From the IMG/VR virus record IMGVR_UViG_3300017692_000062, positions 1-39,423 of that record: a DNA stretch of 39,423 nucleotides, one strand, 5' to 3'. Under the pieces are notes generated by a model, which ran no database searches, was not told the origin of the DNA, and was given only the letters and a program-made list of their open reading frames with translations. Numbering within the stretch: the stretch's first letter is position 1; each line of letters opens with the position of its first letter. Positions 1 through 39,423 of the stretch are shown here, one piece after another. A program made the translations under genes and the position numbers. Origin of the DNA: a virus.

Positions 1-207
1 CGCCTCGTGTCCGTCCTCGCTGTGGACCTTGCGGACCACCTGAGCGCCAGCAGCGGTCATCACAGGGTCGGGCTCGCGCATGGCCAGCAGACCCGCCTTG
101 AAGGCCTCCGTCGCCGCCTGCTGCTGTGCCTCGTCCAGAGCGTCGAAGCAGTCCTCGCCGCTCTCGACCTTCACCATGGCGCGGGTAGCTTTCTCAAGGG
201 GCGTCAT
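1..207 (-). CDS. Small phage protein, 3' end cut by window edge
   Basis: Reading leftward from ATG at 207 the frame stays open to base 1 (69 codons, no stop), so this is the N-terminal part of a longer gene. The product starts MTPLEKATRAMVKVESGEDC and is acidic and soluble, with no domain I recognise. It overlaps the 3' end of the upstream leftward gene by 14 bases, like the coupled genes further right. Function unknown. Confidence 0.6.
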   Translation of the reverse strand, partial: MTPLEKATRAMVKVESGEDCFDALDEAQQQAATEAFKAGLLAMREPDPVMTAAGAQVVRKVHSEDGHEA

Positions 208-340
208 GCGTCGTCTCCGGTCCTACCCGCATCGTTTTCCACTCTGCTGCCAGAATACGCAACGTGAAATAGCGCTGCATATTGCCGGCCTTCCTCGCGC
301 GATCGGCGCTGCGGAGGAGGTCGCGTTGTTCGGTGGTCAT
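194..340 (-). CDS. Small basic phage protein (48 aa)
   Basis: ATG at 340 is preceded by a GGAG Shine-Dalgarno in GGAGATGAG. The 48-codon frame starts MTTEQRDLLRSADRARKAGN and ends at a TGA at 194-196, inside the start of the next leftward gene. The product is basic and probably helical, with no recognised domain. It is the first gene of a leftward group that diverges from the rightward pair at 388-842. Function unknown. Confidence 0.55.
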   Translation of the reverse strand: MTTEQRDLLRSADRARKAGNMQRYFTLRILAAEWKTMRVGPETTHDAP

Positions 341-351
341 CTCATCTCCGC

Positions 352-381
352 TTGACCGACTCGGGCCTGTGTTCCCATAAT
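352..381 (+). promoter_or_regulatory. Sigma70-type promoter with predicted start on the ATG
   Basis: TTGACC (352-357) and CATAAT (376-381) are separated by 18 bp, each matching consensus at 5 of 6 positions. The expected start point, about 7 bases after the -10, falls on the ATG at 388, so the mRNA would be leaderless. No GTAGGA-type operator lies here, so the promoter should stay active in a lysogen. Confidence 0.55.
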
Positions 382-387
382 GTTCTC

Positions 388-636
388 ATGCCCGACGATG
401 ATGCGCCACACGAAATCCTCACCCGCGAACAACTGCGGTTCGAGATCAAATATGGCCTTCATCTGGTCGCCAAGTCCACCCGACGCGAATGGGTAGGGCA
501 GAGCCGCGAGAAGGCTGAGCGCGCGCAGGAGGCCATCGTAGAGACGATCCTGGTGCGGTTCGAGCGGTTCGAGGTCATACGGCCGATCGGGGCTATGCCG
601 GCGTTCTGGAACGTCGGAAGCTGGAGCAAGCCATGA
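388..636 (+). CDS. Unknown 82-aa protein, first of a rightward two-gene island
   Basis: The ATG at 388 sits where transcription should begin from the promoter at 352-381; the frame also opens at a TTG at 352, but that would lie upstream of the transcript. The product (MPDDDAPHEILTREQLRFEI...) is mostly helical and charged, without signal peptide or TM segment. Its stop overlaps the next gene in an ATGA. It runs against the surrounding leftward early genes, as independently expressed cargo (moron) genes often do. I do not recognise the family. Confidence 0.6.
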   Translation: MPDDDAPHEILTREQLRFEIKYGLHLVAKSTRREWVGQSREKAERAQEAIVETILVRFERFEVIRPIGAMPAFWNVGSWSKP

Positions 637-842
637 CCCGCTGCCGCATATGCACCGCGAACGATCGCGAGGCGCTTACCGAGGACATGGCGCGGGCCAT
701 GTGGGAATCGCAGAAATCGACCAACCCGGACAACGAATGGCAGCCGTGGGTTAAGGCGCCTCCGTACTGGCATGGTCTGATGCGCCAGTATGCCGCCGAG
801 TGCCTGAAAGAGATCGAGAAGATGGCTCACGCCACGCCATAG
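633..842 (+). CDS. Unknown 69-aa Cys-containing protein, second of island
   Basis: It starts at ATG 633, overlapping the preceding stop by 4 bases, so the two proteins should be translationally coupled. The N terminus has a CxxC (MTRCRICTAND), and one further Cys lies in YAAECLKEIEKM; one metal site or disulfide is possible. The middle is rich in Trp and Pro. The gene ends 13 bases before the convergent leftward gene. Function unknown; cargo or host-takeover protein are both possible. Confidence 0.6.
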   Translation: MTRCRICTANDREALTEDMARAMWESQKSTNPDNEWQPWVKAPPYWHGLMRQYAAECLKEIEKMAHATP

Positions 843-855
843 CCCCGCCAGCGCC

Positions 856-1197
856 TCACTGCTGCTCCTTGCTGGCGAGGAAGGCGCGGGCGGTTTCCTC
901 CGCGCGGGCCAGCGTGCAATCAGCGTAGGCAATGCGCTTCATAGCTGCCGTCGCCTCCGCAAGCTCCCGCTCCCTTTCGGCGAGTTGGGATTGAAGGCGC
1001 TCCACCTCCTCTGTTAGTAGCGCGTTGGCCTGACGCTCACTATCCAATGAGGTGATCGCCTCGTGGTGCTTGCGGCTCTTCTCGGTCTGGATTGCTTGCG
1101 TGGTCTCAAGGCTGGCGCACAAGGCGCGGTAGGCTCGGTTCTGCGCTCGTAGGCCCTCTAGCGTGTGCTGTTCGGGCGCGTCGGATGCCTGGGTCAC
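856..1197 (-). CDS. Coiled-coil phage protein (113 aa)
   Basis: GTG start at 1197 with AAGGAG seven bases upstream, overlapping the preceding stop by 4 bases. Residues about 30-100 are a long Glu/Leu/Arg-rich heptad region (LLTEEVERLQSQLAERERE), a strong coiled-coil pattern. No enzymatic motif is visible. Such short coiled-coil proteins are common in early phage operons and have no agreed function. Confidence 0.7.
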   Translation of the reverse strand: MTQASDAPEQHTLEGLRAQNRAYRALCASLETTQAIQTEKSRKHHEAITSLDSERQANALLTEEVERLQSQLAERERELAEATAAMKRIAYADCTLARAEETARAFLASKEQQ

Positions 1198-1661
1198 TGG
1201 CGGACTCCTTCAAGGGCTCGCTGACGTGCTGCCTGTGCGATAAGGTTCAGCGCAATCCAAGACGGCACATAGTCCGCATGGCCGTGGCGGACCGAAGCGG
1301 CTCGATCAGTGAGGCCGGCCTTGTCGAGTCCTGCCGCCAAGATGGCGCGGGCGTCTTCCCACGCCGGGTCGCCTGGGTCGATCAGCAGCCCCCGAAGCCG
1401 GGCAATCTCCGCATTGGCTTCTGCCAGCGCCGCGATCGTCGCATCTGCTGGTGCCTCAGCCGCAGGTTCCTCGGCCTCGATGCGGGTCCAGTTGCCGCCG
1501 TTGAGGTTGTCGTCTACAAACCAGCGCGCCATGATAAGCTCGCCGTCGTCATCCCTGATCTGGAATTCTTGATCCTCGAACACCTCATACCGCTTCCCAG
1601 CAGTGAGGTAGTCGCATTCCTCCGGCACACTCTGGGCGACGGCGTAGACCTTAGCTGTCAT
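1194..1661 (-). CDS. Phage protein, beta N-terminal half plus coiled coil
   Basis: ATG at 1661 with AGGAG upstream (155 aa). The first ~65 residues alternate hydrophobic and polar positions (LTAGKRYEVFEDQEFQIRDD) and suggest a small SH3-like beta barrel, as in many phage accessory proteins. An Ala/Glu-rich helix follows (TIAALAEANAEIARLRGLLI), then a short globular tail. The stop overlaps the next start by 4 bases. No function assigned. Confidence 0.7.
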   Translation of the reverse strand: MTAKVYAVAQSVPEECDYLTAGKRYEVFEDQEFQIRDDDGELIMARWFVDDNLNGGNWTRIEAEEPAAEAPADATIAALAEANAEIARLRGLLIDPGDPAWEDARAILAAGLDKAGLTDRAASVRHGHADYVPSWIALNLIAQAARQRALEGVRQ

Positions 1662-1878
1662 GGGGTTGCTCCTGGAGGATGGTGCGGACTTCGACGCCCA
1701 GAGGTGTGAGGCGCGCCCACCCGCTACCGCCTACTCGGTCAGTTGCGAGGCCAAGGCGTTCTAGGATCCGCATGGTCTTATCGTATGCCCACACGTGGCC
1801 GTTATCTCGTTCGGGCCAGCGTGTGACTGCCTCCCGCTGCGCCTTCGTCAGCTTCCCCGCTATCTCTCGTGCGCTCAC
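1651..1878 (-). CDS. Small winged-helix-like protein (75 aa)
   Basis: I chose the GTG at 1878 because it forms a GTGA overlap with the upstream stop, although the frame is open further upstream. The product (MSAREIAGKLTKAQREAVTR...) has helices followed by RILERLGLATDR and a short basic beta pair (GSGWARLTPLGVEV), the usual look of a MarR-type winged helix. DNA binding is an inference. It ends 11 bases inside the next leftward gene. Confidence 0.6.
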   Translation of the reverse strand: MSAREIAGKLTKAQREAVTRWPERDNGHVWAYDKTMRILERLGLATDRVGGSGWARLTPLGVEVRTILQEQPHDS

Positions 1879-2381
1879 CGACCCTCTCCCTTCAGTTGCT
1901 CGGGGGAGTGGGCGCGGGCGCGGGCCTTTAGGGCCATAGCGCACACTGCCAGAGCCATCGTTGCAGCAGCCGCGCCTTGAGAGTACGGTTCACCGATGCA
2001 CTCCATACCCGCACGGGGTTGCCTGCTCTCCTCACGCGAATAACCGTAAGCTTCAGGTGAAAGCGGCGCGCTCATGTTGACCCACCAGTGCGGTTCACAA
2101 AGGGTCATCGCCGCATCAAGGGAGGCGGTGTAACGGGGAATGGAGCAAACGTCCGGCTCCCAGAGCGACCGCGGCACGTGGCCTTGCGCCTCGATCATCG
2201 CGGCGACGTAGGCCGGCGGCTCTTCGATGGCGATGGTGTCTTGATCGTAAAGGCCGACGAACTCGGCCCATCGATAGCGCTTAGGCTGCACGATATGGTA
2301 GATCGCTAGATCTAACCCCCGATCCGGCCCACTCGCCTGCTGGCAACGGGCGGCCAACGCCAGCATCTCTTCACTGTTCAT
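1875..2381 (-). CDS. Phage ABA-sandwich domain protein
   Basis: ATG at 2381 with AAGGAC six bases upstream; 168 aa. The segments LALAARCQQASGPDRGLDLA, then PRYTASLDAAMTLC and PHWWVN, match what I know as the phage ABA sandwich domain, a small alpha/beta fold common in early regions of tailed phages. The C-terminal part (AAAATMALAVCAMALKARAR) is an Ala-rich helix. The family has no established biochemical role. The gene overlaps its neighbours at both ends. Confidence 0.75.
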   Translation of the reverse strand: MNSEEMLALAARCQQASGPDRGLDLAIYHIVQPKRYRWAEFVGLYDQDTIAIEEPPAYVAAMIEAQGHVPRSLWEPDVCSIPRYTASLDAAMTLCEPHWWVNMSAPLSPEAYGYSREESRQPRAGMECIGEPYSQGAAAATMALAVCAMALKARARAHSPEQLKGEGR

Positions 2382-2634
2382 GGCTTATGTCCTTGGGGGA
2401 GGGGGTGGGCAGAGCGCGGACTTTCCATCCTGGGCCGCAGGTGCGGTGATCGCGATACCAGCGTGCTTCGGCCTGGGCTTCGGGCGACCACAGGCACTCG
2501 TTGCCCCGCCCCTGACCATGAACACCCTGCGGTGCCAGTCTGAGGTGACCGCGCGCCTTCCATTTCCTCAGGTTGCCCACGCCAATCCCAAGCTTGGTCG
2601 CAAGCTCGCCGGTCGTGATGTGATCCTCACCCAC
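2371..2634 (-). CDS. HTH (MerR-like) DNA-binding protein
   Basis: GTG start at 2634 with a strong GGAGG six bases upstream (87 aa). Residues 5-32 (TTGELATKLGIGVGNLRKWK) fit a MerR/HTH_17-type helix-turn-helix, followed by a wing-like Gly-rich loop. There is no effector domain, so it is a minimal regulator or architectural protein. It overlaps the ABA-sandwich gene by 11 bases. The target is unknown. Confidence 0.65.
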   Translation of the reverse strand: MGEDHITTGELATKLGIGVGNLRKWKARGHLRLAPQGVHGQGRGNECLWSPEAQAEARWYRDHRTCGPGWKVRALPTPSPKDISHEQ

Positions 2635-2679
2635 AGCTCACCTCCCCTTGGGTAGATAGGCGGCTGATCTCGGAGAGGG

Positions 2680-3126
2680 TCATGCGACGTGCGCCCAGCG
2701 CTTGCCGGAACGGATAAGGCTGATCGTCGCTTTCGATACGCCGAACCTAAGAGCCAGATCGGTGCCGCTCAGATTGTCCGGGTTGCGAACGATGTAAGTG
2801 GCGTCTGCCTCGCTCATCTTCGAACGGCCGTTCCGGGAGCCGCGCAAGGTCTCCCCAAGCAGGATACCATCGGCAGCGTTCTCCGCCATCGTTCCGGTCG
2901 CCAGGTGCCTCGGGTTCACGCAGAGCTTGTTGCCGCAGAGATGCCGGATCATCAGATCCTCGGGTATATCGCCCTTGTGGACCCGGTACGCGTACCGGTG
3001 GGCGCGTTCGCCTCGGAACCGGCCGTATCCGTTGACCTTGTGCCCGGTCCAAGGCCAGCAAGCGGCGTCGGTGCTAATTTGGGCCTTGGCCCAGAAGTGA
3101 GCCACCTCTATAGGGATGACAGTCAA
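2680..3126 (-). CDS. HNH homing-type endonuclease with C-terminal HTH
   Basis: TTG start at 3126 is set by GGAG eight bases upstream; 148 aa. Residues ~20-75 carry the HNH_3 pattern: CWPWTGHKVNGYGRF, AHRYAY, IRHLCGNKLCVNPRHL. The C-terminal 40 residues (GTDLALRFGVSKATISLIRS) form a helix-turn-helix of the kind that gives homing nucleases their target. It cuts DNA and probably spreads itself or helps packaging. It is the first leftward gene beyond attP, so in a lysogen it would lie at the opposite prophage end from int. Confidence 0.85.
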   Translation of the reverse strand: MTVIPIEVAHFWAKAQISTDAACWPWTGHKVNGYGRFRGERAHRYAYRVHKGDIPEDLMIRHLCGNKLCVNPRHLATGTMAENAADGILLGETLRGSRNGRSKMSEADATYIVRNPDNLSGTDLALRFGVSKATISLIRSGKRWAHVA

Positions 3127-3145
3127 GAGACGGTGCTCCTTTCAC

Positions 3146-3176
3146 CCGAAAGGGTTGGTTGGTCCACTGTACCACT
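3146..3176 (+). repeat. Left arm-type direct repeat of attP
   Basis: A 31-bp element beginning CCGAAAGG and ending TGTACCACT recurs in the same orientation at 3344-3375 with a few mismatches. The two copies flank the tRNA-half core, as arm-type integrase sites do. Assignment is by position and similarity. Confidence 0.5.
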
Positions 3177-3240
3177 TGACGGTCGGATTGGCCGATTCAC
3201 ATCGCCTAAACAGGCTTGGAATTGCGCCAAAAATGGCTCA

Positions 3241-3279
3241 GGGCGGTTAGCTCAGTGGTAGAGCATCTCGTTTACACCG
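3241..3279 (+). other. 5' half of tRNA-Val(UAC), integrase core
   Basis: Starting GGGCGGTTAGCTCAG the sequence folds as acceptor 5' strand, D arm, anticodon stem 5' strand TCTCG and loop TTTACAC (anticodon TAC). After CG the expected CGAGA stem is lost (CGGTA), and no T arm follows. It is therefore not a functional tRNA by itself but the crossover core of the attachment site, in the anticodon-loop class used by many tyrosine integrases. Confidence 0.7.
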
Positions 3280-3343
3280 GTAGCGCTGTTGGTTCAAGAA
3301 AAAAGAGTTTCTTGGCGGATTTTCGCGCATCTGAGTGCTGATG

Positions 3344-3375
3344 CCGAAAGGTTCGGTTGGGACTCTTGTACCACT
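3344..3375 (+). repeat. Right arm-type direct repeat of attP
   Basis: Second copy of the CCGAAAGG...TGTACCACT element, ending on the first base of the int stop codon. It is one base longer than the left copy. Confidence 0.5.
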
Positions 3376-4346
3376 CACCACTCCAAAGCGGCGCTTGCGT
3401 CCTTCATGAACGATGGACTGTACCGGGCATAGGTAGTCTCGGTGACGCGTGTTGAGGTGTGCCCGAGATACTGAGCGATCTTCTGCATTGGCACGTCAGC
3501 CTCCGCCATCCACACTCCTGCCGTATGCCGAAACACATGCGGGCTGCACGAGATACCCGAACGCTTGGCGGCTGCCTGGATCGCCTTCTTCACGCTCTGG
3601 ACCGGCTGTCCGGCGTACTCGATCACATAGTCTGACATCGCGCCCTTCTGCGCTTCCGTCAGAGCATCTCGCGCCCGCGAGTTGATCGGCACGACTGCCC
3701 GGCGCTTGTTGCTCTCGTGACGGCCGGCAGGGTTAAGGTCGATGAAGCCTTTCGCAAGGTCCACACGGTCCCAAGTCAAATCGAGCAGCGCCGACATTCG
3801 CGCGCCCGTTGCAACGGCGAGGATCACAAACAGGCGGACGTGTGAGGTCTCGATTGAGGCGAGCAGCTTGGTAAGCTCATCCTTGGTGAGATGGCGGTCG
3901 CGAGGCTTGGAAGGCGGCGGCATCCAGATCGCCGGGGCCTGCGCCCCGTAGTGATGGCGCAGGGCGGCGCGGAGCATCTCTAGTTCCTTGCGGATCGTGC
4001 TGTCCGTTCGCTTGGCCCGCTTGCGCATTCGCGTATGCTCACGGCAATCATCCCTGGTGATTGCGCTGGCGATGCGGTAGCCAAAGGAGGGCTCCAGCGC
4101 TTTCCATGTGGAGCCCGATGGGTCCGCCTCTATCCCGTCGCCCTTCTTCTCGGCAACGTAGGCGTCCCAGATGTCCTTTACCTTGTCGCTTGGCGGCCGG
4201 TTTCTGGCTCGCCAGAGTTCACGAGCGCGAGCCTCCGCAATCCCCCGGTCTGCCGTACCAAGCGCGACACGAACGCGTCCTCGCTCTGGGTCGGTGTAGG
4301 CGAGACTGTACTTGTCTCGGTGTTTGACGAGCCTGTATTCTGGCAC
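3375..4346 (-). CDS. int: Tyrosine integrase
   Basis: 323 aa from a GTG at 4346; the Shine-Dalgarno is weak, so translation may depend on coupling to the overlapping upstream gene. After an N-terminal arm-binding and SAM-like core-binding part (~1-145) comes the catalytic domain with the usual residues: Arg183 (ATGARMSALLDL), Lys214, His270-x-x-Arg273 (HVFRHT), His296 (LGH) and nucleophile Tyr306 (TTYARYS). It integrates and, with an excisionase, excises the phage at the adjacent attP. All catalytic residues are present, so it should be active. Confidence 0.95.
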   Translation of the reverse strand: MPEYRLVKHRDKYSLAYTDPERGRVRVALGTADRGIAEARARELWRARNRPPSDKVKDIWDAYVAEKKGDGIEADPSGSTWKALEPSFGYRIASAITRDDCREHTRMRKRAKRTDSTIRKELEMLRAALRHHYGAQAPAIWMPPPSKPRDRHLTKDELTKLLASIETSHVRLFVILAVATGARMSALLDLTWDRVDLAKGFIDLNPAGRHESNKRRAVVPINSRARDALTEAQKGAMSDYVIEYAGQPVQSVKKAIQAAAKRSGISCSPHVFRHTAGVWMAEADVPMQKIAQYLGHTSTRVTETTYARYSPSFMKDASAALEW

Positions 4347-4501
4347 TCGAAACGTTCAACCTCGGCAGCAGGGATGCGGATGAGCCTGCCTAGCCGGAAG
4401 CTGACAAGCTCGCCAGCCTTACACATCAGCCTGATCTTGTCGGCTGAGCAACCCCAGCGCTGCGCCAAGGTCTCCGGTGAGTATGGTCTAAGCGCAGTCA
4501 T
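4178..4501 (-). CDS. Excisionase-like HTH protein overlapping int
   Basis: 107 aa. Residues 8-52 (SPETLAQRWGCSADKIRLMC ... GRLIRIPAAEVERFE) are a typical HTH_17/AlpA-Xis winged helix that bends att DNA and sets integrase direction. The C-terminal ~55 residues are low-complexity Ser/Thr-rich and are encoded in the same 169 bp as the int N terminus in another frame, an unusually long overlap. The ATG directly follows the stop of the preceding gene. Role as Xis is inferred from fold and position. Confidence 0.7.
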   Translation of the reverse strand: MTALRPYSPETLAQRWGCSADKIRLMCKAGELVSFRLGRLIRIPAAEVERFECQNTGSSNTETSTVSPTPTQSEDAFVSRLVRQTGGLRRLALVNSGEPETGRQATR

Positions 4502-4732
4502 TTACTCTCTCGCCTGCTCTTGTGTGGGGTTGGGGTGGTCTGCTTCCAGTTCGGACACTGGCACCATCTTCAGGCCTGGCAGCTTCACCAGCGAGATCGG
4601 GCCTTCAGACAGATCGGCGATGAAGCCGATGAGCATGTCCATGCGCACCTGCGGCAGGACTACGCCGCACAAGGTGCCGTCCTTGGTTTCGACCACGACC
4701 TGCTTGACCGTCAGCGTCTCTCGTACGCTCAT
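4502..4732 (-). CDS. Small conserved-looking phage protein (76 aa)
   Basis: ATG at 4732 overlaps the upstream stop by 4 bases and has GGGAG upstream. The product alternates beta and helix (LTVKQVVVETKDGTLCGVVL) and ends in an acidic, Pro-containing tail. Soluble, without metal or catalytic motif. It lies just ahead of the xis-like gene in the same transcript. Function unknown. Confidence 0.65.
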   Translation of the reverse strand: MSVRETLTVKQVVVETKDGTLCGVVLPQVRMDMLIGFIADLSEGPISLVKLPGLKMVPVSELEADHPNPTQEQARE

Positions 4733-5409
4733 GCTCCCTCGCTCCCCATCTGGCGGGCGCGGGTGAGGGCGGCATTCCTGAAGTCTGTCGGTCCAAACCA
4801 GTCGACGATCCGTTCCCTCATGGGAGGGTGCTTCCAGCCCTCGTCATCCACGAATGTCTCGGCGAACGCAGCGAACGGTTCCAGCGCTTCGACCAGCCCC
4901 TCCTGATCGGTGGATTGCATGGAGGCGAGGGCGGACAACTGCTCTGCCTGGCGCTCGCACTGGCTCTTCCACATGTCGCGATTGCGGGCGGCGCGCACGA
5001 TGCGAGTCAATGCGTCCCACATGTCACTGGGTACGCTCATCCCCTCGCCTTCATCAACGATCGACCAGAAGCGCGCCTCGATCTCGCTTTCGATCTGGTA
5101 GCGAAGATCTGCCTGTGTCACCTCCCCGCTATCCGTTGCTGCCCCAACCTGGGCGGGGGGAGTGGATGAACAGCGGGCCTCGATCATGCGCCAGACCGTC
5201 TCGTACTCAGGCCAGTCGCTCTCAACCACGACGGCTTCGATAGAGGCTAATTTCGAGTAGAAATCTCGCAGCCTCCTTTCTTCGTTAAGGTTGAAGATAA
5301 AGTCTCGCAGTTTTCTTTCTTCGTCGTCCACGAAATGCTTACGCTTGATGACGATGTACCGTTCTTCGCGAACGAACTCCCCACCGCTTCCATTGGTCGG
5401 CGCGGTCAT
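4729..5409 (-). CDS. Phage early protein with tandem 13-residue repeat
   Basis: 226 aa from ATG 5409, overlapping neighbours by 4 bases on both sides. The N-terminal motif REERYIVIKRKHF is of a type often seen in early genes of temperate phages. It is followed by a near-duplicate pair, EERKLRDFIFNLN and EERRLRDFYSKLA. The centre and C terminus are helical and acidic, including FAAFAETFVDDEGWKHPPMR. No enzyme motif is seen; function unknown. Confidence 0.7.
   Translation of the reverse strand: MTAPTNGSGGEFVREERYIVIKRKHFVDDEERKLRDFIFNLNEERRLRDFYSKLASIEAVVVESDWPEYETVWRMIEARCSSTPPAQVGAATDSGEVTQADLRYQIESEIEARFWSIVDEGEGMSVPSDMWDALTRIVRAARNRDMWKSQCERQAEQLSALASMQSTDQEGLVEALEPFAAFAETFVDDEGWKHPPMRERIVDWFGPTDFRNAALTRARQMGSEGA
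5253..5330 (+). repeat. Two tandem 39-nt units inside a coding gene
   Basis: TCTCGCAG and the adjoining Arg/Glu codons recur with a 39-base offset (5264 and 5303). The units encode EERKLRDF and EERRLRDF, so the duplication keeps frame and adds 13 residues. The copies differ at several bases, so it is not brand new. Confidence 0.5.
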
Positions 5410-5708
5410 GCTTCACCTCGGGCTTTACGAATTGCCGCCTGCATCTGCTTGTGGATTGTGCCGCCTTCAGCGAAGGTGTGGCGGAACAGGCTCTCGGCAG
5501 CGATCAGGGCGTCCAGCAGATCTGGTGCGGCGACGATAAGGCGGGCGTTCGCCTCTGGATCGCCCGGGTAAGGTTTGCCATCCCAGCCATCATCTGCACC
5601 GTGGCGGACCTCCGCGATCGAACACGAAAAGTCGAATTCAATCCAGAAAGCGCCGTTGAGCGACCGATTGTCGGTGACCTTCCACGGCCCCGGCGTATGC
5701 CCACTCAC
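5406..5708 (-). CDS. HTPGPW-type phage protein (100 aa)
   Basis: The GTG at 5708 forms a GTGA overlap with the upstream stop and gives MSGHTPGPWKV; an ATG four codons upstream is also possible. The HTPGPW start and the later EANARLIVAAPDLLDALIAA block are a well-known pairing in small proteins of many temperate phages. The C-terminal half is a helix that may dimerise. No biochemical function is established for the family as far as I know. Confidence 0.8.
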   Translation of the reverse strand: MSGHTPGPWKVTDNRSLNGAFWIEFDFSCSIAEVRHGADDGWDGKPYPGDPEANARLIVAAPDLLDALIAAESLFRHTFAEGGTIHKQMQAAIRKARGEA

Positions 5709-5857
5709 GACAGCACCCATGCGACAACCGCTCCAACCAGAACCACCAATCCACTCGTGAGGCAGGCATACAACCCGGCGAGGGGACGGCTACCGTCCAT
5801 AGGCCGCACAGAGCCGTAGAGGCGCAGGCGGTCGACGTCTGTCTTGGGATGGCTCAT
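5705..5857 (-). CDS. Small single-TM membrane protein (50 aa)
   Basis: ATG at 5857 has AAAGGACC upstream and overlaps the previous stop (ATGA). A charged N-terminal half (MSHPKTDVDRLRLYGSVRP) precedes one hydrophobic segment, AGLYACLTSGLVVLVGAVVA, close to the C terminus. It should sit in the inner membrane with its N terminus probably cytoplasmic. It is too short to resemble a classical holin and lies in the early operon. Role unknown. Confidence 0.6.
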   Translation of the reverse strand: MSHPKTDVDRLRLYGSVRPMDGSRPLAGLYACLTSGLVVLVGAVVAWVLS

Positions 5858-6210
5858 GTGGGGGTCCTTTCGGGGGAGAGGAGAGTTCGGATGGCAACCG
5901 ACTTGTCCACGATGCAACCGAAGTATTCGCAGGCACTATTGCCGCAAAGGAGCTCAACTTCGCATGGCTCGGTAAGCCCCTCTCGCTCGATGATCTCGTC
6001 GAGCATAGGCTGCACCGATATCAGCGCCTCCTCCAACTCGCTGATCTGCTTCTCCTGATCGGAGGGGGTGGCGCGGGTGTAGACAGGTGTTTCGACCCAT
6101 CCTCTGTCCACAAGTTCAGGCCAACGATCGCAGAAGAACTCGGTATGCTCATCCTCGGGGCGAACATACATCCACGCCACCGCCTCTACGGTGCCACTTG
6201 GTTCGGTCAT
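5854..6210 (-). CDS. Hypothetical early protein (118 aa)
   Basis: ATG at 6210, 4-base overlaps on both sides. The N terminus (VEAVAWMYVRPEDEHTEFF) resembles a group of phage proteins that begin with a short beta domain. The centre is helical (EKQISELEEALISVQPMLDE) and the C terminus has Cys residues in EPCEVELLCGNSACEYFGC, a possible but unproven metal site. Function unknown. Confidence 0.7.
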   Translation of the reverse strand: MTEPSGTVEAVAWMYVRPEDEHTEFFCDRWPELVDRGWVETPVYTRATPSDQEKQISELEEALISVQPMLDEIIEREGLTEPCEVELLCGNSACEYFGCIVDKSVAIRTLLSPERTPT

Positions 6211-6395
6211 GCATCGAACTCCTGATTAAGCTGTGCCCGCCGCTCAGGGCTGAGGTTGGCTAGGTGCTGAGAAAGCGCCATCGCTCCCTGGGCGCAGGCG
6301 AAGCTGTCCTCGGTGCGCTCGCGAATGTGGAAGTGGCCGGTGCGTGCTGCCCAGGCTTCGACGGTGGCGGTGGTTATGGGGGTTTGAGCGTTCAT
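6207..6395 (-). CDS. Hypothetical early protein (62 aa)
   Basis: ATG at 6395 overlaps the methyltransferase stop by 4 bases. Short, Ala-rich helical product (MNAQTPITTATVEAWAARTG...), soluble, with no known motif. Kept because it fits exactly into the chain of coupled genes. Confidence 0.6.
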   Translation of the reverse strand: MNAQTPITTATVEAWAARTGHFHIRERTEDSFACAQGAMALSQHLANLSPERRAQLNQEFDA

Positions 6396-7159
6396 GCTGC
6401 TGCCCCGCTGACGAACAGGTCGCCTTGCCGCTGAGCGTCTTCGATGCGCTTGCAGGCGATATCGAAGTACCGAGGATCGCGTTCGATGCCGATGAAGGAC
6501 CGACCAAGCTGCGAAGAGGCGATCCCGGTAGTCCCCGCGCCCATGAAAGGGTCAAGGACAACACCATCGTCGCACGATTGAATGGCACGAAGCGGCAGGG
6601 CGAGCGGGAAGCTGGCGGGATGTTCAGCATCAGCGACAGGCGGGAAGCGCCACACGTCGCCCATCATCGAAGCCGCCTTGCCAGTCAGGGACCAGTCCGG
6701 CTTTGCGTAGAGCAAGACCCACTCGCACATTGGTGCGAAGGCACCAGACATAGCGTTGAAGCCGCTAGCCCGATCCCAGATGATCACCTGACGCAGAGGC
6801 AGATCGGTAAAGAAAGGGAGGCGTAAGCTCCGCTTAACGACACGCGGCTTATGGTTGTAGAAGATGGCTCCCGAGCAAATGCGCCAAAGCTGTTTCAGCG
6901 TGTCGCGCTGCCACTCGCAATATTCCGCGTAGGGCATGTTGTCGGCATACTCGCCGTAACCGTCCCGAAGCTTGCGGTCGCCCCATTTGCTGCCGGAGTG
7001 GCCAACGCGAAGACCACCTTTGTCTTCCATGCCCTCGCCAAGGTTGTACGGGGGCGACGTGACGCAGATGCCTGCGCTATCGTCTGCCAAGAATGGCAGC
7101 ACATCCCGGCAATCACCCAGGTACAGCGTAGCGCGCCCGATCTGCTCGACCCGGCTCAC
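6392..7159 (-). CDS. Beta-class DNA methyltransferase (N6-A or N4-C)
   Basis: GTG at 7159 has GGAGG seven bases upstream and a GTGA overlap, so I prefer it over the ATG 15 bases upstream; 255 aa. Catalytic motif IV TSPPYN (residues 34-39) precedes the SAM-binding motif DPFMGAGTTG (203-212), the permuted order typical of the beta group, followed by SFIGIERDPRYFDIA. No partner restriction gene is present, so it is an orphan enzyme. Protecting phage DNA from host restriction is the likely role; target sequence not predictable. Confidence 0.9.
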   Translation of the reverse strand: MSRVEQIGRATLYLGDCRDVLPFLADDSAGICVTSPPYNLGEGMEDKGGLRVGHSGSKWGDRKLRDGYGEYADNMPYAEYCEWQRDTLKQLWRICSGAIFYNHKPRVVKRSLRLPFFTDLPLRQVIIWDRASGFNAMSGAFAPMCEWVLLYAKPDWSLTGKAASMMGDVWRFPPVADAEHPASFPLALPLRAIQSCDDGVVLDPFMGAGTTGIASSQLGRSFIGIERDPRYFDIACKRIEDAQRQGDLFVSGAAA

Positions 7160-7527
7160 AACCCAGCCCTCCACTCAACCCGCTCGTCCCGCAGGAAGTC
7201 GGCGTCCAGAGCCCAGGATTGATCGGTAGCCTCAACAGGCACACGCCGGTCGTTCGCCAGCTCTATGATGGCGCTGCGATGCTCCTCGGCGGAGAGGGGC
7301 TTGATCTTGCGGAAGCGGGAGGCCAAACCGCCCGCCTTGGGATCGACCTTGAGGCCAAGCCGCCCAGTTTTGCCCAAGCCAATCTTAACGACCGTATAAA
7401 CGCACCCCTTTCGCAGGGGGTCTGTCCACTTTGGCGAGCACTCCTTATGACCCCCGTAAATATACGGAGGGCGATCATCGACGCACAGCGCCAGATCACC
7501 GACCTGCCAATCGTCACCGGCGCTCAT
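7156..7527 (-). CDS. SH3-like phage protein (123 aa)
   Basis: ATG at 7527, overlapping both neighbours by 4 bases. The pattern VGDLALCVDD ... KGCVYTVVKIG ... GLKVDPKAGGLASRFRKIKP looks like a small SH3-type beta barrel followed by a helix, as in other phage proteins of unknown role. The C-terminal tail is charged. No catalytic residues visible. Confidence 0.7.
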   Translation of the reverse strand: MSAGDDWQVGDLALCVDDRPPYIYGGHKECSPKWTDPLRKGCVYTVVKIGLGKTGRLGLKVDPKAGGLASRFRKIKPLSAEEHRSAIIELANDRRVPVEATDQSWALDADFLRDERVEWRAGL

Positions 7528-7973
7528 GCTGCTGCACTCGGCTTGGCATCCCGACCATGCGCAGCCTTGATCTCACGCAAGCGAAGGGCAGGGGCACGCA
7601 GCACAGGGTTGCGATCAGCGCGCGCGAACGCCGGCGCCTTGGCAGGCTCGGGACCCTTTGCGCTCTCCCATTCGGCGTAGGCTTCGGCCATGTTCTCGAC
7701 ACGGTTCGCTGCCCACTCAGCCGAGAAGGCGCGGTCGCCGATGGTATTCAGGCTGTTCGCCACGCCCAGGATCGGACGGTGCCGGTAGCAGTGATCCTGG
7801 TGCATCAGCTCAAGCTCCAGATCGATGCTGGCGGCAGGGTTGCAGCAGAAGTTGCGGCACATGGTCTCGACTTCGGCCAAGCGTGCCAGATCGGCGGTGC
7901 TGAGGCGGAACGGAGGGCGCTGGCCTGCGCGGGACACCGCCTCGTCGAACTGGGTCTGGGAGAGGGCGTTCAC
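7524..7973 (-). CDS. Hypothetical early protein with Cys pair (149 aa)
   Basis: GTG at 7973 is supported by GGGAG eight bases upstream and by a GTGA overlap with the preceding membrane-peptide gene; the frame is open further upstream but through that gene. Features are VETMCRNFCCNPAAS and MHQDHCYRHRP, a Cys/His-rich stretch that might bind metal, and a basic Ala/Pro-rich C terminus. No recognised family. Confidence 0.6.
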   Translation of the reverse strand: MNALSQTQFDEAVSRAGQRPPFRLSTADLARLAEVETMCRNFCCNPAASIDLELELMHQDHCYRHRPILGVANSLNTIGDRAFSAEWAANRVENMAEAYAEWESAKGPEPAKAPAFARADRNPVLRAPALRLREIKAAHGRDAKPSAAA

Positions 7974-8107
7974 AGCAGCGGCTCCCAGGTAGGCTGGAAG
8001 CTGATCCCCAGCATGGCACCAATAACCACGCCAATGAGGATAAGGCTGATGATGACGAACCAATCAGGGCGGTCGGGAGTGTCGGGGGTTTCAGGCTGCG
8101 TTGCCAT
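7970..8107 (-). CDS. First gene of left operon: single-TM peptide (45 aa)
   Basis: ATG at 8107 with GGAG eight bases upstream. A Pro/Asp-rich N terminus (MATQPETPDTPDRPDW) is followed by a hydrophobic segment, FVIISLILIGVVIGAMLGIS, and a short tail. It is the first gene after the CI-controlled promoter at 8168-8225 (about 55 bases of leader) and is coupled to the next gene by a GTGA overlap. A membrane-acting early function such as depolarisation or exclusion is possible but unproven. Confidence 0.65.
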   Translation of the reverse strand: MATQPETPDTPDRPDWFVIISLILIGVVIGAMLGISFQPTWEPLL

Positions 8108-8167
8108 CGTGTGATCTCCAACTTGCGGCCCGTCTGCGCTTTCGGCTCTGGGCTGCTGTTGAGACCT

Positions 8168-8225
8168 GTTCTAGTAGGACCAGTCCTACTCGTCAACTAG
8201 GAAAGTGGGAGGTGTCCTACTTTTA
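8168..8225 (-). promoter_or_regulatory. CI-controlled leftward promoter, copy 1
   Basis: Leftward -35 TTGACG (8196-8191) and -10 TAGAAC (8173-8168), 17 bp apart. The spacer is filled by the perfect palindrome GTAGGACCAGTCCTAC (8174-8189). A second, imperfect site GTGGGAGGTGTCCTAC lies upstream (8205-8220), centred 31 bp away. The whole 58-bp block recurs at 12056-12113 with one difference. It should drive 8107 leftwards, through xis and int, and be shut by CI. Confidence 0.75.
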
Positions 8226-8251
8226 TGTGGGATGGTGCATGCACAACGAAA

Positions 8252-8279
8252 CAGCCGCCCGAGTTACCCCGAGCGGCTG
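8252..8279 (-). terminator. Possible terminator after antirepressor
   Basis: A 7-bp GC-rich stem (CAGCCGC / GCGGCTG) 26 bases after the antirepressor stop, with TTTCGTT following on the leftward strand. The loop is long (14 bases) and the T tract short, so it may be inefficient. It would separate the recombination/ant transcript from the promoter at 8168. Confidence 0.4.
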
Positions 8280-8305
8280 CGTTGATGCGTTGTCGCGTGT
8301 GTGGC

Positions 8306-9079
8306 TTAGCGCGGTATGCGTGGCGCCGGGCGGCTAGTCGGCAAAAGGTGCGCGATGTGCGGCAATGCGGCGGGGTCACGAGTATTGAAATAGCGGGATG
8401 CTTCGTTCGGGATCCAGTCCGACTCCACGTAGATGCGAAAGGGAGCAAGAAGCGATACTGGATACTGCCGAGCTTCAATCTCCTTCGCCGGTGTCCAGTG
8501 AAGGTAGAAGGTGTAATCATCTGCCAAGCTGGGGTGGTTACGCTTCAGCCAAGTCGAGAAACCTCGCCCGACACTGACATCAGGCCGTAGTTCCCTGCCG
8601 TCGGCCGCGTTGTCAGCCATGATGTGCCCGAGGTGTTCAAAGCGCCCCCAGAGCAGCGTGGTCAACTCGTTGATGACCGAGAAGCAGCCCTCCGACACTC
8701 GATCCCAGTTCTGATTGTAGCGCCGGATGAATGCTGGCGTTCCGTTCCCATACGAGCCGGTCTTGCGGATTGATGGTAGAACCTCGCTGGTGACCCACTT
8801 TTTGAACTTCTTTGCTTCAGGTTTGCGACTGCGCAGGATCAGGCTGTAGAGCCCCGACTCGTTGATGATGACCATCCTTTGGGCCCCGCCAGGGGTATCA
8901 CTAGTAATGATACCCTTCTCGTCGGCGTCTAACGTGGACGCGGCTTGGGAGGGGTTGCCGTGGTCAAGCTCGCGACAAACGTCAGTGAGTACGAACCACG
9001 GCTCGCCTTTCTGGTCGATGATGCGAAAGGGGCGTTTGTTCTCGTATTCGAAGACCTTGAGGGCATGCTGTATCGGCAT
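8306..9079 (-). CDS. ant: Bro-N antirepressor
   Basis: 257 aa from ATG 9079 with AGAGG nine bases upstream. Residues ~8-108 are a Bro-N domain (VFEYENKRPFRIIDQKGEPW, VLTDVCRELDHGNPSQAAST, INESGLYSLILRSRKPEAKK, WVTSEVLPSIRKTGSYG). Residues ~115-250 are a separate C-terminal domain that I cannot name with confidence. Bro-N antirepressors bind or displace the prophage repressor. Here the gene is last in the erf-ninB operon, behind a 250-base leader with several strong dyads (9101-9326). Likely a CI antagonist. Confidence 0.85.
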   Translation of the reverse strand: MPIQHALKVFEYENKRPFRIIDQKGEPWFVLTDVCRELDHGNPSQAASTLDADEKGIITSDTPGGAQRMVIINESGLYSLILRSRKPEAKKFKKWVTSEVLPSIRKTGSYGNGTPAFIRRYNQNWDRVSEGCFSVINELTTLLWGRFEHLGHIMADNAADGRELRPDVSVGRGFSTWLKRNHPSLADDYTFYLHWTPAKEIEARQYPVSLLAPFRIYVESDWIPNEASRYFNTRDPAALPHIAHLLPTSRPAPRIPR

Positions 9080-9100
9080 CCGGATAAGCCTCTTAGTGCA

Positions 9101-9181
9101 GGCTATCGCAGGACCTCTTGACCGGATCGCGCCCCTAGTAGATAGGGCGATTGAGAGACGATCCGAAGGGCCTGCGATGCC
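9101..9181 (-). ncRNA. Long rod-like RNA structure in ant leader
   Basis: Three nested stems share one axis. The outer stem has 11 bp with a one-base bulge (9101-9112 with 9171-9181). The middle is a perfect 7-bp CGGATCG/CGATCCG (9123-9129 with 9159-9165). The inner is CGCCC/GGGCG (9130-9134 with 9145-9149) with a 10-base loop. It lies 22 bases upstream of the ant ATG on the same strand. Position and shape recall the C4 antisense RNAs of P1/P7-type antirepressor operons, but homology has not been tested. Confidence 0.5.
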
Positions 9182-9191
9182 CTAGGTTAAT

Positions 9192-9224
9192 GGCGCTGCA
9201 AGTCCCGCACGGATTCGCAGCGCC
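9192..9224 (-). other. Strong hairpin in ant leader
   Basis: Perfect 8-bp stem GGCGCTGC/GCAGCGCC (9192-9199 with 9217-9224). It continues after one A/C mismatch with a 5-bp stem AGTCC/GGATT including a G-U pair and a CGCAC loop: 13 bp in all. It starts at about the transcription start predicted for the promoter at 9232-9261. Confidence 0.55.
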
Positions 9225-9231
9225 ACGTTCC

Positions 9232-9265
9232 ATCGTACAGTATGAACACCTTGGTAACCAAGGTG
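9232..9265 (-). promoter_or_regulatory. Candidate ant promoter with 19-bp palindromic operator
   Basis: CACCTTGGTAACCAAGGTG (9247-9265) is a perfect 9-1-9 palindrome. On the leftward strand TTGGTT (9261-9256) and TACGAT (9237-9232) are 18 bp apart, so the palindrome would cover the -35 box. The operator sequence is unrelated to the GTAGGA sites of CI, so another regulator would bind it. The -35 is a weak match. Confidence 0.4.
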
Positions 9266-9310
9266 CGCGACGGTCTTCTCTACATCGACATACCCGGTTT
9301 GTTCATGCCT

Positions 9311-9326
9311 GTTGCTCGGCAGCAAC
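9311..9326 (-). terminator. Hairpin just after ninB
   Basis: GTTGCT-CGGC-AGCAAC, a perfect 6-4-6 stem five bases after the ninB stop. No T tract follows on the leftward strand, so it could be an attenuator or mRNA-end stabiliser rather than a simple terminator. Confidence 0.3.
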
Positions 9327-9330
9327 AGAT

Positions 9331-9810
9331 CTAGGCTGCGTGCTGCTGATCCACGGCCTGCCGGTAGCGCGCCAGGTATTTCGCCAAGCCAGGGTCGGGG
9401 TCGGTCAACCGCAGTCCCATGTCAGCGCACTCGCGCTCGATAGCTTCTAAGTAGCGCACCATCTGCCGCACCTTCATCTCGCTGGTGACGGGCAGCATGC
9501 TCATGGCCTGCACCTTCAACTCGTAGGGCAGGCGCTTGAGCGTCTTGTCGTAGAGTTCGCGAAAGTCGGCGCTGTCTGCCCGCAGGATGGGCACGCCGTG
9601 CCGCAGCTTCCATTCCCGCTGCACTTCGTCCGGCTCCCGGTCGCCAAGCTGGTGTGCCGCCTCTGTGGCCCAAAGCCATTGGAGGGCGTTCTGGTCCTTG
9701 GTGCGGTCGCGCCCATCGACGGTAGAGACGGTGATGGGCAGCTTCTTGGCGCGCAGGAACCGGATCCAGAGTTCGAGCTGTTCGGGTGTCTCGATGATAC
9801 GCTCGGTCAT
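9331..9810 (-). CDS. ninB: NinB/Orf-type recombination mediator
   Basis: 159 aa from ATG 9810. The blocks RTKDQNALQWLWATEAAHQL and VQREWKLRHGVPIL are typical of NinB (lambda Orf), which helps load annealing or recombinase proteins on SSB-coated DNA. Length is close to the ~146 aa of lambda NinB. It lies with erf and ssb, a complete phage recombination module. It overlaps the upstream HNH-like gene by 4 bases. Confidence 0.88.
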   Translation of the reverse strand: MTERIIETPEQLELWIRFLRAKKLPITVSTVDGRDRTKDQNALQWLWATEAAHQLGDREPDEVQREWKLRHGVPILRADSADFRELYDKTLKRLPYELKVQAMSMLPVTSEMKVRQMVRYLEAIERECADMGLRLTDPDPGLAKYLARYRQAVDQQHAA

Positions 9811-10172
9811 AACTCGCGCTCCCGTTTGGCCTGCCTGATCTCGGTTGCGCGCGGCGAGGCGGCGGCGAACTGGTCCAGCAGAGATTCCACGTCCTGCCCG
9901 GTCCTGAGCTTGTAAGCCGCCCAGAAAGCAGGCTCACCGCGCATGTGCTGATCAGATTGGTGGCAATCGTGACAGAGACTGACGCAGCGAAAATCGTCCG
10001 GCTTCTGGCCCATACCTGCGCCGCTGTTCATGCGAACATGCGCGACCTCGATCGCCACGGTAGACCCGCAGTTGCAGCAGGCGTGCGAGCGAACGAAGTC
10101 GCGGTGAGCAGTAGATTTCCACCGGCTCGCCCGCTTGGCTTTCTTCGGAATGCGCTGAGGCAGCCCCATCAT
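9807..10172 (-). CDS. DUF968/HNH-like nuclease
   Basis: Start placed at the ATG at 10172 that overlaps the ssb stop; ATGs at 10181 and 10169 are alternatives (121 aa here). A Cys4/His pattern (HACCNCGS ... EVAHVRMNSGAGMGQKPDDF ... SLCHDCHQ) matches the treble-clef zinc site of DUF968/YbcO-like phage nucleases that accompany ninB-type genes. It probably processes recombination or replication intermediates. The N terminus is very basic (RIPKKAKRASRWKS). Confidence 0.75.
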   Translation of the reverse strand: MMGLPQRIPKKAKRASRWKSTAHRDFVRSHACCNCGSTVAIEVAHVRMNSGAGMGQKPDDFRCVSLCHDCHQSDQHMRGEPAFWAAYKLRTGQDVESLLDQFAAASPRATEIRQAKREREL

Positions 10173-10627
10173 CAATTCCAACCGGGGATGTCGTCATCAA
10201 CATCATCGCCGCCCCAGCCACCACTGCCTGCCGACTGATCCCGGCGGGACGCGCTTGCGCCGCCGGTATTCCCCTGCGCGCCATCGAGCATGGTCAGTAC
10301 GCCGCCCATGCCGCCGACCGAGATCTCGGTGCTGTAGCGGTCATTGCCCGACTGATCCTGCCATTTGCGGGTGCGCAGCTGGCCTTCGATGTAGACCTTG
10401 CTGCCCTTGCGCAAGAAGCGCTCAGCAACGCCCACAAGACCGTCCGAGTTCAGCACGACGGTGTGCCATTCGGTACGTTCCTTGCGCTCGCCGCTGGTCT
10501 TGTCCTTCCAGTTCTCACTGGTGGCGATGCGCAGGTTGCAGATGCGGCCGCCATTCTGGAAGGACTTCACCTCAGGGTCGGCACCGAGGTTGCCGATGAT
10601 GATGGCCTTATTGACTGATCCTGCCAT
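10172..10627 (-). CDS. ssb: Single-stranded DNA-binding protein
   Basis: 151 aa. The OB-fold N-terminal domain (~1-110) is clear: [63 protein letters not shown] Gly/Ser-rich linker leads to an acidic tip, [11 protein letters not shown]. Standard SSB ends DDDIPF, so the last residues differ while the acidic DDDIP core is kept. It coats single strands for the ERF/NinB system and phage replication. Confidence 0.93.
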
Positions 10628-10629
10628 GT

Positions 10630-11304
10630 TCAGGCTGCCTTCTTTCGTTCGTGATAGGTGATGCCGGGCCGTTGCGGGCGAGCGCCGCGCGCATCCCGAT
10701 CGGCAAGCTCTTGGATTAGGGCAACGAACACCTCTGGCTGTTGCGTGAGGTAGTGCTTGAGCGCCGCCGTGCGGTCGGTGATCTCAGCTTCCCAGAAGGT
10801 CCGCAGGCCAGTCGGTGCACGATCAATCTTGTTGGCTACAGCGGTTAGCTTCTTCGCGGCTTCAAGCTGCTGCTCGGCTTGGAATTTGGTTTCGAGGTCA
10901 TCGGATGTCTGGAGAGCTTCACGCGCGACACGCTCGCGCTCTGCCGCTTCTTCGCGGGCCTTGCGAGCCGCCTCATCCTTCGCGCGCTGCTTGGCCTGGC
11001 GATAGGGCGTGAGGGCGTCTAGGCACGCCTTCTTGCCGCGATCTGCCTTGTCGACGATCGGCTTCCATTTGGCCTGCACCGCCTTGCTTGCGTCGTCGTG
11101 CGGCTTCTTCTCCGCAGCGCGCGCGGCGTCTGAGTCCTTCCACGCTTTGTGGAAGTCGGCAAAAAGCGCATCTATCGCCTCTTCTTGCTCGTCGCTCTCG
11201 ACCGGACGCCCGGACAGTGCATCGGAGAGCAATGTGAACAACTCGTCGATGTGGATGCCGAAAGCCGCTTCGGCCGGCGGATGATTATGGCCCTGCTCGG
11301 TCAT
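10630..11304 (-). CDS. Coiled-coil protein next to erf (224 aa)
   Basis: The ATG at 11304 ([20 protein letters not shown]) overlaps the erf stop as TGATG; the frame extends upstream only in a shadow of erf. Residues ~70-150 are a long charged coiled coil ([20 protein letters not shown]). Related-looking proteins often sit beside ERF or Bet genes in temperate phages and may act as recombination accessory proteins. No catalytic motif is visible. Confidence 0.75.
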
Positions 11305-12017
11305 CAGAACTTGATCTCGTCCTCTAGGTTGAAGGCGGCGCCGGTCTGCGCGGCGCGGTTCGTGCTTTCCCTGGCCATCGCGGCAAGGTCGGCTTCGAGT
11401 TTGGCTATGGCTTCGTCGTATTGCTTGGGTGCGAGCTGGCGCAGGTCCGTGACGCCAAAGTGCTTGCGCATCGCGACGGTATTCGCGTTCGTTGCCTCGA
11501 CCAGCTGCACCAACTTGGCCCATGCCGCATCTGGCATGCCCTCTGGCGTGCTTGTGGCCTGCGGGCGGTTTGGCTTTTGCTCGTGCGCCGGATCAGGCGT
11601 CAGCGACTGTCGTTCAGCGCGATAGGACTTGGTCGCCGCCTCGCCATCATCATCGTCGGGCGCTAAGCCGAACGCAGTTTGCAGCGCATACCGGCGGCAA
11701 TAGGTGAGCGCAGATCCGAAGCCTTGCGGGTCTTTCTTGTTGGCGGGGACGAACGTCTCACCCGCAGAAAGCTCTGCGCCGCTATCGTGAATGTAGAACG
11801 TCTCGACCAACGCGCCTTCGGCGTCACGCTTGGAGACCTGACGGTACCAGAGGCCATGTGCCGCGATCGGCTGAATAGCCTCGATCACGGCAGAGAGGTC
11901 CGCGTACTTGTTCTTGAGGTGGGGGTTCTGCTTGTTCTTCTGAACACCCTCGATCTCTGCCAGCGCTTTAGCGAGCGAGGCTACGATGGAGGGCTCGATC
12001 TGGACCTGAGCGTTCAC
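11304..12017 (-). CDS. erf: ERF-family single-strand annealing protein
   Basis: GTG at 12017 with GGAG eight bases upstream; 237 aa. The ERF core is recognisable: EIEGVQKNKQNPHLKNKYAD, LSAVIEAIQPIAAHGLWYRQ, GSALTYCRRYALQTAFGLAP followed by an acidic DDDDGE. The C-terminal third is a separate helical region ending LEDEIKF. It anneals complementary strands, probably circularising phage DNA and exchanging markers. First gene of the leftward operon from 12056-12113. Confidence 0.92.
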   Translation of the reverse strand: MNAQVQIEPSIVASLAKALAEIEGVQKNKQNPHLKNKYADLSAVIEAIQPIAAHGLWYRQVSKRDAEGALVETFYIHDSGAELSAGETFVPANKKDPQGFGSALTYCRRYALQTAFGLAPDDDDGEAATKSYRAERQSLTPDPAHEQKPNRPQATSTPEGMPDAAWAKLVQLVEATNANTVAMRKHFGVTDLRQLAPKQYDEAIAKLEADLAAMARESTNRAAQTGAAFNLEDEIKF

Positions 12018-12055
12018 GGGTGATCTCCAGAGGGCGATGTGCCCTGCTGGGATCG

Positions 12056-12113
12056 GTTCTAGTAGGACCAGTCCTACCCGTCAACTAGGAAAGTGGGAGG
12101 TGTCCTACTTTTA
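12056..12113 (-). promoter_or_regulatory. CI-controlled leftward promoter, copy 2
   Basis: 57 of 58 bases match 8168-8225. -35 TTGACG (12084-12079) and -10 TAGAAC (12061-12056) flank the operator GTAGGACCAGTCCTAC (12062-12077), and GTGGGAGGTGTCCTAC lies upstream (12093-12108). It drives erf through ant. Its far end reaches the stop codon of the lipoprotein gene, so leftward cI transcripts have no obvious barrier before it. Confidence 0.75.
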
Positions 12114-12368
12114 GGTAGCGGGTTTGCCGCACATAGCATCTCCGCCTTCCACATAGTGACTGCAGTAGCGGACAGTCCCCTCCCGGGTGTCCAAGACGTA
12201 AATGCCATCGCCGTCCTTAGCCGACACCATTTGAAAACGGCCTGCAGGATTACGCAGTAGATTGCCCTTCTCGGCAGCGCTCAACGTGGATTGATCTTGC
12301 CCTGCCGACGGTCCGCACGACGTGACGACCAGCGCGAAAAGACTCAACAAGATGTTTCTGCCTGCCAT
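12111..12368 (-). CDS. Putative lipoprotein coupled to cI (85 aa)
   Basis: The ATG at 12368 is one base after the cI stop, so it should be made with the repressor in lysogens. Residues 5-18 (NILLSLFALVVTSC) form a lipoprotein signal with lipobox V-T-S-C18. The mature part has two more Cys (RYCSHYVEGGDAMCG) that could pair, and a beta-rich GRFQMVSAKDGDGIYVLDT. A phage lipoprotein expressed from the immunity operon suggests superinfection exclusion or lysogenic conversion (compare small phage lipoproteins such as T5 Llp or Cor). No homology is claimed. Confidence 0.75.
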   Translation of the reverse strand: MAGRNILLSLFALVVTSCGPSAGQDQSTLSAAEKGNLLRNPAGRFQMVSAKDGDGIYVLDTREGTVRYCSHYVEGGDAMCGKPAT

Positions 12369-12369
12369 T

Positions 12370-13104
12370 TCAAAGCTCTCGACTGAACCAAACGACCCGC
12401 CCGTGGATGATCACATCGTCCGCGTCGATCACGTAGTTCTCCACGCTCGGGTTGTCCGAGACGACCAGCACCCTTCGCTCCTTCTCAAGCCGCAGACGCT
12501 TGATGGCCGCCGCACCGTGGAGCGCGACCGCGTAGACCCGGTCCGACATCGTGAGCTTATTCTGCGTTGTGTCGATCATAACCACGTCACCAGGCATCAG
12601 CGTCGGGAACATGCTGTCGCCTACACCACGCGCTAGCTTGAGCCGACTGAACGGAGCGCGGCTGACCTTTCGTAAAAAGGTCGGGTCGAACCGAACCGGC
12701 TCCTCCTCGATGTAGCTATCCAACTCGGTGCCCGGTCCCATTGAGTAGGAAAGGTCGAGCGATGATATCTCAACCGTGCCATCATCCGCCGCCACATCAC
12801 GCGCCACGGGCATTTCTGGATGTGACGGGCGCGGGCGAGTATCTGGCTTCGGGCGCTTGGCAGGCTCGACATCTTCGCCCGCAATGGCCCGCTCAATTAG
12901 CTCGCGGGGCTGGTGTAGAACTTCTGCTATGGCGTTCATCACGGCCAAGCTGGGATTTCTACTCTTACCCCGATCAATGTCGTAGATCGGCTTGCCCTTG
13001 GTCGAAAGCTTCAATTGCAGGAGCTTATCGTAGAAGTCGCGTGACTCGGGCGCCTGCTCGATCAGCGCGCGGATATATCTCTGGAGTGGAGTAGCCTCGT
13101 TCAT
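12370..13104 (-). CDS. cI: CI-type repressor with S24 peptidase-like domain
   Basis: Start taken at ATG 13104 (MNEATPLQRYIRALIEQAPE), giving 244 aa; the frame is open further up through the operators. Residues ~1-75 are an HTH domain (YDIDRGKSRNPSLAVMNAIA). Residues ~135-244 are a LexA/CI C-terminal domain with Ser164 (GVGDSMFPTLMPGD) and Lys202 (AAAIKRLRL). About 35 residues before Ser164, where an Ala-Gly or Cys-Gly cleavage site is expected, I find only SMGPGTE; an Ala75-Gly76 is much too far away. It represses the three early promoters. Confidence 0.9.
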   Translation of the reverse strand: MNEATPLQRYIRALIEQAPESRDFYDKLLQLKLSTKGKPIYDIDRGKSRNPSLAVMNAIAEVLHQPRELIERAIAGEDVEPAKRPKPDTRPRPSHPEMPVARDVAADDGTVEISSLDLSYSMGPGTELDSYIEEEPVRFDPTFLRKVSRAPFSRLKLARGVGDSMFPTLMPGDVVMIDTTQNKLTMSDRVYAVALHGAAAIKRLRLEKERRVLVVSDNPSVENYVIDADDVIIHGRVVWFSREL

Positions 13105-13200
13105 GTGGGACGCTTCCCACGCTGGACGGTTTTTCGGAAGGCTAGGACTCATCCCACCTTTCCTACTTGACGGTAGGACCGCTCCTACGGTAGTAGGATG
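13105..13200 (+). promoter_or_regulatory. Immunity operators and rightward early promoter
   Basis: Three 16-bp sites with the same half-site logic: GTGGGACGCTTCCCAC (13105-13120, directly before the cI ATG), CTAGGACTCATCCCAC (13142-13157) and GTAGGACCGCTCCTAC (13173-13188). The last two are 31 bp apart centre to centre, as at the leftward promoters. TTGACG (13167-13172) and TAGTAG (13191-13196) flank the third site with 18-bp spacing; the -10 is a poor match. The start would fall at about the cro-like ATG at 13204. The leftward cI promoter must overlap but is weak by eye. Confidence 0.7.
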
Positions 13201-13203
13201 GGC

Positions 13204-13416
13204 ATGTCCAAGCATCATCCCGATTTGCTCGCCGAGATCGAGGCTTTCGTCAAAGCTGCCGGTATCTCTGAGATCACCTTTGGGCGTCATGCTCTAAGCG
13301 ACCCGCACTTCGTCCGCGATCTGCGGAATAATCGCAGGCTGTGGCCCGAGACCGAAAAGAAGGTCCGAGACCACATTGCAGCAAATCCGCCGGTGAAGCG
13401 GAGGCAAGCCGCATGA
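13204..13416 (+). CDS. cro: Cro-like repressor (70 aa)
   Basis: I prefer the ATG at 13204 (MSKHHPDLLAEIEAFVKAAG) over the one at 13198: AGGA lies just upstream, and it coincides with the predicted transcription start, so a leaderless mRNA is possible. The short HTH (ISEITFGRHALSDPHFVRDL, RNNRRLWPETEKKVRDHI) is of a type common opposite S24 repressors in alphaproteobacterial prophages. Opposite orientation to cI and control by the shared operators make it the Cro equivalent. Confidence 0.8.
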   Translation: MSKHHPDLLAEIEAFVKAAGISEITFGRHALSDPHFVRDLRNNRRLWPETEKKVRDHIAANPPVKRRQAA

Positions 13417-13586
13417 TCGGCCTCACCCATAAGCAGAGAGACCCACTTGCCGAGATCAAGGCGGCGCTGGATGCGAACCCGTTTGCAGATCCGGTGCGGT
13501 TCCGTGGGGAGGCTCTGCCGCGCGCAAGGGCGAGGGCTCTGGAACGTCATTTCGAGACTGCTCGCCGCGTATCGGCGGCGCGCTGA
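13413..13586 (+). CDS. Small early protein (57 aa)
   Basis: ATG at 13413 overlaps the cro-like stop (ATGA). The start MIGLTHKQRD recalls the first helix of LexA-type HTH domains, but the rest (NPFADPVRFRGEALPRARAR) is basic and helical without a second HTH helix that I can place. A small nucleic-acid-binding accessory protein is possible. Function unknown. Confidence 0.6.
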   Translation: MIGLTHKQRDPLAEIKAALDANPFADPVRFRGEALPRARARALERHFETARRVSAAR

Positions 13587-13587
13587 G

Positions 13588-13767
13588 ATGGCGAAGCCTC
13601 CGACCCGTAAGGAGCAAGCTGCTTACCTGGCTCGCTCGAAAGCTCTGACGACGGCGCTCGATGGGCGCTCGACTGCCAGCAGCTCAAGCCTTTCCCGATC
13701 CTACTCGCTGCCTGTCGCTGATGTGCAGCGCATCCTTCGAAACTGTGGAGTGCAAGACCATGGCTGA
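13588..13767 (+). CDS. Small early protein (59 aa)
   Basis: ATG at 13588 directly follows the preceding stop. The product is basic with a Ser-rich centre (RSTASSSSLSRSYSLPVADV) and a short helix, ADVQRILRNCGV, which could be the recognition part of an HTH. The last 8 bases overlap the next gene. Function unknown; coding status rests on the gene chain. Confidence 0.55.
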   Translation: MAKPPTRKEQAAYLARSKALTTALDGRSTASSSSLSRSYSLPVADVQRILRNCGVQDHG

Positions 13768-14005
13768 AGAAGAAGCCCGCAAGATCCCCAGCGGCATCAT
13801 GAAGACCATCGATCGGTATGTCGCCCGGATGGTGCGCGGCGAGAAGATCATGCGCGATGCCAACGGCAAGTTGCAGTGGTCCACCGGCAAGACAGTCGGG
13901 CGCCGATCGGTCTCCATCATGTTCGAGGCCGGTATGCTCCGGGAAGTCGATACCGATCTGTTCGGCGACTACTCGCGCGGCCAGACCATTGGCTTGAGGT
14001 CTTAA
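13760..14005 (+). CDS. Early protein (81 aa)
   Basis: ATG at 13760 with GGAG nine bases upstream. The product (MAEEEARKIPSGIMKTIDRY...) has a mixed alpha/beta pattern and ends in DTDLFGDYSRGQTIGLRS. It is soluble, near neutral, with no recognised motif. It overlaps the preceding gene by 8 bases. Confidence 0.6.
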   Translation: MAEEEARKIPSGIMKTIDRYVARMVRGEKIMRDANGKLQWSTGKTVGRRSVSIMFEAGMLREVDTDLFGDYSRGQTIGLRS

Positions 14006-14008
14006 GCC

Positions 14009-14173
14009 GTGGGGGCCGGTTTTTCCCTTCAAGACATCGAGGCTGAGCTGCTCTCGATCGCGGACGAACAAAGCTATAACTTGCGTGACCGACTGCGCGA
14101 CTATGCGCGGAAGATCGGTGTTGAAGTCGAGCGCCGCCGTCTTGCTGATCCGCCCCGGACGGAAGCGGCCTGA
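14009..14173 (+). CDS. Small helical protein (54 aa)
   Basis: GTG at 14009 three bases after the preceding stop. The product is almost wholly helical (LQDIEAELLSIADEQSYNLR) and strongly charged, probably a dimeric coiled coil. No Shine-Dalgarno stands out. Kept because it fills the gap exactly in a closely spaced operon. Confidence 0.5.
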   Translation: MGAGFSLQDIEAELLSIADEQSYNLRDRLRDYARKIGVEVERRRLADPPRTEAA

Positions 14174-14176
14174 GCC

Positions 14177-14422
14177 ATGCCCCACACTGACGCCCAGATC
14201 CTGTCGCGCCGCCTCGGTCTCGGTCCAATCGGCAGCGCCACCCATAAACTGAGCATGCCCACCGACAATCAGGCGGGCGATCTCACCGAAGCAACGCGCG
14301 TCACCACGACGTGCATCGATGCTGGACCCCATGCCAGCCACCTCGCGCCCGCTGCCGACATCACCCCCCGCGCGGTGGTGGGCGCCTTCATAAATACCCC
14401 TGTTCATGGAGAACGGTTCTAA
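14177..14422 (+). CDS. Hypothetical early protein (81 aa)
   Basis: ATG at 14177, three bases after the preceding stop; its own stop overlaps the next ATG (TAATG). The product is Thr/Ala/His-rich and low in predicted structure (MPHTDAQILSRRLGLGPIGS). No recognisable domain. A large frame on the opposite strand covers the region but has shadow-like composition. Confidence 0.5.
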   Translation: MPHTDAQILSRRLGLGPIGSATHKLSMPTDNQAGDLTEATRVTTTCIDAGPHASHLAPAADITPRAVVGAFINTPVHGERF

Positions 14423-14895
14423 TGCCGCACCGCAGCATTGTACGCCCGACCTCGCAGCCGTTGACGGACACCGATGCCCGACACCTGCTGGCTGATGGCC
14501 TCCTGCGCACCTGCCATGAACATGGCCCTGAGCGTGTCGCCGTAGCTACCGGCTGCAACGAGAAGACGATCCGCCGGGCGCGGGATGAGGAATCCACGCT
14601 GAACTTGGCGTGCGCCTTCAACCTGCTCGACATCGACGCGCACGCTCTCGACGCCTTGGTAGCGGCCAAAGGCTTCATGCTGGTGCCGCTCGTCACGCAG
14701 AACACCGACGTGATCCCTGCGGCCGGCGCTGCGATCCATCGCATTGGCCAGAACCGCTCGCCCCTCTCTGACGGTGGCGTGGCCGAGACCGACCGCGAGC
14801 TGATCGCCACCGAAGCCGAAAACGACGCGCTTCTCGCCGCCGTGCTGGAGCGCCGCGCCCAGATCGTCGCCGCCAAGCTGCGCCGCGCCGCCTGA
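14422..14895 (+). CDS. CII-like DNA-binding regulator (157 aa)
   Basis: ATG at 14422. Residues ~20-75 (HLLADGLLRTCHEHGPERVA, VATGCNEKTIRRARDEES, LNLLDIDAHALDALVAAKG) form an HTH-like helical domain similar to a widespread group of alphaproteobacterial phage regulators placed where CII lies in lambda. The C-terminal ~60 residues are an Ala/Glu-rich coiled coil that may oligomerise. A role in activating lysogeny genes is inferred from position only. Confidence 0.6.
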   Translation: MPHRSIVRPTSQPLTDTDARHLLADGLLRTCHEHGPERVAVATGCNEKTIRRARDEESTLNLACAFNLLDIDAHALDALVAAKGFMLVPLVTQNTDVIPAAGAAIHRIGQNRSPLSDGGVAETDRELIATEAENDALLAAVLERRAQIVAAKLRRAA

Positions 14896-14921
14896 ACCCC
14901 TTGCCTAGAAAGGATTACCCC

Positions 14922-15158
14922 ATGGCCGAGACCACCGATGACCGCCTTCGTCTCCTGATCGAGCGCGTAGAGCGCCTGGAAGAAGAGAAGAAGGGCATCT
15001 CCGACGACATCAAGGATGTGTACCTGGAGGCGAAAGCCGTTGGTTACGACACCAAGATGATGCGGGAAATCATCAAGCTTCGGAAGATGAAGCCGGAGGA
15101 TCGCCGCGAGAAGCAGATGATCCTCGACGCCTACATGGCCGCTCTGGGGCTGGCCTGA
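14922..15158 (+). CDS. gapR: GapR-like nucleoid protein (DUF2312)
   Basis: ATG at 14922 with AAAGGA nine bases upstream; 78 aa. It matches the DUF2312 pattern closely: RLLIERVERLEEEKKGISDD, IKDVYLEAKAVGYDTKMMRE, IIKLRKMKPEDRREKQMILD, AYMAALGLA. Cellular GapR in Caulobacter binds overtwisted DNA ahead of forks and aids topoisomerases. The phage copy lacks the short N-terminal extension. In the replication region it could help phage DNA synthesis or reorganise the host nucleoid. Confidence 0.88.
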   Translation: MAETTDDRLRLLIERVERLEEEKKGISDDIKDVYLEAKAVGYDTKMMREIIKLRKMKPEDRREKQMILDAYMAALGLA

Positions 15159-15319
15159 TGCGCTGGCCGTTCACCAAGCGCCCGACGCCGACGCCGAGCG
15201 ATGCCGCGCGCATCTTGGCGGCGGCGCGCGGGAAGGGGGATCGTTCCCTCATCCACGCCAAGGCCGACGAAATGCGCCGCCGCGCTGGGCTGCCTCCTGT
15301 CGAGTGGCCAGCGTCATGA
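15158..15319 (+). CDS. Small basic protein (53 aa)
   Basis: ATG at 15158 overlaps the gapR stop (TGATG), and its TGA overlaps the next ATG. The product is Arg/Ala-rich with a Pro-rich N terminus (MRWPFTKRPTPTPSDAARIL). It is compatible with a DNA-binding peptide but carries no known motif. Existence is supported by overlaps at both ends. Confidence 0.55.
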   Translation: MRWPFTKRPTPTPSDAARILAAARGKGDRSLIHAKADEMRRRAGLPPVEWPAS

Positions 15320-15816
15320 CCCGCGCCCGTGTCGCCGACATCATCACGTTGGCATCGGAGATAGCCGGGATCGAGCGCAAGGTGCTGGTGGGGCCTGTTC
15401 GCCGCGCTCGCATCGTCCGCGTCCGGCAGGCTTGCATGCTGCTGGGCAGGGAGAACGGCCACTCGTTCCCCACGATCGGGCGCGTGTTCGGTCGGGATCA
15501 CAGCACTGTCGTTCACGGCTGCCAAGTCGCGGAAGCCTACATTGCTCGCGATCCAGCCTATGCGGCCTTTGTGGATCGCCTGCGCGCCACCGCTGCCGAA
15601 GCCCGGCCCTACGTCGCAGAGCGCCTGACCGCGCCTTTGCTCACGAAGCCCAAGCCGGCCGCGAAGCCGAAGCGCAAGCCACGCCCCGCGCCCGTCGATT
15701 TGGAGATCCGTCACCAGGTACGGGATGAGGCTGACATGCACGCGGGCTCGAAAGCGCTTGCTCAAGCAGTCTCTGCCGCGCTGCGCTCGCGTCAACCCAC
15801 GTTGGCGGCACGCTGA
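15316..15816 (+). CDS. DnaA domain IV-like DNA-binding protein
   Basis: ATG at 15316; 166 aa. Residues ~33-72 contain the DnaA box-binding signature (VRQACMLLGRENGHSFPTIG, RVFGRDHSTVVHGC), the domain IV helix-turn-helix of DnaA, without the AAA+ ATPase. The C-terminal half is a basic, Pro/Lys-rich tail (KPKPAAKPKRKPRPAP). It could bind DnaA boxes at the phage origin or compete with host DnaA. It lies directly before the nuclease and O-like genes. Confidence 0.85.
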   Translation: MTRARVADIITLASEIAGIERKVLVGPVRRARIVRVRQACMLLGRENGHSFPTIGRVFGRDHSTVVHGCQVAEAYIARDPAYAAFVDRLRATAAEARPYVAERLTAPLLTKPKPAAKPKRKPRPAPVDLEIRHQVRDEADMHAGSKALAQAVSAALRSRQPTLAAR

Positions 15817-16124
15817 TGGGTAAGATGTCCCGCACTAAGGGCGCCGTCTACGAGCGTGAGCTGGTGAACGACTTCCGCGCGCGCGGCCTGACAGCACAGC
15901 GCGTGCCTCTCTCGGGTGCCACCGATTACGCCAAGGGCGATGTCGAAGTCACTGCCGGATACGATGGCAAGACCATCTACCGTGGTGAGTGCAAGCGTCG
16001 CGCTGCCCTGCCTGAGTGGATCGAGAAGGCGCTTGGCGAGAACGACTTCCTGGCCATGCGCGAGGATCGCGGCACGACGCTGATCGTGCTGCGTCTCGAT
16101 ACGTTCGGGGATTTGCTTCAGTGA
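15816..16124 (+). CDS. Hjc/PDDEXK-type Holliday junction resolvase
   Basis: 102 aa from ATG 15816. The motif series KGAVYERELVNDFRARGLTA ... SGATDYAKGDVEV ... IYRGECKRR fits the PDDEXK core of archaeal-type Hjc resolvases: Glu in YEREL, Asp in GDVEV, and E-x-K in GECK. It probably cuts branched DNA during replication, recombination and packaging, the role RusA or endonuclease VII play in other phages. Confidence 0.82.
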   Translation: MGKMSRTKGAVYERELVNDFRARGLTAQRVPLSGATDYAKGDVEVTAGYDGKTIYRGECKRRAALPEWIEKALGENDFLAMREDRGTTLIVLRLDTFGDLLQ

Positions 16125-16570
16125 CAGGCTTCGTCTACTTCGTCGCCCCTGAGGCCCTTCTGCATCGCAGCGATGATGCTGTGGTCAAGATCGGCTACAC
16201 CGCCAACCATCCGCTCGGGCGGCTGCGGAACCTGCAATGCGGCTCACCTCTGCCGCTGGTACTGTGGGCTTATATCCGTGGCAGCACCGCCTTAGAGCGG
16301 GCTTTCCACGAAGCGTTCGCTAGCCTGCGGTCACATGGTGAGTGGTTCTACGCGCAAAGCAAACTGCACGACTTCCTGGCTTATCTAGGCGACGAACCCA
16401 ACATCGGGAACCTCATCTCGGATGAGCAACTCGAAGTCGCGCTCTTTGATGTCCTGTTCTGCGATCATCCCTCGCATCCGAGCATCGCTGAGGATGAATG
16501 GGTTCGCTCGTGCGATACCTCGGCTCTGCGTAGCTTCTTCCCCGAAGTCTGGGCGGAGCGCTACGCATGA
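16121..16570 (+). CDS. GIY-YIG-like nuclease (T5orf172/MUG113 type)
   Basis: GTG at 16121 overlaps the resolvase stop as GTGA; 149 aa. The first 90 residues show the degenerate GIY-YIG core: FVYFVAPEA, VVKIGYTANHPLGRLRNLQC, then ALERAFHEAFASLRSHGEWF with the conserved Arg and Glu. The rest is a helical acidic extension. Members of this group are common in phages; the activity is presumed DNA cleavage and the target is unknown. Confidence 0.78.
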   Translation: MTGFVYFVAPEALLHRSDDAVVKIGYTANHPLGRLRNLQCGSPLPLVLWAYIRGSTALERAFHEAFASLRSHGEWFYAQSKLHDFLAYLGDEPNIGNLISDEQLEVALFDVLFCDHPSHPSIAEDEWVRSCDTSALRSFFPEVWAERYA

Positions 16571-17214
16571 ACTCCGACGCCCTCGCCTTCTTGGCCGCTA
16601 AGGGCCTGTCGCTTGACGAGATCGTCGAGTTTGCCCGCATCAGCGAGCGCAAGGCTGACCGCACCAATGCGGAGCGGCAGGCCCGTTATCGCGAGAAGCG
16701 CAAGGGCAAGAAGGGTGGTGATGTAACGCGTTACAGTAACGGCGTTACTCCCCCTATAGATAATACTCATACCCCCCAGACTAACATTTCCTCTGACGAG
16801 GAAAGTCAGTCTGAGACCCGCGACGACGCTGCATCGGTGGTTTCGAGCTGGAACGCGATGGCCTCGGCCCACAGCCTCCCGGCTTGCCAGAAGCTCAGCC
16901 CCTCCCGCCGCAAAGCCTGCCAGGCCCGACTGCGGGACGATGGCTTGGCTGCGATCCAGCAGGCGATCCAGCGAGTGCCGGGCAGCGCATTTCTGCGCGG
17001 CGAGACCGGAAGCTGGTCCGGCGCAACGATCGATTTCCTCCTCCGCCCCGACACCGTGACCAAGATCCTGGAAGGCAAGTACGATGACCGACCTGTCCAA
17101 CCCGCCGCGAGTTCCCCGGAAGCTTGGCGAGGTGCTGCCCGCCCTGCGGACAACCGTGATGGCTTCACCCGCGCACTCGACGAACTCGCATTCGGTGGCG
17201 GTTCGCCTCACTGA
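16567..17214 (+). CDS. Phage O-like replication initiator
   Basis: 215 aa from ATG 16567. The N-terminal part is basic (NAERQARYREKRKGKKGG) and probably binds DNA. A flexible Ser/Thr-rich linker (~55-90) follows, then a helical C-terminal domain (SPSRRKACQARLRDDGLAAI ... FLRGETGSWSGATIDFLLRP) seen in many phage replication proteins of the O/DnaT class. The linker DNA carries inverted repeats and an AT-rich patch (16723-16813), as lambda O carries its origin. The 3' end overlaps the next gene by 131 bases. Confidence 0.72.
   Translation: MNSDALAFLAAKGLSLDEIVEFARISERKADRTNAERQARYREKRKGKKGGDVTRYSNGVTPPIDNTHTPQTNISSDEESQSETRDDAASVVSSWNAMASAHSLPACQKLSPSRRKACQARLRDDGLAAIQQAIQRVPGSAFLRGETGSWSGATIDFLLRPDTVTKILEGKYDDRPVQPAASSPEAWRGAARPADNRDGFTRALDELAFGGGSPH
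16723..16813 (+). other. ori: Candidate phage replication origin
   Basis: Two dyads sit side by side: GTAACGCGTTAC (16723-16734) and GTAACGGCGTTAC (16736-16748). They are followed by an AT-rich tract around 16755-16790 and a perfect hairpin TTTCCTC-TGAC-GAGGAAA (16787-16804), itself bracketed by CAGACT/AGTCTG. The block lies inside the linker of the O-like gene, the place of ori in lambdoid phages. No iteron binding has been shown. Confidence 0.45.
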
Positions 17215-17836
17215 TAGCCAGCTTGCCGCTGCTGAGGCCGTCGCATCCGCTCCGCTGCCTGCGCTGCTCGCGGCTGACACGCAGTTCTTCGCTCAGTGCC
17301 TCCGGATGCTGGACACCCTGCCGCGCCGAAAAGACGATGATGTCGGTGGGAAGCTGCGAGTGCGAGCCTACGAGATCGCGATTGGTCATCCCTCGACTGC
17401 CGAGTTGGAGTTCCTGGTGCGTGAAGCGCTGCGGACCTGCACATTCTACCCTAGCACCTCGGAGTGTGTCGAGATCCTGTCGCGCTGGTCGCGAGACGAC
17501 GCTGCGGTGAAGGAACGTGACCGCGCGGCCACTGCTGCCCGCCATGAGCGCCAGGCGCGCTTTGATGAGGCCATGCGCTGGCTTGCCAGGGGTGAATGCG
17601 CGCAGGCTGATATTGATGCCTTGCCCCAGCGCTGGAAGGAAATGGCCGAGACCTATGGCCACCTGCGCCGTGATGAGGATGGCCACTTCGTGCTGCGCTC
17701 GTCTGCGCGCGCGCCAGAGCCGGTTGCCGAGCGGCCTGCACCCGCCTGCGCCAGCTGCCAGGACGTTGGCCGCATCCTGACGCTAGAGGGCGAGGAGGTG
17801 GATTGCGCCTGCGCCCCCGCGATGGTGGCGGCATGA
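17084..17836 (+). CDS. Replication-region protein, possible helicase loader
   Basis: ATG at 17084 has GGAAGG eight bases upstream but overlaps the O-like gene by 131 bases; ATG 17159 is the alternative (225 aa). The product (250 aa) is mainly helical with an RDDAAVKERDRAATAARHER coiled coil and ends in a Cys cluster (ACASCQDVGRI ... VDCACAP) that may bind zinc. Its place after an O-like gene is where P-type loaders occur, but no ATPase motif is visible, so the role is inferred. Confidence 0.65.
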   Translation: MTDLSNPPRVPRKLGEVLPALRTTVMASPAHSTNSHSVAVRLTDSQLAAAEAVASAPLPALLAADTQFFAQCLRMLDTLPRRKDDDVGGKLRVRAYEIAIGHPSTAELEFLVREALRTCTFYPSTSECVEILSRWSRDDAAVKERDRAATAARHERQARFDEAMRWLARGECAQADIDALPQRWKEMAETYGHLRRDEDGHFVLRSSARAPEPVAERPAPACASCQDVGRILTLEGEEVDCACAPAMVAA

Positions 17837-17979
17837 CGCGGCCTGCGAAAGCGATCGAAGCGGCGGCAGCCGGCGAGACGGGCACCGGCTCGACCGTAGG
17901 CGAGAGCGCGGTGCCGCCGTGCGGCATTCGCCCGGAACATAGCTGCACCACCCACCACCAAGAGAGGAGAAGCGCGTGA
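17833..17979 (+). CDS. Small protein (48 aa)
   Basis: ATG at 17833 overlaps the previous stop (ATGA), and its TGA overlaps the next GTG. The product is Ala/Thr/Gly-rich with His and Cys in its second half (PPCGIRPEHSCTTHHQERRS). No known family. The overlaps at both ends are the main support; it may simply keep ribosomes moving between its neighbours. Confidence 0.45.
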   Translation: MTRPAKAIEAAAAGETGTGSTVGESAVPPCGIRPEHSCTTHHQERRSA

Positions 17980-18203
17980 AGATCGCTCTCTATATCCAAG
18001 ACGGCCTGGAGCAGATCGTGCTCACTCCTGAGGGCGCGACCGAGAAATCGATCCTTGGCAAGCTCCACGACGGCTCGCGCTCCTTCGAGATGAAGCGTGG
18101 CAGCTTCTACGAGTGCCAGGGTGGCTGGGTCCGCAACAGCTCAAACGATGACAGCACCATGATCGTGATGCGCGCCCTGAAGGCAGAGGACAGCCCCGCA
18201 TGA
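17976..18203 (+). CDS. Hypothetical beta-rich protein (75 aa)
   Basis: GTG at 17976 with GAGGAG upstream. The product alternates strands (KIALYIQDGLEQIVLTPEG, MKRGSFYECQGGWVRNSS) and looks like a small beta sandwich. Acidic, soluble, no catalytic motif. It is coupled to both neighbours by 4-base overlaps. Confidence 0.65.
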   Translation: MKIALYIQDGLEQIVLTPEGATEKSILGKLHDGSRSFEMKRGSFYECQGGWVRNSSNDDSTMIVMRALKAEDSPA

Positions 18204-18388
18204 CCACCAACAACACCCTAGCCGAACGCGGTGGAGAAGAGCCGGTCCAGATTTGCCCGTCTTGTGACGGCACCGGGGTCGATTTGTGGCGCGGCACTTT
18301 ACACGACTGTCCCTTGTGCTGCGGACGCAAAGTGATTCCCCTCCCCTCTCCTCCCAACCAACGCGGTGGCACGGGAGAAGAGGGATGA
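18200..18388 (+). CDS. DnaJ-type zinc-finger peptide (62 aa)
   Basis: ATG at 18200 overlaps the preceding stop by 4 bases. Two Cys pairs, CPSCDGTG and CPLCCG, are spaced as one repeat pair of the DnaJ Cys-rich domain and should hold one zinc. Short peptides of this type are frequent in phage early operons. Function unknown. Confidence 0.65.
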   Translation: MTTNNTLAERGGEEPVQICPSCDGTGVDLWRGTLHDCPLCCGRKVIPLPSPPNQRGGTGEEG

Positions 18389-18813
18389 GGGGTAAGCCGC
18401 GCACTCACTGGCTAAACGCGGGCGGCGGACTGCCTTGCAACATTGGTTACTGCAATGGTGAGAAGGCCCTACGCGCTCAGTGGGTGAAACTCACTGACGA
18501 CGCCTTTGAGGAGCCGTACTGCGACGACAACGGCGCGCGTGTGTGGGCCTTCCACAACCCCAAAGACGGGCTCTACCGCACGTACCTGATCTGCGTGAAG
18601 TACGATGACAATCTTACCTGGCCGATGATCGCAGCGATGGTCGCGCACGAAGCGGTCCATGTCGCGCAGTTCCTCTGGGAAGCAATTGGGGAAGAAAAGC
18701 CGGGCAACGAGACTGAGGCCTATTTCGTGCAGTCGATCGTGCAGGAGGTTCTGGAGGCAATCGGCATGCCTGAGCGACCTGCACCTGACACCACCCAAGG
18801 AAACAAGCCATGA
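18385..18813 (+). CDS. Putative zinc metallopeptidase (HEAVH)
   Basis: ATG at 18385; 142 aa. Residues 84-92 (AMVAHEAVH) contain the HExxH zinc motif at the start of a helix, and NETEAYFVQSIVQ about 20 residues later offers an Glu as third ligand, as in ImmA/IrrE- or SprT-like enzymes. ImmA enzymes cut phage repressors, so a regulatory role is conceivable, but the gene lies far from the immunity region. Substrate unknown. Confidence 0.6.
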   Translation: MRGKPRTHWLNAGGGLPCNIGYCNGEKALRAQWVKLTDDAFEEPYCDDNGARVWAFHNPKDGLYRTYLICVKYDDNLTWPMIAAMVAHEAVHVAQFLWEAIGEEKPGNETEAYFVQSIVQEVLEAIGMPERPAPDTTQGNKP

Positions 18814-19166
18814 CCGACATCACGATCACAGAGGCGGACTGGCATTGTGCTGCCGACTTGGCGGCTATGTCCGAGCGCATCTGCTTTGGCGGTAATGACG
18901 CGGCTGCTCTGCGCAACATGGTGGCGGGAGACAAGACCATCGCAGAGTTCGTGCGTGTCGTGGCTGAGCACCGCCTCTCCGCCATCGAGGAGGCGGCGAA
19001 GGTGGTGGAACAACAGTCCGAGGTGAATGCTCGCGCCAGGATCGATCGAGCCGATGATGAGCTGGCATTCGAGTTCCGTGGCCTAGGCAACGTGATCGCC
19101 ACCGCCATCCGCGCCCTCGCTCAACCACCGGTCGCCAAAGACATTCGCAAGATGAGGGAGGGGTAG
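18810..19166 (+). CDS. Hypothetical early protein (118 aa)
   Basis: ATG at 18810 overlaps the preceding stop (ATGA). The product is helical and acidic (TITEADWHCAADLAAMSERI, FVRVVAEHRLSAIEEAAKVV), without a recognised domain. It is next to last before the late genes. Function unknown. Confidence 0.65.
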   Translation: MTDITITEADWHCAADLAAMSERICFGGNDAAALRNMVAGDKTIAEFVRVVAEHRLSAIEEAAKVVEQQSEVNARARIDRADDELAFEFRGLGNVIATAIRALAQPPVAKDIRKMREG

Positions 19167-19167
19167 G

Positions 19168-19341
19168 ATGGCCCGCGGACGCCCGCCAGTGACCCGCGCT
19201 CGTGTGGTTCACTACATCGAGAGGCACCAACCCAAGACGGTGATGCAGATAGCGCGCGCCATGCAGATCGATCGCGGCCAGCTGTATCGCATACTGCACG
19301 CAGCCTACGGGCCTGACTTCCGCGGACAGATCGCCGGCTGA
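19168..19341 (+). CDS. Small HTH protein before late genes (57 aa)
   Basis: ATG at 19168, one base after the preceding stop. Residues ~8-45 (VTRARVVHYIERHQPKTVMQ, IARAMQIDRGQLYRIL) fit a basic helix-turn-helix. It is the last gene before the terminase operon, where late-gene activators often lie, so a late regulator is possible. No experimental analogue known to me. Confidence 0.6.
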   Translation: MARGRPPVTRARVVHYIERHQPKTVMQIARAMQIDRGQLYRILHAAYGPDFRGQIAG

Positions 19342-19389
19342 ATTTAGTCACATTACGAAGGGGCTGTTCGTGCTGTAGATGGATGGCCC

Positions 19390-19704
19390 ATGGAACCGGG
19401 CGCGCCCACTAAACAAGTGCGAAATACTGCCAAGCCCCCAGCAGCGGGCAAAGGCAGGCCTAAGGGTGCACCCAATAAGGTAACCGGCCAAGTTAAAGAG
19501 ATGATTCTAGCCGCGCTCGATAAGGCAGGCGGTGTGGATTACTTGGCCGAGCAGGCCGACAAGACGCCAGCAGCCTTCCTGTCGCTAGTCGGTAAGGTTC
19601 TACCCCTGACCATTGCTGGTGACGCTGCAAATCCCATCAAGCACGTGATTGAGGCGAGTGACGAACTGCTTGCCGCCATCGCTACGGGCCAGGTGAAGCC
19701 CTGA
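19390..19704 (+). CDS. terS: Putative terminase small subunit
   Basis: 104 aa from ATG 19390, overlapping the large-subunit ATG by one base. The segment KGRPKGAPNKVTGQVKEMIL, then ALDKAGGVDYLAEQADKTPA and LSLVGKVLPL, is a common arrangement directly upstream of large terminase genes. It starts with a basic DNA-binding tail and continues as helices. It would recognise the packaging site; the assignment is by pattern and position. Confidence 0.7.
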   Translation: MEPGAPTKQVRNTAKPPAAGKGRPKGAPNKVTGQVKEMILAALDKAGGVDYLAEQADKTPAAFLSLVGKVLPLTIAGDAANPIKHVIEASDELLAAIATGQVKP

Positions 19705-21263
19705 TGCTGGTGGAAAAGATCAGCCCGCAGATTGCTGCCGCTGAGTTGCTTCGACGCCGGCGCGCTCGCATGAGTCTGGTGGACTATGCCCGCTACATCG
19801 AAGTGCCTGGCGCGCCGGTATCGGAAGACGACGATGAAGAGACGTTCGCGCCGGTTGAGACTGTACTGGCTGAGCATCACGAGATCATCCTCAACGCCAC
19901 GCAGCGCTGCATTGAACGTCATCGTGGACGCACCATGCTGTTTCTGCCGCCGGGGTCCGCCAAGTCCACCTATGCGACGGTTGTGGCGCCTACGTGGGCT
20001 ATGGGCCGCAAACCCGGCTTTAAGGTCATCGCAGTAAGCTACGGCACTGACCTCGCCCGCAAGTTCGGCCGGCGCATGCGCTCCATCGTAAAGCAGGCAA
20101 AGTTCCGCGCGCTGTTCTCAACCGCCCTTAGCGCTGACGTTTCCGCAGCGAATGAATGGGCCTTGGAGAACGGCAGCGAGTTCATGGGCGGCGGTATCTT
20201 GTCGGGTATCACCGGCAACCGCGCCGATTTCATCGCGATCGACGATCCTATCAAAGGGCGGCAGGAAGCCGACTCCGAAGTGGTGCGCAAGTCCACGCTG
20301 GATGCCTACCAAGAAGACGTGCTGACCCGCCTTAAGCCTGGCGGCTCGCTGATGATTACACAGACTCGCTGGCATGAGGGTGACCTTGCTGGTGCCATCC
20401 TCCCCGAGGGCTGGGCCGGCGAAAGCGGGGTGATCGAGTGCCGCGACGGCGAGACGTGGGAGGTGATCTGTATTCCCGCGAAAGCCACGCGCGCTGACGA
20501 TCCCTTGGGCCGACTGCCTGGCGAGTACATCTGGCCTGAGTGGTTCACCGAGGGGCACTGGAAGCCCTTCGAGCGCATGCCCCGCACGTGGTCCGCGCTG
20601 TACCAACAGGTGCCCGCACCGGACACGGGCGACTACTTCAAGCGCGAATGGATTGTGCCCGTCGATGCCATCCCTCCCCGCGAGGAGATGATGATCTATG
20701 GCGGCTCCGACTACGCTGTGACCGCAGACGGCGGTGACTACACCGTGCACGCGGTGGTCGGCGTGGCCCATGATGGCCGCATGTTCCTGCTAGACCTATG
20801 GCGGGCGCAGGCATCCTCCGACGTGTGGGTAGACGCGTTCTGCGCGCTGGTCCGCAAGTGGAAGCCGGTTGGCTGGGCCGAAGAGACAGGCCAGATCAAG
20901 TCGGGCGTCGGCCCGTTCCTCATCAAGCGCATGCTCGAAAGCGAGGCGTACGTCGCCCGCGAGCAGTTCCCGACCCGCGGCGACAAGGCAGTGCGCGCGC
21001 AGTCGATGCGGGGGCGCATGGCGATGCAAGGCCTCTGCGTACCGCGCGATGCGTCATGGCTGTCTGACCTCATCTCCGAGATGATGAGCTTTCCGGTAGG
21101 CGTCCATGATGACCAAGTGGATGCTTTGGGTCTCGTGGGCCAGCTGATGGACAAGATCAGCTCCGGCAACGCGCCCAAGACCGACACCCCCGCGCGCGGC
21201 ATGCCCAAGGTTGTCGCTGATGGCGTGATCGCTCCTCCCCTCAAGATGGCGAGGCGCCGATGA
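19704..21263 (+). CDS. terL: Terminase large subunit
   Basis: 519 aa. The ATPase domain has Walker A LPPGSAKST (residues 81-89), and DFIAIDDP with Asp180-Asp181 in the Walker B position. The RNase H-like nuclease has GGSDYAV (Asp336) and HDDQVDAL (residues 468-475). It pumps phage DNA into the prohead and cuts it. Length and motif spacing are normal, so it should be functional. Overlaps the portal gene by 4 bases. Confidence 0.95.
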   Translation: MLVEKISPQIAAAELLRRRRARMSLVDYARYIEVPGAPVSEDDDEETFAPVETVLAEHHEIILNATQRCIERHRGRTMLFLPPGSAKSTYATVVAPTWAMGRKPGFKVIAVSYGTDLARKFGRRMRSIVKQAKFRALFSTALSADVSAANEWALENGSEFMGGGILSGITGNRADFIAIDDPIKGRQEADSEVVRKSTLDAYQEDVLTRLKPGGSLMITQTRWHEGDLAGAILPEGWAGESGVIECRDGETWEVICIPAKATRADDPLGRLPGEYIWPEWFTEGHWKPFERMPRTWSALYQQVPAPDTGDYFKREWIVPVDAIPPREEMMIYGGSDYAVTADGGDYTVHAVVGVAHDGRMFLLDLWRAQASSDVWVDAFCALVRKWKPVGWAEETGQIKSGVGPFLIKRMLESEAYVAREQFPTRGDKAVRAQSMRGRMAMQGLCVPRDASWLSDLISEMMSFPVGVHDDQVDALGLVGQLMDKISSGNAPKTDTPARGMPKVVADGVIAPPLKMARRR

Positions 21264-23614
21264 CCGAACCTGAAACCTTCGTTGGCGAAGACCAGGACTT
21301 GTCCGCTGGCGTGCTGGCTGCCCTGCGCAAGGCCGAAGATGCCTTCCGCGAGTGGCAGGCCACATGCGAGACGATCGACGATATTTACAACCTCGACGGC
21401 ATCGGGCAGCCGACCGACACCAGTTCAGTGGGTTGGCAGGACACGGCTCTGGATATGTTCTGGGCGTCGTTCGAGATCCTGAAACCCGCCGTCTACGCCC
21501 GTCCACCGCAGCCTGTTGTCGCGCCATTGTTCAAGGACAGCAAGCGCCTCCCGAACGTGACGGCGGAACTGCTGGAGCGTTGCGCTGTGTCGGTGTTCAA
21601 GCGCACCGATATCAACTCAGCGATGGTGCAGGCGCGCGACGACGTGATCTTCACGGGCCGCGGTGTTCTATGGCTGCGGTACGAGAAGGAAGGCGACGAG
21701 CAGAAGGTCTGCGTCGAGCACAAGGATCGGCGCGACTTCCTGCACGAGCCGGCGCGTTATTGGTCGGAAGTGGGCTGGGTAGCCGCTGCTGCCTGGATGA
21801 GCCGTGAGCAGATGGAAGATCGCTTCGGCAAGGAGAAGGCCGAGGATGCTACCTATTCGCTGAAGCGTGAGGACGAGTCCGATAGCCGCTCGCGCCGCGC
21901 CGTGCAGCCCAAGTGCAAGGTCTGGGAAGTCTGGCACCGCGCCGACAAGAAGGTCTATTGGGTCACCGAGGGCGTCGATACGTTCCTCGATAAGGACGAG
22001 CCGCACCTCGACCTGACCGACTTCTTCCCGTGCCCGAAGCCTGCCTATGCCACGCTACGCCGCCGATCGCTGATTCCCGTTCCCGACTACGAGCGCTACA
22101 AGCAGCACTTCGACAAGATCAGCGATTTGACCGGGCGCATCTACCTGCTGCTCGATCAGGTCCGCATGAAGGGTTTGATCCCTGCCGGTGGTGACGTTGG
22201 CGAGGCAGTCGAACAGCTGATCGCGTCCGACGACGATGTGATGCTGGTGCCGGTCCCTGGCGCGGCAATGCTCCAGCAGGGCGCGGCGGGCTTTGTGGCC
22301 TGGCTCCCGCTGGCTGAGATTGCGACTGCCATTCAGGGCCTCATCACAGCCCGCCAGCAGCTGATCACCGACTTCTACGAATTGTCGGGCATCTCGGATA
22401 TCATGCGCGGCGCCACCGAGGCGCAGGAGACACTCGGCGCTCAGCAGCTCAAGAGCCAGTACGGCAGCGTGCGTGTTCGCGAGAAGAGCAACGAGCTTCA
22501 GCGCGTGGCAGCCGACGCGGTCAAGATCGCTGCCGAGATCATCGCCGACAAGTTCAGCCGCGAAACGCTGCTCGACATGTCGCAGATGGAGCTACCCACG
22601 GCAGCGGACATCAAGAAGCGCGTAAAGGAGATCGAGGACGGCGCGGGCAAGGAGCTGGAGGCGCTGGCCCAGAAGGCCAAGGAAGAGGCAGAGGGCGCGC
22701 AGGGTCAGGTTGACCCCGCTCAGGCCCAGCAGATGTTCGAGCAGGCTCAGCAGCAGACGCTGGCCAAGTATGCACCCATGCTTGCCGAGGCCGAAGCGCT
22801 GGTCCCGATCGATGAAGTCGAGAAGTTGCTTCACAACGAACGCGCACGATCCTTCACGTTCGAAATTGAGTCCTCGTCCACCATCCTGACCGATGAGATG
22901 CAGGAGAAGGAGAGCCGCACCGAATTCATGGCGGCTTTCACCGCTGCATCGCAATCCCTCATGGGCATGGCGTCGATGGGCGAGGCTGGCGCCAAGATGG
23001 CCGGCGCGCTGATGAAGTTCGTGCTTGCGCCGTATCGTGCCGGTCGTGAGCTTGATGGTGCGATCGACGAGTTCATTGATGCCGCGCCCGAGATGGCCAA
23101 AGCGGCGCAGGGCGAGCAAGGCGACAACGAGGGCCTGGTCGAAGCCCAGAAGATGCTGGCTGAGGCCGAGCAGAAGAAGGCACAGGCGGCTCTTGCTGGC
23201 GTGGAAGCCAAGTCTGCGCTCGATAAGGCCGAAATGCAGCGCAAGATGATGGAGATGCAGCAGAAGGCATCGGAGGCGCAGGGCAAGGCGTCCCACGAAG
23301 CTGGCAAGTTGCAGGTTCAGCTGAGCGCCGAGCAAGCCAAGACCGCCCTTATCGAGGCCCAGGTCAACAAGCTGACAGCAGAGACTGCAGCAATCCTTGA
23401 ATCCATCGGGCTTGACGAGCGCAAGCAGCAGTTGGCCGAATATAGCGCTGCATCAAACGAGCAGGCGCGTCATGCTGATCAAGCGATGCAGGTTGAGAGT
23501 ACCCAGGCCGAACACGGCTTCCGCCAACGTGCCGAGGAGCGCGCGGACCGCCAGCAAGGGTTCACCGAACAGCAAGCAGCTAGTGAAGGAGCGGATGATG
23601 CCCCGCAGAGGTAA
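21260..23614 (+). CDS. Portal protein
   Basis: 784 aa from ATG 21260. The N-terminal two thirds show portal features: TALDMFWASFEILKPAVYAR, VIFTGRGVLWLRYEKEGDEQ, the stem-like ISDLTGRIYLLLDQVRMKGL, and LSGISDIMRGATEAQETLGA. The C-terminal third is a long Gln/Ala/Glu-rich coiled coil, comparable to the barrel of the P22 portal (725 aa). It forms the dodecameric DNA gate. Position directly after terL supports this. Confidence 0.9.
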   Translation: MTEPETFVGEDQDLSAGVLAALRKAEDAFREWQATCETIDDIYNLDGIGQPTDTSSVGWQDTALDMFWASFEILKPAVYARPPQPVVAPLFKDSKRLPNVTAELLERCAVSVFKRTDINSAMVQARDDVIFTGRGVLWLRYEKEGDEQKVCVEHKDRRDFLHEPARYWSEVGWVAAAAWMSREQMEDRFGKEKAEDATYSLKREDESDSRSRRAVQPKCKVWEVWHRADKKVYWVTEGVDTFLDKDEPHLDLTDFFPCPKPAYATLRRRSLIPVPDYERYKQHFDKISDLTGRIYLLLDQVRMKGLIPAGGDVGEAVEQLIASDDDVMLVPVPGAAMLQQGAAGFVAWLPLAEIATAIQGLITARQQLITDFYELSGISDIMRGATEAQETLGAQQLKSQYGSVRVREKSNELQRVAADAVKIAAEIIADKFSRETLLDMSQMELPTAADIKKRVKEIEDGAGKELEALAQKAKEEAEGAQGQVDPAQAQQMFEQAQQQTLAKYAPMLAEAEALVPIDEVEKLLHNERARSFTFEIESSSTILTDEMQEKESRTEFMAAFTAASQSLMGMASMGEAGAKMAGALMKFVLAPYRAGRELDGAIDEFIDAAPEMAKAAQGEQGDNEGLVEAQKMLAEAEQKKAQAALAGVEAKSALDKAEMQRKMMEMQQKASEAQGKASHEAGKLQVQLSAEQAKTALIEAQVNKLTAETAAILESIGLDERKQQLAEYSAASNEQARHADQAMQVESTQAEHGFRQRAEERADRQQGFTEQQAASEGADDAPQR

Positions 23615-23951
23615 TCCCGTAACGATAACGAACCCGGAGGAGTTAGCCGGTAGTTCGGCGCTCCCCGCTGTCACTCAGGCGATCGCATTGCCTGCGGGTG
23701 TGGATCGTAGCGGTTCTATTGCGACGGGCGGCACGGCCCAGAATGTTGCTACGGCTAACGCGGATAGACGCGGGTTCACGCTGCAAAACACGTCCGACGC
23801 CGAGATGCGTGTGACCGAGAGCGGCACGGCAGCAACTGGCACCACGGGTTATCAGGTCCTGCCTGGCGGTCGTTTCACGGCCAGCACCAGCAAGGCAATC
23901 AGCGTCTTCGGCGCCACCACCGGCAAGACATTTGCCGCAACGGAGTGGTGA
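23598..23951 (+). CDS. Virion decoration-type protein (117 aa)
   Basis: ATG 23598 has AAGGAG six bases upstream, overlapping the portal end by 17 bases. After a flexible Thr/Ala region come beta strands (RRGFTLQNTSDAEMRVTESG ... GAISVFG-like SKAISVFGATTGKTFAATEW). This type of small beta protein is frequent among phage structural genes and may decorate the head or sit at the vertex. Exact location in the virion unknown. Confidence 0.65.
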   Translation: MPRRGNPVTITNPEELAGSSALPAVTQAIALPAGVDRSGSIATGGTAQNVATANADRRGFTLQNTSDAEMRVTESGTAATGTTGYQVLPGGRFTASTSKAISVFGATTGKTFAATEW

Positions 23952-23952
23952 G

Positions 23953-24408
23953 ATGGGCGAGGTAAGCAACCCCGGCATGACACTGGCGCAGGTGGCGGCG
24001 ATCATGCCGCAGCCGGCCACGACAGCGCCTCCGGCTGTTCAGGTCGATAGCGCGAAGGGCGACGTGCCTCGATACGCGCTGGAGAACCACACGCACGAAA
24101 GCCGGTTGCAGGCTCGTCGTCTACAGCTTGCTTTCGATGCAAATGGCGAGGCGATCTACGTCTTCCCCAAGGAATACCCGGTTGGCGTCGTGCCTATCGT
24201 GCAGGTGACCGTCGAGAACACACGTGCGGCCACCTACCGATACGATGCCACCATTCTGGAAGGCAGCGTCACCAACAAGCAGGCCACGATCGTGCTGACG
24301 CGTACGCCGCGCACGCTGACCGTCTCGCTATTGGGCGCCGTTCTGAACGTCTTCACCAACCCGGCCGTGCCCGCCTGGGTGAACATCATGAGCAGGGCAC
24401 CATCGTGA
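23953..24408 (+). CDS. Small structural protein (151 aa)
   Basis: ATG 23953, one base after the preceding stop. A Pro/Ala-rich N terminus leads to a beta-sandwich-like C terminus (LQLAFDANGEAIYVFPKEYP, VGVVPIVQVTVENT, TLTVSLLGAVLNVF). Similar proteins occur among head or fibre genes. The role is inferred from operon position. Confidence 0.65.
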   Translation: MGEVSNPGMTLAQVAAIMPQPATTAPPAVQVDSAKGDVPRYALENHTHESRLQARRLQLAFDANGEAIYVFPKEYPVGVVPIVQVTVENTRAATYRYDATILEGSVTNKQATIVLTRTPRTLTVSLLGAVLNVFTNPAVPAWVNIMSRAPS

Positions 24409-24419
24409 AGGAGAGCACC

Positions 24420-24746
24420 ATGACCAACAGCAAAAAGGGCGTTGCCAAGTACGCGACCAACAAGCCCACCCTCGGCAAGACCGATACCGCCAATCAGAGC
24501 GTGGCCGAAGCCGCCAAGGAGAAGCATGCACCCGGCACGACCGAACAACCCCTAGAGCGCGGCGGCAGCACGGTGCCGACCGAAAAACAGAAGACAGACG
24601 ACACTCCCGTCGAGCAGACGCCGGCTTTTGCCATGGGCCGCGAGGCGAAGCGGCACGGCATCGACAAGCTGGACGCGCCATTCGCCGATGGTGACGACAA
24701 GGTAGCCTGGCTCAAAGGCTACGACTTCGAACCGGATCAGATCTGA
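24420..24746 (+). CDS. Hypothetical acidic/basic linker protein (108 aa)
   Basis: ATG 24420 is fixed by AAGGAG six bases upstream; a GTG at 24405 is disfavoured. Residues 1-75 are low-complexity Lys/Thr/Glu-rich. The C terminus (HGIDKLDAPFADGDDKVAWL, KGYDFEPDQI) is a short conserved-looking block. A minor capsid or scaffold-assisting protein is possible. Function unknown. Confidence 0.65.
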   Translation: MTNSKKGVAKYATNKPTLGKTDTANQSVAEAAKEKHAPGTTEQPLERGGSTVPTEKQKTDDTPVEQTPAFAMGREAKRHGIDKLDAPFADGDDKVAWLKGYDFEPDQI

Positions 24747-25124
24747 GTGCCGTTGTACGACTTCCAATGCGCTGCGGGGCATCGCTTCGACCGCTTCGTG
24801 AAGTTGTGCGACTTTCACGAGAGGCAGTCGTGCGCGTGCGGGGAGGCTGCTGTACGGCGCCTCACCGCACCGCGCCTACTCTCCGATCACATTGAGCCTT
24901 GCCTTGGGCCCGATGGCAAGATGCACGACAGCTTGGCGTCCTACCGCCGCTCCCTTCTGCCGGAGAATAACCCGAGGGGAGAGCGCTACACCGAGATCGG
25001 CAACGAGCGCCTGAAGCCGGTTGAGCACAAGTTCGATCGCAAACAACGCCGCGACGACATCCGCGCCGGGATCGAGGACGTGCGCAACGGCCGCGTGCCC
25101 CCCATGGCCATACTGGAGGATTGA
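24747..25124 (+). CDS. FmdB-like zinc-ribbon protein in head operon
   Basis: GTG at 24747 directly follows the preceding stop; 125 aa. The N terminus MPLYDFQCAAGHRFDRFVKL followed by CACGEAAVRR gives C-x3-H and C-x-C pairs like the FmdB/Zn-ribbon_8 family (MPLYxFxCxxCG), with His replacing one Cys. The rest is basic and helical (RDDIRAGIEDVRNGRVPPM). Its position before the scaffold suggests a head-assembly or virion role. Confidence 0.7.
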   Translation: MPLYDFQCAAGHRFDRFVKLCDFHERQSCACGEAAVRRLTAPRLLSDHIEPCLGPDGKMHDSLASYRRSLLPENNPRGERYTEIGNERLKPVEHKFDRKQRRDDIRAGIEDVRNGRVPPMAILED

Positions 25125-25125
25125 A

Positions 25126-26304
25126 ATGGAAAACCTCGCAACCATACCCTCCACCGTCATTGACACCGATCCGGGCCCGAGCGCCTCCGGTGGTGGCGCG
25201 CCCAACTTGCCCGAGTCGAGCGAGCCGAAAAGCGCGCGCGCCGATCTCGAACACGTCTTCAAGGCGGAAGCCAAGAAGCAGGCCGAAGCCGCCAAGCCTG
25301 AAAAGGAGGCTGATCCCGCCGATGAGCCGAAGGTTGATGCGAAGGACGTTGAGGCCAAGCCTGATACCGCGGCGAAGGAGCCCGCCAAGGAAGGCGATAA
25401 GGCGCCCGAGGACGAAACGGACGTAAAGCCCGGTGAAAGCCCTGAGAAACCGGCAGAGAAGCCACAGGACGGCAAGAAGTACGTCGAGCCCCCGGCCAAG
25501 ATGCTGCCGCGCGCCAAGGAGCTGTGGCGCAACACGCCGCGTGAGGTTCAGGGCGAGGTCGAGCGCATCCATCGCGAGCTTCAGGCCGAGATCCAGCAGC
25601 ACTCAGAACGTGCCCAGCGGTATGAGAGCATCCGCGAGTTCGACGAATTGGCCAAGCAGAACGGAAGGGATCTTCGCGACAGCTTGATCAAGGTCAACGA
25701 GATCGAGAACCTGATGACCCGTTCGCCCCTCGCTGGGCTGAACGCGATCTTGCAGGAGCTTGGCCCCACCAAGCCGGATGGGCAGAAGTTCTCGCTATAC
25801 GAAGTCGCCGAGCACATCGTCAGCCAGGGGCCGCAGGGTTACCAACAGACGATGGCGCAGGCCCGGCAGCAACCGCAGCAGCAGCAGGGTCCGGCGCCTG
25901 AGGTTCAGCAGCTTCAGCAGGAGCTTGCCGCGCTCAAGCACCAGCAGCTTGCAGCGCAGATCATCCAGCCATTCCGCGCCGAGAATCCGCGCTATGACGA
26001 ATTGCAAGAGGATATTGCGTTTTTTCTTGAGTCCGGTAAGATACCTGCGACCCTGAGCCCGGCCGACCGGCTTGCAGCGGCATACGACATGGCTGAACGG
26101 ATCAATCCGTCTTCTTATGTCGAGCCGCCAGAGCCTTCCCCGGACCTTGGCATACCTGTCCGCCGCGCTGACGATAGCTTCAGCGGCTCCAAATCCATCA
26201 AATCAGCGCCTGGGTCGGTGTCCGAAGACATCGCTTCTCTGGCTAAGCCTGGCGAATCCGCGCGAGATTCCATCCTCGCCGAGATGCGCCGCCTGAAACG
26301 ATAA
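25126..26304 (+). CDS. Scaffolding protein
   Basis: ATG 25126 with a strong GGAGG six bases upstream; 392 aa. Composition is typical of scaffolds: about 120 residues of Lys/Glu/Pro/Ala-rich disordered sequence, a central helical region (REVQGEVERIHRELQAEIQQ), a Gln-rich coiled coil (QQPQQQQGPAPEVQQLQQEL) and a C-terminal charged helix (DSILAEMRRLKR) that would contact the capsid protein. It lies directly before the capsid gene. Confidence 0.8.
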   Translation: MENLATIPSTVIDTDPGPSASGGGAPNLPESSEPKSARADLEHVFKAEAKKQAEAAKPEKEADPADEPKVDAKDVEAKPDTAAKEPAKEGDKAPEDETDVKPGESPEKPAEKPQDGKKYVEPPAKMLPRAKELWRNTPREVQGEVERIHRELQAEIQQHSERAQRYESIREFDELAKQNGRDLRDSLIKVNEIENLMTRSPLAGLNAILQELGPTKPDGQKFSLYEVAEHIVSQGPQGYQQTMAQARQQPQQQQGPAPEVQQLQQELAALKHQQLAAQIIQPFRAENPRYDELQEDIAFFLESGKIPATLSPADRLAAAYDMAERINPSSYVEPPEPSPDLGIPVRRADDSFSGSKSIKSAPGSVSEDIASLAKPGESARDSILAEMRRLKR

Positions 26305-26314
26305 GGGGCCCATC

Positions 26315-27328
26315 ATGGCTATCGTGAATGACCGGAATTATGGTCAGCTACTGACCGCAGCCACCGCACGTCGCTCCAAGGACGTGCAGAACCTCGTCTA
26401 CAACTCCACGCCTCTTTCCCGCATCCTGCGCGAGAATGGCCGTATCAAGATCAAGCGCGCTGGTGGGCCGGAACTCCGCGTCCCGATCCAGTTCGACAAG
26501 CTCAATGCCCAGTGGTTTACGGGCTATGACAAGATCGAGATCACGCCGAAGGAGCTGCTCAACAGCGCAGTCTTCAACTGGTCGCGCGTCGTCTCGCCGT
26601 TCTCGCTGAACGGCACGGAACTGCTCTATACGAGCGGTGACGAAGAGGCCATCGACCTGATGGAATTCTACCTCGATGCAGCCGAGCAGGCGGTCAAGGA
26701 GGAATTCGAGCTGTCGATGTTTGGCGATGGCACTGCCAACGGCGGGCGTCAAATGATCGGCCTGGGCGGCGCAATCCCGATCCTGCCCAACACCGGCACC
26801 TACGGCGGCATCGATCGCGCTTCTGTCCCCTCATGGCGCACCAGCACCTTCAACATCGTCTCGGGCGATGTCGCGGGCTACAACACCTGGGACGCCACAA
26901 CCACGCGCCCGATCATCAACCGCATCTCGCTCGCTCGCTCGCGCAACGGTCGTTATGCGGATCTGCTGATTGCCGACGCGCTCGCTTATGAGCCGATCGA
27001 TGCTTCGTTCGTCGCTCACCAGCGCATCGTCTCGGATCGCCTGGGCAAGCTGGGCTTTGCTGGCCTCACCTACGTCACGCCTGCCGGACCGGTGGACATC
27101 GTGGCAGCTGGCGGCATCGGCAATGTCATGCCGGCAAACACCGTGTTCGGCATCGATACCGATGGGCTCGCTATATACGAGTTCCCTGGCCAGTCATTTG
27201 TGCCTTTCCATCCTGGCAACGGCATGCGCCCGATCAACCAGGACGCGGTTGCGCAGGGCATTGTGTGGTCCGGTGGGCTCGTGCTGGAGAACCCGCTGTT
27301 CTCCTACCGCATCCGCACCACCTCGTAA
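26315..27328 (+). CDS. Major capsid protein
   Basis: 337 aa from ATG 26315. An N-terminal helix (YGQLLTAATARRSKDVQNLV), then PELRVPIQFDKLNAQWFTGY, NWSRVVSPFSLNGTELLYTS, EEFELSMFGDGTANGGRQMI and a C-terminal FSYRIRT agree with an HK97-fold capsid protein of short-tailed phages. Position after the scaffold and the terminator downstream (27678) point to high expression. Confidence 0.88.
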   Translation: MAIVNDRNYGQLLTAATARRSKDVQNLVYNSTPLSRILRENGRIKIKRAGGPELRVPIQFDKLNAQWFTGYDKIEITPKELLNSAVFNWSRVVSPFSLNGTELLYTSGDEEAIDLMEFYLDAAEQAVKEEFELSMFGDGTANGGRQMIGLGGAIPILPNTGTYGGIDRASVPSWRTSTFNIVSGDVAGYNTWDATTTRPIINRISLARSRNGRYADLLIADALAYEPIDASFVAHQRIVSDRLGKLGFAGLTYVTPAGPVDIVAAGGIGNVMPANTVFGIDTDGLAIYEFPGQSFVPFHPGNGMRPINQDAVAQGIVWSGGLVLENPLFSYRIRTTS

Positions 27329-27340
27329 GGAGCGTAGAAC

Positions 27341-27670
27341 ATGACCTCTCCCTTTCGCACTTCCGGTCAGCTTGGGCCGAACCTCCATCAGGTCGTTCGC
27401 GCGGGCCAGGTTTGGTATGACGGCTCCAAGCAGATCGCATCGCCACAGCTTGGTGTGATGGAGCCTGGCGACGATGGCCACACCTATGTCTGGGTGCAGG
27501 CATCGGGGGCTATCCCTGCCGCGGCGGCTCCTGGCACTCAGGTGACCATCACCGAGCCCGCTATGACCGCGGCTCCGGGCGCTGGCGGCTACTACGCACC
27601 TCCGAGCACTTTGATGCCCACCGCGCTCGCTGCCGGTGACCGCTTCTGGGCTCGCAAGGGTACTCTCTAA
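27341..27670 (+). CDS. Small head protein, possible decoration protein (109 aa)
   Basis: ATG 27341, with GGAG a few bases upstream. Gly/Ala/Pro-rich beta protein (VVRAGQVWYDGSKQIASPQL, GVMEPGDDGHTYVWVQASGA), without helices, in the usual place of a head-decoration protein right after the capsid gene. No homologue recognised. Confidence 0.65.
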   Translation: MTSPFRTSGQLGPNLHQVVRAGQVWYDGSKQIASPQLGVMEPGDDGHTYVWVQASGAIPAAAAPGTQVTITEPAMTAAPGAGGYYAPPSTLMPTALAAGDRFWARKGTL

Positions 27671-27677
27671 CCCTATC

Positions 27678-27711
27678 GGGCGGGGCTTAGCGGCCCCGCC
27701 CATCCTCTTTT
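27678..27711 (+). terminator. Intrinsic terminator after capsid genes
   Basis: Perfect 9-bp stem GGGCGGGGC/GCCCCGCCC (27678-27686 with 27693-27701), six-base loop, followed by ATCCTCTTTT. The strongest intrinsic terminator I see in the window. It would lower expression of genes after the capsid and decoration proteins. Confidence 0.75.
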
Positions 27712-27724
27712 GAAGGCGCCCAAC

Positions 27725-28450
27725 ATGGTTCAGCCTGTCGCAATCGACGACCGCGAGATCACGATCACCCCTGTTTTCAAGGTCATCCAGCTTGAGAACA
27801 TCCCGAAGTCGGAAGCGACCGGGCGCCTCGTCACCGAGAACAAGGAGGTGGTGGAAGTCCGGTTCGCCGGCAGCAAGAACTATGTCCCTGTGTTCCCCGC
27901 TGACGGCTTTTGGAAGCGCGAAGGCAACCAAGTGATGACCTTCGCCGAGCGGTGGCCAGATCAGTACCGCGCTTTCAAGGAAGGCAACCCGCAGGAGGCC
28001 AATGGCACCCCGCTTGAGATGCTGACCACCTTTGGCGTAACTCCTGAGCAGCTATCCTTATGCCGCGCACTCCGCATCTACAGCATCGAAGCGCTGCACT
28101 CGCTTGAAGGCCCCGCAGCCAAGACGCTGGGCATGAACGGCAACTCGCTCAAAGCCGCAGCCGCCGCATTCATGGCGGACCGCGCCAAAGGCGCCGATGC
28201 TCTTGCCGAGATGGGCGCTCTGCGCGCCCGTATTGCCGAATTGGAGGCGCGCTCCACTGCGGTTCCCGTCGTGGAGCCGACGCCGGCTGAAGTCGAAGAG
28301 ATCATCCAGAAGGCCGAGGATGCGTTTGCCGAGCTATCCGACGATCAGGTCAAGGACGAGATCGAGAAGCTCACCCAAGTGCGGCCTCGTGGCAACTTCA
28401 AGCGCGAAACTTTGGTCAAAATGCTTGATGAGCTGACCCAGGCGGCCTGA
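27725..28450 (+). CDS. Structural-region protein (241 aa)
   Basis: ATG 27725 with GAAGG upstream, just after the terminator. The N-terminal half is a beta domain (DREITITPVFKVIQLENIPK, VRFAGSKNYVPVFPADGFWK). The C-terminal half is helical with an acidic EVEEIIQKAEDAFAELSDDQ, ending in a short basic helix that resembles a SAP- or HeH-like motif (VRPRGNFKRETLVKMLDELT). Head-completion or assembly role inferred from position only. Confidence 0.65.
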   Translation: MVQPVAIDDREITITPVFKVIQLENIPKSEATGRLVTENKEVVEVRFAGSKNYVPVFPADGFWKREGNQVMTFAERWPDQYRAFKEGNPQEANGTPLEMLTTFGVTPEQLSLCRALRIYSIEALHSLEGPAAKTLGMNGNSLKAAAAAFMADRAKGADALAEMGALRARIAELEARSTAVPVVEPTPAEVEEIIQKAEDAFAELSDDQVKDEIEKLTQVRPRGNFKRETLVKMLDELTQAA

Positions 28451-29136
28451 TGCTCCTCGATGCCCTCCAATCAGCGGCGCTTCGCCTGATCGGCCGTAAG
28501 CCCAGCCAGTTCATCGGCGTGACTTCAGTCTTCGAGATGGAGATGTGCGACCTCGTGAACGAAGTGGCGCAGGACGTGGCGAAGTATCAGGATTGGCAGG
28601 CGCTGGTGCGGGTCGCCGAGATTGTCGGCGACGGATCGACTGAGGTATTCGATCTGCCACCGGACTACGACCGGCAGCTTCAGAATTCTGCGGTCCAGGG
28701 CAACGCCACTTGGGCTTGGGGCTATCGCCGGTTCACCGACATAAATGTGTTCTTGTTCGATCAGACGCGCGGCTTCAGCGGTTTTCCCGGGGGCTGGATC
28801 ATTTACGGCGACAAAGTGCGGTTTGCGCCAGCACCGAGTGGATCTGCGGTCTACCCGTACATCACGAACGCCTGGGCGAAGTCGGCGGACATGGCCGCTA
28901 AGCAGGCTTTCACCGCAGACACCGACCTGTTTCTGCTCCCCGAGCGGCTACTGACCTTGGGGTTGGTGTGGCGGTGGCGCGAGAACAAGAAGCTAGACGC
29001 TTCGGGTGACCAGGAGGCCTTCATCAAGGCCCTCGATGAGTATGCGGCCAAAGACAAGGGCGCGCGCGTCTATCGTTCGTCCGCACGGCGTTCCTTCCCT
29101 GGCACGCATCTCGCGTGGCCCTACGAGTTAGGCTGA
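28450..29136 (+). CDS. Head-to-tail adaptor protein (P22 gp4-like)
   Basis: 228 aa from ATG 28450, overlapping the preceding stop by one base. The pattern EMEMCDLVNEVAQDVAKYQD, WQALVRVAEIVGDGSTEVFD, LPPDYDRQL and a C-terminal helical part (LPERLLTLGLVWRWRENKKL) is typical of adaptors in P22-like phages (P22 gp4 is 166 aa). It would bind under the portal and receive the tail hub. The family is assigned by pattern. Confidence 0.72.
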   Translation: MLLDALQSAALRLIGRKPSQFIGVTSVFEMEMCDLVNEVAQDVAKYQDWQALVRVAEIVGDGSTEVFDLPPDYDRQLQNSAVQGNATWAWGYRRFTDINVFLFDQTRGFSGFPGGWIIYGDKVRFAPAPSGSAVYPYITNAWAKSADMAAKQAFTADTDLFLLPERLLTLGLVWRWRENKKLDASGDQEAFIKALDEYAAKDKGARVYRSSARRSFPGTHLAWPYELG

Positions 29137-29140
29137 GACT

Positions 29141-29470
29141 ATGGCGACCTTTGCACCGACCGGCCCTAGCATGATCGTGCAGTTGATGGGCAACCAGCAG
29201 CAGCGGATTGAGCTTCCTGCCATTGAGGGCGATCATCCTGCGATCCGCCTAGTTTCGACGGTTCATCCGAGTTCGACTGCCTATGCCTACTTGGCGTTGG
29301 GTGATGTTAGTGTCGAAGTGAACCAGCAGAACGGCATGGCTGTCGATCTGTCGGCACGCCGCGAGCAGGTTGTCGCTCTGACCGGGGAGCCGTCGAACGT
29401 GGCCTTGGTCATGAGTGTTACGTCTGGCTCTTACACTGTGTGCATCACGCCTGGCGTTTTGGTGGCCTGA
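29141..29470 (+). CDS. Small structural protein (109 aa)
   Basis: ATG 29141, four bases after the adaptor stop. Beta-rich product (AIRLVSTVHPSSTAYAYLAL, VVALTGEPSNVALVMSVTSG) like other small beta proteins in this operon. Overlaps the tail-hub ATG by one base. A tail or vertex component is likely; no family recognised. Confidence 0.6.
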   Translation: MATFAPTGPSMIVQLMGNQQQRIELPAIEGDHPAIRLVSTVHPSSTAYAYLALGDVSVEVNQQNGMAVDLSARREQVVALTGEPSNVALVMSVTSGSYTVCITPGVLVA

Positions 29471-31059
29471 TGTATGCTCGGCGGCAGACCCGCCCCAAGC
29501 CGCGCAGGGTCGAACTCAAGAAATGGGATGCTCCCACCGCAGGGTGGATAAGCAATCGCAACCTGGCTGAGCCACGGTCTATCGAGGGCCAAGGCGCGGC
29601 AGTGCTCGACAACTTCTTCCCGAAGGCATCGTCCGTCATCATGCGCCGCGGCAAGCAGCGTTATGCTACGATCGACAACGATGTGCTTTCAATGTTTACA
29701 TACGACAACGGTTTCAACGAGCGGCTGTTCGCGGCGAGTGCTAATGCTATTTACGACATCTCATCGCTGACCGGGCCGAGCGACAACGGAACGCAGATGG
29801 CCGGTGGCTACACCAACGGCCGGTGGTCAGTCGTGCAGTTCGCCACCTCGGGGGGCGTGTTCCTGATTGGCGTAAACGGCGCCGATACCGGCTTCATCTA
29901 TGACGGCACCACGTTTTCGCCCCTTACCGGCATCGCAATCCCGAACACGCTGACTACGGCGGATCTTTCGTACGTGTGGGTCTACAAGAACCGGCTGTGG
30001 TTCGCGGCGAAGAACAGCATGGACGCCTACTACATGGACGCGGCCGACAGCATCGGCGGCAACCTTGTATGGTTTCCACTGGCTGGCGTGTTCGGCCGCG
30101 GCGGCTCGCTTCAGTTCGGTGCCACCTGGTCGCTTGATGCGGGCGCTGGTGGCGGTCTTTCGGAACAACTCGTCTTCGTGTCCACTGAGGGGGAAGTCGC
30201 CGTCTACCAGGGCTCGGACCCTATCACAGACTTCACAAAGGTAGGCACATATCGCACCGGCACCCCGCTGGGCAATCAAGCCTTCTTCAGGGGCGGCGGC
30301 GACATCGCGATTGCAACGACGGTCGGCCTTGTCCCGCTGTCGAAAGCAATCTCGCTGGATGTCACGTCGCTCAGTGTGGCAACGGTTAGCTACAAAATCG
30401 CGGATGCTTGGAGCGCTGCGGTAGAACAGCGTGGGTCGGCGAATTGGCAGCTTGAGCTATGGCCTGAACAGAAGATGGCGATCGTCGCCCCGCCCAACAT
30501 CATCGGCGGCGCGGATCCGGTCCTGTTCGTGTCCAATACCGAAACAGGCGCTTGGGCGCGATTCACAGGCTGGCACGCGCTTTCGCTATGCGTGTTCCGC
30601 GGCGACCTTTACATGGGCGATGCTGACGGTGCCGTGTTCCTGGCCAACGTGTCAGGACAGGACGACGGCGTTCTGTTCACCGCCTCAGCGGCCCCGCTTT
30701 TTGAAGATCTCGGTTCGCCGGCCTCGCTCAAGATCGGCAAGACTGCGCGAGCCGTCATGCGCGCCTCTGGAGAGGTAAAGGGCAAGATCACCATGCTTGC
30801 CGACTATGGGACCGACATGGGTGTGGCGCCAAACGCTGGCTATGTGCCTGGTGTATCGGTCTGGGAGGTAGGCGAATGGGGCGAGGCAATCTGGAGTAAC
30901 GGCCCGGTTCAGACAATCACACAGGAGCCGGCGTCCGTCGGCGGCACTGGCTATGCCTTAAGCTTGGGCTATCAGATATCGAGCTCGAACATCGCGCCGC
31001 TAGATGCTGAGATCATCCGGCTTGAGATGACATACGAGACGGCGGAAATCGTGACGTGA
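29470..31059 (+). CDS. Tail hub / stabilisation protein (P22 gp10-like)
   Basis: ATG 29470 (TGATG overlap), 529 aa. After a basic N terminus (RRQTRPKPRRVELKKWDAPT) comes EPRSIEGQGAAVLDNFFPKA, the usual start of hub proteins of P22-like phages, then repeated beta-propeller-like segments (LFAASANAIYDISSLTGPSD, VWVYKNRLWFAAKNSMDAYY, SEQLVFVSTEGEVAVYQGSD). P22 gp10 is 472 aa. It closes the portal-adaptor tube and carries the spikes. Confidence 0.75.
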   Translation: MYARRQTRPKPRRVELKKWDAPTAGWISNRNLAEPRSIEGQGAAVLDNFFPKASSVIMRRGKQRYATIDNDVLSMFTYDNGFNERLFAASANAIYDISSLTGPSDNGTQMAGGYTNGRWSVVQFATSGGVFLIGVNGADTGFIYDGTTFSPLTGIAIPNTLTTADLSYVWVYKNRLWFAAKNSMDAYYMDAADSIGGNLVWFPLAGVFGRGGSLQFGATWSLDAGAGGGLSEQLVFVSTEGEVAVYQGSDPITDFTKVGTYRTGTPLGNQAFFRGGGDIAIATTVGLVPLSKAISLDVTSLSVATVSYKIADAWSAAVEQRGSANWQLELWPEQKMAIVAPPNIIGGADPVLFVSNTETGAWARFTGWHALSLCVFRGDLYMGDADGAVFLANVSGQDDGVLFTASAAPLFEDLGSPASLKIGKTARAVMRASGEVKGKITMLADYGTDMGVAPNAGYVPGVSVWEVGEWGEAIWSNGPVQTITQEPASVGGTGYALSLGYQISSSNIAPLDAEIIRLEMTYETAEIVT

Positions 31060-31448
31060 TCGTTTCAGGCGAGCCGGTCGCCAAGTTCGTGTCAGACCGG
31101 CTCGGCTTCGGATTGTGTCCGCCTTACACTGCCATCGGTGTCGAACGCGATGGGCAGATCGTCGGCGGTGTGCTGCTGAACCACTTCGAGGGCCTCGACG
31201 TGCATGTGACAGTCGCTGGCACGGGATGGACGCGCGGTTTTCTGCGTGACCTGGGCGGCTATGTGTTTGGGGCGCTCGGCTGTCTAAGGGCTACCATCGT
31301 CACCGAGCGACAAGAGGTGATCGATCTTGCGCAGCGGCTCGGTGGAGAGGTCGAAGGGAAACTCCGGGATCACTTCGGGCGCAACCGTGATGGCATCATC
31401 GTGGGCGTGCTTGCAGAGGACTATAAATTCGGCTACTCTTCCGCTTAA
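31056..31448 (+). CDS. GNAT-type acetyltransferase domain protein (130 aa)
   Basis: GTG 31056 overlaps the preceding stop as GTGA. The fold pattern AIGVERDGQIVGGVLLNHFE, VAGTGWTRGFLRDLGGYVFG, CLRATIVTERQEVIDLAQRL, GGEVEGKLRDHFGR is a GNAT N-acetyltransferase, with the acetyl-CoA loop degenerate. Such genes are regularly found beside the hub gene in related phages. Whether it modifies a host or phage component is unknown. Confidence 0.78.
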   Translation: MIVSGEPVAKFVSDRLGFGLCPPYTAIGVERDGQIVGGVLLNHFEGLDVHVTVAGTGWTRGFLRDLGGYVFGALGCLRATIVTERQEVIDLAQRLGGEVEGKLRDHFGRNRDGIIVGVLAEDYKFGYSSA

Positions 31449-31459
31449 ACCTAGCGTCA

Positions 31460-31504
31460 CTGAACCCCTTTAGGCGCTTTCTGGAAACAGGAAGCGATTT
31501 AGTG
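31460..31504 (+). promoter_or_regulatory. Hairpin covering a Shine-Dalgarno, copy 1
   Basis: CTGAACCCCTT (31460-31470) precedes a 9-bp stem CGCTTTCTG/CAGGAAGCG (31475-31483 with 31488-31496, one T-G pair) closed by a GAAA tetraloop. The AGGAAG that should serve the GTG at 31502 lies in the 3' arm. The same arrangement occurs at 36381-36425. Confidence 0.55.
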
Positions 31505-32542
31505 GTCTCAACACCAAAGGCTCCCGATCCCGCCAAGACTGCCGCCGCGCAGTCGGGCATGAACACGGACACGGCGCTTACCCAGCAGCTTACTAATATG
31601 ACGGACCAGGTGAATCCTTGGGGCTCGGTCAGCTACGACCAGAACGGCACCACTGGCTTTACCGACAGCACCGGCAAGTTCGTCACAATTCCCAAATTCA
31701 CGCAGACGACCACCTACACGCCCCAGCAACAGGCTATCTTCGACGCCTCCACCCAGGCGCAGACGAACATCGCCAACATTGCGTCTGAGCAATCTGGGAA
31801 CATCCGGGGTTACCTGAACGACCGTTTCAAGTTCGATGGCGGCCAACCTTTTGAGTTCGACAACCAGGACGCCGCGGATTGGGCCTATGATCTAGGCTCG
31901 CAGCGCATCCTTCCGCAGCAGCAGAAGGATCGCGCAGCTCTTGAAACGCAGTTGGTCAATCGCGGCCTACGCCCTGGCACGGCGGCGTGGGATAGCGAGC
32001 TATCGCGGTTAGGTCAGCAACAGGGCGATCAGCTCAACCAGCTTGCACTGACCGGGCGTTCTCAAGCCTACAACGAGGCGATGTCAGGCCGGCAGCAGAA
32101 CTTCAACGAGGCTCTGACGACGCGCAACCAGCCTTTGAATGAGATCAGCGCGCTTCTCTCGGGCTCGCAGATCGCGAACCCTGGCGCGCAATCGCCAGGC
32201 ACGCCGCAAGCGTCGGTGGCCGGCGTGGATTACACCGGGCTCGTCAATCAGCAGTACCAGGGCCAGGTAAGCGCCGCGAACGCAAAGAATGGGGCGCTGG
32301 GGGGGCTTTTCGGTCTTGCAGGCCAAGCTGCCATCATGTCTGACAGCCGGGTAAAGACCGATATTCAACAGGTGGGCACGTTGGATAACGGCCTGCCAGT
32401 TTACTCCTATCGCTACGTGTGGGGTGGGCCGATGCAGATCGGCGTCATGGCGCAGGAGGTGGCAAATGTGCACCCTGAAGCCGTTCTACAGCACGAAAGC
32501 GGCTATCTCATGGTGGACTATGAGAAGGCAGTGGCGCTGTGA
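31502..32542 (+). CDS. Tail/ejection protein with S74 chaperone-type end
   Basis: GTG 31502 is served by AGGAAG seven bases upstream; 346 aa. The central part is Gln/Asn-rich and helical (LTNMTDQVNPWGSVSYDQNG; QQQKDRAALETQLVNRGLRP), as in ejection proteins. The C terminus (IMSDSRVKTDIQQVGTLDNG ... QIGVMAQEV) is an intramolecular chaperone (peptidase S74) motif, which cleaves itself after trimer folding; the Ser in SDSR is kept. A needle or ejection role is likely. Confidence 0.72.
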   Translation: MVSTPKAPDPAKTAAAQSGMNTDTALTQQLTNMTDQVNPWGSVSYDQNGTTGFTDSTGKFVTIPKFTQTTTYTPQQQAIFDASTQAQTNIANIASEQSGNIRGYLNDRFKFDGGQPFEFDNQDAADWAYDLGSQRILPQQQKDRAALETQLVNRGLRPGTAAWDSELSRLGQQQGDQLNQLALTGRSQAYNEAMSGRQQNFNEALTTRNQPLNEISALLSGSQIANPGAQSPGTPQASVAGVDYTGLVNQQYQGQVSAANAKNGALGGLFGLAGQAAIMSDSRVKTDIQQVGTLDNGLPVYSYRYVWGGPMQIGVMAQEVANVHPEAVLQHESGYLMVDYEKAVAL

Positions 32543-33261
32543 CCCGGATCCCCATTGGATGGACTGATTTCCCGGATCAGAAACCCCAGGGGGCGTTCCT
32601 TTGGAGCGCTGGAGGGGTAAAACTGTCTCCTGAGCAGCTTCAACAACAGCAAGCGCTCGCCCAGCAGCAGATGCAGCCGGACTTCTCGCCAGTCGAAGGC
32701 GGTGTTCTCGGCGCCTTGGCGCGAGGCGCTGGCAACATATTCGGCGCGGTGCAGTCGAAAAACATCGGCGACCAGCAGACCGCCGCGCAAGCCGAAGCGG
32801 CCGCGCGCATCACTGCGGCTCTCGGCAAGGACGCCGATCTCGCGCCGCTGTTCACCAGTGGCGATAAGGTGGCTGCTGCGCTCGCGAGCGATGTCTACGG
32901 CCAGCGCAATCCCAAGCCGCAGGCTCCGTCCGAGTTCGAACGGACCTTGATGGGCGCGGGCATCGATCCGCGCAGCCAGCGAGGGATCGAGCTTTACGGG
33001 CAGCGGGCGACCACGATGGCGCTGCCGCAACCGCAGTTCGTTTCCGATGGCATGGGCGGTGGTCGGTGGGTTACGCCGCCTGCCTCCGGTATTCAGGGAG
33101 GAGGTGATCAAAATCTAGCGGCGGCGGGCAATGGACCGCAGCCTGGGGTGATCGAAGACGGTTACCGCTTCAAAGGTGGCAACCCTGCTGATCCCAACTC
33201 ATGGGAGCAAGTTCAGGGAGGTCCGACGCAACCCGCGTCGGGCGGCTTTCCCTTCCAGTAA
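32539..33261 (+). CDS. Ejection-type protein, probable N-part of transglycosylase
   Basis: GTG 32539 overlaps the preceding stop as GTGA; 240 aa. A Gln-rich helix (SPEQLQQQQALAQQQMQPDF) leads to an Ala/Gly-rich region and a disordered Gly/Pro tail that stops at 33261. The next gene begins abruptly inside an SLT domain in the +1 frame, and a +1 shift at CCC-T (33250-33253) would fuse the two into a ~360-aa virion transglycosylase. Ejection role by position. Confidence 0.65.
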   Translation: MTRIPIGWTDFPDQKPQGAFLWSAGGVKLSPEQLQQQQALAQQQMQPDFSPVEGGVLGALARGAGNIFGAVQSKNIGDQQTAAQAEAAARITAALGKDADLAPLFTSGDKVAAALASDVYGQRNPKPQAPSEFERTLMGAGIDPRSQRGIELYGQRATTMALPQPQFVSDGMGGGRWVTPPASGIQGGGDQNLAAAGNGPQPGVIEDGYRFKGGNPADPNSWEQVQGGPTQPASGGFPFQ

Positions 33262-33277
33262 TCTCGATCGCATTACC

Positions 33278-33613
33278 ATGATGAGCGAAAGCGGCGGTAA
33301 TCCAAACGCTGTGAGCCCAAAAGGGGCGCGGGGCTTGATGCAGGTTATGCCCGCAACAGCCCGTGATCCTGGCTTTGGTATCCGTCCGTCAAATGGCTCT
33401 CAGGCCGATGATGTAAGAGTGGGCCGTGAGTACCGCGCCAAGATGCAGGAGCGCTATCGCGGCAATCTTGCGGCCATGTGGGCTGCGTACAACGCTGGCC
33501 CTGGAAGGGTCGATCAACTGATGCAGCGGCACGGCCAAGGGTGGCTGTCTCATGCACCAGCAGAGACCCGTGCATATGTTCAGAAGAATCTTAGCGCTTT
33601 GAGGAGCCTCTGA
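33278..33613 (+). CDS. Lytic transglycosylase (SLT) domain, N terminus missing
   Basis: The first ATG after the preceding gene is at 33278, without Shine-Dalgarno; 111 aa. The catalytic part of a goose-lysozyme-like SLT is clear: ESGGNPNAVSPKGARGLMQV, MPATA, NLAAMWAAYNAGPGRVDQ. With this start the helix before the catalytic Glu is cut off. The frame stays open upstream through SSNLDRIT, which would restore it if fused to the previous gene. The enzyme probably opens the murein during DNA entry. Frameshifted or broken gene is possible. Confidence 0.75.
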   Translation: MMSESGGNPNAVSPKGARGLMQVMPATARDPGFGIRPSNGSQADDVRVGREYRAKMQERYRGNLAAMWAAYNAGPGRVDQLMQRHGQGWLSHAPAETRAYVQKNLSALRSL

Positions 33614-36051
33614 TGCCGCCTTGGGAAAAGTACGCGCAGCCTTCGTCCGTCGTCCCGGCGAACCCGGCCGTCGCGCGCCAGAAGGCGGAAGATCAGCAGT
33701 TCCAGCGAAATGCCGATGCGCGGGCTGACCTCAATGTACAAATGGAACAGCAACGGCTTCTGATCGCGCAGCAAGCCGCTGAACTGGCGCGGCAGAAAGC
33801 GGCGATGGACGCCAGCGACAACGAGCGCAAAGACCGGACGAGTGACGCGCGCGGAGGTATTGACACGACCGAGAGCGAGCGCACCGCGGCTTATTTGGCC
33901 ACGCGTGTCGCAGGCGGCCTCGACGACCTACGAAAAATTGGCAGCATCGGCGCTCCTTCGCTTAAGGACGCGATGGTCGGCGGCACGATGCTAGGCAACT
34001 ATACCACGGATGAGGATCGGCAGCGCGCGATCAACGCGCAGCGGGAGATCCTCGACGCGGCCCTGACGCTGGGCACCGGCGCTGCATACACCCGTGAGCA
34101 GATCGAGGCCTATCGCAGCACCTATTTCCCGCAGCCTGGTGACAAGCCGGCTACGGTGCAAGACAAGGCACGCCGTCTCGACCGACTGCTGAGCGCCAGC
34201 AAACTCAAGGCGGGCGCTGCTTCGGGCCTGATCAATCAGGCATTGTCGGCTCAAGTTCAGGGCGCAGAACCGAAGCAGCTTTCGTCGGCCGGCAAGTTCG
34301 AGCGCGACCCTGAACTGGCGGGCGCCAATGCACGAGTGACGGCGCTCATCAAAAGCGGCTCATCCGCAGATGAGATCAAGGCCTATCTCAACGGAATTCG
34401 CCCTGGCTTGGCCGCTAACATAGGCGGCATCGACGAGGCTGTCGTTGCGTATCGTCAAAATCCGCGTGCCGAATTGAATGTGGACGTGGAGAAAGCGTGG
34501 AAGCCCGCCGATCCCGTCTCCAAAACGCTAGGTGACATTGGTCTGTCGCCAGTTGGCACAGCGGCCATTGGTGCAGCCGATGTGCTGTCGATGGGCACGC
34601 TCGATAATCTCACCGGAAATCCGCAGGAAACGCGCGATGTCATGGGTGGGGTCAAATCCGTCAATCCCGGGTCGTACGTCGCGGGGCAGCTCGGCGGTGG
34701 TGTCGCCGGCGCTCTCATTGGAGAGGGGCTATTGGGAGCCGCAGGGCTTTCCGCCGCTCGCAGCGGTCTTGTGGCCGATGCCCTTGTTGGCGGTGGCTAC
34801 GGGGCTGGTAGTGCCGATGCATCTGGCGACAGCCGTGTTACGCAAGCCTTGATGGGAGCTGGCCTTGGGGTGGCAGGCAATAAGGTAGGTAGTGTTGCAT
34901 CCGCATTGGTTGGACGCGGTCTGACAGGAGTGACAGATCCTGCCCGTCGAGCGCTCCATGAGGCTGGCGTCCGCCTCACGCCGGGGCAGGCTATTGGGGG
35001 GGCAGTGGGTCGAACCGAAGACCGTTTGGCAGGCCTGCCTCTTGTCGGAGACGCTATCAATGCTCGGCGTAGCGAGGGTATTCTAGACTTCAACCAGGCC
35101 GGGTTCGATCAGGCATTGGCACCGATCGGCGCCAGCACCAACGGCGTGACCGGTGCGGCCGGCGTGGACATCGCTCGCGCCGCGCGGTCCCAAGCCTATG
35201 ATGACGCCCTGAACGGCGTGCAGGTGAATGCCGATCCTGCGTTCGTCACGGACATGCAGGGCGTCATCGCGCGTGGTCAGCAGTTACCCGATCCAATGCG
35301 CTCAAATTTAGAATACACACTCCCAACACGGGTGGGTAATTCCTTTGATCAAAATGGCGGCTTGACGGGCCAAGATTATCAGCAAGCCCTACGGGGGCTG
35401 CGGCGTGATGCCAGCAGCATGGAACAGCTGCCATACGGCTACGACTTCGCCCAAGTGACGCGTGGTGCGGAAGACGCCCTAGAAGGGTTGGTGCAGCGTC
35501 AGTCTCCCGGCACGGTGGACGCCTTGCGAGCGGCTAATGAGGCAAACCGGAATGTCGAAACATTGCGAACAGCAGTGAACGCCGCGCGGAACGGTTCGCG
35601 TAGCCATCAGGTGGATGTATTCATGCCGTCGCAGCTGGCCGACGCCGCCGCGGCCAGTGCCCGAAAGTATGGCAACTCAGCAGGCACCACAAACCAGCCA
35701 TTCTTTGAGCTGACGCGAGCGGGGCAATCCGTGCTGCCAAGCCAAGTGCCAGACAGCGGCACCGCTGGTCGTGTTGTGCTGCCGCTTGTGGCGGGTAGTG
35801 CGCTGGGCGGTGGCTCGTATGCCTCGCAAGGCGGCGAAGAGGGTGCTGGAGCTAATAGTTTAGCAACCGGGGCGGTTGTGACAGCACTACTCGCCGCGCC
35901 ATATTCCAGTCCGGCGCGAAAGTTGGTGCAAGAGGCCCTGCTTGCTCAACGTCCTCAGGCGATCACCGACCTGGGCCAGATAGCGTTGGGCAATCAGAGG
36001 ATTGCCGGGTTGCTCGGCGGTGCATCTGCTATTCCGTATGCGGCAAATTAG
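33613..36051 (+). CDS. Large ejection / internal virion protein (812 aa)
   Basis: ATG 33613 overlaps the transglycosylase stop (TGATG). The N-terminal ~75 residues are a charged coiled coil (LNVQMEQQRLLIAQQAAELA). A hydrophobic Gly/Ala-rich stretch at ~354-430 (YVAGQLGGGVAGALIGEGLL) could insert in the inner membrane. The C-terminal half is mixed helical, with a second Gly/Ala-rich segment near the end. Size and place match P22 gp16-like proteins that enter the cell ahead of DNA. Confidence 0.75.
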   Translation: MPPWEKYAQPSSVVPANPAVARQKAEDQQFQRNADARADLNVQMEQQRLLIAQQAAELARQKAAMDASDNERKDRTSDARGGIDTTESERTAAYLATRVAGGLDDLRKIGSIGAPSLKDAMVGGTMLGNYTTDEDRQRAINAQREILDAALTLGTGAAYTREQIEAYRSTYFPQPGDKPATVQDKARRLDRLLSASKLKAGAASGLINQALSAQVQGAEPKQLSSAGKFERDPELAGANARVTALIKSGSSADEIKAYLNGIRPGLAANIGGIDEAVVAYRQNPRAELNVDVEKAWKPADPVSKTLGDIGLSPVGTAAIGAADVLSMGTLDNLTGNPQETRDVMGGVKSVNPGSYVAGQLGGGVAGALIGEGLLGAAGLSAARSGLVADALVGGGYGAGSADASGDSRVTQALMGAGLGVAGNKVGSVASALVGRGLTGVTDPARRALHEAGVRLTPGQAIGGAVGRTEDRLAGLPLVGDAINARRSEGILDFNQAGFDQALAPIGASTNGVTGAAGVDIARAARSQAYDDALNGVQVNADPAFVTDMQGVIARGQQLPDPMRSNLEYTLPTRVGNSFDQNGGLTGQDYQQALRGLRRDASSMEQLPYGYDFAQVTRGAEDALEGLVQRQSPGTVDALRAANEANRNVETLRTAVNAARNGSRSHQVDVFMPSQLADAAAASARKYGNSAGTTNQPFFELTRAGQSVLPSQVPDSGTAGRVVLPLVAGSALGGGSYASQGGEEGAGANSLATGAVVTALLAAPYSSPARKLVQEALLAQRPQAITDLGQIALGNQRIAGLLGGASAIPYAAN

Positions 36052-36305
36052 CTAAAAATTGGTCCGACAAGCCATGTGTAGAGACCCGCGCATGCGAGTG
36101 TTGCGAACCAAGCCCCGCCCACGAATAAGGCGAACCTATTGAACACTTGAACCTTCTCGACCGGCCCCCACGGCACATAAACGCCGCGCTTCAATCTCAT
36201 GGTTACCGGCTTTCTGGCCTGCTGCTTTTTGAAGGCCTGCCACGCAACGATGATCGCGCCATGGACCATTGAGCCGAGGAAGATCGCCAAGTGGCCTGAA
36301 GTCAT
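36048..36305 (-). CDS. Two-TM membrane protein in sieA position (85 aa)
   Basis: The only leftward gene among the late genes, ATG 36305 with AGG upstream; its stop overlaps the convergent ejection gene by 4 bases. TM1 is about residues 5-24 (HLAIFLGSMVHGAIIVAWQA). A basic cytoplasmic loop follows (KKQQARKPVTMRLKRG), then TM2 about 58-84 (FALFVGGAWFATLACAGLYT). P22 carries its inner-membrane exclusion protein SieA between gene 16 and the tailspike in the same orientation. No sequence similarity is claimed. Confidence 0.7.
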   Translation of the reverse strand: MTSGHLAIFLGSMVHGAIIVAWQAFKKQQARKPVTMRLKRGVYVPWGPVEKVQVFNRFALFVGGAWFATLACAGLYTWLVGPIFS

Positions 36306-36380
36306 CCTGCCGCCTTAGCTCGATTCTCCGCCCGTTGCTATCCCCCCCATACCCTGCTAAACTCCCCCTAACTCGCGCGG

Positions 36381-36425
36381 CTGAACCCCTTCACGCGCTT
36401 CCGGTCAGTGGAAGCGTCGTTCATG
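36381..36425 (+). promoter_or_regulatory. Hairpin covering a Shine-Dalgarno, copy 2
   Basis: CTGAACCCCTT (36381-36391), then a perfect 7-bp stem CGCTTCC/GGAAGCG (36396-36402 with 36410-36416). GGAAG in the 3' arm is the only Shine-Dalgarno for the tailspike ATG at 36423. Same order and spacing as at 31460-31504. Confidence 0.55.
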
Positions 36426-38162
36426 CCCAGAGACAGCAATGGAATCTACACGCTCCCCCTCGGTACTCTTGCGAGTGCGGGGCAAACCCTCGTTGTAAGC
36501 CAGCACAACCCGGCGATGCTCGACATTGCCGATGCGCTCACTCAGTCCCTCACGCCGGACACCCTCCCGGCAGCGCTCAAGGGGAAAACCGGGTTCTTCG
36601 GCGCGTTCTCAACTCTCAGCACAGAGAAGATCCCGACTGAGATAAATCGGCTCACGACAAGCGGCCCGGGTGCCGCATGGTACATCGCCGACACGGCTCT
36701 AACCGATGCGGATGTAGCGGCCCATCCACTTGCGATCACGAAGACCGCGAACGGACGTTTTTTCCGGCTCGATCCCATGCGAGTGTCTCTGTCGGCCTTC
36801 GGCGCAGACCCTACAGGTGTCATTCCATCCACATCCGCCTTGCGCGCATTGATCAAGTATTGCGCGGCGTTCTCTTTGCCGGGCAGTAGCTATGGCGGTG
36901 GGCGGGGTTGTTACGTCATCAACCTTGAAGCCGGCACATACCTGATCGACGATCTTGTGAGCATAAAGGGCTTCACTGCGGTCTGGCGCGGTGGTGCCAC
37001 GAGCGGCGGGTATGCTGCGGGATCGTCAACACGCTTCAAATGCACCGCTAACGGACGCTTCAGCCTTGACCGCGGCGACACTGGAGACCCGGCATACACG
37101 GCAGGCGCAGATGGTTCGATCTTCGAGCACATCCTATTCGAGGGCTCGCGCGCGGGCTACAACCTTTTTACGGCTCACTGCCGGTTCCACTTCTTTTACA
37201 CGTCGTGCGTGGGCTCTGGCTACCATGGGCTGTATATCCACGCCAACGCTACCGCCCCTGCCGGTGATCCATCGCGGGGTAATGCCAATTGCTGGAGCGT
37301 GTACGGGGGAGAGTTCACCTATAATCTAGGTTCTGGGATTTGTGCATCCGGGGCTGACGCAAATGCAGGTCAAGCCCATGCGATTAGTTGTATCGATAAT
37401 GAGCGTTACGGCGTGGAAGACCTGTCCTTTCTCGGCAACAACTTCAATGGCCACTTCAGGTCGAACGCTCTCGGGTCACTATTCAATGACAACTTGAATG
37501 CGAACGTCGGCGTTCCATTCATGTACAGTGAGGCTGGGTCGCCAAGGACTAAGGTTACGCAAAGTGGGCTGATCGTAGGAGGCACGCACGGCAGCGGCAC
37601 CACGTATGATTCCCCTTATATCTACGGCCGCTTTGGATCAGTAGCCTCCAACGGGCTCATCACAGAGCGATACAAGAACGATTATACGGCGTTCGCCACA
37701 GTCACCATCAACAACAACTACGCCAGCAACATCATCCTTGATGCCACTAGGTCTGACATCACCGGAAACAGAACGTTCATGTTTTCCGGGAAAGACTTTT
37801 CCTGGGGGAATGGTGTTGGTGGGAACGACCAAGACCATATTATCACTGGCGTGGGCACCTCGTATACACTCGGTCGAACGAGCCCAGTTTCCTATGGCGT
37901 AAATATTTTTCGTCGCGGCTTTTCGTTGGGATCTCGCTTGTGGAGTGAAACGAACTCCATCCCCGCGACTACCGACGCAGCCCAGGGTGAAATCCAGTGG
38001 AACATCGACCCCACTCCTGGCGGTCCTGTGGCTTGGGTCCGATCCGCTGGCGCTTGGCGCCCTACCGGGATTGTGGGTGCGACACGCGCCAGCGGCCTAA
38101 CCTCTAGTTCAAGCGCGGCAGACATCGTGGCGGCTCTCAAGGCAGCGGGCTTGGCCACATGA
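36423..38162 (+). CDS. Tailspike protein
   Basis: 579 aa from ATG 36423. The N terminus MPRDSNGIYTLPLGTLASAG, then NPAMLDIADALTQSL, is a common virion-attachment module of podovirus tailspikes. SLSAFGADPTGVIPSTSALR starts a pectate-lyase-like right-handed beta helix with repeated short strands. The C-terminal part (LKAAGLAT end) may trimerise. It should bind and perhaps depolymerise a surface polysaccharide. Catalytic residues cannot be named from sequence alone. Confidence 0.82.
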   Translation: MPRDSNGIYTLPLGTLASAGQTLVVSQHNPAMLDIADALTQSLTPDTLPAALKGKTGFFGAFSTLSTEKIPTEINRLTTSGPGAAWYIADTALTDADVAAHPLAITKTANGRFFRLDPMRVSLSAFGADPTGVIPSTSALRALIKYCAAFSLPGSSYGGGRGCYVINLEAGTYLIDDLVSIKGFTAVWRGGATSGGYAAGSSTRFKCTANGRFSLDRGDTGDPAYTAGADGSIFEHILFEGSRAGYNLFTAHCRFHFFYTSCVGSGYHGLYIHANATAPAGDPSRGNANCWSVYGGEFTYNLGSGICASGADANAGQAHAISCIDNERYGVEDLSFLGNNFNGHFRSNALGSLFNDNLNANVGVPFMYSEAGSPRTKVTQSGLIVGGTHGSGTTYDSPYIYGRFGSVASNGLITERYKNDYTAFATVTINNNYASNIILDATRSDITGNRTFMFSGKDFSWGNGVGGNDQDHIITGVGTSYTLGRTSPVSYGVNIFRRGFSLGSRLWSETNSIPATTDAAQGEIQWNIDPTPGGPVAWVRSAGAWRPTGIVGATRASGLTSSSSAADIVAALKAAGLAT

Positions 38163-38190
38163 ACACCCAAATCAACGGAGACCTGATCTA

Positions 38191-39423
38191 ATGGCTGACG
38201 CTCGCCGCTTTGTGGAACTCGGCTTCCCCGTGCCTATGGCGCGTGAACTCGCCGCCCAGGTTACTTCCGGCGCTGGTAATCGGCGCCGCCTTATCGAGCT
38301 TGGGATGGTTCCATCGCTTGCCGACCGCGTGGCCGCATCGATGGGGACCAGCGTGTCAGTGACGGCTCTTGTTGAGCTGGGCATGCCGGGACGCATGGCG
38401 CGTGAGCTTAGCGCCCAAATTGCCACCCCCACACCGAGCCCGACGCCCGGCAATGATGTGTACCTGTATCTCGGTCAGTCGCTCGGTATCGGCCGCTACG
38501 GCCCAATTGACCCGGTGCTTGACGCCACAGACGATCGCATCATGCAGTTTGGCTTCGATAGCCAGACGCTGACGCTTGCCGCTGACCCGCTCGACCATCA
38601 AGACGAAACTGCCAATACCGTTGGTCCAGCACTATCGGCCATGAAGGCGCTTATCGCAGCGGGCGATTTGCAGGCCGGCCGCAAGATCACGATCGTACCG
38701 ACGTGCAAGGGTGCCACCGGCCTTGGCACTGGCTTTTGGAGGCCTGGGGGCGCTGGTTACGTCGCTGCTGTGGCGCGGGCAAACGCTGCGATGGCGCAAG
38801 GCACAGGCGTAAACGTCTTCAAGGGTATCGTCTGGCACGGCGGTGAAGCTGACCAGACTGTATCCCAAGCGCAGTACGAAGCATACCTAGATCAGATGAT
38901 CGCGGGGCTGCGCGCGGATATTACCGGCGCTTCGGCTACCACGCCGTTCGTGTGCGCAGGCATGATGCCAGGCGGCGGGCAAACGGGCGCTGGCGTTGCC
39001 GCAGCGCTACTTGCCACTCCGAACCGGGTCAATCGCACGGCGTACTCGTCTAGCGCTGGACTCACTAGCGGCGGCGATAACATTCATCTCGATGCTCCAA
39101 GCAGCCGGACTAGCGGTCAGCGCGACGGTGCCGCGCTCATCACCGCTCGCTCCAACAACGTCGCTCCCCATGCGCCCAGCGCCGTCCCCGGCCTTGTCGC
39201 TACGGCGGTGAGCGGCGGCCAAAGCGTGCTGACGTGGAACAAGCCGAGCGATGGCGGCTCGACGATCACCGACTACCTCGTGGAATACAGGGCGCAGGGG
39301 TCTACGCCTTGGCTCACGTTCAACGATGGCGTGTCCACCGCGCTCACGGCCACGATCACCGGCCTCACGGACGGCACGGTCTACGAGACGCGTGTCAGCG
39401 GCATCAACGCGATCGGCACCGGC
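38191..39423 (+). CDS. Tail fibre with SGNH esterase and FN3 domains, partial
   Basis: ATG 38191, GGAG ten bases upstream; open to the window edge (411 codons). Three ~22-residue repeats at the N terminus (VELGFPVPMARELAAQ, IELGMVPSLADRVAAS, VELGMPGRMARELSAQ) and a TPTPSPTPG linker precede a sialate-O-acetylesterase-like SGNH domain: nucleophile in YLYLGQS, then IVWHGGEADQ and DNIHLDA with the likely catalytic His. A fibronectin type III domain starts near residue 333. It probably removes O-acetyl groups from host glycans. Confidence 0.8.
   Translation, partial: MADARRFVELGFPVPMARELAAQVTSGAGNRRRLIELGMVPSLADRVAASMGTSVSVTALVELGMPGRMARELSAQIATPTPSPTPGNDVYLYLGQSLGIGRYGPIDPVLDATDDRIMQFGFDSQTLTLAADPLDHQDETANTVGPALSAMKALIAAGDLQAGRKITIVPTCKGATGLGTGFWRPGGAGYVAAVARANAAMAQGTGVNVFKGIVWHGGEADQTVSQAQYEAYLDQMIAGLRADITGASATTPFVCAGMMPGGGQTGAGVAAALLATPNRVNRTAYSSSAGLTSGGDNIHLDAPSSRTSGQRDGAALITARSNNVAPHAPSAVPGLVATAVSGGQSVLTWNKPSDGGSTITDYLVEYRAQGSTPWLTFNDGVSTALTATITGLTDGTVYETRVSGINAIGTG

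Follow-up and report, generated by a model that had tools for sequence, protein, structure and literature searches.

Prediction of a short antisense RNA gene in the leader of a phage Bro-N gene with a BstA-like C-terminal domain

Related systems and the nature of the gene

In phage P22, the sar gene of the immunity I region specifies a short RNA that runs opposite to the leader of ant; a repressor operator acts on ant as well, and the behaviour of this region is that of a moron (PMC2629481, PMC12197685). A second described system is centred on BstA, a prophage abortive-infection protein made up of two separable domains, with some homologues sharing the C-terminal domain only (PMC8585504). In the Salmonella prophage BTP1 the start codon of bstA is covered by aba, a 63-bp element with terminal direct repeats, and the study that described it left the mechanism of self-immunity open (PMC8585504). 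Our literature search found no paper that links BstA to antisense RNA or to Bro-N. A third arrangement is represented by the C4 RNA (RF01695) of P1/P7, a leader RNA located before Bro-N/ant-type genes.

The locus described here is part of a viral record (IMGVR_UViG_3300017692_000062) whose positions 1–39,423 are referred to as the window. The gene of interest (positions 8306–9079, minus strand) encodes a protein of 257 amino acids with matches in Pfam, PHROG and PADLOC. Its N-terminal part of about 100 residues is a Bro-N domain (Pfam, E 2e-25) whereas residues 112–235 match the C-terminal half of BstA (BstA-C; PHROG, E 3e-14; PADLOC, E 6e-8). Over this half the window protein is 33% identical to an E. 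coli phage protein recognized by the BstA model of PADLOC (3e-21). An AlphaFold model of the window protein comprises two domains (pLDDT 81.9); no solved relatives were found by sequence, and comparison of the modelled fold with the PDB gave no significant match.

A sequence-only reading of the window had named this gene ant and regarded it as an antirepressor gene, a view that does not account for the BstA domain in its C-terminal half. Given this domain, and since there are BstA homologues which share the C-terminal domain alone, the label 'antirepressor' is unsafe. Judged by sequence, the gene is at least as likely to be a replication-blocking accessory gene as an antirepressor gene; its product seems to be related to a phage-defence protein and may itself have a role in defence. 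Bro-N genes that are labelled antirepressors can thus turn out to be something else. With the BstA–aba system the locus has in common the C-terminal BstA domain and a sequence-divergent upstream region that accompanies each gene. It differs in that the N-terminus is Bro-N instead of the KilA-N of BstA, in that the gene has its own predicted promoter whereas bstA is co-transcribed with cI, and in that no terminal direct repeats extend over the start codon.

Structure of the leader

The leader corresponds to the minus strand from 9330 to 9080 and is flanked by ninB (9810–9331, minus strand) and the Bro-N gene. The four dyads reported previously between these two genes were all found at their places by sequence inspection and by folding against shuffled sequences. 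Folded as a gene-strand RNA, the 254-nt leader reaches −115.7 kcal/mol as compared with −86.0 ± 5.4 kcal/mol for dinucleotide shuffles (z −5.5), and none of 200 shuffles was as stable. A 35-nt hairpin (hairpin 1; 9191–9225, −24.9 kcal/mol) sits at the predicted start of the sense transcript, as the earlier reading had it, and an imperfect rod of 84 nt follows (9100–9183, −44.2 kcal/mol).

Upstream of hairpin 1 lies a perfect 19-bp palindrome (9+1+9; CACCTTGGTTACCAAGGTG; 9247–9265), a presumed operator that overlaps the −35 element of a candidate sense promoter, TTGGTT-N18-TACGAT (9232–9261, minus strand; −35 at 9261–9256, −10 at 9237–9232). The palindrome occurs once in the window when up to three mismatches are allowed, and 0 of 200 shuffles of its own region equalled it. 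The exact sequence is absent from the viral contigs, and an operator palindrome shared throughout the family was not found, significance being reached only in the window and in one relative (L096); the match seen in another (L072) is a TGTTGC element, not the operator palindrome. A scan with a strict E. coli-type consensus did not recover the candidate sense promoter. Taken as predictions, promoter and operator bear out the previous description of a structured leader equipped with both. A LexA box was considered and rejected, as the only GTTC-N7-GTTC match in the leader (9244–9258) has one mismatch and the window-wide frequency of such matches is that expected by chance.

The TGTTGC element just mentioned, TGTTGC-N6-GCAACA, is the remaining dyad of the leader, located at 9310–9327 in the window, and is also present upstream of relatives' genes (L072 and L074, both 2440–2457; L076, 2336–2353; L090 at −220 with one mismatch). 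It is found 220–290 nt upstream of several BstA-C genes that differ in their N-termini, and its spacing is CRP-like. Only five exact copies occur in 1.03 Mb of fetched loci, of which that in L058 is unrelated in position.

The rod had been described as pairing a segment 60–80 bases upstream with one just before the ribosome site, so that a processed RNA could act on the leader in trans as C4 does in P1/P7. It does match the C4 RNAs of other Bro-N genes in strand and rough place, and its size is similar. Yet the Rfam C4 covariance model gave no match at the gathering score or at E ≤ 10, even though the same library detected C4 RNAs ahead of seven further Bro-N genes in the fetched loci, each time on the gene's own strand (L013, L016, L129, L137, L138, L161, L164), and RF01695 was likewise not detected in any of the family loci scanned. 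Moreover, the complementarity of the rod and hairpin 1 to the ribosome-site region is at the level of chance, with 17–45% of shuffles being as good, and not all relatives have a strong rod. A C4-like mode of action is therefore very improbable. Two of the C4-bearing loci, L137 and L138, contain an isrK RNA as well.

Conservation of the rod was indeed uneven. Although most family members have a strong rod, its z values range from −6.3 to +0.2, and it is weak in L089, L094 and L098, which disqualifies it as a universal feature. DNA comparison with phages, with plasmids and with the fetched loci yielded no homologue of the leader, and the ten leader groups represented by the relatives can barely be aligned (pairwise local scores average 11.1 for the leaders and 9.2 after shuffling, with maxima of 20 and 13, respectively). 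Compensatory changes are present in one alignable group consisting of the mutually related leaders L092, L096 and L192: three double changes among 48 pairs, one of them in hairpin 1 and two in the rod. Broken pairs in this group are confined to the flanks, with the hairpin 1 stem and the core of the rod remaining intact.

A conserved promoter motif and the predicted antisense RNA

What the leaders do share is a short motif on the strand opposite to the gene. The pentamer GTCAA starts at −38 to −51 from the start codon in all 12 leaders of two-domain relatives first examined, as compared with one of 104 distinct control leaders of Bro-N genes without BstA-C (two of 104 in a slightly wider range of positions). 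It is also the most widely shared 5-mer within a positional range of 20 nt, being present in 10 of 10 leader groups against a maximum of 5 of 10 in 300 shuffles. When leaders are anchored on GTCAA, the next best column is a T at −20 (9 of 11), equivalent to an A on the opposite strand. Read from that strand, the motif becomes TTGAC, a 17-nt spacer and xA, i.e., the −35 element and −11A of a σ70 promoter with no conserved −7T. The missing −7T is expected, as most promoters of Alphaproteobacteria, and more than 80% in Novosphingobium, lack it (PMC8407463). The motif thus fits the alphaproteobacterial pattern; the plasmid relatives are alphaproteobacterial. As the strength of the rod varies among relatives, it is this motif that defines the leaders.

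In the window the predicted −35 element is TTGACC (9118–9123, plus strand), located within the rod, and the predicted −10 element, at a spacing of 17 nt, is GATAGG (9141–9146, plus strand), which is weak except for the conserved −11A. The motif faces away from the gene and into hairpin 1. From promoter and hairpin we infer an antisense RNA of about 80 nt with approximate ends at 9153 and 9232 (plus strand); the analogous RNAs predicted in relatives measure about 70–96 nt. Hairpin 1 would then have a dual role, standing at the 5' end of the sense mRNA and, presumably, at the 3' end of the antisense RNA. On the opposite strand a T-run comes after it in L072, L092, L096, L192 and L094, and a weak one in L089 and L090; in the window no T-run is present on the plus strand. 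One strict scan detected opposite-strand terminators in 6 of 12 family leaders as compared with 15 of 104 controls (11 of 52 when only GC-rich controls are considered), which is a moderate enrichment. With a weak −10 element and a terminator that lacks the T-run, the case for the window rests on homology.

Candidate sense promoters just upstream of hairpin 1 were also spotted by eye in L072 (TTGCAA-N17-TACAAT) and L090 (CTGACA-N18-TATAGT). As these point toward hairpin 1 from one side and the antisense promoter from the other, the 5' end of the mRNA would be the place where both RNAs overlap. We propose that the sense promoter near 9232–9261, controlled via the operator palindrome, would start the mRNA at hairpin 1, and that the second promoter inside the rod would drive the antisense RNA back through this hairpin, where it would end. 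This RNA would be fully complementary to the mRNA 5' end and, perhaps together with the collision of two polymerases, most likely keep the level of a harmful, replication-blocking protein low. A short antisense RNA is thus the most likely product of the leader's opposite strand, in a layout common to related genes of many phages and bacteria with hardly any matching letters. In its specific form, a sar-like RNA gene of about 80 nt that opposes a repressor-controlled sense promoter of a BstA-like gene, this is the account we consider probable. An RNA regulator, as previously suggested, hence remains the best explanation of the leader, but the conserved promoter motif suggests the opposite strand as its source rather than processing of the gene's own transcript.

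Accessibility of the ribosome site did not change consistently upon antisense binding over 12 leaders, and the operator palindrome is unlikely to have arisen by chance. Both observations would suit control exclusively in cis, in which an operator governs the promoter, the 5' untranslated region is structured, and the opposite-strand promoter acts by transcription interference, its RNA being inert. Such a model by itself leaves the enrichment of opposite-strand terminators and the compensatory changes in hairpin 1 unexplained, and we regard it as unlikely.

The predicted antisense RNA resembles P22 sar in its shortness, in that a predicted opposite-strand promoter would read over the leader of an ant-type gene which is presumably also under a repressor operator, and in the moron-like behaviour of the region. 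Unlike sar, it would lie about 75–150 nt ahead of the start codon, starting near −74, and leave the ribosome site uncovered; its target would be a Bro-N plus BstA-C gene. With C4 it shares a place before a Bro-N/ant gene and a similar size, but C4 is encoded on the gene's own strand. Among Bro-N genes of this kind there would be at least two leader-RNA arrangements with no relation to each other, the C4 type and the antisense type.

A link between the leader and the self-immunity element aba is possible. If the dyads were recognized as DNA by the BstA-like protein, they might confer self-immunity on the phage in the way of the 63-bp aba DNA of BTP1, and the relatedness of the gene to bstA would be in keeping with this, as would the fact that each leader is divergent and travels with its gene, as cognate elements should (PMC8585504). 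However, aba extends over the start codon and depends on direct repeats at its ends, while no direct repeats of at least 6 nt exist between −29 and +34 of the window gene, and a cognate, divergent DNA element would not be predicted to share a TTGAC promoter motif, so that this explanation appears rather improbable. Alternatively, the antisense RNA itself might be the self-immunity factor, providing a copy-proportional and cognate-only shut-off of blocker synthesis during replication of its own prophage, i.e., the task of aba in BTP1. To this extension we attach only a slim chance; if true, self-immunity would here be switched by an RNA within a defence gene of a prophage.

Genes outside the defining set and mobility of the locus

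The motif was checked on BstA-C genes that had not been used to define it, namely L076, which lies on an Azospirillum plasmid, and further loci in genomes belonging to two orders, to which the sample around the alphaproteobacterial MAG G001 had led. Seven genes of this set are of the KilA-N type at their N-terminus by inspection, and several start codons had to be chosen among candidates. Five of the seven carry a TTGAC promoter in place: L076 (TTGACT-N17-TATACA at −38), L200 (TTGACA-N16-TATGTT at −42), L204 (TTGACG-N17-CATAAC at about −52, by eye), L203 (TTGACA-N17-AATATG at −54) and L201 (TTGACC-N16-TAAAAA at −55). The position of the L083 sequence (TTGATC-N18-TATGTC) hinges on the start codon, and the motif in L202 is weak. 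In the strict scan, opposite-strand terminators were found at five of the seven genes (L200, L202, L083, L204, L076; Fisher p 0.002 versus controls). Neither the motif nor hairpins were detected in the leader of L199, a close Bro-N relative, and the motif was not seen at the gammaproteobacterial bstA loci L078–L080. The predicted antisense RNA gene, with its conserved place before bstA-like genes of Bro-N and KilA-N type alike, would be a concrete candidate for the regulator that restrains them.

Full-length relatives of the window protein (54–74% identity) are encoded on viral contigs, on plasmids of the Roseobacter group, with L073 and L075 coming from Sulfitobacter or Phaeobacter strains, and in a record entered as Synechococcus phage Ssp-JY41. 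Their neighbourhoods are unrelated, with recombination genes in the window and, by ORF reading, a terminase-like gene next to L089, and hence gene and leader appear to travel together as one unit. The Ssp-JY41 locus (L072; PP438431.1) has its genes laid out as in Pseudosulfitobacter plasmids, including L074 (NZ_CP086799.1), with a leader nearly identical to theirs, and the record may represent not a cyanophage but a plasmid of Roseobacter. Four BstA-C genes of equal match score and frame length (L084, L085, L087, L088) are present in the 2.5-Mb genome G029, which suggests a repeated mobile element. Finally, a 29-bp repeat occurs in the window downstream of the Bro-N gene (8200–8228) and upstream of the erf operon (12088–12116); the two copies are 97% identical and are perhaps operators of the phage repressor.
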